This document shows positions 1-64,000 of a stretch of DNA of 64,000 bases, in pieces. The position numbers and the translations under genes were made by a program. Position 1 is the stretch's first letter. Each line of letters opens with the position of its first letter. This stretch comes from Nitrobacter vulgaris. GTDB taxonomy: Bacteria; Pseudomonadota; Alphaproteobacteria; Rhizobiales; Xanthobacteraceae. The stretch covers positions 1-64,000 of the forward strand of contig NZ_MWPQ01000036.1 in assembly GCF_002028545.1 (NCBI RefSeq), given 5' to 3'. A model generated the notes under the pieces. It searched no databases, was not told the origin of the DNA, and saw nothing but the letters and a program-made list of their open reading frames with translations.

Positions 1-1689
1 CAACCGTTTGGAAGGGTGGCCGAGTGGTTTAAGGCACCGGTCTTGAAAACCGGCGTGGGTGCAAGCCCACCGTGGGTTCGAATCCCACCCCTTCCGCCAC
101 TTCAGTCCCTGAGTGGGCACCGCGTTTACGCCAGTGCCCGCCACAAGCGTCTGAAGCAGCCGTGACTTCGATCCCATGATGCGAACCTCGCCCTCGGCGA
201 CCTCGACACCCTGCGCGAGCGCTCGAAGATGGTCGCGGCGATAGCCGCCACCTTCCAGCCGGATACGTTCGCGGGCCGTTGAGGCGAACTTGCGCAGCAT
301 TTGCGGTGTTACTGCCTTCTGTCCCGAGTTTTGAAGCATGGCCTGCGCTCTATCGGCATCGGCCTTGGCCTGATCGCGGATGGCCTTGAGGCCGTCGATG
401 CGATCTTTCAGCGCCGGGTCGTCCAGATCGGCAACGCCCGCTTCGATGGCGTCATAGAGGCGTTTGAGGCGCAGTTCCGATTCGGTGGAGCGCTTGTTGA
501 GTTCGGCGATATGTTCGCGACGGCGATCAGCGTGTTCTTCCCTGCGGTCCAGAGCGGCGGCAAGGATGGTTTCCAGCCGCTCGGGTTGAAGAAGCTGCTT
601 TTCAAGGTGATTGACGACCAGATCGTCCAGCTTCTCCATCGGCACGGCCATGCCGGTGCAGGCGGTCGGTCCCTGCCGTGCCTTCATCGAACAGGCATAG
701 TAGCGATAGCGACCGCCCTTGCCGGTGCGGATGGTCATGGCCCCGCCGCACTTGGCGCAATGGATCAGGCCCGTGAGCATCGTCGGGCCGCTGATGACGC
801 GGGCGGGCATGACCTTGGGGTTGCGGGCCTTGAGCAGTTTCTGGATGGCGTCAAAGGTCTCATGGTCGATAATCGGCGGGACCGGAACCATCACGATCTC
901 ACTGACCGGCTTCAGTTCCTTGGTCTTGAACCGCTTGTTGAACTCATGCTCGCCCATATAGGTGCGGCGGGTCAGGATGCGGTGAACCTGCCCGATGCCC
1001 CAACGTCCGCCATCACGGGTGAAGATACGGCGGCTGTTGAGATAGGAGACGATCTTCTTCACGCCCATCTGGCCGGTCGTGCCATCACCTTCCAGCGCAA
1101 GGCGATAAATCAGCCTCACCGTGTCGGCGTGCAGCGGATCGATCTCCAGCTTCTTCTTGACCTTCGCGCCGCGCTGCTCGGCAGCGACGGTGCGATAGCC
1201 GATAGGAGGAAGCGAGCCGTTCCAGAAGCCTTGCCGGGCATTCTCTTTCAAGGCTCGCATGACGTGCTTGGCATTTTCCTTGGACTGATATTCATCGAAC
1301 AGCGCCATGATCTGCCGCATCATGACGTGCATGGGGTCATCCCCCATTTCCTGGGTGATCGAAATCAGCTTCACACCGTTCTTCGCCAGCTTGCGGACGT
1401 AGAACTCAAGCTCGAAGTGATCGCGGAAAAAGCGGCTGAACGAATGGACCACGACGACATCGAAGGGCGCGGGCTTCGAGATTCCCGCTTCGATCATGCG
1501 CTGGAACTCCGGGCGGCGGTCATTGGTTGCCGATGCGCCGGGTTCGACGAAGGTCTCGACCAGTTGCAGGCCGCGCGCCTCGCAATAGGCTTCGCCTTGC
1601 CGTTTCTGATCGGGAATGGAAACGTCATGCTCTGCCTGCCGCGCCGTCGAAACGCGCAGGTAAAGGGCGGCGCGCAGCGGCACAGTCAT
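1..1689 (-). CDS. Large serine recombinase (site-specific integrase), 3' end beyond the window
   Basis: The ATG at 1689 is followed by 563 codons with no stop up to base 1, so the gene is partial here. The N-terminal resolvase domain (about residues 5-150) starts with YLRVST, and Ser14 is the expected nucleophile. A recombinase domain follows (about 165-290). A zinc ribbon has Cys311, Cys314, Cys333 and Cys344, and a charged coiled coil lies at about 360-430. These are the hallmarks of large serine integrases, which integrate and excise mobile elements without tyrosine chemistry. The C-terminal tail stays open across the antisense strand of tRNA-Ser (giving WDSNP), so the natural stop may have been lost or shifted when the element entered this site. 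It is the likely integrase of the element that extends to the right. Confidence 0.9.
   Translation of the reverse strand, partial: MTVPLRAALYLRVSTARQAEHDVSIPDQKRQGEAYCEARGLQLVETFVEPGASATNDRRPEFQRMIEAGISKPAPFDVVVVHSFSRFFRDHFELEFYVRKLAKNGVKLISITQEMGDDPMHVMMRQIMALFDEYQSKENAKHVMRALKENARQGFWNGSLPPIGYRTVAAEQRGAKVKKKLEIDPLHADTVRLIYRLALEGDGTTGQMGVKKIVSYLNSRRIFTRDGGRWGIGQVHRILTRRTYMGEHEFNKRFKTKELKPVSEIVMVPVPPIIDHETFDAIQKLLKARNPKVMPARVISGPTMLTGLIHCAKCGGAMTIRTGKGGRYRYYACSMKARQGPTACTGMAVPMEKLDDLVVNHLEKQLLQPERLETILAAALDRREEHADRRREHIAELNKRSTESELRLKRLYDAIEAGVADLDDPALKDRIDGLKAIRDQAKADADRAQAMLQNSGQKAVTPQMLRKFASTARERIRLEGGGYRRDHLRALAQGVEVAEGEVRIMGSKSRLLQTLVAGTGVNAVPTQGLKWRKGWDSNPRWACTHAGFQDRCLKPLGHPSKRL
10..99 (+). 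tRNA. tRNA-Ser, anticodon UGA
   Basis: The sequence folds as a class II tRNA. The 7-bp acceptor stem pairs GGAAGGG (10-16) with CCCTTCC (89-95), the anticodon loop is CTTGAAA with anticodon TGA, there is a long variable arm (GTGGGTGCAAGCCCAC), and the T arm contains GGTTCGAATCC. The CCA end is encoded at 97-99. It reads UCA codons. Its 3' half abuts, and is antisense to, the recombinase reading frame that covers the left edge, so it is the probable chromosomal attachment site of the neighbouring mobile element. Confidence 0.97.
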
Positions 1690-1746
1690 GGTGGTGTCTC
1701 CTTCTCAATAATGGCTCGGCCCAAACCATTGGGCAGAATGGTGTAC

Positions 1747-2055
1747 TCAGGCCGCCTTCGGTAACGGACGCGCGCGCTCAACTCGCTCGCGCTCCTTAGG
1801 CGTGTTCATCACCTCCCAAAGATCGCTGCGCCGCTGCACGTTGAGCCAGAAGTCCGGGCTGTTGCCAAATACGCGGGCCAGAATCATCGCAGTCGCCGCC
1901 GTCACGTTCCTGCGGTTGCCGCAGAGTTCGTTGACGTGCTTGCGCTGAACGCCCATCGCTTCGGCGAGCGCGCCCTGTGTCAGCCCCATCGGCTGCATGA
2001 ACTCTTCGGTCAGTATCTCACCGACAGTCGCCGGCTTGCGCTTGGTGGTCAGCAT
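1747..2055 (-). CDS. higA: HigA-family antitoxin, XRE-type HTH
   Basis: This 102-residue protein starts at the ATG at 2055 (MLTTKRKPATVGEIL). An upstream in-frame extension exists but has no family support. The helix-turn-helix core (PMGLTQGALAEAMGVQRKHVNE) followed by a conserved FGNSPDFWLN segment is typical of HigA/VapI antitoxins. These bind the partner toxin and repress their own promoter. The gene lies 13 bases downstream of the higB toxin gene, the usual toxin-first order of higBA operons. In this context it probably stabilises the mobile element. Confidence 0.88.
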   Translation of the reverse strand: MLTTKRKPATVGEILTEEFMQPMGLTQGALAEAMGVQRKHVNELCGNRRNVTAATAMILARVFGNSPDFWLNVQRRSDLWEVMNTPKERERVERARPLPKAA

Positions 2056-2068
2056 GTTTGCCTCGCTT

Positions 2069-2365
2069 TCATCGGTAGCTGTGATCGTCCAGATAAATTC
2101 CGTCCGCCTCGCCGCGTTCGCCATCCCAGCGGAAGATCAAACGCCATTGCTGGTTGACGCGGATCGAATGGAAACTCGTCAGATTGCCGCGCAGCTTCTC
2201 AAAGTGATTGCTGGGCGGCACGCGCAAGTCCTGATCGGTCACGGCGTCGTCAATCATCTGGAGCTTGCGGAACAAACGGGCCTCAAGATCAGGCGGGATG
2301 TTGCAAGAACGAACATCATCCACAAAGAAGGTCCGAAGCCAGTCGTCCCGAAAGCTTACGATCAC
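2069..2365 (-). CDS. higB: HigB toxin, RelE/ParE superfamily
   Basis: A GTG start at 2365 is chosen because GGAG lies 8 bases upstream and it leaves the family-typical N terminus (VIVSFRDDWLRTFF). The open frame continues further upstream without support. The protein is 98 residues and carries LRVPPSNHFEKLRG and SIRVNQQWRLIFRW, ending in IYLDDHSYR, all typical of HigB. HigB toxins are ribosome-dependent mRNA endonucleases neutralised by HigA, which is encoded immediately downstream. Key basic residues are intact, so the pair may be functional. Confidence 0.88.
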   Translation of the reverse strand: MIVSFRDDWLRTFFVDDVRSCNIPPDLEARLFRKLQMIDDAVTDQDLRVPPSNHFEKLRGNLTSFHSIRVNQQWRLIFRWDGERGEADGIYLDDHSYR

Positions 2366-2427
2366 AGGTTCACTCCAGTACTGGGCATGTGTACCACTCC
2401 ATAACTCAAATTGCAACGGGAAACGGT

Positions 2428-2691
2428 TCAATCGTCGGAGCCGAACAATTCATCGAACAGGTCGCCGAACCATCGCTCGAACACCTCAATTTCGGCTTCA
2501 GTGACCGGCACGGGATCGGGCCAGTCGTCAGTGACGGTCCATGTGCTGAGGTCGTGCTTGGGCGGCCTGCCGGAGAACGGCCACGGATAGCCCAGTAGCT
2601 CTTCAAGCTGTTCCGATGCCGTGGGTGATCTGCCGCACCTGGAACGGCGGGCGCTGCCAGCACCACCATTGTCCGCGCGATCAGAAGTCAT
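2428..2691 (-). CDS. Small acidic protein of unknown function in the mobile element
   Basis: This is an 87-residue open frame starting at the ATG at 2691, overlapping the end of the upstream alpA gene by 11 bases, which suggests translational coupling. The C-terminal half is acidic and aromatic-rich (DDWPDPVPVTEAEIEVFERW, then FGDLFDELFG). No known domain is recognised. Its position between alpA and higBA on the same strand suggests one transcription unit of element maintenance genes. Confidence 0.6.
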   Translation of the reverse strand: MTSDRADNGGAGSARRSRCGRSPTASEQLEELLGYPWPFSGRPPKHDLSTWTVTDDWPDPVPVTEAEIEVFERWFGDLFDELFGSDD

Positions 2692-2899
2692 CGAGGTCGA
2701 ACTCGCCGCGTGGCCGCCATCCAGTGGGATCGGCAACCCAGCGGTTGATGTCGGATTCATGCCACCCCGCGCCGTTGGCGCTAATTTTGAGTTGGGGCGG
2801 GAACGTGCCTTCGGCAATCTTGCGATAGATGGTGGACCGGGACAGGCCGGTGCGGGCGAGGACGGTCCTGAGACGGATGATACGATCTGGTTGGCGCAT
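2681..2899 (-). CDS. AlpA-family DNA-binding regulator
   Basis: A 72-residue protein with a single MerR-like winged HTH: IIRLRTVLARTGLSRSTIYR, followed by EGTFPPQLKISANGAGWHES and INRWVADP. This is the AlpA/excisionase fold found next to integrases in phage-derived and integrative elements, where it controls integrase expression or excision. The ATG at 2899 gives the family-typical length. It overlaps the following small gene by 11 bases. Whether it acts as a recombination directionality factor for the serine recombinase cannot be read from sequence. Confidence 0.85.
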   Translation of the reverse strand: MRQPDRIIRLRTVLARTGLSRSTIYRKIAEGTFPPQLKISANGAGWHESDINRWVADPTGWRPRGEFDLDDF

Positions 2900-3027
2900 G
2901 GCTGGCCTGCCTCCTGCTGGCTGTTTCTGATTGCAACTGAACCAGACGGCGAGCAGATTTGTTGTTCTGCAAGAATGGATTAGGCGTCGCAGGGCTGTAG
3001 CGGGCAGACGGCGGCAAATCGGACGGA

Positions 3028-6015
3028 TCAGATTCCGATCCCCCGACCTCTGCCGAGGTCCAGACCGTGCGTGAAGACCAGTGTCCGGCTGAGACTGCGG
3101 CCTCCCTCGAAATCTCCGCCGATGCCGAGTTGCTGCTTCCGGTTGGCGAGCAGGGATTCAAGCTGGGGGTCGCGTTCAAGGCTTTTGGCCATGTCGCCCA
3201 TCGCCGATCGCGTGGATTTGTAGCCGGACATGTCGCCTGCCTGATACTGGCGCTGGCTGGTCTGGTCGAGCTTCTGCCAGTGTTCCACGAAGCGGTCGGC
3301 GCGTGCATTGGGAGTGATGCCAGGATCGGCGTTTCGTCCGGTGCGAAGTTCGGTTTCGAGCTGGAGGGCACGGACAGTGCGGCGCACATCGCCGCCAGCC
3401 GTTTCGCGGACAAGCTCCGGGTTCTTGACGTAAACCGCCTCGGCATCGCGCCAGCCGTGCGGGCGCACCTTCTCGAAATTCTTGCGCGCATTATCCAGTT
3501 CGCGAACCTGCTCGGGACTGCCCTTGCCATCGGGATGACCAGCGCTGAGGATCTCGTCCACTGCGTTGGCATGGCGCACGAGCGCCCGCGTCCGGGCTTG
3601 GCGCAATGCGGCCTCGGGGCCTTCCCTCGCCTGCTGTTCCACTCCCTGATTTCCGACCTTCTCCCTTTCCGGCTGCTGCGCGGCGTCGGGACCAGGCACG
3701 CCGTCACCGGGCTGGCGCAGGCCGTCAAACATGTCCCGCATCTTTTCCGGCACAAGTTTGCGCATGATCTGGGCGACACGGGCGCGGAAGGTGATGCCGC
3801 GCCGCTCGGCATAATCCTGCGCTGGATCGTAGTCGGTCGCCATATCCTTTGCCTGGTCGCGCGACAGAGTGCGGGCTAGCCGGTCCTGACTGGCGAAGTC
3901 GTCGCGGCCATAATGCAGGTCCAAGCCGTCGCGGTGGCGCGACAGGGCGACATAGCTACCGTGAGCGTCCATGCCCGGCGTTGCCAGCACATGCGTCCGG
4001 TCCACGGTCATGCCCTGCGCCTTGTGGATGGTCGCCGCATAGCCGTGGTCTATGCGGTCATAGTCCTTCAGGTCGAAGGCAATGGAGCGGCCATCGTCGG
4101 TCTGCACCGTCATGCTCTGCGGGCTGACTTCCTCGACCGTGCCAAGCGTGCCGTTCTTCACGCCAAGGCCGCGCTCGTTTTGCAGGAACATGATACGATC
4201 CCCGCTGGCAAAACTGCGCCCGCCGCGCTCGACCGTGACACGCACGTCCTCGCCCAGATCGCCAGCCTCCCGCATCCGGTCGCGGGCGGCCTCGTTGAGT
4301 TCGCGCACCTCGGCATTCGTGTGGGTGAGAATGATGCGGCTGCTGTCCGGGGATGCCTGCCGGTCGCGGTCCCAGCGGTCAATCAGATCGCCGCGCGCCT
4401 GCTCGCGAGTTTCTGCAGCATGCAACATGTCGTGTGCGTCATAGGCATGAATGGTATTTCCGATCTTGCCGGTTGCCAGATCGCGGGTGGCGTCACGCTG
4501 CCAGTCCTCATGCTGGCGGCGTACCTCGCCGATCTCCGCGCCGCCGTGGCGCTCATGGATCGAGCGGAATGCCGCGCCTGCCTCAATGGATTGCAACTGC
4601 TGCGGATCGCCGACCAGCACCACCTTCGCACCCGCTTCGGCGGCATGGGACAGCACGCGCTCCAACTGCCGCGTGCCGACCATGCCCGCCTCATCGATGA
4701 CAAGAACATCGCGGGAGGTAAGCATGTCGCGGCCCTGTCCCCAGCCATGCTCCATGCTGGCGATGGTGCGGGACGATATGCCTGATCCGCTTTCGAGATT
4801 CTCTGCCGCGATGCCGGAAAGCGCCGCGCCGCGCACCTCGTAACCGGCAGCCTCCCAAGCCTCGCGGGCCACACCGAGCATGGCGCTCTTTCCCGTTCCG
4901 GCATAGCCGACGACAATGCCCAGGTCGCGGCCATCCGTGACATGCACCAGCGCGTCGGCCTGTTCGCCGGACAGGACAAGGCCGCGCTGTTCGGCGCGGG
5001 TTGAAGCGGCATCGCGGTCTGCATCGCCAACATCGTGGCGATTGCGCTCCGCCATGCGTTCGGCGGAATGATGCAGGCGCTGTTCGGCCTCGATCATGTT
5101 GCGGGTGGTGAAGCGATCCTCGCCGCGTCCGTCCTTGCCGAGTTCGACCAGATCGGGCGAGCCGCGCATCGCGCCCATGACCTCGTTGAACTGCTCGATG
5201 CCGTCGCTGTGCCGATGCGCAAACTTCGCCATGTCGCGGCGTGTGAAAGTCGATTGCTGATGTGTGATCGCGTTCAACGCGACCGATGGATCGGTAATAA
5301 TCCGCGCACCGTTGTTGCGCGCGATCTCGCGGTGCATGTCGGCGCGGTCGGCGGCTTCCATCCCTTCGCCTTCGATGCGCTGTGCCGGTGCGCCAATCTG
5401 GCTTTGCGGCTCAAGCCCGATCCCCTGCGCCTCAAGGCTGCGATGGTCGATACGCGCGTCGATGTCGAGTTCGGCCAGACGTTCGTTGACATGCTCTGCC
5501 CAGCGTTCGCGCCAGCGCTCCACCATTTCCGTGCGGTTCCAGTCTCGCACCTTCGGACCGAAGCCGTTCTCGTCCACAGAGCGCATGGTGAGCATCACAT
5601 GCGCATGAGGTTTGGGCATCCCGTCCTCGCCGATATCCCAATGCACGTTCAGATCGGCGACCATGCCCTGATCGACAAATTCGGCTTGCGCGAAGTCGCG
5701 GGCAAGCGCGATGCCCTGCGCCTGCGTCATCTCGCGCGGAATGGCGAATTCCACCTCGCGGGCAAGCTGGGCGTCTTTCCTGATTTCGCAGGCTTCGACA
5801 TCGTTCCAGAGCCGTTCGCGGTCGCCAAGATGCTCCGGCGCTCGTTCGGGCAGCATCACCTCGGAATGGACGACGCCGCGCTTACTGGAAAAGTCCTGCA
5901 CGCGGTCGATGCGTTCGTCGCGCAACCGCGAGGCCGAGCGGTAGGCGGCGGACGCCACCGCGCTGCTTCCGGCCTTGCGGCCAATGACCTTGACGTGAAG
6001 ATGATAGATCGCCAT
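3028..6015 (-). CDS. traA: TraA-type conjugative relaxase-helicase (MobL/MobQ family)
   Basis: The protein has 995 residues from the ATG at 6015 (MAIYHLHVKVIGRK); the frame is open upstream but the family begins here. The N-terminal relaxase domain (about 1-220) has the histidine metal site HWD (His125) and PHAHVML (His137, His139). The C-terminal half is a superfamily 1 helicase, with Walker A GYAGTGKS at 370-377, DEAG near 441, and the motif HGYAATIHKAQGMTVDRT further on. Such proteins nick oriT, stay attached to the strand and unwind it for transfer. The gene is divergent from traC-traD, as in Ti-type plasmids. No type IV secretion genes follow, so transfer would need helper functions. Confidence 0.93.
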   Translation of the reverse strand: MAIYHLHVKVIGRKAGSSAVASAAYRSASRLRDERIDRVQDFSSKRGVVHSEVMLPERAPEHLGDRERLWNDVEACEIRKDAQLAREVEFAIPREMTQAQGIALARDFAQAEFVDQGMVADLNVHWDIGEDGMPKPHAHVMLTMRSVDENGFGPKVRDWNRTEMVERWRERWAEHVNERLAELDIDARIDHRSLEAQGIGLEPQSQIGAPAQRIEGEGMEAADRADMHREIARNNGARIITDPSVALNAITHQQSTFTRRDMAKFAHRHSDGIEQFNEVMGAMRGSPDLVELGKDGRGEDRFTTRNMIEAEQRLHHSAERMAERNRHDVGDADRDAASTRAEQRGLVLSGEQADALVHVTDGRDLGIVVGYAGTGKSAMLGVAREAWEAAGYEVRGAALSGIAAENLESGSGISSRTIASMEHGWGQGRDMLTSRDVLVIDEAGMVGTRQLERVLSHAAEAGAKVVLVGDPQQLQSIEAGAAFRSIHERHGGAEIGEVRRQHEDWQRDATRDLATGKIGNTIHAYDAHDMLHAAETREQARGDLIDRWDRDRQASPDSSRIILTHTNAEVRELNEAARDRMREAGDLGEDVRVTVERGGRSFASGDRIMFLQNERGLGVKNGTLGTVEEVSPQSMTVQTDDGRSIAFDLKDYDRIDHGYAATIHKAQGMTVDRTHVLATPGMDAHGSYVALSRHRDGLDLHYGRDDFASQDRLARTLSRDQAKDMATDYDPAQDYAERRGITFRARVAQIMRKLVPEKMRDMFDGLRQPGDGVPGPDAAQQPEREKVGNQGVEQQAREGPEAALRQARTRALVRHANAVDEILSAGHPDGKGSPEQVRELDNARKNFEKVRPHGWRDAEAVYVKNPELVRETAGGDVRRTVRALQLETELRTGRNADPGITPNARADRFVEHWQKLDQTSQRQYQAGDMSGYKSTRSAMGDMAKSLERDPQLESLLANRKQQLGIGGDFEGGRSLSRTLVFTHGLDLGRGRGIGI

Positions 6016-6039
6016 CGCGATCAAGCATTGGCACGCGCA

Positions 6040-6080
6040 AGCGCACGTCGGAACGACGTATAAGCGCGCCCTCCCTCGAA
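6040..6080. other. Candidate origin of transfer (oriT) with Q-type nic region
   Basis: The divergent traA/traC spacer contains a perfect 6-bp inverted repeat, ACGTCG (6045-6050) and CGACGT (6054-6059). It is followed after one base by TAAGCGCGCCCT (6061-6072) and then CCC. From family knowledge, Q-type (RSF1010 and Ti plasmid) nic regions have an inverted repeat followed by TAAGTGCGCCCT; the match here has one difference. Location between traA and traC-traD is also where Ti-plasmid oriT lies. The nic position itself is inferred, not shown. Confidence 0.65.
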
Positions 6081-6186
6081 AAAATCTCGGGATGGACCGG
6101 GCGGTGCCAGACCGTCCCGGCAACATTACTGCATTCTGATTCCTGCGCAACTATCATCGCTGCATCAACAGCTTATGGAGGTGATA

Positions 6187-6513
6187 ATGCGCAAACCACG
6201 GGACTATGATGCTGAACTGAAAGCGCTTGAGGACAAGGCGCGGGAACTCAAGACCCGCAAGGTGCAGCAGCTTGGCGAACTGGTGATCGCCACCGGGGCG
6301 GATGCACTCACCGCCGACGAACTGGCCGGTGCGCTGGTCGTGCTGGCGGAAACCACCGATGCCGGAAAGAGGGAGGCATGGGCCAAGCGCGGGGCTGCGT
6401 TCTTTCAAGGGCGGTCACGGCGATCTGCACCGACGCCTGACCGCGACACTGGCAGCGCTCAAGCGCAACCGGGCGGCGCGCAACCGGCATCAGGCGGCAC
6501 AGGCGCGGCATGA
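6187..6513 (+). CDS. traC: TraC-like conjugal transfer accessory protein
   Basis: A 108-residue protein. The start at 6187 is chosen because GGAGGTG lies just upstream; the in-frame ATG at 6175 overlaps that ribosome-binding site. The N-terminal half is a charged helix (YDAELKALEDKARELKTRKV) followed by QQLGELVIATGADALTADEL, typical of the TraC/TraD small proteins of Ti-type transfer regions that assist the relaxosome. The C-terminal tail is a low-complexity Pro/Gly/Ala/Gln segment. It is one base from traD and divergent from traA. Confidence 0.8.
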   Translation: MRKPRDYDAELKALEDKARELKTRKVQQLGELVIATGADALTADELAGALVVLAETTDAGKREAWAKRGAAFFQGRSRRSAPTPDRDTGSAQAQPGGAQPASGGTGAA

Positions 6514-6514
6514 C

Positions 6515-6772
6515 ATGCGCACATGGCAGGTCGAGCGCCGCAAGCGCACGCGGCACCTCATCGAATTGGGCGGTCTCGTCGTCAAGGCGGGCATCGTGGA
6601 TCTGACCGGCGATGATCGCGCCATGATCTACGGCGCGATGATCTGGGTTGCCGAAAAGCTTCAGGGTGAAGACGGCGATCATGCGCGCGGCGTTTGGACC
6701 AAGCTGGGAAAGATGGCGTTCGATGCCGAGCAAGCAGCCGTTCGGAACAGGCCGGACATCCGGTCGAGTTGA
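6515..6772 (+). CDS. traD: TraD-like conjugal transfer protein
   Basis: An 85-residue protein from the ATG at 6515, one base after the traC stop, so translation is probably coupled. It begins MRTWQVERRKRTRHLIELGG and continues VVKAGIVDLTGDDRAMIYGA, matching the small TraD proteins of rhizobial and agrobacterial plasmids. In those systems traC, traD and traG form an operon; here traG (the coupling protein) is absent downstream. That fits a mobilisable rather than self-transmissible element. Confidence 0.8.
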   Translation: MRTWQVERRKRTRHLIELGGLVVKAGIVDLTGDDRAMIYGAMIWVAEKLQGEDGDHARGVWTKLGKMAFDAEQAAVRNRPDIRSS

Positions 6773-6911
6773 TCATGATCGCGGCGGGCAGCGTGGTGTT
6801 CTGAATGACGGCGAAGGCCCGGATTGGTTAAGGCAACAAAGGCTGATGATGCGGCATCGCATTACAGGAACTGAGTGAAATATCTTACCGAGCATTTCTG
6901 GTGTTCGCGTT

Positions 6912-6944
6912 GCTACCCCTATCCTTACCGAGGATAGGGGTAGC
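6912..6944 (-). terminator. Perfect 13-bp hairpin next to the AIPR remnant
   Basis: GCTACCCCTATCC (6912-6924) and its exact complement (6932-6944) flank a 7-base loop. The hairpin lies one base beyond the stop of the minus-strand AIPR fragment, where a terminator is expected. No T-tract follows on either strand, so intrinsic termination is uncertain. Confidence 0.4.
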
Positions 6945-6945
6945 C

Positions 6946-7599
6946 TCATAGGTTTATCTGTTCACCGATTTGGCAACCTTCCGCTCTCAGTTTTCTTAGC
7001 GATTCGACGACCTTCAAGCATTGCTTCTCCGTCGGGATTTTCGAGGGCACAGAAGCAGCAACGCGCAATACGCCTATCTCGGTGGGCGAGAGCAGTTTGC
7101 GGGCTTGGCCCCATGCGCCCAGTTGCTCCCATAGCTGCCCTCCAGCGGAAACTACCAGTGACTGGGCCTCGATGCCGTTCAGAAGCTTCTGGTCCTTGAT
7201 GCCAGCGCGTTTACCTTCCTTGATGCGGTCCTTGCCGATAAGTTCATTCAACCATGATGCAGGCCAATCAATTTCCAACCCTTTTACCCGTGCCCAGCAA
7301 GCCTGTTGCTTTACCCATTCAGTGACGTTGCTGATCCCGGCGGGCGGCGACACAAGAACTTCGTGTACCACTTCAGCGACGAGGGCCAGTGCCGCACCCA
7401 TGTTTGCGGATATGCCCTGTGTGCGCCATACGGCGTCGAAATCCACGAACTCTTCGCCCTGCTGGCAATCGTGTCCCATCTTGGCAATGGCGTAGGCAAC
7501 GACATTCGCCCGGTAGCCGCCCTGATACCATGACTGCTCAGTGACGATTTCCTCTGTCGCCCGGAATATCAGTGCTTTGGCTCCGGAACGCGAATGGCG
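6946..7599 (-). pseudogene. C-terminal fragment of an AIPR (abortive infection phage resistance) protein
   Basis: The frame is open from a TGA at 7600-7602 down to the stop at 6946. It contains ALIFRATEEIVTEQSWYQGG, YRANVVAYAIAK and NVTEWVKQQACWARVKG, which I recognise as the C-terminal part of AIPR-family proteins. These are normally several hundred residues, and the N-terminal part is missing. The first in-frame ATG (7479) lies inside the conserved region, so a translated product would be a fragment. The identification rests on motif memory, not on an alignment. It suggests the element once carried an antiphage gene. Confidence 0.55.
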
Positions 7600-7745
7600 T
7601 CACGTTGCGGCTGGATACCCAGCGCAGGGACTGCAGTTCTCGCTGGGCGCCGAAGGCGTCTTGATCGGCTTCAAGAAACAGGTTAGGCAGCCCTGCTAAC
7701 GACCACTGTTAGCGCCATCTGGCCTCGACCAGTAGGGGAACTGTC

Positions 7746-9254
7746 ATGAAGCCCACCCGAATCCCCGCTCTACTTCTCGCAATCGGCTGCGTCGCAGCGG
7801 CCACCGGTGTGCTGGCCCAGACTGCTGCCCACAGGATGACGACACCCATTCCTCCGGGGATCGCGATGCCGGACGAGGTCCAGACCCGGTTGGGCACGCT
7901 GAAGTTTTTCGACGGCTTTCCGGATGCGCAAACCGTCGACAGGATCTACGACAACCTCGACTTCCAGCGGGCGGTCCAGGCCTATCTGCTGGGTCTGGCA
8001 CCGGTGAACATGGCCGGGCTGCGGGAGGGGCTGTTGAGCGTCGGTCCCGCCAACGTCACGATTCCGACGTTCGAAGACAACATGAACGCGCGTTCGCTGT
8101 TTCTGACGGCGAATGCGACGACCCCCTACACATGGGTCTGGATCAATCTCCACGATGGACCGTTGGTCGTCGAGGTGCCGCCAATGACACTCGGCATGAT
8201 CGACGACTTCTGGTTCAAATACGTCACGGATATCGGCATCGTCGGCCCGGACAAGGGCAAGGGCGGCAAGTACCTCCTGCTGCCTCCAGGGTATAAGGGC
8301 GAGGTCCCGGCCGGCTACATGGTCGTGCGGGTCCCGACCTTCGAGTCGATCCTTGTCTGGCGCAACATGCCGGTGAAAGGCGACATCAGGCCGGCGATCG
8401 AGAACCTGCACAAGAAGACGCGCATCTATCCGCTCGCGCGCGCCGCCAACCCGCCGCCCAACAGCTTCGTCAACGTGTCGAACCGGGCCTTCTCGACGGT
8501 CGCTCCGGCGGACGACAGGTTCTGGGAACTACTCAACGCGGTCGTTCAGAGCGAGCCTGTCGAGTCGCTCGATCCCGTGACGCTCGGCTTCTTCGCCGCG
8601 ATCGGAATCGAGAAGGGCAAGCCCTTCAAGCCCGACGAGCGGATGAAGCGAATTCTGACCGAGGCCGCGGCCGTGGGCGATGCGACCGCACGCACGCTTA
8701 CCTACAAGAGCCGCATCCCCGAGGCGTTCTATTATCCCAACAGCACCTGGCGCCAGTGGCTCGGAGGCTACCGCTTCCAGAGCCAGCGCGGGGTGGCCCA
8801 TCTGGATGCCGCCGCCTTCTTCTATTTCTACGCCACCGGCGTGACGCCGGCGATGGAAGCCAAGATGGTCGGCCAAGGTTCGCAATATGCCGTCGGCCTG
8901 CTCGATTCGCAGGGCAATCCGCTCGATGGCGGCAAGACCTATCGGCTGCGCGTGCTGCCGAATGCGCCCGTCAAGGATTTCTGGTCGGCGATCGTCTACG
9001 ACAACCAGACGCGCTCCATGCTGCAGACGGATCAGGATTTTCCGCAGGTCAGCAGCCTCGACAAGGGCCTGACAACTAATGCGGATGGTTCGGTCGACAT
9101 CTATTTCGGGCCCAAATCGCCCGCCGGTCTGGAGCGCAACTGGGTTCAGACCCTTCCTGGCAAGGGCTGGAACATGCTGTTTCGGCTGTATGGACCGCTC
9201 GACCCGTGGTTCGACAAAACCTGGAAGCTGAGCGAAATCGAGCGCCTCGACTGA
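7746..9254 (+). CDS. Secreted DUF1254/DUF1214 domain protein
   Basis: This 502-residue protein has an N-terminal signal peptide (hydrophobic stretch ALLLAIGCVAAATGVLAQ). The DUF1254 part (about 55-190) includes DNLDFQRAVQAYLLGLAP and NATTPYTWVWINLHDGPLVV. The DUF1214 part near the C terminus includes FWSAIVYDNQTRSML and DIYFGPKSPAG. These two domains usually occur together in exported proteins whose biochemical role is unknown. It stands alone, downstream of the element debris, with its own start after the sequence AGGGGAACTGTC. It may be cargo of the island or the first resident gene beyond it. Confidence 0.85.
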   Translation: MKPTRIPALLLAIGCVAAATGVLAQTAAHRMTTPIPPGIAMPDEVQTRLGTLKFFDGFPDAQTVDRIYDNLDFQRAVQAYLLGLAPVNMAGLREGLLSVGPANVTIPTFEDNMNARSLFLTANATTPYTWVWINLHDGPLVVEVPPMTLGMIDDFWFKYVTDIGIVGPDKGKGGKYLLLPPGYKGEVPAGYMVVRVPTFESILVWRNMPVKGDIRPAIENLHKKTRIYPLARAANPPPNSFVNVSNRAFSTVAPADDRFWELLNAVVQSEPVESLDPVTLGFFAAIGIEKGKPFKPDERMKRILTEAAAVGDATARTLTYKSRIPEAFYYPNSTWRQWLGGYRFQSQRGVAHLDAAAFFYFYATGVTPAMEAKMVGQGSQYAVGLLDSQGNPLDGGKTYRLRVLPNAPVKDFWSAIVYDNQTRSMLQTDQDFPQVSSLDKGLTTNADGSVDIYFGPKSPAGLERNWVQTLPGKGWNMLFRLYGPLDPWFDKTWKLSEIERLD

Positions 9255-9291
9255 ACACCACCCGTGGCTAAATGGCCGAGGGATCACCGCC

Positions 9292-9513
9292 TCACGGGCG
9301 CGCCAGCCTCGCGGCGAGGCGCGCCAGTTCGGCGTCGTCTGGGCGCAGGCGTGACAGGCGACCGGCCAAATCCGCTGCGCTGGCAAGGTCGCGTCGCGCC
9401 TGCGCGTCGGTCAGCAGCGCGCTCAGAAGGGCCGCATCGAAAGGGTTTGCCTGAAGCGCGCTGCGCAGAACCTGGCGTCCCTGTTCCGACTGGCTGAGCG
9501 ATTGCAGCGCGGC
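9292..9513 (-). pseudogene. C-terminal remnant of a tetratricopeptide-repeat protein
   Basis: The minus-strand frame encodes a plausible TPR tail: LSQSEQGRQVLRSALQANPF, DAALLSALLTDAQARRDLA, SAADLAGRLSRLRPDDAELA, ending in ARLARP. Upstream of about 9513 the frame continues but only as the shadow of vsr, so the real N-terminal part is missing. The break coincides with the start of vsr on the opposite strand, suggesting a recombination junction. Confidence 0.5.
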
Positions 9514-9516
9514 GCC

Positions 9517-9834
9517 ATGGAGACAAATACCTGTTCCCGCATGATGGCGGGCATCAGAGGAAAGAACACCACACCGGAGATTCGTCTTCGAAAGGCGCTG
9601 CATCGTGCAGGCTTCCGCTTCCGGCTCCATGACACGAAGCTCCCTGGCAGGCCCGACATTATTCTGCCTAGATGCCGGGCAGCGATTTTCGTTCACGGCT
9701 GTTTCTGGCATCGTCATGAAGGTTGTCGCAATGCTTCGGTCCCGAAATCCAATACAGCTTTCTGGGAAGAAAAACTCAGGAACAACGTGGAACGAGACCG
9801 CCGGAATATCCGAGGACTGCGAGCCGAGGACTGA
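9517..9834 (+). pseudogene. vsr: vsr very-short-patch repair endonuclease, interrupted by an in-frame TGA
   Basis: Vsr endonucleases nick at T:G mismatches created by deamination of 5-methylcytosine. The conserved core is present: SRMMAGIRGKNTTPEIRLRK, FRFRLHDTKLPGRPDIILP, FVHGCFWHRHEGC, and the RDRRNI helix. At 9832-9834 a TGA stands where the family has Trp, and the same frame continues with RAAVVWECAIRR, the conserved C-terminal strand. This points to a TGG-to-TGA nonsense change rather than a true end. The N terminus is also a few residues shorter than usual. No cytosine methyltransferase partner is in the window. Confidence 0.75.
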
Positions 9835-9885
9835 AGGGCGGCTGTTGTCTGGGAATGCGCAATCCGTCGTTGCGGGGAAGGTGCG

Positions 9886-10149
9886 ATGCCCTTGAACTTG
9901 GTATGTGGCTGCGAAGTGACGTGGGATGCATCGAGACCGTTTGAGCTCCTCATTGAAGCCGACTTTTCCACCCGGGAGGCGCGACGAGACATCGCTGTTC
10001 GACGGGAGATTCTATGGGAGTCCGGGGTCGCGCCCAGCGCCGAGGTATTGCGAAAGAAGCGAGAGTTCATCATCGCGTTTCGCGCGAACCACCTGATCGT
10101 CGGCTACAACAGAAATCCCAGATACGTTGAGTGGGCTATAGGGCCATAG
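9886..10149 (+). CDS. Hypothetical protein in frame with the broken vsr
   Basis: The frame that continues past the vsr stop stays open to 10149. An ATG at 9886, preceded by GGGGAAGG, could start a separate 87-residue protein (MPLNLVCGCEVTWDASRPFE). The sequence has a charged middle (DFSTREARRDIAVRREIL) and no recognised domain. It may be an independent gene or just the extended C terminus of an ancestral vsr product. Expression is unproven. Confidence 0.35.
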   Translation: MPLNLVCGCEVTWDASRPFELLIEADFSTREARRDIAVRREILWESGVAPSAEVLRKKREFIIAFRANHLIVGYNRNPRYVEWAIGP

Positions 10150-10427
10150 CGTAGACGTAGTGATCATCACTATCGGTCGCGGCCCGCCATATCATCAATA
10201 AAATCAATTTGTTATGTCGTATTTCTTCTCATGACATAACAAGTGACTTGGACTGAGAAGAATGCCGACGACGCCGGCACATCCATCCAAGGGAAAACAT
10301 TGGTCCGGTTGGTCAAACCCAACGAGCGTCTTGCCGGCTTAGGAATGAAACCAATTTCCTGGTCTCATGAAGTCTATCTGAAACGTTGAGCGGCTACGTC
10401 TCCCCAAAACGATAATGGGAAGCCGTC
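10150..10427. other. Intergenic region at the right end of the accessory segment
   Basis: About 280 bases with no convincing gene on either strand. It includes an AT-rich patch (about 10190-10240) with the near-palindrome TTATGTCGTA...CATGACATAAC, and lacks tRNA-like or integrase-site sequence. It may contain the boundary of the island, but I could not find a copy of the tRNA-Ser 3' end here. Confidence 0.4.
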
Positions 10428-10514
10428 ATGTTGGAAGCCGCAGTCGCCGCACTGCTTTTGGTCAGCGCCGTCGTATTCATTGCTCACGCATACGACGCGA
10501 TGCGCACGCATTGA
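10428..10514 (+). CDS. Possible small membrane peptide
   Basis: A 28-codon open frame (MLEAAVAALLLVSAVVFIAH then AYDAMRTH) that would form one transmembrane helix. GGGA lies 8 bases upstream of the ATG. A GC-rich hairpin (GCCGGT, loop CGAG, ACCGGC at 10546-10561, followed by GGGCTTT) lies 30 bases downstream and could terminate its transcript. No family is recognised; small size keeps confidence low. Confidence 0.35.
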   Translation: MLEAAVAALLLVSAVVFIAHAYDAMRTH

Positions 10515-10687
10515 TGCGCTGTTTGAGAGTGACGATCGATAACTCGCCGGTCGAGACCGGCGGGCTTTAGCGACTGAGCTCCTCCCCAGCGCACTGTTTA
10601 TGATTTAAGTGAGGCCGGGTTGCTCATCCCGGGTTCACATTAAACCTCCTACTTTGTGTGAAGATCGGAATGCCACAGGAGGAGACC

Positions 10688-10993
10688 ATGAAGCTTAAAT
10701 TTGCAATTGTTGGATTGACGGCACTCTTCGGCCTTGCGGCGGCGGGAAGCGCATCTGCAATGCCGGTCGCTCCACTTTCTCCCGCTTCAAACGTCGAGAA
10801 TGTTGTCGTGGCTTGCGGCCCCAACGGTTGTATCCGCACGGCGCCCGTCTACCGAGGATACGGCTACGGATATCGTGGCTACGGCTATGGTGGCGGTGTC
10901 CGCCGCTATGGTTACGCGCACAGAGGTTACGGGTACCACGGGGGTTACGGATACCGCCGGGGTTACGGATACCACCGAGGTTATCGCCGCTAG
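10688..10993 (+). CDS. Small secreted Gly/Tyr-rich protein (GYGY repeats)
   Basis: A 101-residue protein. The start at 10688 is supported by AGGAGG four bases before the ATG. A signal peptide (MKLKFAIVGLTALFGLAAAG, cleavage after SASA) is followed by MPVAPL, a short linker with CGPNGC, and then about 50 residues of GY, RGYGYG and HRGYGY repeats. Function is unknown. The layout (signal peptide, AMPxxPL, Cys-Gly-Pro motif, Tyr/Gly/Arg repeats) parallels the protein encoded at 41750-42016. A strong terminator follows immediately. Confidence 0.8.
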   Translation: MKLKFAIVGLTALFGLAAAGSASAMPVAPLSPASNVENVVVACGPNGCIRTAPVYRGYGYGYRGYGYGGGVRRYGYAHRGYGYHGGYGYRRGYGYHRGYRR

Positions 10994-11014
10994 TAGAAGA
11001 TTTAGCGACAAGGG

Positions 11015-11047
11015 AAGCCCGCCGGGGTTAGCCGGCGGGCTTTTTTT
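11015..11047 (+). terminator. Rho-independent terminator after the GYGY protein
   Basis: AAGCCCGCCGG (11015-11025) pairs with CCGGCGGGC plus TT (11032-11042), and a run of seven T follows (11041-11047). The strong GC stem and T-tract directly downstream of the gene at 10688 make this a confident call. Confidence 0.9.
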
Positions 11048-11116
11048 GTCTTATGGATTAGTAAGTCGGTGGCTAGTCCTTTCGGCCTGGCGGCGGCGCT
11101 CCGTGACGCTGTTAAG

Positions 11117-11318
11117 ATGACTCTGGACCATAAGCACCAATCGATGCAGACCGGGGCGGCCGGCTACAGGCAAGAATCCGGCGCGCGCATTTCGGCTATC
11201 AGACGAGTTCGTTGAGAAGGTCGATGCTTGGGCGGCCCATCAGAAAGATCGACCCGGCCGCTCCGAGGCCGTCCGCCGCCTTGTAGAGATCGGGTTGAAG
11301 GCGAAGAACCCCAAATGA
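11117..11318 (+). pseudogene. Ribbon-helix-helix (CopG-like) protein with a +1 shift in a GGGG run
   Basis: The ATG at 11117 opens a frame (MTLDHKHQSMQTG). Just after it, a run of four G (about 11154) puts it out of phase with a clear RHH sequence in the next frame: RPATGKNPARAFRLSDEFVE, KVDAWAAHQKDRPGRSEAVR, RLVEIGLKAKNPK. Removing one G would restore a 66-residue protein. The RHH frame by itself has no ATG, GTG or TTG start. The stop overlaps the start of the next gene as ATGA (11315-11318). The shift may be a sequencing error, a phase-variable tract or a real inactivation. Confidence 0.6.
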
Positions 11319-11575
11319 GACATCTGGTTTGGTTTGTCGCCGCGGTGGTATTGCTGGTGCCCGCCGCGGCCATGCAGATCACCAATGAAGTGAGGTGGGA
11401 TACCGCTGATTTCGTCATATTCGGCGGCATGCTGATCGCAGCGTGTCTCGCCTTCGAGGCGATGACGGCCCTGACAAACCGCGCTCGCTATCGCATCGCC
11501 GGCGGCCTCGCGATCGTAGCCACATTCTTTGTCGTGTGGCTGGAACTCGCCGTTGGTATCATGGGCCCCGGCTAG
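11315..11575 (+). CDS. Small membrane protein coupled to the RHH gene
   Basis: An 86-residue protein that starts in the ATGA overlap with the upstream RHH stop, implying translational coupling. It has three hydrophobic segments: HLVWFVAAVVLLVPAAAM, FVIFGGMLIAACLAFEAM and IAGGLAIVATFFVVWLELAV. No signal or enzyme motif is visible. Similar three-helix proteins are common hypotheticals in rhizobia. Its role is unknown, but pairing with a small DNA-binding protein could mean autoregulation of the pair. Confidence 0.75.
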   Translation: MRHLVWFVAAVVLLVPAAAMQITNEVRWDTADFVIFGGMLIAACLAFEAMTALTNRARYRIAGGLAIVATFFVVWLELAVGIMGPG

Positions 11576-11613
11576 ATGAATTGCGTAGGTTCGCGCTGAA
11601 CCAGGAGATTTTG

Positions 11614-12354
11614 ATGCACGAGACGTTAGGTCATTCCAAAGACTGTCATTGCTGGGGACGCCGCGGCTTCCTCAAATTTGCTGGCGCGGCGACCGCCCTC
11701 GGTGGTGGTATGCTCCTGACAAAAAATACTTTTGCCGCTTCCCTGACACAGCAGCAGCGCGATAACTTTACGCCTCAACAAATCATTGAAGCGATGAAGA
11801 ATGGAAATGCTCGGTTTCGCAGCGGCGAAAGGAAGGATCGCAACTACCTGCGAGAGCAGGAATCTAGCGCGGAGGGACAATATCCAAAAGCAACCCTGCT
11901 CAGCTGTATCGACTCGCGCGCGCCAGCCGAGGTGATCATGGATCTCGGCATCGGCGATATCTTCAATGCTCGAGTGGCCGGCAACATAGAATCTGCCAAC
12001 ATCCTTGGAAGCCTGGAATTCGCTTGCAAAGTTGCTGGAGCTAAAGTCGTGCTTGTGATGGGCCATACATCCTGCGGCGCGATCAAAGGGGCCATCGACA
12101 ACGTCGAATTAGGAAACCTGACTGGACTTCTCGCCAAGATCAAGCCAGCCGTGCAAGCCACGTCTTACACGGGTGAACGGTCCGCTAAAAATTACGATTT
12201 CGTGGACGCTGTCGCTCGGACGAATGTCGGTATGACCATCGCTAATATTCGGAAGCAAAGTCCCGTCCTCGTCGGTCTTGAATCCAGCGGCGCCATTAAG
12301 ATTGCGGGAGCAATGTACAATCTCAAAACTGGCGCGGTGGAATTTCTTCCATGA
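11614..12354 (+). CDS. Tat-exported beta-class carbonic anhydrase
   Basis: This 246-residue enzyme hydrates CO2 to bicarbonate. The N terminus carries a twin-arginine signal (RRGFLKF at 16-22, then a hydrophobic stretch to TFAAS), so the enzyme is predicted periplasmic. Zinc ligands and the catalytic dyad are present: CIDSR (Cys98, Asp100, Arg102) and HTSCGA (His151, Cys154). The ATG at 11614 has CAGGAG upstream. It lies 38 bases after the small membrane protein and could share its transcript. Beta-type carbonic anhydrases are usually cytosolic; an exported form may support bicarbonate supply or pH balance at the envelope. Confidence 0.92.
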   Translation: MHETLGHSKDCHCWGRRGFLKFAGAATALGGGMLLTKNTFAASLTQQQRDNFTPQQIIEAMKNGNARFRSGERKDRNYLREQESSAEGQYPKATLLSCIDSRAPAEVIMDLGIGDIFNARVAGNIESANILGSLEFACKVAGAKVVLVMGHTSCGAIKGAIDNVELGNLTGLLAKIKPAVQATSYTGERSAKNYDFVDAVARTNVGMTIANIRKQSPVLVGLESSGAIKIAGAMYNLKTGAVEFLP

Positions 12355-12708
12355 TCTCCGGCTCAGAAAACCGGATCGGCTCGATAGGATACCGATCACA
12401 ATTTCAAGATTGCTGGAATATTTTAACCGGATGCTTACTGGCGCATGCGCGCGAGGCGACGCTTTTTTGTGGAACTCTGACCTCACGCCCCGCATTGGTT
12501 CTTCGGACGGATTAGCCATCCGTTCGCGCTTCTGCCCTGACCCGCCGGTGATCCCCCTCGCCGGCGGGTTTGTACTGAGCAGCCGCTTCATTGTGAACTC
12601 GATCTCGCCTCCGGGCAGCTCGCGCGAAGTTTCACGCGTGTGCCGCGAAGGGTCAGAATCTTCCGCTCAACTACGATCGCGACGGCCGGATCATGCTTGA
12701 AATCCGGC
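12355..12708. other. Intergenic region with a GC-rich hairpin
   Basis: The 354 bases between two convergent genes hold no convincing gene. The main structure is CCCGCCGG (12541-12548) pairing with CCGGCGGG (12561-12568), followed by TTTGT on the plus strand. This is a plausible weak terminator, though it lies almost 190 bases beyond the carbonic anhydrase stop, so it may end a separate short transcript. Confidence 0.45.
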
Positions 12709-12975
12709 TCAAGACGCAGCTGGCGTTTGAGTTTTCAGACTGTCGACAGCGTGCACCGGCGGCATGTCACCCTGCATCAGGTGGGCGATTGCGCTATATA
12801 CCAACCGCTGGCTCTCGAGCTTGCTCATGCCGGCGAACACGGGCGACGTCACTTCGATGCTGAAGTGTCCCCCGCCGCCGTTGACTGTGGCCCGTGAATT
12901 TTGAATCTGCTGCTCGATGGCCTCGCGCACCGCGTCGATGACGGAACCCTGAAAGTCGGTTGGGTGGGATGACAT
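12709..12975 (-). CDS. BolA-family protein
   Basis: An 88-residue protein. The start at 12975 has AAGGAG seven bases upstream. The BolA fold is visible in VNGGGGHFSIEVTSPVFAGM, SKLESQRLVYSAIAHLMQ and the C-terminal MPPVHAVDSLKTQTP. BolA/YrbA proteins bind monothiol glutaredoxins and take part in iron-sulfur cluster trafficking and stress responses. No glutaredoxin gene is adjacent here. The assignment to BolA is firm; the exact subgroup is not. Confidence 0.85.
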   Translation of the reverse strand: MSSHPTDFQGSVIDAVREAIEQQIQNSRATVNGGGGHFSIEVTSPVFAGMSKLESQRLVYSAIAHLMQGDMPPVHAVDSLKTQTPAAS

Positions 12976-13339
12976 AGTGCTCCTTTTATATGGCAAATGT
13001 CGCGATCTGCGCCAATGAAACTCTGGAGCTCTCACGACGTATCTATCTCGGATGATGTCCGTAGCCCCCGATAAATTGCCCGTCAACCGCGCTGCCTTCC
13101 CGGCGACTGTCCCCGCTGGTCGCAGAATTCCGTCCCGTCAATGACAGGAGCTTGGTTCCTGCTTGCCGGGCTCTGTACCAATCTGGACGTTGGCGCAGCC
13201 ACTGCCTGGTCGGAGCGTATGCTGGGCTTTCGCAGTCCTGCTCAATTCTCCCCGATGCGGTAGACGCAACCAGTAATAAGTGACCCCTGGAACGAATGTG
13301 CACGTTCGCTGTTTCCAAGGTCTACAAATGGAGGCCACC

Positions 13340-13759
13340 TTGAAAACATTCGCTACTGCACTTGCACTTCTCGTGATGTCGACTGCGTCGTTCGCCCAGA
13401 CACCTGCGCACACGCCTTCGCAAGCCGCAGCTCCTATTGCAGCTGCCGGCGACTGGAGCGCATCTAAGATGTCAGGTGTGAACGTCTACAATGAAGCTAA
13501 CGACAAGATCGGTGAGATTTCTGATGTGATCATCACTGAGCAAGGGCAGGTGAAAGGCGTCGTTATCGAAGCTGGCGGCTTCCTGGGAATGGGAAAGCAC
13601 TATGTACTGGTCGCCATGAACAGCTTGAAGTTTTCCAACGAGGCAGGAAAGACATCATCAGGAAAAACGTCTGAGACTAAGAGAGAATGGTATCCAGACC
13701 GGGCCGTCCTGAACGTGACGAAAGACAACCTGAAGGCGATGCCTGAGTTCAAGTACTAA
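13340..13759 (+). CDS. Secreted PRC-barrel domain protein
   Basis: I choose a TTG start at 13340 because GGAGG (13330-13334) sits five bases before it, and it yields a clean signal peptide (MKTFATALALLVMSTASFAQ, 139 residues in total). An ATG at 13328 would overlap that ribosome-binding site. The mature part has a PRC-barrel: WSASKMSGVNVYNEANDKIG, EISDVIITEQGQVKGVVIEA and GGFLGMGKHYVLVAM. PRC-barrels mediate protein or RNA contacts; in exported form the role is unknown. A terminator follows ten bases after the stop. Confidence 0.85.
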   Translation: MKTFATALALLVMSTASFAQTPAHTPSQAAAPIAAAGDWSASKMSGVNVYNEANDKIGEISDVIITEQGQVKGVVIEAGGFLGMGKHYVLVAMNSLKFSNEAGKTSSGKTSETKREWYPDRAVLNVTKDNLKAMPEFKY

Positions 13760-13768
13760 GCCTCAATC

Positions 13769-13804
13769 AGGGCTCCAAAGCATTTGTTTTGGAGCCCTCC
13801 TTTG
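13769..13804 (+). terminator. Rho-independent terminator after the PRC-barrel gene
   Basis: AGGGCTCCAAA (13769-13779) pairs with TTTTGGAGCCCT (13787-13798) around a short loop, followed by CCTTT. The stem is perfect over ten base pairs and sits directly after the stop codon. Confidence 0.8.
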
Positions 13805-14051
13805 CGCGCACCCAATGAGCCAATGAAGGGCTTCTACAAACTCTGATGCAATGACCTGATACGGCACCAGAGCTCCATGTGCCTTTCCACAACGAGCGAG
13901 GTTCTGTCATCTGCTCCCCGCTCGCGACGCGCCACTTTCGCCCGCCACGCAACGGAGATGCACAAATGACGTCTCCGTTGCGAGTTCGTTCTGAGAATTC
14001 AGGCTACTCAAGTACAGGGGCCGTCATTGCTCAGCGCGGAATACTCCGGCC

Positions 14052-14489
14052 TTACTTCTGGGTGCAGGTGCCTGACTGCCCGGTGCCCCGCTTGTAGGTG
14101 CCGCCATTAGCATTGCAGCCCGTTTTCAGCTTGGCGCAGAGGGCCTTATCGTTGCAGAAAGCGTCCGACTGCGGACCGATGTCGGCGGCAAATCCCATCT
14201 GCTGGCCGGCCTGTGATGGTTTGGTGCAGACGCCTGACGAACCGTCCGGCTTGCTCGGCGAATATTTATAGCCGGCACCCTCGCAGGCCGCCTTGAGCCG
14301 GGCGCAACTGAAATTGCTGTTGGGTTTGTCTCCCTTGCTGTTGCAACTGCCGACAGCTTGTCCGGCGGAGGTCGGCGGCGGTTCGGAGCGTATCGTCGCC
14401 CCTGGGTCCGGCTTGGTCATGGGCTGTGCCAGCGCGGTGGCCGAGGCGAAAATCAAGAGTGCTGCTGTAACGAGACTACGTCTGATCAT
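14052..14489 (-). CDS. Secreted cysteine-rich protein of unknown function
   Basis: A 145-residue protein. The ATG at 14489 has CGGAGGAACG upstream and begins a signal peptide (MIRRSLVTAALLIFASATAL, then AQP). The mature part has eight cysteines in spaced units such as GSCNSKGDKPNSNFSCARLK, CEGAGYKYSPSKPDG, FCNDKALCAKLKTGC and GTGQSGTC, suggesting disulfide bonds in the periplasm or outside. The two halves resemble each other (C...NFSCARLKAAC and FC...ALCAKLKTGC), so it may be an internal duplication. No family is recognised. Confidence 0.7.
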   Translation of the reverse strand: MIRRSLVTAALLIFASATALAQPMTKPDPGATIRSEPPPTSAGQAVGSCNSKGDKPNSNFSCARLKAACEGAGYKYSPSKPDGSSGVCTKPSQAGQQMGFAADIGPQSDAFCNDKALCAKLKTGCNANGGTYKRGTGQSGTCTQK

Positions 14490-14832
14490 CTTCGTTCCTC
14501 CGGGGCTACTTACGACAGATCGTCGGTCCTTGACCGACGTGAGACTTCTCATCTGACGGTGACAACGCTCCAGGGGTTCAAGGGCAGTGGAAACAAATCG
14601 TTTGCGGATAGCCCGTCACCTTGGGCGACGGTCGCTGTTGAGCGTTTCGCGCAACAGCATTCGGGGGCTACCTCGTCCGTCCCAGATTTATTTGCTTGCT
14701 CCATCTCCCGGTGGAGACGACGCATTCCAATATTACCCCTCATCTCTCGCGATACGGAGTCGCGGAGGTGTTGGTCGCTTTCGTGACCGGCAAAAAACGT
14801 TTCGTTTTGCTATTTGGAGGCGCGTAAGACCC

Positions 14833-14976
14833 ATGCCCGTGTTGATGTTTAGCGCGATCCTTGGCTGCGGCCTGCTCTTTTATGTCAGCTATCGCTACGT
14901 GCGATCTCATCCCCCCATGCGGGAAGAGCGAGAGGCACCTGAAGATGCACCTCAAGAGATCGCGAAAGGCGATTGA
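14833..14976 (+). CDS. Possible small single-pass membrane protein
   Basis: A 47-residue open frame: a hydrophobic N-terminal helix (PVLMFSAILGCGLLFYVSYR) followed by a charged tail (REEREAPEDAPQEIAKGD). GGAGG lies upstream but about 12 bases from the ATG, which is long. The longer in-frame extension upstream looks non-coding. Topology is typical of small rhizobial membrane proteins, but support is weak. Confidence 0.35.
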   Translation: MPVLMFSAILGCGLLFYVSYRYVRSHPPMREEREAPEDAPQEIAKGD

Positions 14977-15234
14977 GCGGCCGCTCATAGCGCTTTCTTG
15001 ACGCGTGAAGCTGATCGCGGAGGGCGAAGCACATTATTATGTTAAAGCGAATGATATCAAATGTTCTTTAACATACTGATAAATAATGATTTTCAATCCC
15101 ATCAGACGGCGTTCTGAATAGACAAAAAACCGCCCATATGCCCCCATACCCAGACGTGTATGGGAACGGATGCGTCGGTAAGGCGCGGACTTGGGCCACA
15201 CCGCCGTCCCCACCTAAACAGGGGGAACAGGCAG

Positions 15235-15693
15235 GTGAGTGAAAACGACCCGACCGACTACGCTCTCGCGGCAATTGCGGTTCACCTCAACAAACCGGAA
15301 ACATCCAACGAAGCAGACGCCGGGGGCGTACCCGAGGCTGAGACGGCAGAAGAGCCCGGCTTTGAACCGGATCCGGAGGAGGACGTCCTAGCGGCGGAGC
15401 CAGATGTCCCCGAACTCCCTTCCAACCTCAATGAGGATGACAGCTACACGAAGTTCGGCCCCGGCCCGCTCGTCGCCGTTCGGTTCAAGTGGACGACACG
15501 CCGCGGCGACAAAGACGAATATTTCGTTGATGAAACGATCGGAGAAAGCTCCTACCCGCTTGTCAGCGGTCCGATGACACACGAAGCCGCAATCAAGTTC
15601 GTCGACGACCGCGAACGTGACGCATGCCAGCGGTTTGAAACTCTGCGAAGTGAGATGGCTGGCGGAGAAACCGGGCAGCGCGCTAGCGAATAG
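15235..15693 (+). CDS. Acidic hypothetical protein
   Basis: A 152-residue frame from a GTG at 15235 (VSENDPTDYALAAIAVHLNK); other starts upstream at 15160 give an unlikely Arg-rich leader. The first half is very acidic and Pro-rich (EPGFEPDPEEDVLAAEPDVP). The second half looks folded (FGPGPLVAVRFKWTTRRGDK, DEYFVDETIGESSYPLVSG). No signal peptide, membrane segment or known domain is seen. Confidence 0.55.
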   Translation: MSENDPTDYALAAIAVHLNKPETSNEADAGGVPEAETAEEPGFEPDPEEDVLAAEPDVPELPSNLNEDDSYTKFGPGPLVAVRFKWTTRRGDKDEYFVDETIGESSYPLVSGPMTHEAAIKFVDDRERDACQRFETLRSEMAGGETGQRASE

Positions 15694-15851
15694 TTGGCGG
15701 CCGACTGAAGAACTGACCTCTCTGAGCCGAACGCCGTGCGGCTCCGTCGAAAAGGCGAGCGGCTTCCACCTCGGCGCATTGTGAGTGACTTGGATTACAT
15801 TCCAGAGATTCTAACTCCAAGGTCGAACAGACAATTCCGACAGGCATCTTC

Positions 15852-15937
15852 TGCCGGCGAGCCATCCTGGACCCCGCTGAACCAATAGATCAGAATATTA
15901 ATCGATCTTCTTGTTTTACCAATTGAGCTCCGCCGCA
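15852..15937 (-). other. Degenerate tRNA-like sequence
   Basis: Read on the minus strand, TGCGGCG is followed by GAGCTCAATTGGTA, almost identical to the D-arm of ordinary tRNAs. Later come an AGATC/GATCT stem, GGTTCAGCGGGGTCC like a decayed T-arm, and CGCCGGCA, which nearly pairs with the 5' end. The D-stem partner is mutated and the anticodon loop is too long, so it should not be a working tRNA. Confidence 0.35.
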
Positions 15938-15957
15938 TGGGCGGGGCTTTGATGTCG

Positions 15958-16368
15958 TCAGCTGCTGACCTTGCCGGCATATTCCTCGTCGGTGACGTGC
16001 TCCATCCAGGTGACGGCACTTCCGTCAAGGGACTCATGCACCGCGATGTGGGTCATGGCGGCGGTCGGCGCGGCGCCGTGCCAGTGCTTTTCTCCCGGTG
16101 AGAACCATACTGTGTCGCCGGGGTGGATTTCGCGGATTGGTCCGCCCTCGGTCTGGACCAACCCGACGCCGGAAACCACGTATAGCGTCTGGCCGAGCGG
16201 ATGAGTGTGCCATGCCGTGCGCGCGCCCGGCTCGAACGCGACGTTCGCGGCGAGGACACGCGAGGGCGCGTTCGCGGTAGCGATGATCGGCTCGACCGAA
16301 ACCATGCCGGAGAAGTATTCCTTGGGTCCAGGTTTTGCCGGTCGCGACCCTGCTTGATGGATATCCAT
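15958..16368 (-). CDS. Cupin-domain protein
   Basis: A 136-residue protein. The ATG at 16368 has GGGAGG seven bases upstream. It is a single-domain cupin: [20 protein letters not shown] (first metal-binding motif with two His), [18 protein letters not shown] (second motif) and [20 protein letters not shown]. Proteins of this group resemble small cupin hydroxynitrile lyases and carboxymuconolactone-associated cupins; the substrate here is unknown. It is divergent from pxpB. Confidence 0.82.
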
Positions 16369-16559
16369 GGTGATCCTCCCTGAGTTGCCGCGCACGCGAC
16401 GGCGCTCTGAGCGCTGTCGTGCCTCTTCGCTGATTACAGCATCCTGTGAGCTCGCCATCAATAATTCATTGAATTTGCATACACTATTCTTGAGATTCCA
16501 CTCGGCATTCCTGAGCTTCCGCTTGGGGCCAACCGGGCTGGCGAACTTATTGATTGGTC

Positions 16560-17291
16560 ATGGACGCATCCTTGTCCCCGCCTCGCCTTCTGCCAAGCGG
16601 CGACGCCGCCATCACGGTGGAATTCGGCCGCAACATCGACGAGCAGACGAACCGTCGTGTGCTTGCACTTGATCGCGCGCTTTCAGACACGCCAATCGAC
16701 GGCGTTACGGAAACGGTGCCAACCTATCGATCGCTGCTTGTTCACTACGATCCCGTTCGGATCGGTTTCGAAGAACTTGGGGAACGCCTGTCGGCACTCG
16801 CGCGATTGCCCGTGCCTCCGACCACCCCGGCGCGGCGCTGGCGCATCCCCGTTGTCTATGGTGGCGAGAACGGCATCGATCTGGAAGATATCGCGAAGAC
16901 GTTGAACATCACGCCTGAGGATATCGTGGCGCGTCATGTCGCCGGCGACTATCGTGTCGCCATGATCGGATTTACGCCGGGTTGGTCCTATCTTAGTGGC
17001 CTCGACCGTTCGCTACAGATGCCACGGTTGCAGAACCCGCGCTTACTTACGCCTTCCGGTGCAGTTTCGATTGGCGGTTTTCAGACGGGTATCCAGTGCC
17101 TCGCTGGACCCAGCGGCTGGCGCCTGTTGGGACGAACCGCTGTGCGTACCTATCAGCTCCATCGCAATCCTGTTTTCCTGCTCGAACCGGGAGACGCCAT
17201 CACGTTTTATGCGGTCGACGGCAAGCAATTCGCGGAACAGGATCGCGCTGCCGAGCGCGGCGAGTTTGTCGCGCAGTTGGTGACTTCGTGA
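16560..17291 (+). CDS. pxpB: 5-oxoprolinase subunit PxpB
   Basis: A 243-residue protein, family KipI/PxpB. The ATG at 16560 is preferred over an in-frame TTG six bases earlier. Characteristic segments are LLPSGDAAITVEFGRNIDEQ, the long VAMIGFTPGWSYLSGLD loop, and NPRLLTPSGAVSIGGFQTGI. With PxpC and PxpA it forms the ATP-dependent prokaryotic 5-oxoprolinase that opens 5-oxoproline to glutamate. Its stop overlaps the pxpC start (GTGA at 17288-17291), so the two are translationally coupled. Confidence 0.92.
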   Translation: MDASLSPPRLLPSGDAAITVEFGRNIDEQTNRRVLALDRALSDTPIDGVTETVPTYRSLLVHYDPVRIGFEELGERLSALARLPVPPTTPARRWRIPVVYGGENGIDLEDIAKTLNITPEDIVARHVAGDYRVAMIGFTPGWSYLSGLDRSLQMPRLQNPRLLTPSGAVSIGGFQTGIQCLAGPSGWRLLGRTAVRTYQLHRNPVFLLEPGDAITFYAVDGKQFAEQDRAAERGEFVAQLVTS

Positions 17292-18325
17292 GCAAACTTG
17301 TTGTCACGGCGGCCGGGCCAGCGACCTCAGTTCAGGACGGCGGCCGCTATGGTGCGCAGCGCTATGGGTTGACGCCAAGCGGTGCAGCGGATCGCCTGGC
17401 ACTGGCTGCTGGTAACTGTCTGGTCGGCAATCTACCCTTTGCCGCTGCGGTTGAAATCGGCCCGTTCAGCACAAGCTTCGCGGTCCGCGAAGGCAAGGTG
17501 CGCATCGCGCTCACGGGCGCTGCGCGGGATGCTGAAGTTTCAGGCCGCTCGATTTCGTTCAACGAATCCTGCACGCTCGCTGATGGCGACAGCCTGATGC
17601 TCGCCGCTGCGCGCGATGGTACCTTCAGCTATCTCGCGATCGAAGGCGGAGTGAAGGGTGAGCCGATGTTTGGCAGCCTCGCCGTTCATGCACGCGCTGG
17701 CCTTGGCAGTCCGTTTCCGCGGCCGTTTCGGGCTGGCGACGTGCTCGATGTGGATGCGGCAAAGGCTGGGGTCGAGCACGGGATCGAACTTCCTTCTCAA
17801 GCCGATGGTCCGATCCGCGTCGTAATGGGTCCGCAAGACGATGAATTTGGCGAGGCTATAGAACTGTTTCTTGGCAGCGAGTGGAGAATCTCGGCGACGA
17901 GCGATCGCATGGGTTATCGCCTCGAAGGTCCCATCATCAAGCATCTTTACGGCCATAACATTGTCTCCGATGGCACCGTGAATGGCAGCATTCAGGTTCC
18001 CGGCAACGGACAACCGATCGTCCTGATGCCAGATCGCGGCACCAGCGGCGGCTATCCGAAAATCGCAACCGTCATTACAGCGGACCTCGGTCGCTTCGCC
18101 CAAATTCCCATGGGTCGCAGCTTTCGCTTCAAGGCGGTCACCATCGCCGAAGCACAGGCTGAAGCACGCGCGATGGCGCGCCTATTGCGGGCATTGCCCA
18201 ACCGTGTCTGTAAGGTGCGCAATACGGACATCAATGATGTGTTGCAAAATGCAAATATCGCCGGAACCGCGGTGAATGCATTCGACAGCGGGACGTGGCA
18301 GACTTGGCCGCCTTTGGAGCCATAA
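17288..18325 (+). CDS. pxpC: 5-oxoprolinase subunit PxpC
   Basis: A 345-residue biotin-dependent-carboxylase-like protein. The GTG at 17288 overlaps the pxpB stop and gives the family N terminus VSKLVVTAAGPATSVQDGGR, followed by YGLTPSGAADRLALAAGN. Further hallmarks are IRVVMGPQDDEF, ATSDRMGYRLEGP and the C-terminal GQPIVLMPDRGTSGGYPKIA. PxpB and PxpC form the ATP-using part that activates 5-oxoproline for PxpA. The frame extends upstream inside pxpB but that part is not expected to be translated. Confidence 0.92.
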   Translation: MSKLVVTAAGPATSVQDGGRYGAQRYGLTPSGAADRLALAAGNCLVGNLPFAAAVEIGPFSTSFAVREGKVRIALTGAARDAEVSGRSISFNESCTLADGDSLMLAAARDGTFSYLAIEGGVKGEPMFGSLAVHARAGLGSPFPRPFRAGDVLDVDAAKAGVEHGIELPSQADGPIRVVMGPQDDEFGEAIELFLGSEWRISATSDRMGYRLEGPIIKHLYGHNIVSDGTVNGSIQVPGNGQPIVLMPDRGTSGGYPKIATVITADLGRFAQIPMGRSFRFKAVTIAEAQAEARAMARLLRALPNRVCKVRNTDINDVLQNANIAGTAVNAFDSGTWQTWPPLEP

Positions 18326-18355
18326 CGGGTTCTCACTCCTCGTATCGGACGAACC

Positions 18356-19123
18356 ATGACGATCGACCTCAACTGCGATCTCGGCGAAAGCTTCGGCGTT
18401 TGGCCGATGGGCGATGATGCTGCAATGATCGAGCTTGCGACGTCTGTTAACATCGCCTGCGGCTTCCACGCCGGCGATGCGGACACAATGAAGACGACTG
18501 TCGATCTCGCCAAAACACACGGCGTCAGCATAGGCGCGCACCCTGGCTATCGCGATCTGCACGGCTTCGGGCGACGGCCGATCGTCGGTCTTACGTCGAG
18601 GGAAATCGAAAACCTCGTCGCTTACCAGATCGGCGCGCTCCAGGCGATCGCCACCATGGCCGGCCACAGGGTCACGCATGTGAAGGCGCATGGCGCGCTG
18701 TCCAACGTGGCTTGCGAGGACGACACGACCGCGCGCGCGATCGCCTCCGCGATCAAGGCGGTCGACTCCGATCTCGTCTTCGTGGTGCTTGCGAACTCGC
18801 GTCTCGTTAGGGCCGGCGAGGCTGCCGGTCTGCCGATGGTGCATGAAGTGTTCGCCGACCGTGCCTACGAAGACGACGGATCGCTGGTGTCGCGGCGCAA
18901 GCCGGGTGCGGTGCTGCATAACGCGGACGATATCGCTCGCCGCGTTGTGAGAATGCTTCAATCCGGAGAGGTTATTTCAATCACCGGCAAGACGATCAAG
19001 ATGCGCATGGACACCGTCTGCATTCATGGCGATACGCCGGGTGCGGTCAATATCGCGCGTTCATTGCGCAAAGCGCTCAAAGACAACGGCATCGCGGTCG
19101 CGCCGTTCAGGGCAATGAAATAA
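18356..19123 (+). CDS. pxpA: 5-oxoprolinase subunit PxpA (LamB/YcsF family)
   Basis: A 255-residue protein. The N terminus [20 protein letters not shown] and the metal-site segment [14 protein letters not shown], then [16 protein letters not shown], are diagnostic for LamB/YcsF proteins. [12 protein letters not shown] and [12 protein letters not shown]-like segments ([12 protein letters not shown]) follow. It completes the pxpBCA set, 30 bases after pxpC, in one operon. The complex salvages 5-oxoproline formed from glutamine, glutathione or protein N termini. Confidence 0.93.
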
Positions 19124-19131
19124 TAGCTCCG

Positions 19132-19278
19132 TCAGAACGGATGGACAGCGAGCGAGCCGAATACCACTGCGGCGATCAGGGCGAGCGAGCCATAGAGTGC
19201 AAGTGTCTGGAGCCGTAACACGGTTCGCTCATTCAGGCTACGGGCGCTAACGTTCAGGCGGTCAGATCGTTGTTGCAT
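19132..19278 (-). CDS. Small single-pass membrane protein
   Basis: A 48-residue frame starting at the ATG at 19278, with CCGGAGGG about six bases upstream. It starts MQQRSDRLNVSARSLNERTV and ends with one predicted transmembrane helix (LALYGSLALIAAVVFGSLAV). It sits convergent to pxpA in the gap before the oxidoreductase gene. No family is recognised, but the ribosome-binding site and topology favour a real gene. Confidence 0.5.
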   Translation of the reverse strand: MQQRSDRLNVSARSLNERTVLRLQTLALYGSLALIAAVVFGSLAVHPF

Positions 19279-19463
19279 CTTCGGCCCTCCGGCTCAACAC
19301 GGGCTAACAATGAACGACGGTTCCCATCAGAGGCAAGGTAGTAGAGGAAAATAACGATACGATTCTTCAAAACGCGGCATATCCAGACAGAAATTCTCCC
19401 CTCCCCGTTGTACGAAAAATTCAATTCGCGGGTGGTCCAGATGCTGCGCTGCGAGACGTGCTT

Positions 19464-20438
19464 TTACGGCTTGAGGATTATGGCTCCTGTCGTCCGGCGA
19501 CTTTCCAGCTCCGTTTGAGCTTTCGCCGCGTCCTTCAGTGCGTAGGCATGATTGATCTGAATGTGCAGCTTGCCATTGATGACGGCGGCGAACAGCGTAT
19601 CGGCGCCTTCAAGAAGCTCACTGCGCGTCGCCACATAGTCGTTCAGCTTCGGACGCGTGGCAAACAGTGAGCCATGATTGGAAAGTTCGGCCAATGCAAA
19701 CGGCGGCACCCGACCTGAAGCGTTGCCGAAACTGACGAATAGTCCGCGCGGCCGCAAGCAGGATAGCGAGCCTGGAAACGTGGCCTTGCCGACGCCGTCG
19801 TAGACCACGTCGCACAATTCGTTGCGGCTGATCTGTTTGACGCGCGCGACAAAATCCTCCTCCTCGTAGAGGATGACGTGATCGCAGCCATTGGCCAGCG
19901 CGAGGTCCGCCTTGGCCTTCGACCCTACGGTGCCGATGACATTCGCGCCAAGCGCCTTCGCCCACTGGCAGGCGAGAAGCCCGATGCCGCCCGCCGCGGC
20001 ATGGATCAGCACACGATGACCGTGCTCGACCTTGAAGGTCTTGTGCAGGAGATACCAGACCGTCAGCCCCTTAAGCATCAGCACCGCGCCCTGCTCGTAG
20101 GTGATGTGGTCGGGCAGTTTAACCAGCTTGTCCGCCGGGATATTGCGGTCGGTCGCATAACCGCCAAGATCAAAATAGTAAGCGACGCGGTCACCGGGAT
20201 GAAAATTGGTGACCCCCGGTCCAACGGAGACGACTTCGCCAGCCGCTTCATTGCCGATGATAAACGGCGTAGCCGGCATCTTGTAGAGCCCGCTGCGATA
20301 GTACACGTCGATGAAATTCAGGCCGATCGCATGTTGTTTGATGCGAACCTCGCCTTGTTCCGGCGCGGGTAAGTCCACGGCCTCATAGACAAGCGCCTCG
20401 GGACCGCCGACCTGATGAACGCGTACCGCCCTGGTCAT
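19464..20438 (-). CDS. NADPH:quinone oxidoreductase (zinc-free MDR family)
   Basis: A 324-residue protein from the ATG at 20438 (MTRAVRVHQVGGPEALVYEA); upstream in-frame sequence is not family-like. The catalytic GroES-like half has HAIGLNFIDVYYRSGLY and FIIGNEAAGEVVSVGPGV. The Rossmann half has VLIHAAAGGIGLLACQWAKA and VVYDGVGKATFPGSL. No structural zinc cysteines are present, as in QOR/crystallin enzymes that reduce quinones with NADPH in the cytosol. It is transcribed alone, in the same direction as terC upstream. Confidence 0.9.
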   Translation of the reverse strand: MTRAVRVHQVGGPEALVYEAVDLPAPEQGEVRIKQHAIGLNFIDVYYRSGLYKMPATPFIIGNEAAGEVVSVGPGVTNFHPGDRVAYYFDLGGYATDRNIPADKLVKLPDHITYEQGAVLMLKGLTVWYLLHKTFKVEHGHRVLIHAAAGGIGLLACQWAKALGANVIGTVGSKAKADLALANGCDHVILYEEEDFVARVKQISRNELCDVVYDGVGKATFPGSLSCLRPRGLFVSFGNASGRVPPFALAELSNHGSLFATRPKLNDYVATRSELLEGADTLFAAVINGKLHIQINHAYALKDAAKAQTELESRRTTGAIILKP

Positions 20439-20517
20439 CGTCCCTCTCCCTGCCTTTTGCATCAAGAGCGAAAGACATTGGACTGATGTTGTCAACCAGC
20501 GAAACGCCTCCAGGAAC

Positions 20518-21243
20518 TCAGCCGCCCGTCTTCTCGCGATTGCGCCTCGCGAGCACGTTGAACATTTCCACCGCCGCGGAGAAAGCCATCGCAAAGTAGA
20601 TATAGGCGCGCGGGATGTGGAAATGAAATCCGTCGGCCACGAGCGCGACCCCGATCAGCACCAGAAACGCCAGCGCCAGCATCTTGGTTGTTGGGTGTTT
20701 GCTGACAAACCGGGAAACCGGTCCCGACGCCAGGTACATGACGAAACATGCGATGATGACGGCTGCGATCATGATCTCGAGATCTTTCGCCATGCCGATC
20801 GCGGTGATGATGGAGTCAAGAGAAAACACCAGATCGATGATAATGATCTGCACGATGACCCAAAAAAACGCGCGTGGTTTCGGCGCTTCGCGCACCTCGT
20901 GTTCTCGAACTTCCACCTCTCCATGAATCTCGTGCGTGGCCTTGGCGATCAGGAACAAGCCGCCGCCGACCAGGATGATGTCGCGCCAGGAAAATGCGAA
21001 GTCTTGCACCGTTAGCACCGGCTCGGTCAGGCCGATCAGCCAGACCAGAACGGTCAGTAGAGCAATGCGGAAGATCACCGCCAGCGCCAGGCCGATCTGG
21101 CGCGCGCGCTTTGCCTGCTTGGGCGGAATACGCGAAACGATCACCGACAGGAAAATGACATTGTCGATGCCCAACACGATCTCGAGCACAGTCAGCGTCA
21201 ACAGTGCAGCCCATGCTTCGGGGCTGGTCAGCAGTTCAATCAT
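20518..21243 (-). CDS. TerC-family integral membrane protein
   Basis: A 241-residue protein. The ATG at 21243 is used rather than the TTG at 21246. About seven transmembrane helices are predicted, with the family motifs EIVLGIDNVIFL near the N terminus and IDLVFSLDSIITAIGMA in the middle. TerC/Alx-type proteins are linked to manganese export and loading of exported proteins. It overlaps the end of pcs by eight bases, so the two are likely one operon. Confidence 0.88.
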   Translation of the reverse strand: MIELLTSPEAWAALLTLTVLEIVLGIDNVIFLSVIVSRIPPKQAKRARQIGLALAVIFRIALLTVLVWLIGLTEPVLTVQDFAFSWRDIILVGGGLFLIAKATHEIHGEVEVREHEVREAPKPRAFFWVIVQIIIIDLVFSLDSIITAIGMAKDLEIMIAAVIIACFVMYLASGPVSRFVSKHPTTKMLALAFLVLIGVALVADGFHFHIPRAYIYFAMAFSAAVEMFNVLARRNREKTGG

Positions 21244-21973
21244 CAATTTCTGGCCTCAGGAGACGGATCACGGCATCGCCACAGACGATGTAGAGCGCAA
21301 TGGCGCAAAGCACGGCGGTGACCGGCATTGCCACATTGAAATCGTTGGCAATGGTCATCATCGCAAGCGCAGCCCATACAGCGATCAGCGACAGATTGAA
21401 ACCGCGAAACCGCTTCACCCGTACCGGATGTAATACCTTGAAGGGAACGAAAGTCAGTACGATAAGCGCAGCGATGGCGAACGCCGACGCCGCCGGCGAT
21501 GGACGCAGCAGAAACAGATAAAACGCCGCGGCATTCCAGAGCGCCGGAAAGCCGCGAAAGTGGTTGTCCTCTGTCTTCATTCGGCGATCGGAAAAATAGA
21601 GTGCGCTGCTGATCACAATGCCTACACCCAGCAACGGTGCGGCGAGCGGAAGCAGCAGGCCGCTCGCGGTAATGGCATAGGCCGGAACGAATACGTAAGT
21701 GAGGAAGTCGACAACCAGATCCAGGGTTTCTCCGGACCAGTTTGGCTGCATTGCTTCGACATTCAGCCGCCGCGCCATCGGCCCATCCAGGCCATCGATC
21801 AGGAGCGCGAGACCAAGCCAAGTAAACACGGCTGTCCAGTGCTCTCGCACCGCTTCCAGCATGGCGAGCAGCGCAATTCCGGCCCCACTAGCTGTGAAGA
21901 CATGGACGAACAGCGCGGCAGCGCGCGACGTTCCGGGTCCGGGTGGCGGGGCCTGCCGGCTTGGTTGGCTCAT
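21236..21973 (-). CDS. pcs: Phosphatidylcholine synthase
   Basis: A 245-residue membrane protein that condenses choline directly with CDP-diacylglycerol. The modified CDP-alcohol phosphotransferase motif is intact: DGPMAR at 63-68, Gly81, Asp85 and Asp89, with the twelve-residue spacing typical of Pcs rather than the eight of other family members. Eight hydrophobic helices are predicted. The ATG at 21973 is preferred over the upstream GTG at 21979. Pcs is restricted to a few bacterial groups, including rhizobia and relatives, and supports the taxonomic placement. Confidence 0.92.
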   Translation of the reverse strand: MSQPSRQAPPPGPGTSRAAALFVHVFTASGAGIALLAMLEAVREHWTAVFTWLGLALLIDGLDGPMARRLNVEAMQPNWSGETLDLVVDFLTYVFVPAYAITASGLLLPLAAPLLGVGIVISSALYFSDRRMKTEDNHFRGFPALWNAAAFYLFLLRPSPAASAFAIAALIVLTFVPFKVLHPVRVKRFRGFNLSLIAVWAALAMMTIANDFNVAMPVTAVLCAIALYIVCGDAVIRLLRPEIDD

Positions 21974-22123
21974 TTGCACATCTTGCTATCAGGAATCGGA
22001 CCGGTTTGTATAATGGTCGTTGCGGCGTTCCGCCGCGCGAGCGATTGGAAACGACTCCTGCTGGCTACGGCAATGCTCGTCTGCGGGCTTGAAAATGTCG
22101 CTGCGAATGCCGATTGTTGATCC

Positions 22124-23350
22124 ATGAATGAGAGTACGAAACCGGTTGCGATCTTTGATGTCGCGGTGGTGGGTGGGGGGCCTGCCGGATTGGCTGCCGC
22201 GATCGCCCTCTCCCGTGCAGGTGCACGGACGGCGCTGATCGCGCGGCGCGTTGGCTATGGCGATAATCGGACGACGGCCCTGCTCGGCGGTTCCGTCGAT
22301 CTTTTGCGGCAGCTTGACGTATGGCCCCGCTGCGAGGCCGATGCCGCCGCGCTCCGTGTCATGCGGCTCGTCGACGATACCCGGCGTCTTATCCGGGCTC
22401 CGGAGGTGCGTTTCTCCTCCGACGAGATCGGGCTCGATGCGTTCGGCTATAACATTGAAAACCGCACGCTGATGGCCGCCATGGAGGCGCGAGCCGTGGA
22501 AGCGGAAAACCTCACGCGGATCGACGGCGAGGCCGAGCACGTCACGCCGGACGATACTGTCGTCACCATCGCAACCCGGCAGGGAGAGACGTTAACCGCT
22601 CGTCTGGCTATCGGCGCCGATGGGCGGCAGTCGCTCTGCCGCAAGGCTGCGGGCATCGGCGTCACACGTCGCGCGCTCGATCAGGCTGCATTGACGTTCA
22701 ACGTTGCGCACAGCCGGCCGCACAAGAACATTTCCACCGAATTTCACACGCCGCATGGCCCCTGCGTTTTCGTGCCGTTGCCCGGAGACCGCTCCAGCGT
22801 CGTCTGGGTCGCCTCTCCGAAGGAGGCGGCACGGCTCGCTGCGCTAACCGACGACGAGTTGGTCGAAGCCGCCGAACGGCAATCGCATTCGATCCTGGGA
22901 CGGCTTCAGGTCGGCCAAGGGCGGAGTGTGTTTCCGCTAGGGATCGAGCAACCAGCGCGCTTTGCAAGCAACCGCATTGTACTGGTTGGCGAAGCCGCCC
23001 ATGTACTACCGCCGATCGGCGCGCAGGGGCTGAACCTGGGCCTGCGTGATGCCGCCGATATCGCAGACGTTGTCCGCGACGCTCTCTCTTCCGGAAAGGA
23101 TCCGGGTGCATCTCAGACTCTTGCGCGATTTGAAACGGCGCGGCGCAGCGACGTCCTAAGCCGGTCGTTCGCGATCGACATGGCAAATCGGTCGCTGCTG
23201 AGCGATTTCCTGCCGATCCAGACTGCACGCGCGCTCGGGCTGCACCTGATCAGCAAGGTCGGCCCGCTCCGGCGCCTTGCCATGCGCGAAGGTCTTTCGC
23301 CGTCGTGGCGGCAACGTCCATACGGAGAAACCGGATTTGGCTCAGCTTGA
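22124..23350 (+). CDS. UbiH/COQ6-family FAD-dependent hydroxylase
   Basis: A 408-residue flavoprotein. The N-terminal dinucleotide fold is FDVAVVGGGPAGLAAAIALS (11-30), with the second flavin motif IVLVGEAAHVLPPIGAQGLN and then GLRDAADIADVV. This is the family that adds hydroxyl groups to the ubiquinone ring using FAD, NAD(P)H and O2. Which position it modifies cannot be told from sequence. It is divergent from pcs-terC; the 150-base gap has no other clear gene. Confidence 0.88.
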   Translation: MNESTKPVAIFDVAVVGGGPAGLAAAIALSRAGARTALIARRVGYGDNRTTALLGGSVDLLRQLDVWPRCEADAAALRVMRLVDDTRRLIRAPEVRFSSDEIGLDAFGYNIENRTLMAAMEARAVEAENLTRIDGEAEHVTPDDTVVTIATRQGETLTARLAIGADGRQSLCRKAAGIGVTRRALDQAALTFNVAHSRPHKNISTEFHTPHGPCVFVPLPGDRSSVVWVASPKEAARLAALTDDELVEAAERQSHSILGRLQVGQGRSVFPLGIEQPARFASNRIVLVGEAAHVLPPIGAQGLNLGLRDAADIADVVRDALSSGKDPGASQTLARFETARRSDVLSRSFAIDMANRSLLSDFLPIQTARALGLHLISKVGPLRRLAMREGLSPSWRQRPYGETGFGSA

Positions 23351-23440
23351 ACGGCCGCCTCGGCCGTCCCGGTTAGCGGAACCCAATTCACTCGGTTTTG
23401 CCTCTAGCTTAGGCCGCAATCCTGGTCTATTCGACCAAGG

Positions 23441-23773
23441 ATGATGAAAGCGCGTATCGCCAAATTCCAGATCGGCCAAATCGTTCGCCATCGGATTTTT
23501 TCGTTTCGTGGCGTGATCTTCGATATCGATCCGGTCTTCAACAACACGGAAGAATGGTGGCTCTCGATCCCGGAGAATGTCCGGCCGCACAAGGACCAGC
23601 CGTTCTACCATCTGCTTGCCGAGAATGCGGATTCCGAATACGTGGCTTATGTGTCCGAGCAGAACCTTCTGCCAGACGATTCCGGTGAACCAATTCGGCA
23701 TTCGCAGGTCACAGAAATTTTCGTCAAGGACAAGTCCGGGGGCTATCGCCCTCGCAACCCGTCCCTGAACTGA
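23441..23773 (+). CDS. hspQ: HspQ heat-shock/protease-specificity factor
   Basis: A 110-residue protein beginning MMKARIAKFQIGQIVRHRIF. The core FRGVIFDIDPVFNNTEEWWL and RPHKDQPFYHLLAENADSEY, then VAYVSEQNLL, is characteristic of HspQ/YccV hemimethylated-DNA-binding-fold proteins. HspQ modulates Lon protease substrate choice and binds DnaA variants in enterobacteria; in this group the role is less studied. A second ATG is directly adjacent at 23444. A strong bidirectional terminator follows. Confidence 0.9.
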   Translation: MMKARIAKFQIGQIVRHRIFSFRGVIFDIDPVFNNTEEWWLSIPENVRPHKDQPFYHLLAENADSEYVAYVSEQNLLPDDSGEPIRHSQVTEIFVKDKSGGYRPRNPSLN

Positions 23774-23792
23774 GGGCGTAGTTACTCGTCAA

Positions 23793-23826
23793 CAAAAAAA
23801 AAGCGCTCCGCGAGGAGCGCTTTTTC
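23793..23826. terminator. Bidirectional Rho-independent terminator between hspQ and the IalB gene
   Basis: AAGCGCTCC (23801-23809) and GGAGCGCTT (23814-23822) form a perfect 9-bp stem with a GCGA loop. A run of A precedes and TTTTT follows, so it can terminate both convergent genes. Confidence 0.92.
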
Positions 23827-23846
23827 ATTTGCGTGTTTGAAAAAAT

Positions 23847-24620
23847 CTATTGCTTGGCGGTAGGTGCGCCGGCGCTCTGCTGAGTAGCTTCGAGCTTCGC
23901 GCGTGCCTCAGCGGCTCGCTTTTGCAGTTCTTCCTGGAGTTTCTTCTGGGTCTCCTCGAACACCTTGGGGTCGGTCGGCGGGCCGTCATAGGCCTTCGCG
24001 AATTCAGCGAGCGGCAGCGGCAGCGTCAGCGGAGCCCCGTTGGAATTGATCGCCTGCACAATCAGGTTCTGGCCCTTCTTCATGTGGCCGAGCATATCCG
24101 CTGTCAGTTCATAATCAGACATGCAGCCGTTGGTGAAGCAGATCACGTAAGGGCTCTGCTGCGGCGGATTACTGTCGATAATGATCCGCGTTCCGTGGAC
24201 CAGTTGCATCCCGAGCGGCAGCGTCACGCGAAGAATCTTCTTCGGCTCGCCTTCGGGCTCGATGATGACCGCTGCGATCACAGGTTGGCCGGATTCGATC
24301 CGTCCATCCTTGCCGGTGAAACACACCTGCTTGGCCTTCTCGTCCTTCCCCTTCAGGCAGAACTTGGTCCAGGGCGCATAGATCAGCTGTACCTGCTGGT
24401 CGGCTGGCGCTGCCTGAGTCGCCGGCGCTGCCTGAGTTGCTGGCGCCGCCTGAGTCGCTGGCGCTCCCTTTGCGGCCCCCGGTTTGCCTTTGGATGAGGC
24501 GGGCGCTTGCTGAGCGAAAGCGTCCGACACAAATGGAGCGGCTACGAGCGTCACCGCGGCGAACAAGGCAAAGGCCCGTCCGCGAGGCAAAGCGGACGCG
24601 GTCAAGAGACGAAAATTCAT
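23847..24620 (-). CDS. Invasion-associated locus B (IalB) family periplasmic protein
   Basis: A 257-residue protein. The ATG at 24620 starts a long signal peptide (AFALFAAVTLVAAPFVSDAF, cleaved near AFA-QQ). A low-complexity Ala/Pro/Gln linker with three copies of APATQA follows, then the IalB domain: IYAPWTKFCLKG, QVCFTGKDGRIESGQPV, LRVTLPLGMQLVHGTRIIID and PYVICFTNGCMSDYELTADM. The four cysteines of the domain are conserved. The C terminus is a charged coiled-coil-like stretch. The family was named from a Bartonella invasion locus, but is common in free-living relatives, where its role is unknown. Confidence 0.88.
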   Translation of the reverse strand: MNFRLLTASALPRGRAFALFAAVTLVAAPFVSDAFAQQAPASSKGKPGAAKGAPATQAAPATQAAPATQAAPADQQVQLIYAPWTKFCLKGKDEKAKQVCFTGKDGRIESGQPVIAAVIIEPEGEPKKILRVTLPLGMQLVHGTRIIIDSNPPQQSPYVICFTNGCMSDYELTADMLGHMKKGQNLIVQAINSNGAPLTLPLPLAEFAKAYDGPPTDPKVFEETQKKLQEELQKRAAEARAKLEATQQSAGAPTAKQ

Positions 24621-24652
24621 TGCGGAAAACCCTTTCCTGAACGCCAGCGGTC

Positions 24653-24707
24653 TCGATTCTAACATTCGCATTTCGTTTCAGCGAGCCTTACGAATGTTTA
24701 GAATCGA
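24653..24707. promoter_or_regulatory. Long inverted repeat in the divergent IalB/YejA-like promoter region
   Basis: TCGATTCTAACATTCG (24653-24668) and CGAATGTTTAGAATCGA (24691-24707) are reverse complements apart from one bulged A, with 22 bases between. It begins 33 bases upstream of the IalB-family start. The whole 24621-24988 gap holds no gene; it also has a GC hairpin (CCCGCCC 24807-24813 with GGGCGGG 24819-24825) without a T-tract. The repeat could be an operator or an RNA hairpin in the leader. Confidence 0.4.
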
Positions 24708-24988
24708 AGGACCGCTTGCAACCCAATTGCTGGTGGAGTTTCGAATTCGACATTCGCGTTCCCGACGCGGTCGGCTGGCGAAAATATCGAATTCACTCCA
24801 CTAGGACCCGCCCCCGAAGGGCGGGCGTCGGCGCAGACCATTCGGCGGCTGTCTCTTAGTGAAATGAGGCGGTTACGTGACGGTTCGCACTATCATGGAC
24901 AATTGCCCGCCTTCAATACTAGGGCGCATAAAAAGATCAATGGCAACATACGTTTTTTGACATCCCTTCAAACCGCGTCGCGGCGGTT

Positions 24989-26866
24989 GTGATAAAATTT
25001 TCTGTGCGTAAGTTCGAATCAAAACGGATCCGGTTTTTTCGATCGATACCGCGTTACCGCGGCCGGACAGGAGTGTGTCTGGCGCTCGCAGTCGGGCTGC
25101 TCGCTGCCGGATACCAAGGAGTTGCGGCGAATCCCGGCTACGCCATCGCAATGCATGGCAAACCGGTCTTGCCGCCTGATTTCAGCCAGATGCCCTATGC
25201 CAATCCGGACGCTCCCAAGGGTGGTCAACTGGTTCAGAGTGTTCCCGGTAGCTTCGATAGCCTCAATCCCTTCATCGTCAAAGGCGTCGCGCTCCAGCAA
25301 ATTCGAGGGTTCGTGGTCGAGAGCCTGATGGCCCGAGGCAACGACGAACCTTTCACGCTCTATGGCCTGCTGGCGGACAAGATTGAAACCGACGATGCCC
25401 GAACTTACGCCACCTTCCACCTCAACCCGCTGGCGCGTTTTTACGACAAACAACCCGTTCGTGCCGAAGACGTGCTCTTTTCCTGGCAACTCCTCCGGGA
25501 CAAGGGCCGCCCCAATCATCGTCAGTATTATTCGAAAGTTGCAACGGCAGAGGCGATCGATGAATGGACGGTGCGTTTCGATTTCGGTGGAACCGTGGAT
25601 CGCGAACTGCCCCTGATCCTTGGCTTGATGCCTATTTTGCCGAAACATGCCATCGATGCCGCTACTTTCGAACAGACCTCGATGACACCCCCGTTGGGGT
25701 CTGGGCCGTATCGCGTGACCTCAGTCAAGCCTGGCGCCAGTGTTACGCTGACGCGCAACCCGGACTACTGGGGGCGTGACCTGCCGGTCAACCGCGGCCT
25801 GTGGAATTTCGATGAGATCAGGTTCGATTTTTATCGAGAAGCCAATAGTCAGTTCGAGGCCTTCAAGCGCGGTCTGTATGATTTTCGTGTCGAGACTGAA
25901 CCGCTGCGCTGGCACGAAGGGTACAATTTTCCGGCTGCGGGCAATGGCCAGCTCGTGCGCGAAGCCGTCAAGACCGGCCTGCCCGCTCCCTCGGAATATC
26001 TGGTGTTCAATGCGCGACGGCCGATATTCTCCGATATTCGTGTCCGCGAGGCGCTGACGCTGCTATTTGATTTCGAGTGGATCAACCGAAATTATTTTTT
26101 TGGACTTTACAGCCGTGCTGGCGGCTTCTTTGCGGGATCGGAGCTATCCGCCTACGCACGCGCTGCTGACGAAGGAGAGCGGTCGTTGCTGGAGCCGTTT
26201 CCGTCGGCCGTGCAGCCCGACATTCTCGACGGCAGCTACCGCCTTCCGATGACCGATGGTTCGGGCCGGGACCGCGAGGCCTTGCGTGCCGCCCTCGCCC
26301 TTCTGTCGCAAGCGGGTTATGAGTTTGACGGCACGGTTTTACGTCACCGCTCAACCAAAGTGCCCCTCGCCTTTGAAATCCTGGTGACCACCCGTGATCA
26401 GGAGCGAATCGCGCTGACTTACGCGCGTGATCTGAAGCGGGCAGGCATTGACGTGTCCGTGCGCTCAGTCGATGGCGTACAGTTCGATCAGCGTCGGCTC
26501 GGGTTTGATTTTGACATGATCCAGAATCGCTGGGATCAATCGCTGTCGCCCGGCAATGAACAGTCCTTCTACTGGGGTAGCGAAGCCGCCGACACTCCGG
26601 GTACCCGAAATTACATGGGCGTGAAGAACCCGGCGATCGATGCCATGATCGCAGCCATGCTCAAAGCCCGGCAGCGACCCGACTTCGTAGATGCGGTTCG
26701 CGCACTCGACCGGGTCCTGATGTCCGGATTTTATGCAATTCCGGTCTATAACGTTCGAGAACAATGGATCGCGCGCTGGAATCGGATAGAACGACCAGCA
26801 GCGACCGCGTTGACTGGATATCTCCCTGAAACATGGTGGCGAAGGCCGCCGAAGCCGGGCAAGTGA
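24989..26866 (+). CDS. Periplasmic oligopeptide-type solute-binding protein (SBP family 5, YejA-like)
   Basis: A 625-residue protein with a GTG start and a basic leader before the signal segment (GVCLALAVGLLAAGYQGVAA). Typical YejA-like features are YAIAMHGKPVLPPDFSQMPY, NPDAPKGGQLVQSVPGSFDS and LNPFIVKG, then PYRVTSVKPGASVTLTRNPD and YWGRDLPVNRGLWNFD. Such proteins deliver peptides or related molecules to an ABC permease. No permease or ATPase gene is adjacent, only the degenerate ligase four bases downstream. Its partner transporter is therefore encoded elsewhere. Confidence 0.88.
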   Translation: MIKFSVRKFESKRIRFFRSIPRYRGRTGVCLALAVGLLAAGYQGVAANPGYAIAMHGKPVLPPDFSQMPYANPDAPKGGQLVQSVPGSFDSLNPFIVKGVALQQIRGFVVESLMARGNDEPFTLYGLLADKIETDDARTYATFHLNPLARFYDKQPVRAEDVLFSWQLLRDKGRPNHRQYYSKVATAEAIDEWTVRFDFGGTVDRELPLILGLMPILPKHAIDAATFEQTSMTPPLGSGPYRVTSVKPGASVTLTRNPDYWGRDLPVNRGLWNFDEIRFDFYREANSQFEAFKRGLYDFRVETEPLRWHEGYNFPAAGNGQLVREAVKTGLPAPSEYLVFNARRPIFSDIRVREALTLLFDFEWINRNYFFGLYSRAGGFFAGSELSAYARAADEGERSLLEPFPSAVQPDILDGSYRLPMTDGSGRDREALRAALALLSQAGYEFDGTVLRHRSTKVPLAFEILVTTRDQERIALTYARDLKRAGIDVSVRSVDGVQFDQRRLGFDFDMIQNRWDQSLSPGNEQSFYWGSEAADTPGTRNYMGVKNPAIDAMIAAMLKARQRPDFVDAVRALDRVLMSGFYAIPVYNVREQWIARWNRIERPAATALTGYLPETWWRRPPKPGK

Positions 26867-26870
26867 CCTC

Positions 26871-28373
26871 GTGCTCCAGAACAATCCATCGCCCACGCTG
26901 GATGAGCTATTCGACCGTATCCGTGCCCGGCAGCCGGATCAGCCGGCGCTGATTGATCCGCCCGACAAGTTGCGGGTTACGGGACAACCGCCGCGGCGTC
27001 TGACCTTTGCCCAGGCAGATCGGGCCGTATCAGCGTTGGCGGCCCACTTTATCGACGCCGGTTTGCCGGCCAATTCGGTCATAGCAGTACAATTGCCGAA
27101 CACCATTGAATTGGTGCTGACAGTGCTTGCCGCCTATCGCGCCGGTCTGATCGTCGCGTTATTGCCCCAGCTTTGGCGGCAGGCTGAACTTACTGTTGCG
27201 ATCAACCGAACGGGAGCGCGCGCGATCGTTGCCATGGGCAATATCGACGGTGTCGATCATGCCGATCTGGCGATGAATGCGGCTGCGGAGGTCTTTTCCG
27301 TCCGTCATGTCTGCGGATTCGGCAGCAATTTGCCGGAAGGAATGGTTCCACTGGAAATTGCCATCGATAGGAAAATCGACAACTCGCGGCTCGCGGTCCA
27401 GGATTCGCGCCGCGCCGCGCTGGTGACGTTCGAGGCCTCGGGCTCGGGTTTTCTCGCGGTGCCACGAACCCATGTAAACCTGATCGCCGCCGGGCTCGCC
27501 GTGTTTCTTGAGAGTGAATTGCCCCAGAGCGCAACAATTCTCTCGGCTCTCGCACCGTCGTCGTTCGCCGGGCTGACTTCATCGTTCGTGATGTGGCTGC
27601 TCAGCGGCGGCACGCTGGCACTGCATCATCCCTTCGACGAGGATGTTCTTGCGCAGCAGATCGAGACCGAACGTTGCGACACGCTGGTCACGCCGGCTCC
27701 GCTGGCATTGCGGATGGCGGAAGCCGGCGTTCTGTCATCCATGCCGAGCTTGCGTCATGTCGTCGGGCTCTGGCGGGTTCCGGAACAGGTGGGGTCGAGT
27801 GCGCTCTGGCCCGACAACGGGTGTCAGATGACGGACGTCTACCTGTTCGGCGAAGTGGGTCTTTTCGCGGCTCGCCGGGCGGAGGATGGCTCCCCTGCCC
27901 CAATCATGCCCGGTCCTTACCGGGCGCCGCCTCAGGTTCCCATATCATCGACGGCCGGCGAAATCGTTTTGACTCCGAACGGAACGCTGGGGCTACGGGG
28001 ACCGATGGTTCCGATCGCGGCTTACGCCCCGTCGGAACGGCCGTCCGATGCCCTCGGCTCGCTGTCCCAGCCGGACTTCGTGGATACAGGCTATGCGGCA
28101 CGGATCGATCGCGCCACAGGCGCCATCGCCATCACGGCCCCGCCCGCTGGTGTCATGGCCGTAGGTGGTTACAGGTTTCTTGAACCGGATCTCCAGGAGT
28201 GGGCACGACGGCTCGGACCGAGCGCCATGCTGACCGCGCTTCCCGACCGTCTGAGCGGCCATCGCCTTGCCGGGCGAGCCAGCGACAATACTCGCGCTCG
28301 CGAGGCGCTCACGGAACTGGGGTTGAACCCGTTGATGGTGGAAGCGTTTCGCGATCGTCGGGTGACCGACTGA
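26871..28373 (+). CDS. Degenerate adenylate-forming ligase-like protein
   Basis: A 500-residue protein of the acyl-CoA synthetase superfamily, GTG start four bases after the preceding stop. The overall fold is recognisable (RLTFAQADRAVSALAAHFID, NSVIAVQLPNTIELVLTVLA, AYRAGLIVALLPQLW). The catalytic motifs are eroded. The phosphate loop, normally TSGTTGxPK, reads ASGSGFLAVPR (189-199). The YGxTE motif reads YLFGEVG (324-330), the TGD motif reads TGY (406-408), and the C-terminal catalytic Lys region reads RLSGHRL with His464. It therefore probably lacks ligase activity and may have a binding or regulatory role. Confidence 0.8.
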   Translation: MLQNNPSPTLDELFDRIRARQPDQPALIDPPDKLRVTGQPPRRLTFAQADRAVSALAAHFIDAGLPANSVIAVQLPNTIELVLTVLAAYRAGLIVALLPQLWRQAELTVAINRTGARAIVAMGNIDGVDHADLAMNAAAEVFSVRHVCGFGSNLPEGMVPLEIAIDRKIDNSRLAVQDSRRAALVTFEASGSGFLAVPRTHVNLIAAGLAVFLESELPQSATILSALAPSSFAGLTSSFVMWLLSGGTLALHHPFDEDVLAQQIETERCDTLVTPAPLALRMAEAGVLSSMPSLRHVVGLWRVPEQVGSSALWPDNGCQMTDVYLFGEVGLFAARRAEDGSPAPIMPGPYRAPPQVPISSTAGEIVLTPNGTLGLRGPMVPIAAYAPSERPSDALGSLSQPDFVDTGYAARIDRATGAIAITAPPAGVMAVGGYRFLEPDLQEWARRLGPSAMLTALPDRLSGHRLAGRASDNTRAREALTELGLNPLMVEAFRDRRVTD

Positions 28374-28458
28374 TCGAATCCGGCACCATTCATTGACGCT
28401 GCATTAAGGGCAACAAACTAGGATTGTGAGCCTTGGTACGTATCCGGGTTCGTGAAAG

Positions 28459-29691
28459 ATGTCCCAGCAAGGCCCGCTCATCGTTATCTCACACGGCGAG
28501 CGACGAGCGTCTCTAGTCATCCCATCATGCCAGAGCATCTTTCCCGTCATCGACATCGATTGGTCGGAAGCTTCCGAGGGCATCGAACTCCTTCAACCTG
28601 CAGCCGTCTTTGTCCCCACGACCGAAGGCGCGGCGGGTGGGGGATTGGATCGTCTTGCTGATCAGCTTGCTGCGATGCAGCCTTACGTTCCCCTGATCGT
28701 CGCCGATCCCGAAATGCCCTGCCCGGACAACGCGCTTCCGTTCTCGCTCCTGAACGGAGGGATCGATCGGTTCGACAGGCGTCTCAATGCGGCGCTACGC
28801 GTGCGAACGCTTCACAAGACCGTACTTCGGCGGCTTGCGAGTAATCCGGCGGTCCCACGCCTGCCGGATTCGAACCCGATCGGGGATGCGACCGTTCTCC
28901 TGATTGGGCGCGGCGCCGCCTATCCCACGCTATCGGTTGCTTTTGGCGAACGGCTCGGCGTCGTCGGGGCGCTCAGCATCGAGGTAGCGGCGAAGCACCT
29001 CAACGCGCGCGATCTGGACGGAATCATTATCAGCGAAGGATTCTCTCAGCGTGTGGTTGACGCGCTGTTGACTGTACTGGCTGAAGACTCGCGCTTTCGT
29101 AATTTGCCGATCGCGGTTACGTCCGGCGGCTCGTTGGCGAACTATGATCTTCCAAATCTCGAAGTGATGTCAGGCGAGCCCTATCGCGTCGTAAGCACAT
29201 TTCTGCCGTTGGTTCGACAGCAAGCTTTCGAAGCCCGTCTCCGTCGTACGCTAAGGTCCATGGATGCGGGTGGTCTTTTGGACCCACGAACCGGCCTTCT
29301 GACCCTGGATGCCTTCCACCGTGAACTAAACTCGGCAATCCATCAGACCCGATCCAGCGCGGCAAACATCTCTGTTGCCCGCTTCTCACTTGGTCAGAAG
29401 CATGAACGCTCACTATTCGATGCAGCTCGTATTCTGAGCCGGCTCATGCGGCGAATGGATTTCGGTACGCTCGAAACCGACGGCTCGATCGTTGTGGTCT
29501 TCGCCGACGCCGATTTGCGCAACGCCCAGATGATCGCGCGACGGCTTTCGAGCGTGATGAAGCATACGACCCACAGTGTTAAACGAGCAATGCGAATCGA
29601 TCCCCAGGTCGCCCTGACGGCATCAAGATCCGATGACTCCGTAGCGTCGCTTCTGAGCCGCTTGAATGAGAAGGCGCGTGCTGCGTCATGA
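28459..29691 (+). CDS. GGDEF-domain-like protein with a degenerate active site
   Basis: A 410-residue protein. The N-terminal 250 residues look like two receiver-like alpha/beta units (IFPVIDIDWSEASEGIELLQ; LDGIIISEGFSQRVVDALLT). The C-terminal part starts at Asp275 with DPRTGLLTLDAFHRELNSAI, the usual entry to a GGDEF domain. The GGDEF signature is replaced by LETDGS (338-343), so it is not expected to make cyclic di-GMP. It could still bind GTP, cyclic di-GMP or a partner. It follows the ligase-like gene by 85 bases on the same strand. Confidence 0.72.
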   Translation: MSQQGPLIVISHGERRASLVIPSCQSIFPVIDIDWSEASEGIELLQPAAVFVPTTEGAAGGGLDRLADQLAAMQPYVPLIVADPEMPCPDNALPFSLLNGGIDRFDRRLNAALRVRTLHKTVLRRLASNPAVPRLPDSNPIGDATVLLIGRGAAYPTLSVAFGERLGVVGALSIEVAAKHLNARDLDGIIISEGFSQRVVDALLTVLAEDSRFRNLPIAVTSGGSLANYDLPNLEVMSGEPYRVVSTFLPLVRQQAFEARLRRTLRSMDAGGLLDPRTGLLTLDAFHRELNSAIHQTRSSAANISVARFSLGQKHERSLFDAARILSRLMRRMDFGTLETDGSIVVVFADADLRNAQMIARRLSSVMKHTTHSVKRAMRIDPQVALTASRSDDSVASLLSRLNEKARAAS

Positions 29692-29697
29692 TAGCCG

Positions 29698-32600
29698 TTA
29701 CGCCGCCTTGCGATCCTCCGCGAGATTGGCAAGCTGGCGCATGATTTCGGTGGTACCCATCAGGCGTTCCTCCGGAGTTTCCCAGTTCTGAAAGAACACG
29801 ACTTTCATGTCGGGGCGAACCTTTGCCGCCTGTCCATGCTGGCGGATGAAATAAACCAGCCGATCGGGTTGCGCGAACTTGTTGTCCCGGAAGGAAATCA
29901 CGGCGCCTTTCGGTCCCGCATCGACCTTCTCGACATTGGCACGGCGGCAATAGGCTTTGATCGCTGCGACCTTGAACAGGTAACGGACTTCGTCCGGCAA
30001 TTGGCCAAAGCGGTCGCGCAGCTCCGCGGCAAAGTTATCGATTTCATCATCGGTGTCGAGGTCGGCAAGCCGACGATACAACGATAGCCGAACTGCCAGA
30101 TCAGCAACGTAGTCTTCCGGGATCAACACCGGCATCCCGATGGTGATCTGCGGGGACCAGCGATCGTCGGCAAGTTCCGTCACGCCGGTTTTGAGATTCT
30201 CGATCGCCTCCTCCAGCATCGATTGATAGAGCTCGAATCCGACTTCCTTGATGTGGCCCGACTGTTCCTCGCCGAGCAGATTGCCGGCGCCGCGAATGTC
30301 GAGATCGTGCGATGCAAGCTGGAACCCGGCCCCCAGGGTTTCGAGCGACTGCAAAACCTTCAGCCGGCGCTCGGCCTGCGCCGTGATCTTATGCTTCGAC
30401 GGCAGCGTGAACAGCGCATAGGCGCGCAGCTTCGAGCGGCCGACCCGGCCGCGCAACTGATAAAGTTGCGCCAGCCCGAACATGTCGGCGCGATGCACGA
30501 TGAGAGTGTTGGCGGTCGGAATGTCGAGCCCGGACTCCACGATGGTCGTCGAGAGCAGGACATCGTACTTGCCGTCGTAGAAGGCCGATATGATGTCCTC
30601 GATCACTGTCGGCGGCATCTGACCGTGAGCGACAGCGACCTTCATTTCCGGCACGTGCTTGTCGAGAAAATCCTTGACCTCGGCCAGATCGCTAACGCGC
30701 GGTACGACATAGAAGGCCTGGCCGCCGCGATAGCGTTCGCGCAGCAGAGCCTCGCGGATCATCAAAGGATCGTGCGGCGCCACGAAGGTGCGGACGGCGA
30801 GCCGATCGACCGGCGGCGAGGCGATGATCGAGAGGTCGCGTACGCCAGTAAGGGCCAATTGCAGCGTGCGCGGGATCGGAGTGGCGCTCAGCGTCAGAAC
30901 GTGTACGTGCGCTCGCAGTTGCTTCAGCCGCTCCTTGTGACTGACGCCGAAATGTTGCTCCTCGTCGACCACCAGAAGTCCAAGGTCTCTGAACTTAATG
31001 GATTTACTAAGTAAGGCATGTGTGCCGACGACGATATCCACCGAGCCGTCAGCAATCCCCTTCTTGACCTTCGTCAACTCCTTCGGCGACACCAGCCTCG
31101 ATGCCTGCGCGACATTGACGGGAAAACCACGAAACCGCTCAATGAAAGTTTTTGTATGTTGACGTGCAAGCAGTGTTGTCGGCACAACGACCGCGACTTG
31201 CTTTCCGTCCAGTGCGACAGCAAAAGCCGCCCGCAAGGCCACTTCGGTTTTGCCGAAGCCCACGTCACCGCACACCAGCCGATCCATTGGCTTGCCGCTC
31301 TCGAGATCCTCCAGCGACGCTTGGATGGCGCCGAGCTGATCCTCCGTTTCATCGTAGGGGAAGCGCGCACAGAATTCATCGTAGAGACCGGACTGTACCG
31401 GCAGCTTCGGCGCATCACGCAAATGCCGCTCCGCGGCGATTCTAATCAATTCGCCTGCGATCTCACGAATGCGGCTTTTCAGCTTGGCCTTGCGGGCCTG
31501 CCACCCACCGCCGCCGAGCCGATCAAGTTCGACATTGGCGTGATCGGAGCCGTAGCGCGATAGCAGTTCAATGTTCTCAACCGGCAGGAATAGTTTGGTT
31601 TCGTTGGCGTAACGCAGTTCCAGACAATCGTGCGGCGCACCGCCGACTTCCAGCGTCTGCAGGCCGACAAAACGCCCGATACCGTGCTCGACGTGAACAA
31701 CGAGATCGCCCGTCGCAAGGCTGGTTACTTCCGAGATAAAATTATCGAGTTTACGGCTGGCCTTGCGCGGCCGCACCAGACGATCGCCAAGGATATCCTG
31801 TTCGCTGATGACCGCTACGGTTTCGGTCTCAAATCCCGATTCTATTCCGACGACGGCCAGCATGACCTCATTGCGTGGCGTTGCCTGAACCGTGCGCCAG
31901 ACATTGATGCTCGTCAGGTTGAGCAGCTTGTGATCCCTGAGCATGCTCGCCATGCGGTCGCGCGAACCCTCGCTCCACAACGAAACGATGACTTTCTTCC
32001 GCGTGGCCTGCAAGGCCAGCACGTGGGACACGACGGACTCGAAAACGTTGAGGGTAGCGTCTGCCCGTTCTGGCGCAAAATTTCGCCCCTGCCGTGCGCC
32101 CGCATCGATGACATTGAGAGTTTCGTCAGGCATCGCGAACGGCGTCAGTCGCACCAGCGCCGCTTCATTGATCCGTTTCGTCCATTCATCTGGCATAAGA
32201 TAAAGACGGTCAGGCGGAAGCGGCTTATAGGGCGCGCCGCCGCCGGCGTGCTCAAGGGCCTCGCGGCGCGCTTCAAAGTAATCGGTGATCTGCTTGAAAC
32301 GCTCGCTTGCGGCGTCTTCGCCCTGCGGTTCGATGACGATGGCCGCGCCGTCAAGATAATCGAACAGCGTGTCCATGCGTTCGTGAAACAGCGGCAGCCA
32401 GTGCTCCATGCCTGGATATCGCCGCCCTTCGCTGACAGCCTCATACAACAGGTCATCGCGTTCCGGTGCGCCAAAAGCCGCGACGTATCCCATTCGGAAG
32501 CGCCGAATGGTTTCGGTGACAAACTGGAATTCGGAGATCGGGACGAGATCGAGCGAGCGTACGTCGAACAGCGTGCGCTGGGTTTCCGGGTCGAATGATC

Positions 32601-33222
32601 GGATCGACTCCAGCGAGTCGCCGAAGAAATCGAATCGGACAGGCTGGTCGAGACTGGAGGGAAACAGATCGAGGATGCCGCCGCGCACGGCATATTCGCC
32701 GGGTTCGCGAACCGTCGAGGAACGATTGTAGCCGTTGTGCTCAAGCCATGCGACGATTGAATCCATCGGCACCACATGGCCGGGCGCGACCGACAGGGCC
32801 TGAGACGCAACGATCTCGCGCGCCGGCACGCGTTGCAGGATCGCGTTGATCGTCGTGAGCACGATCAGAGGCGCGTCGCTGCCGGTCAGACGAGACAAGC
32901 GCGCAAGCGTTGTCAGGCGCTGGGCAAGTACGCCTCCATGCGGCGAGACTCGATCATAGGGCTGGCAATCCCACGCCGGAAACTGCATGACCGAAATATC
33001 AGGCGCGAAGAACTCCAGCCCGCGCGCCAGCTGCTGCATCCGCGGGCCATCCCGGCAGACCACCGCCAGGCTAACTGCCGAGACCTGCCGCCCCGCCTTG
33101 GCCTTGATGGCTCGCGCGAGGTCAGAGACGACAAGCCCTTCGGCGCCTTCCGCGACATTCGCGAGCGTCAGTGGACGACCCGGTGACAGCGAGTCCGCAG
33201 GTGATCGGGGAGCCGCTTTCAT
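29698..33222 (-). CDS. mfd: Transcription-repair coupling factor Mfd
   Basis: A 1174-residue protein of normal length. The N-terminal UvrB-homology region is present. The RNA-polymerase-interaction domain follows ([20 protein letters not shown]). The RecG-like translocase has Walker [27 protein letters not shown] as the DExx motif and SATPIPRTL. The C-terminal TRCF domain ends the protein. Mfd removes RNA polymerase stalled at lesions and recruits UvrA. The start overlaps the sdhE stop as ATGA (33219-33222), so the two are co-translated. Confidence 0.97.
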
Positions 33223-33506
33223 GCGGCCTGTCCCGGCCGAAATGACTTTATACGATCAAACAGCGCGGTCCGATACTCGGAAGCCAGCGGAGCGCCGTCG
33301 CTGAGTGCTGCGTATAGGTCCGGGTCCGGAACCTCGATCAAGCTTTCGAGATCGTTTAATTCCGCGTCCGTCAACGAACCAATCTCCTCATCAACGAATC
33401 GGCCAAGAATCAAGTCCATCTCGCGCATCCCGCGATGCCAGCAGCGATACAGCAGCCGTTTTCGGCGGTCATCCAGGCCACGGCTTGATCGTGTCGATCC
33501 TGTCAT
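33219..33506 (-). CDS. sdhE: SdhE, succinate dehydrogenase flavinylation factor
   Basis: A 95-residue protein with the family motif RRKRLLYRCWHRGMREMDLI then LGRFVDEE, including the RGxxE segment needed to attach FAD to SdhA. It lies directly upstream of mfd with a 4-base overlap, an arrangement common in alphaproteobacteria. The recG gene lies divergently on the other side. Confidence 0.93.
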   Translation of the reverse strand: MTGSTRSSRGLDDRRKRLLYRCWHRGMREMDLILGRFVDEEIGSLTDAELNDLESLIEVPDPDLYAALSDGAPLASEYRTALFDRIKSFRPGQAA

Positions 33507-33664
33507 CCATCAATTCCAATCAAACGCCAAAAGCCCGGACGAGCCGGGCCGGCACCATATAGCCTTCGCGATAACGGATGTCAGCACCTGTCTCGCGCAT
33601 TGCATAATCAGAAATTTGCATTCAAGGCTTGCAACCGATCCAGTTCACTTCGTCGAGTCGCTTG

Positions 33665-35764
33665 ATGCGCCCTGCGCTGCTCAATCCGCTCTTTGTACCG
33701 GTGACCAGCCTGTCTGGCGTCGGCCCGAAGCAGGACAAGCTGTTCCGGTATCTGCTCACACGCGATGAAACTCCGCGGCCGATTGATCTGCTGTTTCATC
33801 TGCCTGCAAGCGTCGTCGATCGCAGAGCCCGGCCCAAGATTCGCGACGCCGTCCCCGGCACTATCGTAACGCTGGAGGTGACCGTCGACCGGCATCGCCC
33901 TGTGCCGCCCGGGCGCTCGCGCGCGCCGCATCTGGTCTATGCCAGCGACGAGACCGGGGATGTCGTACTAACCTACTTCCGCGCCCAGCCAGGCTATGTC
34001 GAAAAGCTGCTTCCCATAGGCAGTAAGCGTTATGTGTCCGGTACGGTTCGGACGTTCGACGGTGCACTTCAGATCGTGCATCCCGATCGTGTGGTCGATG
34101 AGGCGGGACTGGCAAAGCTCTCAGGCATCGATCCCGTCTATCCCCTCACGGAGGGCCTGGCGCTGGGTTCGTTGCGGCGTGCAGTGGCGGGAGCCTTGCA
34201 AAAGCTTCCCGTTTTGCCCGAATGGATCAGTCCGGACATTTTGCGCCGGTGCAGCTTCCCGCCGCTTCAGGAAGCGCTCCATCGCGTTCATGTCCCGCTG
34301 GAATTGACGGATATTCTGCCGGAAGGCCGGTTCTGGTCACGCCTTGCCTTCGATGAACTGCTTGCCGGACAACTCGCGCTGGCACTGGTGCGGGCGCAGC
34401 TTCGCCGGCCGGCTGGAAGCCGACACGCCGGCGACGGGCACCTGCGCAACAGGATCATTGACGCGCTTCCCTACGCCCTGACCGCATCTCAACAGCAGGC
34501 GGCTGCCGCGATCAGCGACGACCTGCGGCAGCCGGTGCGGATGCTGCGGCTGCTTCAGGGAGATGTCGGTTCGGGCAAGACGGTTGTCGCCCTGCTCGCT
34601 GCGGCGGCGGTGGCCGAAGCCGGCAAGCAGACGGCTTTGATGGCGCCGACCGAAATCCTTGCCCGTCAGCATATCAAGACCATCGCGCCGCTCGCCGAAC
34701 AGGCTGGCCTGCGCGTTGCGATCTTGACCGGCCGCGAGAAAGGCAAGGAACGGCGCGAGATCACGGCACGCCTCGCCGATGGCGACATCGACTTGCTCGT
34801 CGGCACCCACGCGCTGATTCAGGATGACGTCGCGTTCAAGGCGCTAGCGCTTGCGGTAGTGGACGAACAGCACCGTTTCGGCGTGCGCGAGCGTCTCGCA
34901 CTAACCGCCAAGGGCGAGGCCGTGGATGTTTTGGTGCTGAGCGCGACACCAATTCCGCGCACGCTCGTTCTCACTTATTTCGGCGACATGGACGTATCCG
35001 AATTACGCGAAAAACCCGCTGGTCGGCAGCCGATCGATACCCGCGCCGTCCCCGACAACCGGTTGGACGAGGTGATCGATGCGGTCGGCCGCGCGGTGAA
35101 GGCCGGCAAGCTGGTTTACTGGATCTGTCCGTTAGTCGAGGAATCCGAGACCGTCGACCTGACCGATGCGGAACAGCGCTTCGACAGCCTCAAGGCACGC
35201 TTCGGTGACAAGATCGGCCTTGTCCATGGCAAGATGCGGGGCCTTGAGAAAGATCGCGTGATGACGCAATTCGCGGCGGCCGAAATCAATCTGCTGGTCG
35301 CGACAACCGTTGTCGAGGTTGGCGTCGACGTGCCGGCAGCGACGATCATGGTGATCGAGAACGCCGAACGCTTCGGTCTCGCGCAACTTCATCAATTGCG
35401 AGGCCGAATCGGTCGCGGTTCGGAACCCTCGACTTGTCTTTTACTTTACCGGGAGCCGCTAGGAGAAATGTCCGCCGCCCGGCTAAGGGTAATCCGGGAG
35501 ACCACGGATGGCTTCCGGATTGCCGAAGAAGACCTGAAGCTGCGCGGCGAAGGCGACGTGCTCGGCACCCGCCAAAGCGGCCTGCCCGGCTATCGCATCG
35601 CGCGCTCCGATGTCCACGCGCAACTCATCACGTTGGCCCGCGACGAAGCCCTGCGCATTCTGAAGCAGAATCCAGAGCTCACGGGCGCGCACGGCGAAGC
35701 GTTGCGATGCCTGCTGTATCTGTTTGAGCGTGACGAAGCCCTGCCCCTGCTCGGCGCGGGTTAA
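33665..35764 (+). CDS. recG: ATP-dependent DNA helicase RecG
   Basis: A 699-residue protein. The ATG at 33665 (MRPALLNPLFVPVTSLSGVG) is preferred over a TTG 36 bases upstream. The N-terminal wedge/OB domain (about 60-160) precedes the helicase motifs: LLQGDVGSGKTVVALLAAAA (Walker A), [20 protein letters not shown] and the C-terminal LRGRIGRGSEPSTCLLLY. RecG regresses stalled forks and processes recombination intermediates. It is divergent from sdhE-mfd. Confidence 0.97.
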   Translation: MRPALLNPLFVPVTSLSGVGPKQDKLFRYLLTRDETPRPIDLLFHLPASVVDRRARPKIRDAVPGTIVTLEVTVDRHRPVPPGRSRAPHLVYASDETGDVVLTYFRAQPGYVEKLLPIGSKRYVSGTVRTFDGALQIVHPDRVVDEAGLAKLSGIDPVYPLTEGLALGSLRRAVAGALQKLPVLPEWISPDILRRCSFPPLQEALHRVHVPLELTDILPEGRFWSRLAFDELLAGQLALALVRAQLRRPAGSRHAGDGHLRNRIIDALPYALTASQQQAAAAISDDLRQPVRMLRLLQGDVGSGKTVVALLAAAAVAEAGKQTALMAPTEILARQHIKTIAPLAEQAGLRVAILTGREKGKERREITARLADGDIDLLVGTHALIQDDVAFKALALAVVDEQHRFGVRERLALTAKGEAVDVLVLSATPIPRTLVLTYFGDMDVSELREKPAGRQPIDTRAVPDNRLDEVIDAVGRAVKAGKLVYWICPLVEESETVDLTDAEQRFDSLKARFGDKIGLVHGKMRGLEKDRVMTQFAAAEINLLVATTVVEVGVDVPAATIMVIENAERFGLAQLHQLRGRIGRGSEPSTCLLLYREPLGEMSAARLRVIRETTDGFRIAEEDLKLRGEGDVLGTRQSGLPGYRIARSDVHAQLITLARDEALRILKQNPELTGAHGEALRCLLYLFERDEALPLLGAG

Positions 35765-35765
35765 A

Positions 35766-35868
35766 AGCGTTTTCGAGCGAATTGGACACCGGTTCGCGTG
35801 AAGAAAACGCGTCAGATCGAAATCATAGAGCCCCGCTTCTGACTCTGTCAGAAGCGGAAAGGCTCCAA
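35766..35868. repeat. Intergenic palindromic repeat, copy 1
   Basis: Conserved module AGCGTTTTCGAGCGAA, then CCGGTTCGCGTGAAGAAA and ACGCGTC, is followed by a perfect 11-bp hairpin CCGCTTCTGAC (35833-35843) with GTCAGAAGCGG (35847-35857), enclosed by GAGCC/GGCTC. It fills the gap between the convergent recG and DUF502 genes and could also act as a terminator. A second copy lies at 63028-63126. Confidence 0.8.
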
Positions 35869-35871
35869 GCG

Positions 35872-36645
35872 TCAGTCAACCTTTGCAGCCGTTGTGGGCG
35901 CAAGGCTCGACGTATTTGCAGCGCGCGCCGCTTCGGCCATTCCTGCGAGAGCTGCGAGCTTCTTCTGCGAGTCGGAATTGGGCTGAACGACGCCGGCAGA
36001 CATGATCAGAGTTGCCGCCTCCTCCGTGGTCATGTCGATCTCGACGACCCTGCTCTTGGGCACGTAGAAAAAGAAACCTGTCGTCGGATTGGGGGCGCAA
36101 GGCAGGAACACGGAAATATGTTCCTCCTGAGCGGGGAGTCTGGCGGCAACGTTCGTGCTTGGTACTTGCGAAATGAGCACAATGGACCACATGCCGGGCG
36201 ACGGAAATTCAACCAAACCAACTCTGCGGAGGCTCGATCCAGATCCGGAAAAAAGCGTTTCAAAGACCTGCTTGAGTCCACGGTAGATCGCCCGCACCAC
36301 AGGCATCCGGCCGAGTACTTTTTCGCCAAGATCGACCAGTGTCCGGCCGATCAGGTTGGCTGTCAGGAAGCCGAGCATCGTCAGCGCGAACACCGCAACG
36401 ATCAAGCCTGATCCCGGCAATACGAAAGGCAGGTACGTTTCAGGCCGATATGCGATTGGGACGAATGGCCGTACCAGGTTGTCGACCCAGTTTACGAACC
36501 ACCAGGTCAGGTAAAGCGTTATGGCCACCGGGCCTGCGACAATCAGTCCGGTCAGAAAGTAATTCCGGAATCGCGCGATGAGCCCGCGAGGCATATCCGG
36601 ATGGTGGTCGCTTGGTACGCCGCTCGAAGGGTTGTCACGCGTCAT
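35872..36645 (-). CDS. DUF502 family membrane protein
   Basis: A 257-residue protein with two N-terminal transmembrane helices (YFLTGLIVAGPVAITLYLTW and GSGLIVAVFALTMLGFLTAN). The soluble part has the DUF502 signature: LGEKVLGRMPVVRAIYRGLK, VGLVEFPSPGMWSIVLISQV and NPTTGFFFYVPKSRVVEIDM. The biochemical role of the family is unknown. The C-terminal 45 residues are Ala-rich and probably disordered. It is convergent with recG and transcribed in the same direction as glmS. Confidence 0.88.
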   Translation of the reverse strand: MTRDNPSSGVPSDHHPDMPRGLIARFRNYFLTGLIVAGPVAITLYLTWWFVNWVDNLVRPFVPIAYRPETYLPFVLPGSGLIVAVFALTMLGFLTANLIGRTLVDLGEKVLGRMPVVRAIYRGLKQVFETLFSGSGSSLRRVGLVEFPSPGMWSIVLISQVPSTNVAARLPAQEEHISVFLPCAPNPTTGFFFYVPKSRVVEIDMTTEEAATLIMSAGVVQPNSDSQKKLAALAGMAEAARAANTSSLAPTTAAKVD

Positions 36646-36749
36646 CGTGGTTCCAGATCAAAGGACGTCCAAAAGGCTGATATCTGCTCATATAAGCATT
36701 CTAGCAAACTTTGCATGCCGCGTGATGGACTGCCCTGTGGTCTTCTATC

Positions 36750-38576
36750 TTATTCGACAGTGACGGATTTTGCCAGATTGCGCGGCTGGTCGACGTCGGT
36801 GCCCATGACGACTGCGGTATGGTAGGCCAGCAATTGCATTGGAATCGCATAGACCAGCGCAACAAAAGTGGCTGCCATATCGGGCAGGATAATCGTCACC
36901 AAGGACTCGATGGTCGCCTCCGCCGCCCCCTTCGCGTCTGTCATGAGGATGATGTTGCCGCCCCGCGCCGCCACCTCTTGCATATTGGACACTGTCTTTT
37001 CGAAAACGCGATCATAGGGGGCGATCACCACCACAGGCATGTTCTCGTCGATCAGTGCGATCGGTCCATGTTTGAGTTCGCCCGCGGCGTAACCTTCCGC
37101 ATGGATGTAGGAGATTTCCTTGAGCTTGAGCGCTCCCTCCAGCGCGAGCGGGTAGCTGGTGCCGCGTCCGAGATACAAGACGTCCCTGGATTTGGCGATT
37201 TCGCGCGCGAGCTTGTCTATCTGCGGTTCGGTGGCGAGCGCTTCCGACATCAATCTCGGAATTTCGATCAGTCCATGCACGAGCCGGGATTCATCCTCTT
37301 CGGATAATTCGCCGCGCGCCTTGCCTGCGGCGATCGCGAGAGTTGCAAGCACCATCAACTGGCAGGTGAAAGCCTTGGTCGATGCGACGCCGATCTCCGG
37401 ACCTGCCAGCGTTTGCAGCATCGTCTCGCTTTCGCGTGCGATCGTCGACGTCGTGACGTTGACGATCGAGAGCGTGTGCAGTCCATGCTGCTTCGCATAT
37501 CGCAGCGCCGCGAGCGTATCGGCGGTTTCACCGGATTGCGAAATGAAGATCGCGAGATCGCCTTCGCCCAGCGGCGCTTCACGATAGCGAAACTCGGACG
37601 CTATATCGATTTCGACGGGAAGCCGGGCTAGCCGTTCCAGCCAATATTTGCCGATGTAGCCGGCATAGTTAGCGGTTCCACATGCGATGATCGAGACCCG
37701 CTTGATCTCGCGAAAATCGAACGGGAGATCCACTGGAAGCGATACACGCTCGGTCGCCATGTCGATATAGCGGGCCAGCGTGTGTCCGACCACCTCAGGC
37801 TGTTCGTGGATTTCCTTGGCCATGAAGTGGCGATAGTTCGCCTTATCGACCAGAGAGGTTGAAGCGCTGTGCTTGACGACCTCGCGCTGAACGATGGTGT
37901 TGCGGTGGTCGTAGACGGTCGCGCCGTTGTGCGTCAAAACAGCCCAGTCACCGTCTTCGAGATAGCAGATCGAATCGGTGAGCGGCCCGAGCGCAATCGA
38001 GTCTGATCCCAGATACATTTCGCCGTCGCCATATCCGATCGCCAGCGGAGGCCCGTTGCGCGCACCGATCAGAATGTCATCGTTGGCTGCGAAGATAAAA
38101 CCGAGAGCGAATGCGCCGCGAAGCTGCGACAACGTGGCTTTGACCGCCTCTACCGGATTGACGCCGGCGGCAAGATAGCCATCGACCAGATGTAGCACTG
38201 CTTCAGTATCGGTTTCAGTTTCAAAAACCGCTCCTTTTTTTTGAAGCTTCTCACGCAGTTCGCGAAAATTTTCAATGATGCCGTTGTGAACGACGGCCAC
38301 GCGCTCGGTTGCGTGCGGATGTGCGTTGTTCTCGGTCGGTCTGCCGTGCGTTGCCCAGCGTGTGTGTCCGATTCCGACCTGCCCGATCAGCGGCTCGGTC
38401 AGCAAGCGCCCGGCCAGGTTTCGCAGCTTGCCCTCGGCGCGACGACGGGCCAAATGCGCTCCTTCTAGTGTCGCAATGCCGGCGGAATCGTAACCGCGGT
38501 ATTCGAGACGCCTGAGCGAATCAACCAATTGATCCGCCACCGGACCTCGCCCCAGAATCCCTACAATGCCGCACAT
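36750..38576 (-). CDS. glmS: Glutamine-fructose-6-phosphate aminotransferase
   Basis: A 608-residue enzyme making glucosamine-6-phosphate for peptidoglycan and lipopolysaccharide. The start at 38576 gives MCGIVGILGRG, exposing Cys as the N-terminal nucleophile after Met removal; the upstream in-frame ATG (38594) would bury it. The glutaminase domain has GHTRWATHGRPTENNAHPH. Two SIS domains follow (IIACGTANYAGYIGKYWLER; SQSGETADTLAALRYAKQHG). The C terminus ends QPRNLAKSVTVE. glmU is not adjacent. Confidence 0.96.
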   Translation of the reverse strand: MCGIVGILGRGPVADQLVDSLRRLEYRGYDSAGIATLEGAHLARRRAEGKLRNLAGRLLTEPLIGQVGIGHTRWATHGRPTENNAHPHATERVAVVHNGIIENFRELREKLQKKGAVFETETDTEAVLHLVDGYLAAGVNPVEAVKATLSQLRGAFALGFIFAANDDILIGARNGPPLAIGYGDGEMYLGSDSIALGPLTDSICYLEDGDWAVLTHNGATVYDHRNTIVQREVVKHSASTSLVDKANYRHFMAKEIHEQPEVVGHTLARYIDMATERVSLPVDLPFDFREIKRVSIIACGTANYAGYIGKYWLERLARLPVEIDIASEFRYREAPLGEGDLAIFISQSGETADTLAALRYAKQHGLHTLSIVNVTTSTIARESETMLQTLAGPEIGVASTKAFTCQLMVLATLAIAAGKARGELSEEDESRLVHGLIEIPRLMSEALATEPQIDKLAREIAKSRDVLYLGRGTSYPLALEGALKLKEISYIHAEGYAAGELKHGPIALIDENMPVVVIAPYDRVFEKTVSNMQEVAARGGNIILMTDAKGAAEATIESLVTIILPDMAATFVALVYAIPMQLLAYHTAVVMGTDVDQPRNLAKSVTVE

Positions 38577-38984
38577 GCGGATCAATATCCCCAAAAATTC
38601 AGAAAATTGCGAAAGACCGGGCCCTCTTAACGAAAACCCGGAACGTACGGAAACAATAATTATTGCCGATTGCGACAGTGTTAAATCGGCCGGAGCACAA
38701 ACCGCCAGCGTACAAATGTCCCCTGCATTTCACGCATTCAGCTGGCCGGCTTCTTTGTGAACGAAGCATGTCTCGTAAGAAACGGGAGCCCCAGCGGCGA
38801 CCTAGCCATTGGTAAGCATTCGATAACCTTGATTGTTTGCGAGCCGACAATCCGCGGCCTCGAGGATGCGCGCCGAGTGCCTCCTGTGGCAGGCTAAAAG
38901 CCGCTTGGCAATTTAGCGCCCGATCGAAACAATTTTAGCAGTTTCTGCAACGGGAGCCCAAGTCCCTTTTGTCACTCTGTGTGC
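38577..38984. other. Intergenic region upstream of glmS
   Basis: About 410 bases with no convincing gene on either strand. The AT-rich part (38650-38700) is a likely promoter area for glmS, but no clear ribozyme-type glmS element or other structured leader is recognised. Confidence 0.4.
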
Positions 38985-39188
38985 ATGAACAGTGAGGCGT
39001 ACATGAGTGAAGTCGAGTTTGATCGATTGCTTAGCGCAGTGAGCGCGGTGATCGCTCCGCGCATCGAAGAAGCCGCGCAGCCGGATATCGACCACGCGCG
39101 TTTCATCAGGCCGCTGCAAGCCGCCAACGACAATGAAGTCGCATGGCCGCTCCTTCCTTTCCCCGAGGGATGGAACGGTGCCTGCTGA
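38985..39188 (+). CDS. Small hypothetical protein
   Basis: A 67-residue frame from the ATG at 38985 (MNSEAYMSEVEFDRLLSAVS); an ATG at 39003 is also possible. It is helical and charged in the first half, with an AANDNEVAWPLLPFPEGWNG tail. No domain is recognised. It lies at the left edge of the second accessory patch, just before the prophage remnant. Confidence 0.45.
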   Translation: MNSEAYMSEVEFDRLLSAVSAVIAPRIEEAAQPDIDHARFIRPLQAANDNEVAWPLLPFPEGWNGAC

Positions 39189-39418
39189 ACTACATTAAGC
39201 TGGACCGACGTATCGGTAAAATATAATATCTATCAATTAGTTGTCTTAAGACTTTGATTGTGTTGTGGCAGGCATGTCAGGAGGTATTTGTGCGGGTCTC
39301 CGACAGTTGATAAGGCCTGTTTTCATTGTTAAAATTTGATTTGAAATCCGTTCACTTGGATTGGAATTGACCCCAAACTGACCCTGGGGACCCACCTCCA
39401 AGTACGCGGTTTAGGCCA

Positions 39419-40048
39419 AAACTCACGCGAGAACTCGTCGATTGTGGCCGCGGGCGCTGAACGTACGGTCTTCAATAGTGCTGTCCCCGGCTTCGGACTC
39501 CGCCTCACCGCTATTGGAACCGCCCTTTGGATCGTGCGGACCAGGAACGGCAGCAAGCGCGTCAAACTAACGTTGGGGGTTATCCGGCCAAAACGCTTTC
39601 GGCGGCCCGGACCTAAGCGCACGGCGTCCTACAGGGTATCCGCGACGGCAAAGATCCCCGCGCACAAAAAGCCATCAGACAGGCCGCGATCGCCACTGGC
39701 GAGACCACTGTCGCGACCCTCTCGGAGCGGTGGCTGAAAGAGTATGTCCGACCGAAACTGAAGCCCCGCACGATTTCCGACTACGAGCGGTTGCTCGAGC
39801 ACCGGATTATTCCCGTCTCGGCGCCCTGCCCGTTACAGCTGTCACGAAGCGACGTCATCGCGTTTCACGCCACCATGGCGAACACGCCACGTCGCGCGAA
39901 TTACACGATCAGCACGACGCGCGCGCTTTTCACCTTTGCAGAGGAAATCGGTCTCCGACCCCAGGCACAAACCTGCCAAAAAAATCAAGATGTTTCGCCA
40001 AGGTGTCCGCGAACGGTTCCTCAGCGAAGAAGAGATCGGTCACAGGGT
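39419..40048 (+). pseudogene. Tyrosine integrase remnant (DUF4102/P4-type) with several frameshifts
   Basis: Pieces of a P4-type integrase occur in order but in different frames. They are KLTRELVD (from 39419), TVFNSAVPGFGLRLTAIGTA then LWIVRTRNGSKRVKLTLG (frame of 39444), RWLKEYVRPKLKPRTISDYE then RLLEHRIIP (frame of 39791), RSDVIAFHATMANTPRRANY, and KPAKKIKMFRQGVRERFLSE (frame of 39936). The catalytic C-terminal half with the Arg-His-Arg-Tyr residues is absent. The sequence passes directly into a tail tape-measure remnant, so the gene is dead. Confidence 0.75.
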
Positions 40049-40744
40049 ACCCGCCACAACGCAAAGATACCCCGACGTCGCCACGGCGCTGGAAAGCATC
40101 GAGGCCACGGCCTATCGTACCAACCAAGCGCTCAGCGGCGTGTCGTCGTCGATTTCAAACGACCTGGCGTCAGGCCTGACCAACATTCGTTGGGCGCGAA
40201 GTCGGTATCCAATGGGTTTTCCGATACGTCTCTATCGGTAATCCGCGCCATTGAGCAGATGATCATCAAGCTATACGTCGTGGGTCCCTTGATGCGTTCG
40301 CTGCAAGCGGGTCTCGGCGGATTCCTGGGTGGATCGTCATCACAACCCCTTGGTCTAGATGGTTTGGCCGCTGTACATCATGGCGGATACGGACCGGGCG
40401 ATGCCATCTCCGCGACACGCTATATCCATCCTGCATATTTCAATAATGCGTCGCGCTTCCACTCCGGAATTGGGCCTGGCGAGCGGCCAGCTATCATCAA
40501 GTACGATGAATCCGTTCTGACGCCTGGGGAGATGCAGCTTGCGCCAGCGGGCGCGTCACCGAACATCACCTTCAATGTCATTGAAGATAGCAGCCGCGCT
40601 GGGCAACGCGAGCAGCGGCGGAATGGCAACGGTGATATCGACATCACCCAGTTCGTGGACGCGATCACTGCGAAGAATGCGGCGAATCCGGGTAGCTCGA
40701 CCAGCCGTGTGCTCAGTCAACGCGGTCAATTGGCGAGGCGCTAA
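40049..40744 (+). pseudogene. Phage tail tape-measure protein, C-terminal remnant
   Basis: The text changes here to tape-measure sequence. ALESIEATAYRTNQALSGVS and SSISNDLASGLTNI lie in one frame (to about 40190). The next frame has SVIRAIEQMIIKLYVVGPLM, RSLQAGLGGFLGG, VHHGGYGPGDA, YIHPAYFNNASRFHSGIGPG, ERPAIIKYDESVLTPGEMQL and PNITFNVIEDSSRAGQ. These match the C-terminal region of lambdoid or GTA-like tail tape-measure proteins. Only this tail survives, with at least one frameshift. The rest of the prophage is missing. Confidence 0.7.
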
Positions 40745-41019
40745 ATGGTAGCCAGGAAGGAAGGGCCTACTTCCTCGGGTCCGCACTCTTGGTTGATCGA
40801 GATTGCGCCTGGGCGATGGGGGCAGCGCTTCAGTGGTTTGGTCGGCGGGCTGATGATGTGCGCTGTCTCGCCAAGGCTACAAATCGCGACAACACTGCCG
40901 CCAAATCTGCTTGTCTCCGAATATCGTCGAAATGTTGCTGCCTGACGGAGCCACCGGGCTCTGAAGTCGATAATTCCGCTTCTCCAGACTCCCATACCAA
41001 AAGGTCAGCTTCTTACTCG

Positions 41020-41055
41020 TCACGACGTAAGTTCAGATCACGACGTAAGTTCAGA
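41020..41055. repeat. 18-bp direct tandem duplication
   Basis: TCACGACGTAAGTTCAGA occurs twice head to tail (41020-41037 and 41038-41055). It lies in the gene-poor 40745-41260 stretch, where I see no convincing coding sequence; the open frames there have no family resemblance. It looks like a replication-slippage product in decaying DNA. Confidence 0.8.
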
Positions 41056-41260
41056 CTGCAAGAAGGATTCGGTCGGTCGCTTGGCGACTTCTCGAAACGG
41101 ATCGCAGACGGATCAGACGGGATGACGCTTGGTCGCCCGGATCGATCTTCGACCTAGCCAATTGCTTAGGTTGATCAACTGGTTTATGCCATGCTGGCGT
41201 CCGTAGGTTGCACACCTGCGCATTACAACTTAAATTTTTTTAAAAATCGTGAGGTAAGAT

Positions 41261-41653
41261 ATGAACACTACCACAATTGATAAGGCCAAGCTTGCCAAAG
41301 GCATTCCAGAATATCATCAGCTGCTCGCCAGTAACGCTGATTGGATTGCTCGATGCGCTGACGATGTTCGGCAACTACGAAACACCCCTCCATTTTCGAA
41401 AGTGTCCGACAAGGACTTCGAGGCGTTCGTGAGCGGTCTGGTTTTTGGGCGTGGCGGGATTGTCGGCGCAACCTACAAGCCGCTAATGAACGAGTTAACG
41501 ATCTCCGAGATTTACGATGTGTTCGCACATTTTGGCATTTCCGTCGACTTGGCGACGAGATCTCTGGAATACAAAGCTACGGGTTCAGGTTGCTCGTTTG
41601 ATTTTTGGAGTATTTGCTTGAATGAAACGAAGGAGCCGTTCCCGACTAAGTGA
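41261..41653 (+). CDS. Hypothetical protein
   Basis: A 130-residue protein with a good start (GAGGTAAG before the ATG at 41261). It is soluble, with mixed helices: IPEYHQLLASNADWIARCAD, FEAFVSGLVFGRGGIVGATY and LTISEIYDVFAHFGISVDLA. No known domain is recognised. It lies downstream of the prophage remnant and upstream of a convergent terminator. The composition is less GC-rich than the core genome, consistent with acquired DNA. Confidence 0.6.
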   Translation: MNTTTIDKAKLAKGIPEYHQLLASNADWIARCADDVRQLRNTPPFSKVSDKDFEAFVSGLVFGRGGIVGATYKPLMNELTISEIYDVFAHFGISVDLATRSLEYKATGSGCSFDFWSICLNETKEPFPTK

Positions 41654-41720
41654 ATTCGCGGAAGCGGGGTCGGCACCCAAGGTGCTCTGGCTTCTTTTTC
41701 GTCAACACATGATGCAAACA

Positions 41721-41747
41721 AAGCCCGCCAAACAGCGGGCTCTGTTT
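41721..41747. terminator. Terminator between the hypothetical gene and the GCG-type secreted gene
   Basis: AAGCCCGC (41720-41727) and GCGGGCT (41734-41740) form a stem with a short CAAACA loop. T-rich sequence follows on the plus strand (CTGTTT), and a T-rich stretch follows on the minus strand. It lies just beyond the stop of the minus-strand gene at 41750. Confidence 0.65.
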
Positions 41748-41749
41748 CG

Positions 41750-42016
41750 TCACCAGCGGCGCCAGCCGTAATACCCTCTTGGGCCATAGTAGCGGCGCGG
41801 ACCATAGTAGCGCGGTGGGGCGTAGTAACCCCGTGCACCGTAGTAACCGCGATTTGGAACACACCGTCCCCATGGGTTCATATGCCAGCCCGGACCACCG
41901 CATCGCCATCCAACTTGGGTGACCGTACCGGTATCATGAAGCGGCGTAATAGGCATCGCTTGCGCGGACGCAATACCGAGGCCGACTGCGAAAGCTGTAG
42001 AAGCAAAGAGTTTCAT
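41750..42016 (-). CDS. Secreted Gly/Tyr/Arg-repeat protein with a GCG_CRPN-like motif
   Basis: An 88-residue protein. A signal peptide (MKLFASTAFAVGLGIASAQA) is followed by MPITPLHDTG, then the segment CGGPGWHMNPWGRCVPN, which matches the CG...G.C.PN prefix found ahead of repeat tails. The rest is GYYGARGYYAPPRYYGPRRY-type repeats. The ATG at 42016 has GGAGG nearby (CCTCCAGG on the plus strand). Function is unknown; the repeats suggest a surface or matrix-binding role. It parallels the protein at 10688-10993. Confidence 0.8.
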   Translation of the reverse strand: MKLFASTAFAVGLGIASAQAMPITPLHDTGTVTQVGWRCGGPGWHMNPWGRCVPNRGYYGARGYYAPPRYYGPRRYYGPRGYYGWRRW

Positions 42017-42072
42017 GTGTTTACCTCCAGGACCGGAAGATAATTCCCGTTTTCACTGAATGCTCAATGAAC

Positions 42073-42146
42073 GCAGGACACTCGATTGGCATCGAGCGAC
42101 GCGCAGATGGCGCTGTCGATCTATCCACTAAACTATCGCTTCGCCT
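42073..42146 (-). other. tRNA-like sequence of uncertain nature
   Basis: Read on the minus strand, AGTTTAGTGGATAGATCGAC resembles the D-arm of ordinary tRNAs, and a CTCGAT/ATCGAG hairpin follows. There is no convincing T-loop sequence or acceptor stem, so a working tRNA is unlikely. Confidence 0.2.
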
Positions 42147-42165
42147 TCCCCGCTCCAGCGAGGTT

Positions 42166-42384
42166 TCATCTAGGAATTCGAGCTTGTGCCGATCGAGACT
42201 GGCGCTTAAGCAAAATGTGCTCTTGCAAGGCTTTCGCCTGAACCGCGAGCGCCGTTCGACCCATCAATAAAGCGATCACGCGTACTGGCTTATCTTCTGC
42301 TGCCAGCTTTTCTAACGTTTCAACGTCATCCGGCGTCCAAGACTTTCCGGCGTTACGAAGAGTTTTCACCACGCGCGTGCTCAT
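42166..42384 (-). CDS. Small helix-turn-helix-like (SANT/Myb-type) protein
   Basis: A 72-residue protein: MSTRVVKTLRNAGKSWTPDD, VETLEKLAAEDKPVRVIALL, MGRTALAVQAKALQEHI. The pattern W-T-x-x-D followed by two helices and G-R-T-x-x-A-V-x-x-K-A resembles the compact Myb/SANT-like three-helix unit in many short alphaproteobacterial proteins. It may bind DNA, but this is inferred from pattern only. It is divergent from cspA. Confidence 0.65.
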   Translation of the reverse strand: MSTRVVKTLRNAGKSWTPDDVETLEKLAAEDKPVRVIALLMGRTALAVQAKALQEHILLKRQSRSAQARIPR

Positions 42385-42536
42385 GCCCTTGCGATCAACG
42401 TCATCATACTGCCGAAGAAAGTCTAAGGCAGTATTCGCTATAGCAAAAGAGAAATAACGTTTTTATTGTTACGCTCGGGACGGTCTTTCTGCCCTCTGAT
42501 GCCGGGTGGCTGGGAGATCCGCGCCCAGAAACGGCG

Positions 42537-42577
42537 CCGGCGGGCCTGTCTTGCATTCGTCACAGCCTAAGGCTGTA
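42537..42577. repeat. Cold-shock leader block, also present at 43904-43943
   Basis: CCGGCGGGCCTGTCTTGCAT continues TCGTCACAGCCTAAGGCTGT; the block at 43904-43943 reads CCGGCGGGCCTGCCTTGCAT then TCGTCCAGCTTAGGTCTGTA. The last part forms a small hairpin (ACAGCCT/AGGCTGT). This copy lies about 30 bases upstream of the cold-shock gene start, so it is in its 5' leader. Confidence 0.65.
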
Positions 42578-42608
42578 ATCGCGTCTCAATGTTTTGGGGA
42601 TGACTAAC

Positions 42609-42812
42609 GTGGCTACAGGTACTGTGAAGTGGTTCAACGATCAAAAAGGTTATGGTTTCATTCAGCCCGACAGTGGCGGCAAGGACGTGTTCGTCCACAT
42701 CTCAGCGGTGGATAAGGCCGGATATAACGGCCTGGCAGAGGGCGCTAAAGTGTCCTACGAGATCGTCGCGAACCGCGGTAAAGAAAGCGCGGAGAACCTG
42801 CGGATAGGTTAG
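42609..42812 (+). CDS. Cold-shock domain protein (CspA family)
   Basis: A 67-residue RNA/DNA chaperone. I favour a GTG start at 42609 because GGGGA (42596-42600) lies eight bases upstream and this gives the family N terminus VATGTVKWFNDQKGYGFIQP; an ATG at 42600 lacks spacing for a ribosome-binding site. RNP1 (KGYGFI) and RNP2 (DVFVHI) motifs are intact. A long AT-rich leader precedes it (about 42400-42600), as usual for cold-inducible genes. Confidence 0.93.
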   Translation: MATGTVKWFNDQKGYGFIQPDSGGKDVFVHISAVDKAGYNGLAEGAKVSYEIVANRGKESAENLRIG

Positions 42813-42949
42813 TGAGCTGAGCCGGATGTACGCTCGCTCGCGATGTGGATGGCCCGGGCAATGCTTCGGGCCATTTGCTTTCTGGTCACGGCGAGGTCCT
42901 CTTGACACTAGCGTGATGAGTTGGTTGCCAGCGCTGGCTGGTCCCTCGG

Positions 42950-43210
42950 CTATCGGGACCGAAAGCCGAGATCTGAAAACCATTGATCAAGGAGATGATA
43001 CGCGGGATCGGGTTTCACCTTACAGAAGGTGTCACTTTGGAATGTTGATCTCGGACATGAGCGAACCTCGAATCCGGTTTCGATAGCTACGCAGAATCTC
43101 CCATCGCGGACGTAACCAGTTGCGCAGGTTCCACTCTCAGTAAGATAGATATTATCAGCCAGAGCTGGCGTCACAGACATCAAAACGGCAATGGCAAAAA
43201 CCGTCTTCAT
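42950..43210 (-). CDS. Small secreted cysteine-containing protein
   Basis: An 86-residue frame from the ATG at 43210 with a signal peptide (MKTVFAIAVLMSVTPALADN). The mature part has four cysteines (ESGTCATGYVRDGRFCVAIE; VRSCPRSTFQSDTFCKVKPD). No family is recognised. The upstream extension of the frame lacks coding character. The ribosome-binding site is weak. Confidence 0.5.
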   Translation of the reverse strand: MKTVFAIAVLMSVTPALADNIYLTESGTCATGYVRDGRFCVAIETGFEVRSCPRSTFQSDTFCKVKPDPAYHLLDQWFSDLGFRSR

Positions 43211-43382
43211 GCCACGACCGGTCAAGCTCCAAAAGTGCCGTCCGGTGCTGGGCATGGCCATTCCTCTTATCGCTCGTGCGTCACGAGGGACGCCGCTCCG
43301 AATTATCGCCAACGTGCCGCAAGAACAGTTCGATGCTGCCGTCGATAGCTTAGGATGTTCGAACTTGTCGGGCTTCTTCATT

Positions 43383-43643
43383 TCATTTGCCTTCCTGAGA
43401 CTGGTCCCCGAGGCGGCCCGAGGTTCGCGTCACAGTCACCTGGCGCACCCGCGACCTATCATCACTGCGGCTCGCACTCAACGGTGCCGCTAGGGATGTC
43501 GAAGAGGCGTATCCTTTGGTCGCCGTGCAGAAATCGAAGGACATGCCGTCACGCTCGGCATGCCACCCATACCGACCGCATTCCGTTTGCTTGATCCGAT
43601 AAGTGGATCCAAGCCAAGTCAGAGTATTTTTGACGTCGTCCAC
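43383..43643 (-). CDS. Possible small protein of unknown function
   Basis: An 86-residue frame from a GTG at 43643. The first half (YRIKQTECGRYGWHAERDGM then SFDFCTATKGYA) looks protein-like. The second half is Ser/Arg-rich and may be out of phase. No ribosome-binding site or family support, so this may be a remnant. Confidence 0.25.
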   Translation of the reverse strand: MDDVKNTLTWLGSTYRIKQTECGRYGWHAERDGMSFDFCTATKGYASSTSLAAPLSASRSDDRSRVRQVTVTRTSGRLGDQSQEGK

Positions 43644-43903
43644 TTTCAGAACGGAGCTTTTTCCCTGAAATTTACATGCGTAGATGTAGGCTTCGCCCGC
43701 TTGCGGGACGGGTTCGGCACTCTTGGGAGACGGTTCATCTGGCGCCGCGGAGGCTTCAGTTTTCGAGTGGAAGCAGGAATGCTCGTAAGTAAATTGAAGC
43801 CCAGAGACAAAATCGCTACCTCTACGACTTTCGTCACCGTCTTCTCCCTCTACAAGGCGGTGGATGGCTTCAGAGGGGCGCGACGGATGCTTCCCGACAC
43901 CAA

Positions 43904-43943
43904 CCGGCGGGCCTGCCTTGCATTCGTCCAGCTTAGGTCTGTA
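43904..43943. repeat. Second copy of the cold-shock leader block
   Basis: About 85 percent identical by eye to 42537-42577, on the same strand. No cold-shock gene follows this copy, so only the leader segment appears to have been duplicated. Confidence 0.6.
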
Positions 43944-43958
43944 GGCGGCACCTTGCCT

Positions 43959-44117
43959 TCACTTCCTCGCTTCGTAGGGCAGAAAGTACACACCCTCGCG
44001 AGTGTCCAGGCGTTCCTGTTCCCAAGCCTTACGCTCCTCGTCGGTAGCCGGGATGAATGCAAAGCAACTCTCAGCGCCCACTGTTTCGCCCACTCCGGCG
44101 ACGCCTTCTTCCCCCAA
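43959..44117 (-). CDS. Possible short protein or gene remnant
   Basis: A 52-residue frame with a TTG start at 44117 and GGAG five bases upstream. It reads VGETVGAESCFAFIPATDEE then RKAWEQERLDTREGVYFLPY, which has coding character. It is too short to assign and may be the end of a lost gene near the tRNA-Cys site. Confidence 0.25.
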   Translation of the reverse strand: MGEEGVAGVGETVGAESCFAFIPATDEERKAWEQERLDTREGVYFLPYEARK

Positions 44118-44190
44118 AGGATCTCCAGATGAATTTTATCGGCCAGAATAAACTCGCGAGGAATTCGGATTAATTATTTGATTGTATTGA

Positions 44191-44264
44191 TGGAGGCCAC
44201 GACCGGAATTGAACCGGTGTACACGGTTTTGCAGACCGTTGCGTAACCACTCCGCCACGTGGCC
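44191..44264 (-). tRNA. tRNA-Cys, anticodon GCA
   Basis: On the minus strand the acceptor GGCCACG (5' end at 44264) pairs with CGTGGCC (44195-44201). The D-loop is AGTGGTTA, the anticodon loop CTGCAAA carries GCA, and the T-arm is CCGGTTCAATTCCGG. CCA is encoded (44191-44193). Its 3' end faces the prophage remnant patch. Confidence 0.97.
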
Positions 44265-44365
44265 CCTCGAATCCGGATCAATATAGAGCATCCTCTGCTT
44301 AGGCAACCTGCTCTCTGCAGTCCGCGAGCTTCTATGGTTTGATAGTTCCGGCGCCAGACGACGGG

Positions 44366-45091
44366 TCAGGCGCGCTGGCGCCGATTCCGGCGGCGTTTTG
44401 GTCCGGGAGCAAGTTCGGGCATCCTACCCTGCACCTCCTGATATTTTGTCAACATCCCGTCGAAGCTGGCAAGCAATGTCGTCTCGATGTCAGGCCGACC
44501 TTCGAGGTTAGCGAGCATTATCGCTGCGGCCTCGATCGTGGCGAGTCCGTCGCGGCGCGGCTCCCTGCGCAGTTTGCCGTAGCGAGAGGTCCAACCGGGT
44601 GCAAGAACAACGCGCTGGCACTTCAACATCCACGGGTTGCGCCACCACAGCGCCTTGGCCTGGCTCCAAGTACCATCCAGCAGCACGACACCCTCAATAT
44701 CCGCAAGAGCCGCGCGTTGATCGGTCTCCATCTGGCCGTTGCGATTGATGGCGACGATGGCACGGTCGGTATTGGAACGGTCGACCCTGACCGAGCCAAG
44801 GTAAAGCACCGCCCAGCGCGATGGGTCATGCACCGGTCGGCCCAACGCCCTGGAGAGACTGGGCCAGGACAGACCGATCTTCAACACGGCGTCCTGGAAA
44901 TGTAGCGCGGTTAGCCGAGCAGTTCCGAGCGTTTTATCTTGCTCCTGTGGATGCTGCAGAAGAAGCAGCGAAGTCCGGATTTTGATCGGCTTAATGCCGT
45001 CGCAAACGCATAACACTGCCAATTTGTGACAGCGCTGGCATTGCGGGAGCGCGTCACGTCCTGCAGTGGAGCTCTCGGGGTTGCTGGACAT
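44366..45091 (-). CDS. tapT: DTW-domain tRNA-uridine aminocarboxypropyltransferase
   Basis: A 241-residue protein with the DTW signature DGTW in GVVLLDGTWSQAKALWW, an N-terminal zinc-binding-like cysteine set (CQRCHKLAVLCVC), and LRREPRRDGLATIEAAA. DTW proteins such as TapT/TuaA transfer the aminocarboxypropyl group of S-adenosylmethionine to uridine in tRNA (acp3U). The gene is adjacent to tRNA-Cys but this is probably chance. The C terminus is Arg-rich (PKRRRNRRQR). Assignment to the family is firm; the tRNA substrate is inferred. Confidence 0.85.
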   Translation of the reverse strand: MSSNPESSTAGRDALPQCQRCHKLAVLCVCDGIKPIKIRTSLLLLQHPQEQDKTLGTARLTALHFQDAVLKIGLSWPSLSRALGRPVHDPSRWAVLYLGSVRVDRSNTDRAIVAINRNGQMETDQRAALADIEGVVLLDGTWSQAKALWWRNPWMLKCQRVVLAPGWTSRYGKLRREPRRDGLATIEAAAIMLANLEGRPDIETTLLASFDGMLTKYQEVQGRMPELAPGPKRRRNRRQRA

Positions 45092-45139
45092 TGCTCGCTA
45101 TACGCCGCGCCGATCCAGCCCGCAACAACGATCGCCTCC

Positions 45140-48100
45140 CTATTCGGCCGGCGCGGCAGCGGGTACGGCCTCGCCTCGTCGTCGCAACCGGTCGATCAGA
45201 AGGTAGATGACCGGAGTCGTATAGAGGGTCAAAATTTGCGAAACGAGAAGCCCGCCGATGATGGTGATTCCGAGCGGTCGTCGTAGTTCCGTGCCGGGAC
45301 CGACCGCGAGCACCAGCGGTATCGCAGCGAAAAGCGCGGCCATGGTGGTCATGATGATTGGCCGAAAGCGCACGCTACAAGCCTCGAAGATTGCGTCCGC
45401 GGATGATAATCCGCGTTGGCGCTCAGCATCCAGCGCGAAATCGACAATCATGATGCCATTTTTCTTGACGATACCGATGAGGAGAATGATGCCGACAAAT
45501 GCAATGATCGTCAGTGGCGTATTGGTGATCTGCAAGGCCAGAAGTGCTCCGAGTCCAGCGGACGGCAGGGTCGAGATGATCGTGAGCGGATGAGCGAGGC
45601 TCTCGTAGAGAACCCCGAGCACAATATACACGGCGGCAAGCGCGCCGAGAATCAGTAGTGGCTGCCGTCCCGACGTTTTGCGGAAATCAGCCGCGTTGCC
45701 CTCGAAGTTTCCACGAATACCCTCGGGCATGTGCAACTCATCGACAGCGCGTTGAATATTGGCGGTAGCGTCCTGAAGTTCCACGCCCGGTAACGTGTCG
45801 AAAGACACCGTCATCGACGGGAGCGACTGTGAATGAACAACAGCGAGCGGCGACAGATCACGCTGATAGTGAGCGACGGCAGACAGCGGCACCTGAACTC
45901 CGTTGGCTCCGGCAACAAAGATGCGCTCGAGGTTGGATGGGTCTTCCTGAAGTTGTGGATCAATTTCCAAAATGACCTGGTATTGATTGCGCTGGGTATA
46001 AACTATCGAAATCTGCCGTTGCGAGAACGCGTTGTTGAGTGCGTTGTCGATATCCTGAACCCTGACTCCAAGGCTGGATGCCTTTTTCCGGTCGATGGAC
46101 ACGGTCAGTTGCAGACCACCTGCCTCGCGGTCGCTTGACACGTCAGTAATTCCCTCGACCGTTTGCATGCGCTTGGTGACAAGGGGCGCCCACTTCTGCA
46201 ACAACTCGAGGTCGGTACTGTAGAGCGTGTATTGGTAGTTTGAATCGCTCTGGCGTCCTCCGGTGCGGATGTCCTGGGCGGCGAACATGAGCAGCCTGAT
46301 GCCTGATAGGTCGCTAAGATTTCGGCGCATCCGGTTAATTACCTGCGGGGTCGTCAGTTTTCCCCGTTCAGCGGGCGGCTTCAAGATGATGTACATGAAT
46401 CCTCGATTTGAGCCTCCGAGCGTGCCGCCGCCGATGGAAGAGCCGATTCCCTGCACGGCAGGATCTGCCATTACGATATCCATAGCGCGCTGTTGAAGTC
46501 CGAGCATGGACTGAAAGGAAACGTCGGCGGACGCGTGCGTGACACCAATTATGAAGCCGCTGTCGTCGATTGGAAAATAACCTTTCGGCGTCTTGATATA
46601 GAGAGTCACCGTCAGGGCGATAGTCGCAAAAAACACCAGCAACGTCAGGGCGGGAAAGCGGAGCACGACGCGCAGCGTGCGCGTATAAAACGCCACGATT
46701 CGCGAAAGCAGGCCTTCAACCAGCCGGTCGAACCGGGTCGCATTCGTGGACGTCGCGCCTTTGATGTAATGGGCGCAGATCATCGGCGTTACCGTCAACG
46801 ACACGATCGTTGACACCACGATCGCGAAGGTGAGTGTGAGCGAGAATTCCCGCAACAGCCGGCCAGCAACGCCGTCCATAAAGATCAAGGGCATGAATGC
46901 GGCAATCAACGACAGGCTGATCGAGAACACGGTAAAGCCGATTTGCCTTGCTCCTTCGACCGCCGCCCGGTAAGGCGGCAAACCCTGCTCGAGATTGCGG
47001 TACATGTTCTCGATCATGACGATGGCATCATCGACCACGAAGCCGACCGAGATGGCCAGCGCCATCAGGGATAGGTTGTCGATGGAGAAACCTGCCAGCC
47101 ACATCCCGACGCATGTACCAGCCAGCGCCAATGGAACTGATATGCCGGCCGCGACAGTCGGCGTAAGACGTCGAAGGAACGTAAATACCACCACCATCAC
47201 CAGAAAGGCGGTGGCCAACAGTGTCCATTCCATGTCCTCAACGCTTGCCCGGATCGTGCCTGTGCGATCAACGATGATGGATACTTCGACACCGCCAGGA
47301 ATCCACTTCTTGAGTTCGGGGAGCAGCGCCCTCACCCGGTCGACAGTGTCGATGACATTGGCGTCGCCCTGCTTGGTGACCTGGATCAACACCGCCGGCT
47401 GCTTGTTGAACCAAGCGATCGAGCGGCTGTTTCGCGTGGCATCCTTGACATCGGCCACGTCCGAGAGCCGAACGAAATTCCCTCCTGAATTCTTTATAAT
47501 GATGTTGCGAAATTCGGTGGCCGTCCGCATCTGCCGGTTAGTCGACAGCGTCTCGCTCTGACGGTCGCCATTGAAAATTCCGACTGGGCCAAGCGGATTG
47601 GCGTTCACGATCGCGGTCCGGACATCATCGGTCGAGATGCCTGCGTTTGAGAGCGCGACCGGATTGAGAGCAATCCGCACAGCCGGCTGATCAGCTCCAC
47701 TTACGGAAACCTCCCCTACCCCCGGGACCTGCGAAACGCGCTGAACAATAACGGTATCAGCTACGTCATAGATGGCGCTCGTCGACATAGTCTTTGATGT
47801 TAGCGCTAGAACGAAGACGGGTGACGCAGCAGGATTGGCCTTGCGGAATTTCGGCAATGTCGGCAGATCCGTCGGCAGATCGGCGAGCGATGCGTTGATC
47901 GCCGCTTGCACGTCGCGTGCCGCGTGATCGATGTCGCGCCCGATGGCAAACTGCAATTGAATGCTCGTGGCGCCCAACGCGCTCGTGGACGTGATTTGCT
48001 CGACGCCGGCGATCTCACCCAGGCGGCGCTCCAGCGGCGCGGCAACGGTAGCAGCCATCACCGACGGCGACGCGCCCGGCCGGTTCGCCGACACTCTGAT

Positions 48101-48235
48101 CATCGGGAAATCGACATTGGGAACCGAAGCTACCGGAAGGACGGCGTAAGCGACAACGCCAATGAGAAACAGGCCAATGGCGAGCAGCGTGGTACCGACC
48201 GGTCTTCGAATGAACGGCTCGGAGATCGAGGCCAT
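45140..48235 (-). CDS. mdtC: RND multidrug efflux inner-membrane pump, MdtC-like
   Basis: A 1031-residue protein of the HAE1 RND family. The ATG at 48235 (ASISEPFIRRPVGTTLLAIG) is used; the longer open frame upstream is a shadow of mdtB. Twelve transmembrane helices and two large periplasmic loops are expected. The proton-relay aspartates are in VGFVVDDAIVMIENMYRNLE. Its start overlaps the last base of the mdtB stop (TAATG), so the two are co-translated. MdtB and MdtC form a heterotrimer that pumps drugs or bile-like compounds through the outer-membrane channel encoded in the same operon. Confidence 0.93.
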   Translation of the reverse strand: MASISEPFIRRPVGTTLLAIGLFLIGVVAYAVLPVASVPNVDFPMIRVSANRPGASPSVMAATVAAPLERRLGEIAGVEQITSTSALGATSIQLQFAIGRDIDHAARDVQAAINASLADLPTDLPTLPKFRKANPAASPVFVLALTSKTMSTSAIYDVADTVIVQRVSQVPGVGEVSVSGADQPAVRIALNPVALSNAGISTDDVRTAIVNANPLGPVGIFNGDRQSETLSTNRQMRTATEFRNIIIKNSGGNFVRLSDVADVKDATRNSRSIAWFNKQPAVLIQVTKQGDANVIDTVDRVRALLPELKKWIPGGVEVSIIVDRTGTIRASVEDMEWTLLATAFLVMVVVFTFLRRLTPTVAAGISVPLALAGTCVGMWLAGFSIDNLSLMALAISVGFVVDDAIVMIENMYRNLEQGLPPYRAAVEGARQIGFTVFSISLSLIAAFMPLIFMDGVAGRLLREFSLTLTFAIVVSTIVSLTVTPMICAHYIKGATSTNATRFDRLVEGLLSRIVAFYTRTLRVVLRFPALTLLVFFATIALTVTLYIKTPKGYFPIDDSGFIIGVTHASADVSFQSMLGLQQRAMDIVMADPAVQGIGSSIGGGTLGGSNRGFMYIILKPPAERGKLTTPQVINRMRRNLSDLSGIRLLMFAAQDIRTGGRQSDSNYQYTLYSTDLELLQKWAPLVTKRMQTVEGITDVSSDREAGGLQLTVSIDRKKASSLGVRVQDIDNALNNAFSQRQISIVYTQRNQYQVILEIDPQLQEDPSNLERIFVAGANGVQVPLSAVAHYQRDLSPLAVVHSQSLPSMTVSFDTLPGVELQDATANIQRAVDELHMPEGIRGNFEGNAADFRKTSGRQPLLILGALAAVYIVLGVLYESLAHPLTIISTLPSAGLGALLALQITNTPLTIIAFVGIILLIGIVKKNGIMIVDFALDAERQRGLSSADAIFEACSVRFRPIIMTTMAALFAAIPLVLAVGPGTELRRPLGITIIGGLLVSQILTLYTTPVIYLLIDRLRRRGEAVPAAAPAE

Positions 48236-51200
48236 TATCTTATGTCCTCGCTCGCACCAGGCAGCGGCTTCGAACCGCCAGTAGGAACGGCTTGCTCGAT
48301 TCGCTTGTTTAGCCGATCGAGCCCCAGATAGATCACCGGCGTGGTGTAAAGCGTGAGCAACTGACTGAGCAGCAGGCCGCCGATGATCGAGATGCCAAGT
48401 GGAAACCGCAACTCCGAGCCGGTGCCGCTTTCGATCGCCAGCGGCAACGCGCCGAACAGCGCTGCCAGTGTGGTCATCATGATTGGTCTGAACCGGAGCA
48501 GACACGCCTGCACGATAGCATCGGTCGAAGACATGCCTTGACGGCGTTCTGCCTCGAGCGCGAAGTCGATCATCATGATCGCATTCTTCTTCACGATGCC
48601 CATCAGAAGAATGATGCCGATCAGACCGATAACCGACAGATCCTGTCCGAACAGCATCAAGGCGAGAATGGCGCCGATACCCGCCGAAGGCAGTGTTGAG
48701 AGGATTGTAATTGGATGAACATAGCTTTCGTACAATACGCCCAGCACGATGTAGATCGTGACCAGTGCGGCCAAGATCAGCCAAGGCTGACCGGCAAGCG
48801 CTTTCGAGAATTCCGCCGCATCGCCCGAAAACATGCCGACGATACTAGAGGGCATGCCGATGCGGGTTTCGATGATCTTGACCCGTTCTACGGCGTCGCC
48901 CAGCGCTTCGCCCGGGGCGAGATTGAAGCTGAGCGAGAATGCGGGGAATTGCGCCTGATGAGAGATTGCCAGTGGTGCCGTCGTCCTGGTCAGCGTCGCA
49001 ACTGCAGACAGCGGGACCTGAGCGCCGGCAACACCCGGCAGAAAAAGCTTGGAAAGGATTGAGGGGTCGTTCTGATACTGCGGCAAGGCTTCCAACACGA
49101 CGCGATACTGGTTGGCCTGTCCATAAACGGTCGATATTTGCCGCTGAGCAAAAGAATCGTTCAAAGTGTCGTTAACAGCCTGAAGGCTAACGCCGAGTTG
49201 ACCGGCGCGTTCGCGATCGATGTTCAGCGCGGCTCGAAGACCTGCGTCTTGCGCTTCCGACGATACGTCCCGAAATAGCGGATCGCGACGTAGTTCCTTG
49301 ACCAGCTTTTGGGTCCACTCCGAAACGTGGGCTGCGTCCGTTCCCGTCAGGGTATATTGATAAAGTGAGCGGCTGGCCCGTGTGCTGATCTGAATATCCT
49401 GCACCGGTTGAAAATAAACCGCCATACCAGGGATCGAAGCTACGCGCGTCTTCAAACGCGTGATGATTGCAGCGACGTCGTCGCGGCGGTCACTCCGTGG
49501 CTTCACCGTCATCACCAGACGGCCGACATTCGTGGTCGGATTCACTGAACCGGCACCGATGACGGATACAACGCCCACGACGTCCGGATCCTCCTCGAGG
49601 ATGCCCGCTACCTCGGCTTGACGCCTTCCCATTTCGGCAAAGGATACGTCTGGACCCGCCTCAGTTACCGCGGTTATCGACGCCGTATCTTGCAGAGGCA
49701 GGAATCCCTTTGGCGCGACGACATAGAGCATCATTGTTGCGACGACCGTCGCAAAAACAACGACCAGCGTTGCCCTCTGATGCTGAAGGACCCATAACAA
49801 CGTCCAGTGATAGAATGCGACAAGCCGATCAATACTGCGGTTGACCGCCGCCAACCCCGGAATCGGAGCTCCTTCCTCCGAGTGTTTTAGCAGCCGGGAA
49901 CACATCATCGGCGTCAGAGTAAGCGACACCACGGCGGACGTGACGACCGCGATCGTCAGTGTCAGTGCGAACTCGCGGAACATTCTTCCGACCAGCCCGG
50001 ACATGAACAAAAGCGGGATAAACACCGCGATTAGCGAAACCGTCAGCGAAATCACGGTGAAGGCAATCTCACTCGCGCCCCGGAGCGAAGCCTCCATGAC
50101 GCTCTCGCCGTTCTCGATATGTCGAACGATGTTTTCGATCATCACGATGGCGTCGTCGACCACGAATCCGGTGCCGATCGTCAGCGCCATCAGCGACAGG
50201 TTGTCGAGGCTGAATCCGGCGAAATACATGATGCCGAAACTGGTGATCAGCGACAACGGCAGCGCCACGCCCGCAATCAACGTCGCCCGGAGCGAGCGCA
50301 AGAAAAGAAGTACGACAAGCGTAACGAGGACGATGCTGAGAATGAGCGTGAACTGCACGTCGTGGACTGATGCGCGGATTGTCACGGTCCGGTCGCTGAC
50401 GACGGTCAGTTTGACACCGGCCGGAATTGCTTTCTGGACCTTCGGAATCTCCTCCCGGATCTGGCGGACAACCTCGATCACATTGGCGCCGGGCTGGCGC
50501 TGGATATCGATGATGACCGCCGGCGTTCCGTTATACCAGCCGCCGGTGCGGTCGTTCTCCAGTCCGTCGACGATCCGGGCGACATCGCCAATCGTGACCG
50601 GAGAGCCGTTGCGGTAGGCGATAATGATCGGTCTGTATGCGTCGGCCGTCGTGATCTGGTCGTTCGCTGCGATCGTATAAGCTTGCTGTGCACCGTCCAG
50701 CGCGCCCTTGGGGCCAGAAACGTTGGCGTTGGCGATTGCGGTCCGCAAGTCCTCCATTGAAATGCCGTAGGCGGCGAGCCGCGCGAGATCGGCTTGGACA
50801 CGTACCGCGGGCTTCAAACCTCCGAGCACGGAAACGCGGCCAACGCCTGAAATCTGACTGAGGCGTTGGCTCAGAATGGTGTCCCCAATATCGCTCAAGG
50901 TGCGCAGCGAGACCGTGTCGGAGGTCAGGGCGAGCGTTATTACCGGCGCATCGGCAGGATTCACCTTGGCATAAACGGGCGGGTACGGCAGGTTTTTCGG
51001 CAGTACTCCCGCGGCAGCGTTGATGGCCGCCTGCACGTCCTGCGTCGCGCCGTCGATATCCCGATTCAGGTTGAACTGTAAGGAAATCTGACTGAGCCCG
51101 AACGAGCTTGTCGATGTCATCGACGACAGCGACGGGATCTGACCGAGTTGACGTTCCAGCGGCGCTGTCAGTAATGACGCGACGACATCGGGACTGGCGC

Positions 51201-51357
51201 CTGGGAGCTGAGTTCTCACCTGTACTGACGGGAAATCGACTTGCGGCAGCGCAGAGACCGGCAACGCCCAATAGCCGAGCGCGCCTCCGATCATCAGCGC
51301 GATCCCGAGCAAGGAGGTTGCAATCGGACGACGAATAAACGGTTCCGAGACACCCAT
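48235..51357 (-). CDS. mdtB: RND multidrug efflux inner-membrane pump, MdtB-like
   Basis: A 1040-residue HAE1 RND protein: MGVSEPFIRRPIATSLLGIA at the N terminus, GTGFVVDDAIVMIENIVRHI in transmembrane helix 4 with the Asp pair, and the second-half repeat LLGILYES-like VLGVLYESYVHPITILS. It is paralogous to the downstream mdtC. It is 64 bases after the adaptor gene mdtA and shares one operon with mdtC. Confidence 0.93.
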   Translation of the reverse strand: MGVSEPFIRRPIATSLLGIALMIGGALGYWALPVSALPQVDFPSVQVRTQLPGASPDVVASLLTAPLERQLGQIPSLSSMTSTSSFGLSQISLQFNLNRDIDGATQDVQAAINAAAGVLPKNLPYPPVYAKVNPADAPVITLALTSDTVSLRTLSDIGDTILSQRLSQISGVGRVSVLGGLKPAVRVQADLARLAAYGISMEDLRTAIANANVSGPKGALDGAQQAYTIAANDQITTADAYRPIIIAYRNGSPVTIGDVARIVDGLENDRTGGWYNGTPAVIIDIQRQPGANVIEVVRQIREEIPKVQKAIPAGVKLTVVSDRTVTIRASVHDVQFTLILSIVLVTLVVLLFLRSLRATLIAGVALPLSLITSFGIMYFAGFSLDNLSLMALTIGTGFVVDDAIVMIENIVRHIENGESVMEASLRGASEIAFTVISLTVSLIAVFIPLLFMSGLVGRMFREFALTLTIAVVTSAVVSLTLTPMMCSRLLKHSEEGAPIPGLAAVNRSIDRLVAFYHWTLLWVLQHQRATLVVVFATVVATMMLYVVAPKGFLPLQDTASITAVTEAGPDVSFAEMGRRQAEVAGILEEDPDVVGVVSVIGAGSVNPTTNVGRLVMTVKPRSDRRDDVAAIITRLKTRVASIPGMAVYFQPVQDIQISTRASRSLYQYTLTGTDAAHVSEWTQKLVKELRRDPLFRDVSSEAQDAGLRAALNIDRERAGQLGVSLQAVNDTLNDSFAQRQISTVYGQANQYRVVLEALPQYQNDPSILSKLFLPGVAGAQVPLSAVATLTRTTAPLAISHQAQFPAFSLSFNLAPGEALGDAVERVKIIETRIGMPSSIVGMFSGDAAEFSKALAGQPWLILAALVTIYIVLGVLYESYVHPITILSTLPSAGIGAILALMLFGQDLSVIGLIGIILLMGIVKKNAIMMIDFALEAERRQGMSSTDAIVQACLLRFRPIMMTTLAALFGALPLAIESGTGSELRFPLGISIIGGLLLSQLLTLYTTPVIYLGLDRLNKRIEQAVPTGGSKPLPGASEDIR

Positions 51358-51421
51358 GTCTAATCAACTCGTCTGGCAGCGCACTGCCGTGGGTTCGCTT
51401 CTCAGTGCCGTGCCTCCGGAA

Positions 51422-52747
51422 TCATGGCCGAGCCTTTGGTCCGCCGCCAGAACTCCGCTTGCCGCGACGCTCACTGTTGTCGCCGCCTCGGCGAGCGCCG
51501 TGCTCATCGTGCCGCTTCTGCGGCGCGAGATCGGCCGTCGGCGCCTGATCGTTCTGGCTGATCGTCACCTTTGCTCCGTCGGAGAGATTGGCAAATCCCG
51601 TCGTGACCACGCGATCAGTAGGACCAACTCCCTTGGCGATCACAGCGTCCTTTTCGTCCTGCTGCTGCACCGTCACTGGTTTGGCCGTTACGATGTCGTC
51701 GTCTCCGATCACGTAGCTGAAGGTTCCGAGCGGACCGCGCTGCACCGCCGACGTCGGTATAACCGTCGCCTGTAATAGCGTTTCAACCTTGATCCGCACG
51801 TTCACGAATTGGCCTGGCCAGAGCTGAAAATGCTCATTTGGAAACTTGGCTCTCAGCCTCAACGTGCCGGTGGTCGGATCGACCTGATTATCAATACCGA
51901 TCAGCTCACCCGTGTCGGCTAGTGTCGTGCCGTCGCTTCCGAATACATCGACTTCGATAGCACCCTTGGCTGCTGCTGCATTCACCCGCGTAATTTGCTG
52001 TTGCGGAAGGCTAAACTGAACGGAGATAGGCTGAAGCTGCGTAATGACGACGAGTCCGGTCGTATCCGTGGTATTGATGATGTTGCCACGATCGACCTGG
52101 CGCAGGCCGACGCGACCGGAAATCGGCGCGACGATCTTGGTGAAGCCGAGCATCGCTCCCGCGTTGTCGATCGCGGCCTGATCGGCCTTGACCAGCGCCT
52201 CCTGTTGAGCAACGACCGCCCTTTGGGTATCCGCCTGCTGCTTCGAACCGGCATTGGAGACGGCCAGCTGCTGGTAGCGTTTCAGATCGAGGAGCATATT
52301 GGCAAGTTGCGCTTCGTCCTGGGCCTTCTTCGCAACTGTCTGATCGTACTGGGCCTGGTAGATCACGGGATCGATTTCGCCCAGCACGTCGCCCTTCTGA
52401 ACATCCTGGCCTTCGGTAAAATTGACGGCGATCAGCTTGCCGTTGACCTGAGAGCGTACAGTAACGGTGTTCAGAGCCCGGACCGTTCCGACGCCGTCGA
52501 GGTAGACCGGCACATCCTGGATCCGCGGCGTTGCAGCCAGTACGGGAATTGCGCGATCGGAATGTTCTCGACCTTCATCACGCTTCGTTTGCTCAAGCGC
52601 GATCCAGCCAAGATAGGTGAGTCCTCCGAGGATCAGAAGCGTAATGACGATCCACACCGGCCGCCGCCGGCCGCCGGCCGCCGCCTGGCCAGGTATCCTT
52701 TCACCGGCTGCTTTCGCGGTTTCGTCGAGACCCGGTTTAAAGAGCAT
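51422..52747 (-). CDS. mdtA: Periplasmic adaptor protein, MdtA-like (HlyD/RND family)
   Basis: A 441-residue membrane-fusion protein. One N-terminal membrane anchor (VWIVITLLILGGLTYLGWIA) precedes the lipoyl and hairpin domains (RSQVNGKLIAVNFTEGQDVQ; QAQYDQTVAKKAQDEAQLAN) and a beta-barrel domain (GFTKIVAPISGRVGLRQVDR; FVNVRIKVETLLQATVIPTS). The 60-residue C-terminal tail is highly charged. It links the RND pump to the outer-membrane channel. It overlaps the channel gene by 11 bases. Confidence 0.93.
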   Translation of the reverse strand: MLFKPGLDETAKAAGERIPGQAAAGGRRRPVWIVITLLILGGLTYLGWIALEQTKRDEGREHSDRAIPVLAATPRIQDVPVYLDGVGTVRALNTVTVRSQVNGKLIAVNFTEGQDVQKGDVLGEIDPVIYQAQYDQTVAKKAQDEAQLANMLLDLKRYQQLAVSNAGSKQQADTQRAVVAQQEALVKADQAAIDNAGAMLGFTKIVAPISGRVGLRQVDRGNIINTTDTTGLVVITQLQPISVQFSLPQQQITRVNAAAAKGAIEVDVFGSDGTTLADTGELIGIDNQVDPTTGTLRLRAKFPNEHFQLWPGQFVNVRIKVETLLQATVIPTSAVQRGPLGTFSYVIGDDDIVTAKPVTVQQQDEKDAVIAKGVGPTDRVVTTGFANLSDGAKVTISQNDQAPTADLAPQKRHDEHGARRGGDNSERRGKRSSGGGPKARP

Positions 52748-54173
52748 TGCCCGCCCTCTCGATTCTCGGCTCCCAGCCCCCGCCCAGGGCTTGATAAAGG
52801 CTCACGATTGCCTGTAACCGCGCAAGCTGCGCTTGCGCTAGGACGTCTTCCGCCTGAAACAGTGTCAATTGCGTGTTCAGCACGATAATAATATCGGCGG
52901 TGCCTGCCTGAAGCTGCTGCTCGGAGAGCTCGAATGCCCTGCGCGAAGTGGCCACGACCTCCCGCTGCAAGCGCAGTCTTTCAGCGGTCTGACGCACGGC
53001 AATCAGCGCGTTGTCGACATCGGCGAACGCCGAAACCACCGTCTTGCGGTAAGTCTGAAGCAGCTCGTCCTGTCTTGCTCTCGTGGTTTCGAAATTGCCG
53101 AGAATTCTACCGCCGTCGAAGATCGGCTGCGTCAGTCCGCCGGCGAGGTTGAAGAATGCGGCATTGGGGGTGAACAGCGCGACCAACGCCGGGCTCTGGT
53201 AGCCGCCCTGCGCGGTCAACGTAATGCTCGGAAAAAACTGCGCCCGGGCGCTACCGACATTCGCGGTAGCCGACGCCAGTTGCGCCTCCTGACGGCGGAT
53301 GTCCGGGCGCTGGGTCAACAATTCGGATGGTAGCCCCGGCGTTACCCGTGGTGCAGTGATCCGGTTGAGCGAACCGCCCTTGACGTTCACGCTTTCTGGT
53401 GGGCGAGCCACCAGCGTCGCGAGCGCGTTGATGTTTTGTGCAAGCGTCTGCCGAAGCGGCGGAACGGTCGCGCGCTGATTCGCCAACACGCTTTCCTGCT
53501 GCGCCACGTCCAGGTCGGTTCCGGTACCGGCACTCAGCCGCTGTTTGAGTGCATCCAGGATACGCACGGCGCTGGCGATATTGCGCTCGGCGACGCGAAT
53601 CCGGTCTTGTGAGGCAAGGACCTGAAAATAGGCATTCGCGACGCTGGCGAGCGTCGTCAGCGCGACCACATCGCGGTCAAAGCGGCTGGCACTGGCCGTC
53701 TCCACCGCGGCCAACGCGGCATCGCGGTTTTTGCCCCAGAAATCGATTTCGTAGCTGGCGGCGCTCAACGTGCCTGAGTAGTTCACGATCTCCCGGCCCC
53801 GATTTGTCAGGCCGCTTAAGCTCGACCCCGACGTACGGAAATAGGCTTCCTGTCCCCCGATGCTGACGCTCGGCAATAGCGCCGCACCCGCTATCCGGGA
53901 TTGCTCGTCGGCCTGAACGATCCTTGCCGCCGCCGCTGCGATATCGAGATTGACGGTCTGGGCTTCCTCCATCAGGCCGGTCAATTCAGGAGAACGAAAA
54001 CCACGCCACCAGTCGAGCTTCGGCAGAGCGTCGGCCCTGGTCGTCTGCGCAGCCTTGTACCCGCTAGGGATCTCCAGCGCCGGATCCGGAATATCCGCCG
54101 TCAGAATGCAGCCAGCCGACAACGCGGCCGCCACCAACACAGGGAGGAGCATAGCGGAACGCCAGATCCACAT
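52737..54173 (-). CDS. Outer-membrane efflux lipoprotein, OprM/NodT type
   Basis: A 478-residue protein. The ATG at 54173 gives a lipoprotein signal peptide (MWIWRSAMLLPVLVAAALSA, lipobox LSAGC, Cys22); longer upstream starts would bury it. The outer-membrane factor repeats are clear: EAQTVNLDIAAAAARIVQAD, QEAYFRTSGSS, YEIDFWGKNRDAALAAVETA and RPDIRRQEAQLASATANVGS. It is the first gene of the operon, ahead of mdtA, mdtB and mdtC, so a complete tripartite pump is encoded here. About 470 bases without a gene separate it from cysK. Confidence 0.92.
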   Translation of the reverse strand: MWIWRSAMLLPVLVAAALSAGCILTADIPDPALEIPSGYKAAQTTRADALPKLDWWRGFRSPELTGLMEEAQTVNLDIAAAAARIVQADEQSRIAGAALLPSVSIGGQEAYFRTSGSSLSGLTNRGREIVNYSGTLSAASYEIDFWGKNRDAALAAVETASASRFDRDVVALTTLASVANAYFQVLASQDRIRVAERNIASAVRILDALKQRLSAGTGTDLDVAQQESVLANQRATVPPLRQTLAQNINALATLVARPPESVNVKGGSLNRITAPRVTPGLPSELLTQRPDIRRQEAQLASATANVGSARAQFFPSITLTAQGGYQSPALVALFTPNAAFFNLAGGLTQPIFDGGRILGNFETTRARQDELLQTYRKTVVSAFADVDNALIAVRQTAERLRLQREVVATSRRAFELSEQQLQAGTADIIIVLNTQLTLFQAEDVLAQAQLARLQAIVSLYQALGGGWEPRIERAGNAL

Positions 54174-54668
54174 CGCGCATCTCTGAGGATGGCTAAAGGC
54201 CGTAGCAGGGGAAAAAGTCACACCGGCCCCCTGGGGGAAGACAGAAACGGCGACAGGTATTGACATGATATCACTGCGCCGCAGTCCCAACCTTTTCTGG
54301 AATAAAGCGACGCGGCCACCGGCAGTCATACTTTCTCTGAGATCGTCCTTATTCTAGCTGTCCGAACAGGTGACGGACAGTCCCGCCCAGCCAAGAACAT
54401 TAGATGCGTTCCATAGGCGTCACTGCTCTGATTTATCAGAAAAGGCCCGATTTCAGGGCCTTTCTCGAAGTTCAGGCTACATACGCGTCCAACAATCTTA
54501 CGAAGATTTCATGCGGCGTTGCGGGGTCCCGCCCGTTGGCGGCAGGGATTTTTCGGTCCGAGACCGTCTCTCTGTGGGATGCGATTCTACGCTCCCTTGT
54601 ACCTCCCTCGCCCCTCAACTAGGGTTGCCTTGAAATCCTCCAACAGCCCAATGAGAATTTTGCATCTC
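54174..54668. other. Divergent intergenic region between the efflux operon and cysK
   Basis: About 495 bases holding promoters for both directions. The plus strand from 54404 has an open frame without coding character. No operator-like repeat is obvious, and no regulator gene for the efflux operon is adjacent. Confidence 0.4.
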
Positions 54669-55709
54669 ATGAGAATCGATAACGACGTCGTAGAAGCGAT
54701 CGGAAATACGCCTCTTATCAAGTTAAAGCACGCCTCAAATGCGACCGGATGCACCGTTCTCGGCAAGGCCGAGTTCATGAATCCGGGCCAGTCTGTCAAG
54801 GATCGCGCCGGGAAACAGATGATTCTGGAAGCTGAAAGGCGCGGCGATCTCAAGCCCGGCGGCCTCGTGGTCGAGGGCACGGCCGGGAATACCGGCATTG
54901 GTCTTGCCGTCGTCGCCAGCGCGCGCGGGTATCGCACGATGATCGTGATCCCGGAAACACAAAGCCGCGAAAAGAAGGACATGCTGCGGCTGTGCGGAGC
55001 CGAGCTTGTCGAAGTTCCGGCGCTTCCCTACAGCAATCCGAATAATTATCAGCACATCGCAAAGCGTCTCGCTGACGAACTGCGCAAGTCCGAACCCAAC
55101 GGCGTCCTGTTTGCCGATCAATGGAACAACCTCGACAATCCCAAGGCGCACTACGTTTCAACGGGCCCCGAAATCTGGGAGCAGACCGGTGGCAAGGTCG
55201 ACGGCTTCATCTGTTCGATCGGCACGGGCGGCACGCTGGCCGGAGCGAGCGCTTTCCTGCGGGAAAAAAAGAAGGATATCGTCATCGGTGTTGCGGACCC
55301 TCGCGGGGCGGCCATGTATGAGTTGTTCAAGAACGGCGTGGCCAAGCCGACCGCGGGAGGTTCGATTACCGAGGGAATCGGGCTCGGACGGGTAACGCCG
55401 GTGATTGCCGACGCTAAAGTTGACGAAGCTTACCTCATCCCAGACGAGGAGGCCGTGCCCGTCATCTACGATTTGCTTGAACATGAAGGGCTTTGCCTTG
55501 GCGGCTCGACTGGTGTCAACGTCGCCGGCGCGATTCGTCTCGCGCGCCAGTTGGGACCCGGTCACACCGTCGTGACGATCCTGTGCGACTCCGGCAACCG
55601 TTACCAATCGAAACTTTTCAACCCGGACTTTATGCGCTCCAAGGGCCTTCCCGTGCCGCAATGGCTCGAGAGACAAAGCACCGTAAAAATTCCCCTCGCA
55701 GCAGTTTAA
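54669..55709 (+). CDS. cysK: Cysteine synthase A
   Basis: A 346-residue PLP enzyme making cysteine from O-acetylserine and sulfide. I take the ATG at 54669 (MRIDNDVVEAIGNTPLIKLK); an ATG at 54651 is also possible. The Schiff-base Lys is in NPGQSVKDRAGK (Lys44). The phosphate-binding loop is VEGTAGNTGIGLAVVASARG and the C-terminal cofactor segment is CLGGSTGVNVAGAIRLARQL. It is convergent with the aap operon. Confidence 0.93.
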   Translation: MRIDNDVVEAIGNTPLIKLKHASNATGCTVLGKAEFMNPGQSVKDRAGKQMILEAERRGDLKPGGLVVEGTAGNTGIGLAVVASARGYRTMIVIPETQSREKKDMLRLCGAELVEVPALPYSNPNNYQHIAKRLADELRKSEPNGVLFADQWNNLDNPKAHYVSTGPEIWEQTGGKVDGFICSIGTGGTLAGASAFLREKKKDIVIGVADPRGAAMYELFKNGVAKPTAGGSITEGIGLGRVTPVIADAKVDEAYLIPDEEAVPVIYDLLEHEGLCLGGSTGVNVAGAIRLARQLGPGHTVVTILCDSGNRYQSKLFNPDFMRSKGLPVPQWLERQSTVKIPLAAV

Positions 55710-55722
55710 AGCCGTTCCGGTC

Positions 55723-56466
55723 TCACCGCAGGATCTGGCTTAGAAAGAGCTGGCTTCGCGGGTGTCGCGGGTTGGCGAAGAAACTTGCCGGGGTATCGGA
55801 CTCGATGATCTGGCCCTCATCCATGAACACGACGCGGTTAGCTACTTCTTTGGCGAATCCCATTTCGTGTGTGACCACAAGCATGGTCATGCCTTCTCTA
55901 GCCAGATCCACCATCGTGTCGAGAACCTCCTTGACCATTTCGGGATCCAGGGAGGACGTGGGTTCATCGAACAGCATGACCTTGGGGTTCATCGTGAGCG
56001 CGCGCGCGATCGCCACACGCTGCTGCTGGCCTCCGGACATCTGCCCAGGATATTTATTGGCCTGATCAGGTATTTTGACGCGTTCCAGAAACTTCATTGC
56101 CGCAGCCTCGGCATCTTTCTTCGGAGTATTGCGGACCCAGATGGGAGCGAGCGTGCAGTTCTCGAGCACTGTGAGGTGCGGAAACAGATTGAAACTCTGG
56201 AAGACCATTCCGACCTCGCGCCGCACCTCGTCGACGCGCCGCAAATTGGGTCCCAGCTCAATTCCATCGACGACGATGCGACCCTCCTGAAACTCCTCAA
56301 GAGCGTTGATGCAGCGGATCAGCGTTGACTTTCCGGAGCCTGACGGCCCGCAAATGACGATGCGTTCGCCACGGGCCACGTCGAGATCGATGTCCCGCAG
56401 CACGTGGAAACTGCCGAACCACTTGTTGAGACCGATGATGGAAACGATGGCGTTCGCATCTGTCAT
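55723..56466 (-). CDS. aapP: Amino-acid ABC transporter ATPase AapP
   Basis: A 247-residue ATPase. The ATG at 56466 has GGA eight bases upstream; the TTG at 56478 is less likely. Walker A is GPSGSGKST, the signature is [15 protein letters not shown], Walker B is [15 protein letters not shown] and the H-loop is [14 protein letters not shown]. It powers uptake by the AapQ-AapM permease and closes the aapJQMP operon, 15 bases after aapM. Confidence 0.95.
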
Positions 56467-56481
56467 TGATATTTCCAAAGC

Positions 56482-58002
56482 TCAGGTTCGTCGATGCGCG
56501 TTCAGTCGATGCTCCACGAATAGGGAATATCGCGACATGCTGAAGCAGAATGCGAAGTAGATGAGTCCGGTGAACGCGAACCCGGTGAACAGCGTAGTTG
56601 GCGTCGCCCACGCGGGATCTGCAAACGAAGCTCGCAAGCTCCCGAGCAGATCGAACAATGCGACGATCGAGACCAGCGAGGTATCCTTGAACAACGCGAT
56701 AAAGCTGTTGACCAATCCTGGAATGACGTGCCGCACCGCCTGCGGCATTACGATCAGCCCGGTGGTCTTCCAATAGGATAGTCCAAGCGCATGGGCGGCT
56801 TCTGCCTGTCCGTTCGGGATCGCCGCGAGACCGCCGCGAATAACCTCGGCATTATACGCCCCGGCGAACAGCGCTATGCCGATTAGGACTCGAACCAGCC
56901 CATCGACGGTGAAGTTTCCGGGAAGAAAGAGCGGCAACATGTAGGTCGCAAAAAACAATACGGTGATCAGGGGAACGCCGCGCCAGAATTCGATGAAAGC
57001 GATTGAGAACATCCGGATCAGCGGAAGGGTCGAACGCCGTCCCAGAGCCAACGCAATTCCGATCGGTATCGACGATACGATGCCTGTCACCGACACCACC
57101 AGCGTTACCAGCAGGCCGCCCCAGAGACGGGTATCGACAACCGGAAGTCCGCCGCGATCGAGACGCATTGCGGCGATAACCAGGCCAATGCCGACAAATG
57201 TTGTCAGGCTCGCGAGTAACGCTCCCCAGCCTGCACGGAAGCCGCCGCTGAAAAGGAAGAGCAGCAGCGAAACGATCGCAGCAGTGCAACCAAAATCGTA
57301 CCAGACCGGCTGACCAGAGCTCTGGAGCCGATCCCGGAGCGAACTCAGCGGCGAGGCCAGCCAGTTCAGTGCATCGCCAATTGATGCAACGGCATTTCCC
57401 AACAGTCGTAAGATCGAACCGAATTCGCCTGCTTCCCCTGACGCGGCGAGCTGCCGCCCGGCATTACCAACGCTGTCAGCCAAGCTGGACAGAATCCCGG
57501 CGGTCCAGCTCACGCCAAATCCAGTGATGCCTCCACCGTGGAGAAGAAAAAATGCTGCGACCGGGAAAGCGATGAAGAACAGGCTGGCATTGAGACGTTT
57601 GGCCGGCAACCGAGGAATGAGAAGCGGCAGCAACAAGATGGCCGCCAACAGAAACGTCAGATTTACCCGCCACCGTTCGGGTTCTGGGTAAAAGCCGTAA
57701 ATGAACTGGGTGATCTTCGCGTTGACGAACGGCCAGCACGCCCCGATTGATTGACTTGTATCGGTAACCAAACACGACGTTCGATTCTGACCTTCCCAGA
57801 CCGCATCAACGAAGAAAAATCGAACTGCTGGAACAAGGACGAACCATAGCAGCGCAGCTCCAGTCACCGTAAGCAGCGCGTTGCTCGGGGAACTGAACAG
57901 ACGGATCCAGAGAACACGGGCCAGGCTCGTAGTCCTGATGGGTGCGTGTCGTTCCGGAACGAGAGCGGCGCGTATAAACGATGGTGCGGGCCGAACGCTC
58001 AT
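56482..58002 (-). CDS. aapM: Amino-acid ABC transporter permease AapM
   Basis: A 506-residue permease, larger than most His/Glu-type permeases because of extra N-terminal helices, as is typical for AapM. The EAA-like motif is in GGLAAIPNGQAEAAHALGLS. The transmembrane core includes LVTLVVSVTGIVSSIPIGIA. It overlaps the aapQ stop by four bases (ATGA), forming the heterodimeric channel for general L-amino-acid transport. Confidence 0.94.
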   Translation of the reverse strand: MSVRPAPSFIRAALVPERHAPIRTTSLARVLWIRLFSSPSNALLTVTGAALLWFVLVPAVRFFFVDAVWEGQNRTSCLVTDTSQSIGACWPFVNAKITQFIYGFYPEPERWRVNLTFLLAAILLLPLLIPRLPAKRLNASLFFIAFPVAAFFLLHGGGITGFGVSWTAGILSSLADSVGNAGRQLAASGEAGEFGSILRLLGNAVASIGDALNWLASPLSSLRDRLQSSGQPVWYDFGCTAAIVSLLLFLFSGGFRAGWGALLASLTTFVGIGLVIAAMRLDRGGLPVVDTRLWGGLLVTLVVSVTGIVSSIPIGIALALGRRSTLPLIRMFSIAFIEFWRGVPLITVLFFATYMLPLFLPGNFTVDGLVRVLIGIALFAGAYNAEVIRGGLAAIPNGQAEAAHALGLSYWKTTGLIVMPQAVRHVIPGLVNSFIALFKDTSLVSIVALFDLLGSLRASFADPAWATPTTLFTGFAFTGLIYFAFCFSMSRYSLFVEHRLNAHRRT

Positions 58003-59204
58003 GCACCCCCGCTCCGTGCAACGCGCCTGGAGTAGACGCTCATGATCCCGCTGGTCACCAGCGAAATCAGCAGATACACGCCCATCGTGATCGCGAGGAT
58101 CTCGATGGCTTGACCGGTCTGGCTAAGCGTTGTCCCCGCAAACACCGAGAACAGTTCCGGATAACCGATAGCGACAGCCAACGAGGAATTTTTGGTGAGG
58201 TTGAGGTACTGATTGGTCAGCGGCGGTAGAATGACCCTCATGGCTTGCGGGACCACGATCAATCGCAGCGTCGATCTGCGCGAAAGTCCGAGCGCGGCGC
58301 CTGCTTCCATCTGTCCCTTATGCACCGAAAGAATCCCCGCGCGCACGACTTCCGCGATGAAGGCGGCCGTATATGTCGAGAGCGCAATCGCTAGCGCGAC
58401 AAACTCCGGGATCAGGCGCGCGCCGCCAGAGAAATTGAATCCCTGGAGAGTTGGCATTTCGAACGCGAAGGGAGTACCGAAAATGACCATCGCGGCGGCG
58501 GGAAGACCGAGCAGCAGACCAAGGGCGTATGGCCATACAACCAAAGCTCGCCCGCTCCGAAACAACTTGCGACGGGAATGGCTTCGCAGCAGCATGCAGC
58601 CGATGATCGCAACCACCACCGCGACGGCAAACGCGATTAGCCCCTCCTGCCCGACAGGCTTGGGAACCACAAGACCACGATTGCTGAGGAAGATACCGTC
58701 AATGACTGAGATGCTTTGCTTTGGACTCGGAAGCGTCCTCAGTACCGCGAGATACCAGAACAGAATCTGAAACAGTAAGGGCAGGTTTCGAACCAGTTCC
58801 ACATAGCCGCCGGAAATGCGGGATATCAACCAGTTCGGCGACAACCGGCCGAGCGCCACCATGAAGCCGATTATCGTTGCGAAGAAAATACCAACTGCGG
58901 CGACCACGAGCGTATTCACAAGGCCGACAAGGAAAACGCGCGTGTAACTGTCGGTCTCGGAGTATGGGATCAGGGTCTGGCTAACGCCGAATCCCGCGGT
59001 ATTCGACATGAAGCCAAGCCCGGATGCGATATTCTGCGCGTCCAGATTTGCTTTTGCGTTGGCCACGATCTCATAGCCGATCCACGCAAGGACGGCGACG
59101 AATACAGCCTGCAACGCAAGGGCACCCCAACCAGCCCGCCCGCCAAGCGCACGTCGTAGCCTGAGAAAAAATTGCAGCGGCGGTTTTCGAGGCGCGACGG
59201 TCAT
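57999..59204 (-). CDS. aapQ: Amino-acid ABC transporter permease AapQ
   Basis: A 401-residue permease with the usual long periplasmic-side insertion of AapQ. The EAA loop is GILSVHKGQMEAGAALGLSR and further core helices include VGLVNTLVVAAVGIFFATII and GYVELVRNLPLLFQILFWYL. It follows aapJ by 14 bases and overlaps aapM. Together with AapM it spans the inner membrane. Confidence 0.94.
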   Translation of the reverse strand: MTVAPRKPPLQFFLRLRRALGGRAGWGALALQAVFVAVLAWIGYEIVANAKANLDAQNIASGLGFMSNTAGFGVSQTLIPYSETDSYTRVFLVGLVNTLVVAAVGIFFATIIGFMVALGRLSPNWLISRISGGYVELVRNLPLLFQILFWYLAVLRTLPSPKQSISVIDGIFLSNRGLVVPKPVGQEGLIAFAVAVVVAIIGCMLLRSHSRRKLFRSGRALVVWPYALGLLLGLPAAAMVIFGTPFAFEMPTLQGFNFSGGARLIPEFVALAIALSTYTAAFIAEVVRAGILSVHKGQMEAGAALGLSRRSTLRLIVVPQAMRVILPPLTNQYLNLTKNSSLAVAIGYPELFSVFAGTTLSQTGQAIEILAITMGVYLLISLVTSGIMSVYSRRVARSGGA

Positions 59205-59218
59205 TCCTGACGCTGACG

Positions 59219-60253
59219 CTAGCGGATCGGTGGCGCGTACTGAATGCCGCCCTGCGTCCAGAGCCTATTGAGTCCTCGTGTGATGCCAAGCGGGGATCCG
59301 GCGCCGACGTTACGATCAAACGCTTCGCCATAGTTGCCGACGGCCTTGATGATGCGCGAGACCCAATCCTTGGTTACGCCGAGTTGCTCGCCGAAATTGC
59401 CGTCGGTCCCGAAAATGCGCTTGAGTTCCGGATTCTCCGATTTTGCCATCTCGCCAACATTCTTCTGCGTGATACCAAGCTCTTCCGCGTTGATCATCGC
59501 AAACAGCGTCCACTTCACGAGATCGAACCACTGGTCATCGCCCTGACGCACCATCGGCCCGAGCGGCTCCTTCGAGATCACCTCCGGCAGAACCGCATGA
59601 TCGGCGGGATTAAGGAGCTTCAACCGCTGGGCGTAGAGCTGTGAAATATCCGACGTAAACACATCGCATCGACCGGTTTCGTAGGCCTTTATGGTTTCGT
59701 CGGCCGTGCTGAACGCGATAACCTCGTATTTCATCTTATTGCTTTTGAAGTAATCGGCGAGATTCTGTTCGCTCGTGGTGCCGGTCTGAACGCAGACGGA
59801 TGCGCTATTCAATTCTAGCGCCGAATTTACCTTGAGAGATTTCCTGACCAGAAAACCCTGCCCGTCGTAGTAAGTCACGCCGGTGAAATTTCCTCCAAGC
59901 GAGGTATCGCGTGAAAGTGTCCATGACGTATCGCGCGACAGCACATCTATGTCGCCCCACTGTAGAGCGATAAACCGGTCTTTGGCGGATAGCGGGACGA
60001 ACTTGATCTTGCTCGGATCGTTGAACACGACTGCTGCGATTGCGCGGCAGATGTCCACGTCAAGACCGGTCCAGTTTCCTTTGTCGTCAGGGGTGGAAAA
60101 CCCTGGCAACCCCTGAGTCACGCCACACGACAGCACGCCTCGTTCCTTGACTGCCTCGAGCGTGGTCTTCGCCTTCGCGGATTCCTGTGCGGATGCCGAT
60201 TGTAATGTAATACCAGCGGCGATGGCGAAAATGGCAGCAAGTATGCATTTCAT
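59219..60253 (-). CDS. aapJ: Periplasmic amino-acid-binding protein AapJ
   Basis: A 344-residue binding protein. The ATG at 60253, with GAAAGG upstream, starts the signal peptide (MKCILAAIFAIAAGITLQSA, cleaved after SAQ). Family hallmarks are VKERGVLSCGVTQGLPGFST, GLDVDICRAIAAVVFNDPSK and DTSWTLSRDTSLGGNFTGVT, typical of general L-amino-acid binding proteins of the AapJ/BztA group. It is the first gene of aapJQMP and takes broad-specificity amino acids to AapQM. Confidence 0.95.
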   Translation of the reverse strand: MKCILAAIFAIAAGITLQSASAQESAKAKTTLEAVKERGVLSCGVTQGLPGFSTPDDKGNWTGLDVDICRAIAAVVFNDPSKIKFVPLSAKDRFIALQWGDIDVLSRDTSWTLSRDTSLGGNFTGVTYYDGQGFLVRKSLKVNSALELNSASVCVQTGTTSEQNLADYFKSNKMKYEVIAFSTADETIKAYETGRCDVFTSDISQLYAQRLKLLNPADHAVLPEVISKEPLGPMVRQGDDQWFDLVKWTLFAMINAEELGITQKNVGEMAKSENPELKRIFGTDGNFGEQLGVTKDWVSRIIKAVGNYGEAFDRNVGAGSPLGITRGLNRLWTQGGIQYAPPIR

Positions 60254-60520
60254 GGCAATGCCTTTCAAGAACGTCAATGGATTGTCAGTTCGTGCCGTTT
60301 AGTCGCTCGGTTGAGTGCGGCCAATCGATTCGTTTCTCCCACCAGAATCGGGCCAAAGACGGACTGCGTCGATCAACCGATGTTGAGAGCAGATGGAAAC
60401 TCGCAGCGGCTCTCCACCCTCGGTCGGCAGGGATTGAATTCCATCACGGAACGACTAGCGGTGGACTCTAGCGTCCGCATCCGTTCCGCGATCCGCCTTG
60501 CGAAGGTTGGAATCAAGGAG
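60254..60520. other. Divergent aapJ/metC intergenic region, left part
   Basis: No convincing gene on either strand. It must contain the aapJ promoter. If the terminator at 60521-60556 is used, a plus-strand transcript of up to about 250 bases could start here, but no promoter is identified. Confidence 0.35.
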
Positions 60521-60556
60521 CCACTAGCAAATATATGTTGCTAGTGGGGTTTTAAA
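60521..60556 (+). terminator. Orphan Rho-independent terminator or attenuator ahead of the metC gene
   Basis: CCACTAGCAA (60521-60530) pairs perfectly with TTGCTAGTGG (60538-60547), followed by GGTTTTAAATTT. No plus-strand gene precedes it; the next plus-strand gene is metC, 123 bases downstream. It could end a small RNA or act as a leader attenuator for metC. Confidence 0.6.
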
Positions 60557-60678
60557 TTTGACGTTCAGCTCCGCGACACGTGGGGGTTGACGGGGGTCTT
60601 TCCCTTCCTGTTACTACCCGACCACTCCGGAACTGCCATCCGGAAAGCACAAAATGCCTGGTTCAGCAGCGGGAAGAT

Positions 60679-61875
60679 ATGACCTTGTCGAAGGGCGACA
60701 GACCCACGGATTCGCTTCGAGCGGAAACCAGATTGGTCGTTTCCGGTCGAGACACGGCGTCCCAGAAAGGGTTCGTCAATCCTCCCATCGTTCGCGGCTC
60801 GACCGTGCTTTACCCGACTGCAAGCGATCTTTACGCTCACCGCGGAGAATTCCAATACGGACGGCACGGCACCCCTTCAACCCGCGCGTTGCAGGATGCG
60901 TTGGCGGCGTTGGAAGGCCCGCAATGCGCAGGCATAGGCCTCGTTCCTTCGGGGGTGTCTGCGATTTCTACGGCGCTATTGTCCGTGCTGAAGGCCGGCG
61001 ATCATGTTCTGGTCTGCGATAACATTTATCGTCCTACGCGACAATTCTGCGATGGGATTCTGACGCGCTATGGAATCGAGACCACCTATTTCGACCCACT
61101 GATCGGTTCGGGAATCGCCGCGCTGTTCAGGCCGGAAACCCGCGCGGTAATGGTGGAGGCTCCAGGCTCTCAGTCTTTGGAGATGCCCGACGTTCCGGCG
61201 ATCGCTGCCGCGGCGCACGCCCGCGGCGCGCTTGTGATCGACGACAATACGTGGGCAACCCCCCTCTTCCGCCGCGCACTCGAACAAGGCGTGGACATAA
61301 GCATCCAGGCGGCGACCAAGTACATCGGAGGACATTCCGACCTCATGTTTGGTACCATAGCCGCCAATGCCAAGGCCTGGCCGGCGCTCGCCGAAACCAT
61401 CAAGCTGCTCGGTCTATGCGTCGGTCCTGACGATGTGTTTTTGGCCTTGCGGGGATTACGCACTCTTGCGGTAAGGCTTTATCATCACCAGCAGGCCGCG
61501 ATCGACATGGCGCGGTGGCTTGCTCGGCGGCCGGAAGTTGCAAGTATTTTGCATCCCGCATTACCGGACGATCCCGGTCATGCGATCTGGAAACGGGACT
61601 TCACCGGCGCTTCGGGATTGTTCAGCATTGTCCTTAAACCCGCGCCACAACAAGCAGTCGATGCGCTGCTCGATACGCTGAAGCTGTTTGGCATGGGTTA
61701 CTCGTGGGGTGGCTTTGAGAGCCTCATCATTCCCTTCGATTGCGCTTCGTATCGGACCGCGACGAACTGGACGCCGGGCGGGCCGACGCTACGACTACAC
61801 ATCGGCCTTGAGAATTTGGACGATCTCAAGGCCGATCTCGAACGGGGATTTGCGGCCTTCAACGCCCGGCAATGA
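60679..61875 (+). CDS. metC: Cystathionine beta-lyase
   Basis: A 398-residue PLP enzyme of the Cys/Met metabolism family. The start at 60679 (MTLSKGDRPTDSLRAETRLV) has GCGGGAAG just upstream; longer frames begin in non-coding sequence. The cofactor Lys is in IQAATKYIGGHSD (Lys214). Other motifs are YGRHGTPSTRALQDALAALE, IDDNTWATPLFRRALEQGVD and YSWGGFESLIIP. It cleaves cystathionine to homocysteine, completing trans-sulfuration toward methionine. A gamma-synthase or related lyase cannot be fully excluded by sequence. Confidence 0.88.
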   Translation: MTLSKGDRPTDSLRAETRLVVSGRDTASQKGFVNPPIVRGSTVLYPTASDLYAHRGEFQYGRHGTPSTRALQDALAALEGPQCAGIGLVPSGVSAISTALLSVLKAGDHVLVCDNIYRPTRQFCDGILTRYGIETTYFDPLIGSGIAALFRPETRAVMVEAPGSQSLEMPDVPAIAAAAHARGALVIDDNTWATPLFRRALEQGVDISIQAATKYIGGHSDLMFGTIAANAKAWPALAETIKLLGLCVGPDDVFLALRGLRTLAVRLYHHQQAAIDMARWLARRPEVASILHPALPDDPGHAIWKRDFTGASGLFSIVLKPAPQQAVDALLDTLKLFGMGYSWGGFESLIIPFDCASYRTATNWTPGGPTLRLHIGLENLDDLKADLERGFAAFNARQ

Positions 61876-61904
61876 GGCTTCTGCCTCGCGCTTTTTGTTG
61901 TTTC

Positions 61905-62228
61905 TCACGTTGATGATTGGCGTCCATTGAGAATGATGAAGTACACGTTGCGAAAATAAACAATGAGACCGAGAGCCTGGCCGGCGATGAACACCGGATC
62001 TCGCCGGTAAAGGGCGTAAATCAAAAGAAGAATCCCGCCTCCTATCGAGAAGAACCAGAACGCCACGGGGATCACGCTCTTTCGTGCGCGTTCAGATGCA
62101 ATCCATTGCACGACGAACCGCATGGTAAAGAGACCCTGCGCAACAAAACCGAGAACGACCCAGCCGTCAAAATTGGATACGAACACGTCGTAGAAATAGG
62201 TCGTCAGCATCTCGAAGATGTCAGTCAT
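61905..62228 (-). CDS. Lipid-A biosynthesis N-terminal (LAB_N) domain membrane protein
   Basis: A 107-residue protein with three or four transmembrane helices: GWVVLGFVAQGLFTMRFVVQ, then WIASERARKSVIPVAFWFFS and ALGLIVYFRNVYFIILNG. This matches the LAB_N domain, found alone or fused to glycosyltransferases that modify lipid A or other lipids. It overlaps the glycosyltransferase gene by eight bases and probably forms a complex with it in the inner membrane. Confidence 0.88.
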   Translation of the reverse strand: MTDIFEMLTTYFYDVFVSNFDGWVVLGFVAQGLFTMRFVVQWIASERARKSVIPVAFWFFSIGGGILLLIYALYRRDPVFIAGQALGLIVYFRNVYFIILNGRQSST

Positions 62229-62982
62229 GACGCATTACCTCGGTTGCCACGGGTGTCGATTTCTTACGGCGGATCAGCCACCACACACCGGCGAGGTCGA
62301 TGATTCCGATCCACAGGCGATCGAAGAATCCATAATTCGACACGCCTGAACGTCGCAGCCGGTCGATCACGTCGACATAGGTGATGTCATAGCCCTCTCG
62401 CCGCACCAGCGCCGGGAGGAAACGGTGCAAGCCGTCGAAATAAGGGAGGGACAGAAACACCTCCCGCCGAAAGGCCTTCAGCCCGCAACCGGTGTCGCGC
62501 GTCCCGTCGCTCAGCACCCAGCTTCGCACCTTGTTGGCGATTCGCGACTGGAATTTCTTGAATCCGGTATCCTTGCGGCCAACGCGTTGGCCGGCGGCGA
62601 GACCGATGCGTCCCTCACCCTTCTCGATCGCCATTATGAGTTCCGGCAGAAATTCCGGATTGTTCTGACCGTCGCCATCCAGCGTCGCAACGATCGAACC
62701 GCGCGCGGCCCGCACCCCGGTCCGAACCGCCGCCGATTGGCCCGATGACTTTTCGTGACGAATCTGGCGCACATTCTTCCGCCGCGTCATGATCGTAGCC
62801 AAACGCTGGGCGGTTGCATCGGCGGAGCCGTCGTCGACATAGACAATCTCGTAGTCCCACCGGCCGTCCAGCGCGGCAGAGATCTCGTCGATCAAGGGTG
62901 CGATATTGTCCGCCTCGTTGCGCACAGGCACAACTATGGAAATCGTCGGCGTAGTCGTGCTGGTGGACATGTCGTCGTTCAT
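62221..62982 (-). CDS. Family 2 glycosyltransferase (polyprenyl-phosphate sugar transferase type)
   Basis: A 253-residue protein with the GT2 core: ISIVVPVRNEADNIAPLIDE, YEIVYVDDGSADATAQRLAT, ATLDGDGQNNPEFLPELIMA and the C-terminal DTGCGLKAFRREVFLSLPYF. It lacks large membrane domains but has a hydrophobic C terminus (FFDRLWIGIIDLAGVWWLIR). Such DPM1/ArnC-like enzymes move a sugar from a nucleotide donor to undecaprenyl phosphate on the cytosolic face. The LAB_N protein and the ArnT-like transferase beside it are the expected partners. Confidence 0.88.
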   Translation of the reverse strand: MNDDMSTSTTTPTISIVVPVRNEADNIAPLIDEISAALDGRWDYEIVYVDDGSADATAQRLATIMTRRKNVRQIRHEKSSGQSAAVRTGVRAARGSIVATLDGDGQNNPEFLPELIMAIEKGEGRIGLAAGQRVGRKDTGFKKFQSRIANKVRSWVLSDGTRDTGCGLKAFRREVFLSLPYFDGLHRFLPALVRREGYDITYVDVIDRLRRSGVSNYGFFDRLWIGIIDLAGVWWLIRRKKSTPVATEVMRHD

Positions 62983-63027
62983 TGTCCGATTGGTCCGCTA
63001 ATCAGAGCCCGCGAAAAACTGGCCTAT

Positions 63028-63126
63028 AGCGTTTTCGAGCGAAGTGAAATCCGGTTCGCGTGAAGAAAGCGCGTCATCAAAAAGACAGAGTCTTTCACCG
63101 TTTCCGCGAAGCGGTGAAAGACCCTA
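63028..63126. repeat. Intergenic palindromic repeat, copy 2
   Basis: AGCGTTTTCGAGCGAAGTGA, then CCGGTTCGCGTGAAGAAA and GCGCGTC, matches copy 1 at 35766-35868. It is followed by a different but equally perfect hairpin, GTCTTTCACCG (63090-63100) with CGGTGAAAGAC (63112-63122). It fills the gap between the two glycosyltransferase genes; the rest of 62983-63281 has no gene. Confidence 0.8.
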
Positions 63127-63281
63127 GCCGCGTCCGCTTCTTATGGCGCGTAAGCGCTGCGGGCAACACTTTTGAGATGGGAAATTTCGGCGAGCGAAGA
63201 ATTTTATGCTGTCTACATCAATTGTAAGAACAACATCCGGCATAGGTGGCTTATCGTCACGTCGTGTGGCCACCCTGATAT

Positions 63282-64000
63282 CTAACGCGTTCCCTCAGAG
63301 CGGAAGATGGCGATCGAAATCGTCTTGCCCCGTGAGAAATTGAAACCGTCGATGCGCGTTGCAACATTATAGCGCAAGCCGATCGCCTCGGCGCGCTGCG
63401 CGAAGGCTCTTTCGGAACGGGATTCGACAAGCGCGAACCGGCAGCTTCCATAGCTGAGAAAATCGGCGGCCCCGGAGCCGTCGGTCAGCAGCGTCGACGT
63501 CCCCGTCATGAACACCAGACTTGGCTCATGGTAGCCAGCCGCCGCCGCTTTCGGTCCAACACATTCGACATTTCGCAGCGCGCGCGCGACTTCGGGACTC
63601 GGGAATAATGGTGTCAGCGCAGCGACTATGATTCCGTAGACGGAAGCGCTCAGGAACAGCGCCGCCAAAATCGCATTCAGCAGGGAGCGTTCCGCGTTAT
63701 AGTCATCGTAGAGCCACCAGGCGAACAGCCCGGAAATCAAAGCCGCCGCGGCGAACGGCCACGCCAGGAAGACCGGCTGACGCGTTAAGGTAATGGTTGC
63801 GACGATTGCGAGCACGAGGGTCATCGCAGGGATGGCAAACCACCACGCCGTGCCCTTCGTCAGCCATGATCGGGACAGGACGTGGCGCTCCAGTGCCCAA
63901 ACCGACAGGATCGCGACCGCGGGATACAGCGGCAGCACATAGTGCGGCAGCTTCGTCAAAACGAGTTCAAACACGATCCATGACGGAACCAGCCACGCAA
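63282..64000 (-). CDS. ArnT-like lipid-linked glycosyltransferase (GT39/GT83), 5' end beyond the window
   Basis: Only the C-terminal 239 residues are in the window; the frame is open to base 64000. Several hydrophobic helices are visible (AVAILSVWALERHV, FAIPAMTLVLAIVATITLTR, FLAWPFAAAALISGLFAWWL). The motif WIVFELVLTKLPHYVLPLYP near the start is typical of ArnT-type transferases just after the catalytic loops. These enzymes take sugars from undecaprenyl phosphate on the periplasmic face, so the three genes form one lipid-glycosylation group. Confidence 0.82.
   Translation of the reverse strand, partial: AWLVPSWIVFELVLTKLPHYVLPLYPAVAILSVWALERHVLSRSWLTKGTAWWFAIPAMTLVLAIVATITLTRQPVFLAWPFAAAALISGLFAWWLYDDYNAERSLLNAILAALFLSASVYGIIVAALTPLFPSPEVARALRNVECVGPKAAAAGYHEPSLVFMTGTSTLLTDGSGAADFLSYGSCRFALVESRSERAFAQRAEAIGLRYNVATRIDGFNFSRGKTISIAIFRSEGTR

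Follow-up and report, generated by a model that had tools for sequence, protein, structure and literature searches.

A predicted ANL-fold pseudoenzyme maintained beside a YepA-type gene in Nitrobacter vulgaris and its relatives

In a 64,000-nucleotide stretch of the Nitrobacter vulgaris genome (contig NZ_MWPQ01000036.1 of assembly GCF_002028545.1; hereafter the window), the gene at 26871-28373 encodes an ANL-fold protein, and its reading as a pseudoenzyme is strongly supported. Alignment shows that the parts predicted to use ATP, namely the P-loop, the A7 Asp, A8 and A10, have been lost, and a loss of catalysis is a well-supported prediction. The ligase fold was retained across an order of bacteria despite the loss of these parts, which suggests a new, non-catalytic job. 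The locus is composed as follows.

23441..23773, forward strand: HspQ/YccV-like protein (PF08755), a constant neighbour of the locus
23847..24671, reverse strand: IalB-domain protein, the syntenic counterpart of RgsG (PMC7327166, PMC9790009)
24989..26866, forward strand: gene of a putative YepA-type family 5 solute-binding protein (SBP), directly upstream of the ANL-fold gene with 4 bases between (PMC9790009)
26871..28373, forward strand: predicted ANL-fold pseudoenzyme of 500 aa, from its ORF, PF00501 and AlphaFold2 fold
28459..29691, forward strand: degenerate PleD-like protein of predicted REC-REC-GGDEF fold that has neither GGDEF motif nor receiver Asp
29698..33222, reverse strand: mfd-like gene (a name we presume from its sequence), the far border of the locus

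The frame of the ANL-fold gene (26871-28373, +) starts with a GTG codon, 4 bases after the stop codon of the upstream gene (26864-26866), and remains open for 500 codons. Its product matched the AMP-binding profile PF00501 above the cut-off (E 2.9e-27), and the closest PDB entries by sequence were salicylate and dihydroxybenzoate AMP ligases (CahJ, E 7.9e-14). No signal peptide was seen in the sequence of the 500-aa protein. An AlphaFold2 model, for which the window protein and 39 relatives from the best 80 of 357 named loci served as input, showed the ANL fold with a mean pLDDT of 79.6 and a pTM of 0.83. Foldseek and VIA-align gave CahJ, FscC and DhbE as its best PDB neighbours (E 3.4e-27, Z about 33-35), and Z values between the model and ANL structures ranged from 31 to 35. 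The original prediction had claimed that a 500-residue ligase fold is kept and had proposed a comparison of the predicted structure with acyl-CoA ligases; both the profile match and the confident model bear this claim out.

The catalytic motifs were counted in an alignment of 73 rows, consisting of the window protein and 72 same-order homologues, with motif-intact orthologues as the reference. Left out before counting were L001 (the window itself), L021, and L068 and L069, which represent one G005 gene that an N-filled assembly gap cuts in two. The pieces of this gene (G005:C8) lie approximately 100 kb apart and both end at N runs, and we put the split down to the assembly and not to biology. 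In G037 and G038, each match reads through one stop codon, and the ORFs were used unchanged. The best 80 of 357 named loci, which come from Nitrobacter, Bradyrhizobium, Rhodopseudomonas, Tardiphaga and relatives of these, were found with a closer alignment and are biased to Bradyrhizobium and its kin. The following sites were located in the window protein.

27426..27464, forward strand: lost P-loop (A3) site, residues 186-198, from alignment and model
27834..27854, forward strand: A5 region, residues 322-328 (DVYLFGE), from alignment
28083..28094, forward strand: A7, residues 405-408 (DTGY), ribose-binding Asp replaced by Tyr
28140..28178, forward strand: A8 and hinge, residues 424-436 (PPAGVMAVGGYRF), R-x-K-D gone and GG retained
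28320..28352, forward strand: conserved C-terminal tail, residues 484-494 (GLNPLMVEAFR), of low model confidence

A phosphate loop without Lys had been predicted, and the motif is indeed absent from the window protein. The P-loop Lys was aligned in 2/73 rows, no Lys was found at residues 186-198 in the best 80 of 357 named loci, and the model shows the site within a beta-hairpin, formed by strands 183-190 and 193-200, in place of a phosphate loop. The reading of TGD as TGY held as well: the A7 Asp was present in 0/73 rows, and the position is occupied by Tyr or Phe in all of the best 80 of 357 named loci. According to PMC3438747, the A7 Asp contacts ATP in every structure available at that time. 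The original prediction erred on A5, where YGxTE was said to be lost and to read YLFGEVG, but the Glu is retained as E328, opposite the Glu of ..GSNEG.. in intact orthologues, and was present in 64/73 rows. D322 was found in 72/73 rows, while intact relatives have Asn there. An additional loss, beyond those originally predicted, concerns A8: the window protein has neither R-x-K-D nor the A10 Lys, and across the 73 rows the A8 Arg, Lys and Asp were counted 10, 3 and 5 times, respectively, and an Arg preceding the hinge GG 0 times. The A10 Lys was found in 1/73 rows, with a gap at that position in 54/73. The C-terminal catalytic Lys is thus lost as predicted, but His464 is not its stand-in, since the Lys stretch is deleted and position 464 is Glu in 9/9 intact orthologues (H/Y/Q/F 62/16/1/1 among the best 80 of 357 named loci). 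The tail at 484-494 replaces the missing end of the C-terminal domain that bears the A10 Lys.

In the intact orthologues (9/9 rows), the P-loop Lys, A5 Glu, A7 Asp, A8, the Arg before the hinge, the A10 Lys, R199 and H201 are all present. R199 was also found in 65/73 rows of the alignment, H201 in 63/73 and R336 in 66/73, and R199, H201, D322, E328 and R336 are invariant in the best 80 of 357 named loci. Conservation of the altered residues across orthologues had been proposed as a check, and the losses proved to be common to the 72 same-order homologues and to all of the best 80 of 357 named loci.

The gene is under purifying selection, with a dN/dS of 0.08-0.25 in 10 pairs. In three window pairs, the ANL-fold gene gave 0.115-0.146, compared with 0.080-0.101 (yepA), 0.159-0.229 (PleD-like gene) and 0.041-0.056 (mfd-like gene). 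The protein measures 494-511 aa in all of the best 80 of 357 named loci, and the C-terminal tail NPL..AFR is conserved in most nearer homologues. Several residues became fixed after the motif loss (D322 in 72 of the 73 rows, R336 in 66, A110 in 63 and M379 in 62). Shortened forms of 405-454 aa occur (L064, L074, L078, L082), and the C-domain is reduced or absent in several rows. Random decay is rejected on the strength of the dN/dS values, the near-equal lengths in all of the best 80 of 357 named loci and the shared substitutions. Catalytic residues lost across orthologues under purifying selection are what we understand by a pseudoenzyme, and the absence of the A7 Asp from all 73 rows, the purifying selection and the single clade of defective forms uphold the original claim. 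Orthologues with intact motifs, revealing random decay here, had been named as evidence against it; intact orthologues do exist, but in another order only. Because the loss is order-wide, the gene is under purifying selection and the defective forms make up one clade, we conclude on loss followed by maintenance and not on random decay.

The intact orthologues came to light when 289 genomes of the class were searched with a profile. The search led to G374, a genome of another order (resembling Parvibaculum, at a guess) in which the same neighbours accompany a ligase with all motifs. In this sister order, an orthologue of at least 59% identity was present in 20/40 genomes, and in 9/9 fetched loci (L073, L231-L238) the YepA-type gene is followed by a nitronate-monooxygenase-like gene and, further downstream, by the intact ligase. 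The ligase is accompanied by FadL-like (some loci), nitronate-monooxygenase-like and CoA-ligase genes, the first two names being our assumption from sequence. In NCBIfam, the intact orthologue came nearest to models of long-chain fatty-acid-CoA and cyclohexanecarboxylate-CoA ligases, with scores far under the cut-off. The neighbours of the intact ligase suggest an origin in acyl metabolism, not in cell-wall recycling.

With L231 as the query, 297 genomes of the window's own order were searched, and no intact orthologue came up. Seven matches passed E 1e-62 (best 311 bits, 36%), of which four were already aligned; the other three were added, all without motifs. An intact orthologue inside the order was rejected, as all seven matches are motif-defective. 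Trees were calculated without the motif columns, with 37 pseudoenzyme rows retained after thinning and without two near-identical rows of the intact form; a further tree, from a careful search, also omits eight long or duplicated rows. All 37 pseudoenzyme rows fell on one side of a branch with an SH-aLRT of 100, and in the careful-search tree the same was found for 34 rows (100/100). Adjacent to them are the intact rows, together with L075, an active ligase that is not linked to YepA; a single clade of pseudoenzyme and intact rows (41 vs 16) was not rejected by the AU test (p 0.44). Being linked to YepA does not itself define a clade, since L075, which is intact and has no YepA nearby, falls beside or among the intact rows. 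The trees and the shared locus show the descent of the ANL-fold protein from a motif-intact ligase that still lies beside a yepA-type gene in the sister order. A single loss in the ancestor of the carriers, before their families diverged, with maintenance thereafter, is the simplest reading.

The original prediction had placed the gene four bases from a YejA-like gene. The spacing is correct, but the neighbour is better named YepA-like, since a separate YejA-like gene pair exists elsewhere in the genome: two further SBPs (38-39% identity) are encoded as a YejA-like pair, followed by two permease genes and an ABC ATPase gene. Two tandem YejA-like SBP genes before permease and ATPase genes were observed at G000:C6:51491-55161 (L241), and similar tandems in many relatives. 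The window SBP is a YejA paralogue encoded apart from yejBEF and beside the IalB-domain gene, a DsbA-like gene follows in many relatives, and its best PDB matches, MbnE and 4ony, scored well above YejA. Gilmore and Cava 2022 (PMC9790009) report for Agrobacterium that the gene of the muropeptide SBP YepA (Atu1774) lies away from yejABEF and has RgsG and a DsbA-like protein encoded next to it; RgsG has an IalB domain and a polar localisation (PMC7327166). From these gene-level likenesses, we take the upstream gene as that of a YepA-type, putative muropeptide-binding protein. The Agrobacterium YejBEF-YepA importer, as presented in PMC9790009, resembles the present case in its separate SBP gene beside an IalB-domain gene and in YejA-like SBPs elsewhere before permease and ATPase genes; there, however, the A. 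tumefaciens yepA neighbour is the DsbA-like protein (Atu1775) and not an ANL protein. The window genome additionally encodes AmpG. Outside the window's family, AmpG was found in 11/20 genomes with the ANL-fold gene and in 5/20 without it (Fisher p 0.11, kinship ignored).

The ANL-fold gene was present in 67/100 relatives, i.e. in 47/60 from the window's family and in 20/40 outside it (one genome per family). The SBP gene is the next gene upstream in 66/67 carriers, the 67th (G005) being broken by a run of N. It also precedes the ANL-fold gene in 79 of the best 80 of 357 named loci, with a 4-base gap in 35, and the 80th is cut by a contig end. Among the 33/100 relatives without the ANL-fold gene, 28 retain a YepA-level SBP and 5 do not; YepA therefore does not depend on the ANL-fold gene. 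The reverse may hold as well, since G338 (L074) carries a shortened pseudoenzyme of 437 aa between the IalB and mfd-like genes and no YepA-level SBP was found in this genome, its SBPs reaching only 38-40% identity. YepA seems to have been lost there.

A fuller version of the locus is found in L056, with hspQ, IalB (reverse), yepA, pseudoenzyme, motif-intact ligase, PleD-like, DsbA-like and mfd-like (reverse) genes. Different parts were lost by lineage, the PleD-like and DsbA-like genes come and go across the relatives' loci, and the window retains yepA, pseudoenzyme and the PleD-like gene. The second, motif-intact ligase (ANL2) adjoins the pseudoenzyme in L048, L050, L056, L059 and L067, and no close ANL2 was found in the window genome (best 31% identity). 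In L131-L134, ANL2 occupies the pseudoenzyme's place after yepA, and the ANL2 of L073 is nearest to fatty-acyl, MbcS and benzoate-CoA ligase models. In L136-L141 and L143, which have no pseudoenzyme, the DsbA-like gene directly follows yepA, as reported for Agrobacterium. A Bradyrhizobium-like copy, 69% identical, in a record titled Reyranella (L187) is probably a binning error.

The gene downstream of the pseudoenzyme (28459-29691) is, judged by alignment and model, a second degenerate enzyme at the locus. Its product had no Pfam match and a weak NCBIfam match to PleD. In its model (pLDDT 84.1), the REC-REC-GGDEF fold was recovered, and PleD accounted for all ten best PDB matches. The GGDEF motif was absent in 36 aligned PleD-like rows, and in these 36 rows neither receiver domain has its phospho-acceptor Asp where the third strand ends, except for one row at position 193. 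A long ORF (at least 380 aa) occupies the PleD-like position in 78/80 of the best 80 of 357 named loci.

By sequence and by fold, the window protein stands closest to CahJ (Z 35), FscC and DhbE in the PDB, with which it shares PRTH after the P-loop site; it differs from them in having no P-loop, A7 Asp, A8 or A10, a shortened C-domain and other neighbouring genes. The sister-order orthologue (L073, L231-L238) occupies the same locus (hspQ, yepA) and a sister position in the tree, but differs by its complete catalytic motifs, its full C-domain and its linkage to a nitronate-monooxygenase-like (in some cases FadL-like) gene. PleD, in turn, shares fold and domain order with the downstream protein, which is missing the GGDEF motif and the receiver Asp. 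ANL-derived regulators are known in kind: DIP2 is a regulatory protein with an ANL-derived domain, although it is eukaryotic and multidomain and has no link to cell-wall uptake. In a literature search conducted mostly without subscription journals, no account of the window's ANL-fold protein was found.

With regard to function, the explanation that we hold with fair confidence is that of an ancient, functional ANL pseudoenzyme, cytosolic and non-catalytic, which binds a ligand or partner in muropeptide import. Its role would be that of a binding, sensing or adaptor protein. The pseudoenzyme would be produced in the cytosol together with the YepA-type muropeptide-binding protein, would not adenylate and would act via its large N-terminal domain and a polar set, in which R199, H201 and E328 appear ancestral and D322 and R336 new. 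Direct contact with YepA is unlikely, because the pseudoenzyme is presumably cytosolic (no visible signal peptide) and YepA periplasmic, which leaves the imported peptide, the YejBEF core or the PleD-like neighbour as candidate partners. The likeliest job would be to bind one of these, tuning or reporting uptake. A bolder version, to which we give a small chance, joins yepA, the pseudoenzyme and the PleD-like gene into one module: the two dead enzymes would act as cytosolic receptors, with a new polar site (R199, H201, D322, E328, R336) reading cell-wall fragments or the importer state and signalling polar growth via the PleD-like partner and IalB/RgsG.

The same five residues could also have acquired new chemistry, with E328, R199 and H201 and the gained D322 and R336 forming an ATP-free active site, e.g. 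for hydrolysis or transfer on an acyl, amide or CoA ligand. Their retention or new fixation in the 73 rows (D322 72, R336 66, E328 64, R199 65, H201 63), and their invariance in the best 80 of 357 named loci, would fit such a site. However, R199, H201 and E328 already belonged to the intact ligase and may have survived for structural reasons; moreover, the ANL fold neighbours of the model are presumably all ATP users, and the C-domain is cut down or missing in several rows. We consider new chemistry unlikely. Continued adenylation, with ATP handled by another loop or a partner supplying the missing parts, is a good deal more doubtful. While the A5 Glu is retained and the motif-intact ANL2 adjoins in the loci of five relatives (L048, L050, L056, L059, L067), the P-loop, A7 Asp, A8 and A10 were lost together order-wide, and the hypothesis of an adjacent ANL2 as partner is weakened because the window genome has no close ANL2.

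That the pseudoenzyme is unrelated to YepA, and serves the PleD-like neighbour, the IalB/RgsG polar-growth system or a lipid metabolism inherited from the ligase, ranks among the unlikely readings too. G338 keeps its short gene without YepA, the intact form has acyl-metabolism neighbours, the PleD-like neighbour is likewise degenerate and RgsG is polarly localised (PMC7327166), all of which would suit such a role. Against this stands the constancy of the upstream SBP gene (66/67 carriers and 79/80 of the best 80 of 357 named loci), whereas the PleD-like and DsbA-like genes come and go. Finally, an operon-held relic in slow, functionless decay might be suspected from the absence of the gene in 33/100 relatives and from the shortened forms of 405-454 aa (L064, L074, L078, L082). 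A dN/dS of 0.08-0.25, the length of 494-511 aa in all of the best 80 of 357 named copies, the residues newly fixed after the loss and the conserved C-terminal tail make a relic highly improbable.

With the ANL pseudoenzyme, the YepA locus gains a candidate component. Its homologues are likely annotated as acyl-CoA ligases, by which metabolic models may be misled. Moreover, the locus offers a change from enzyme to pseudoenzyme whose "before" state survives in the same genomic position in a sister order, so that one can date the change and read the constraints that came with it.
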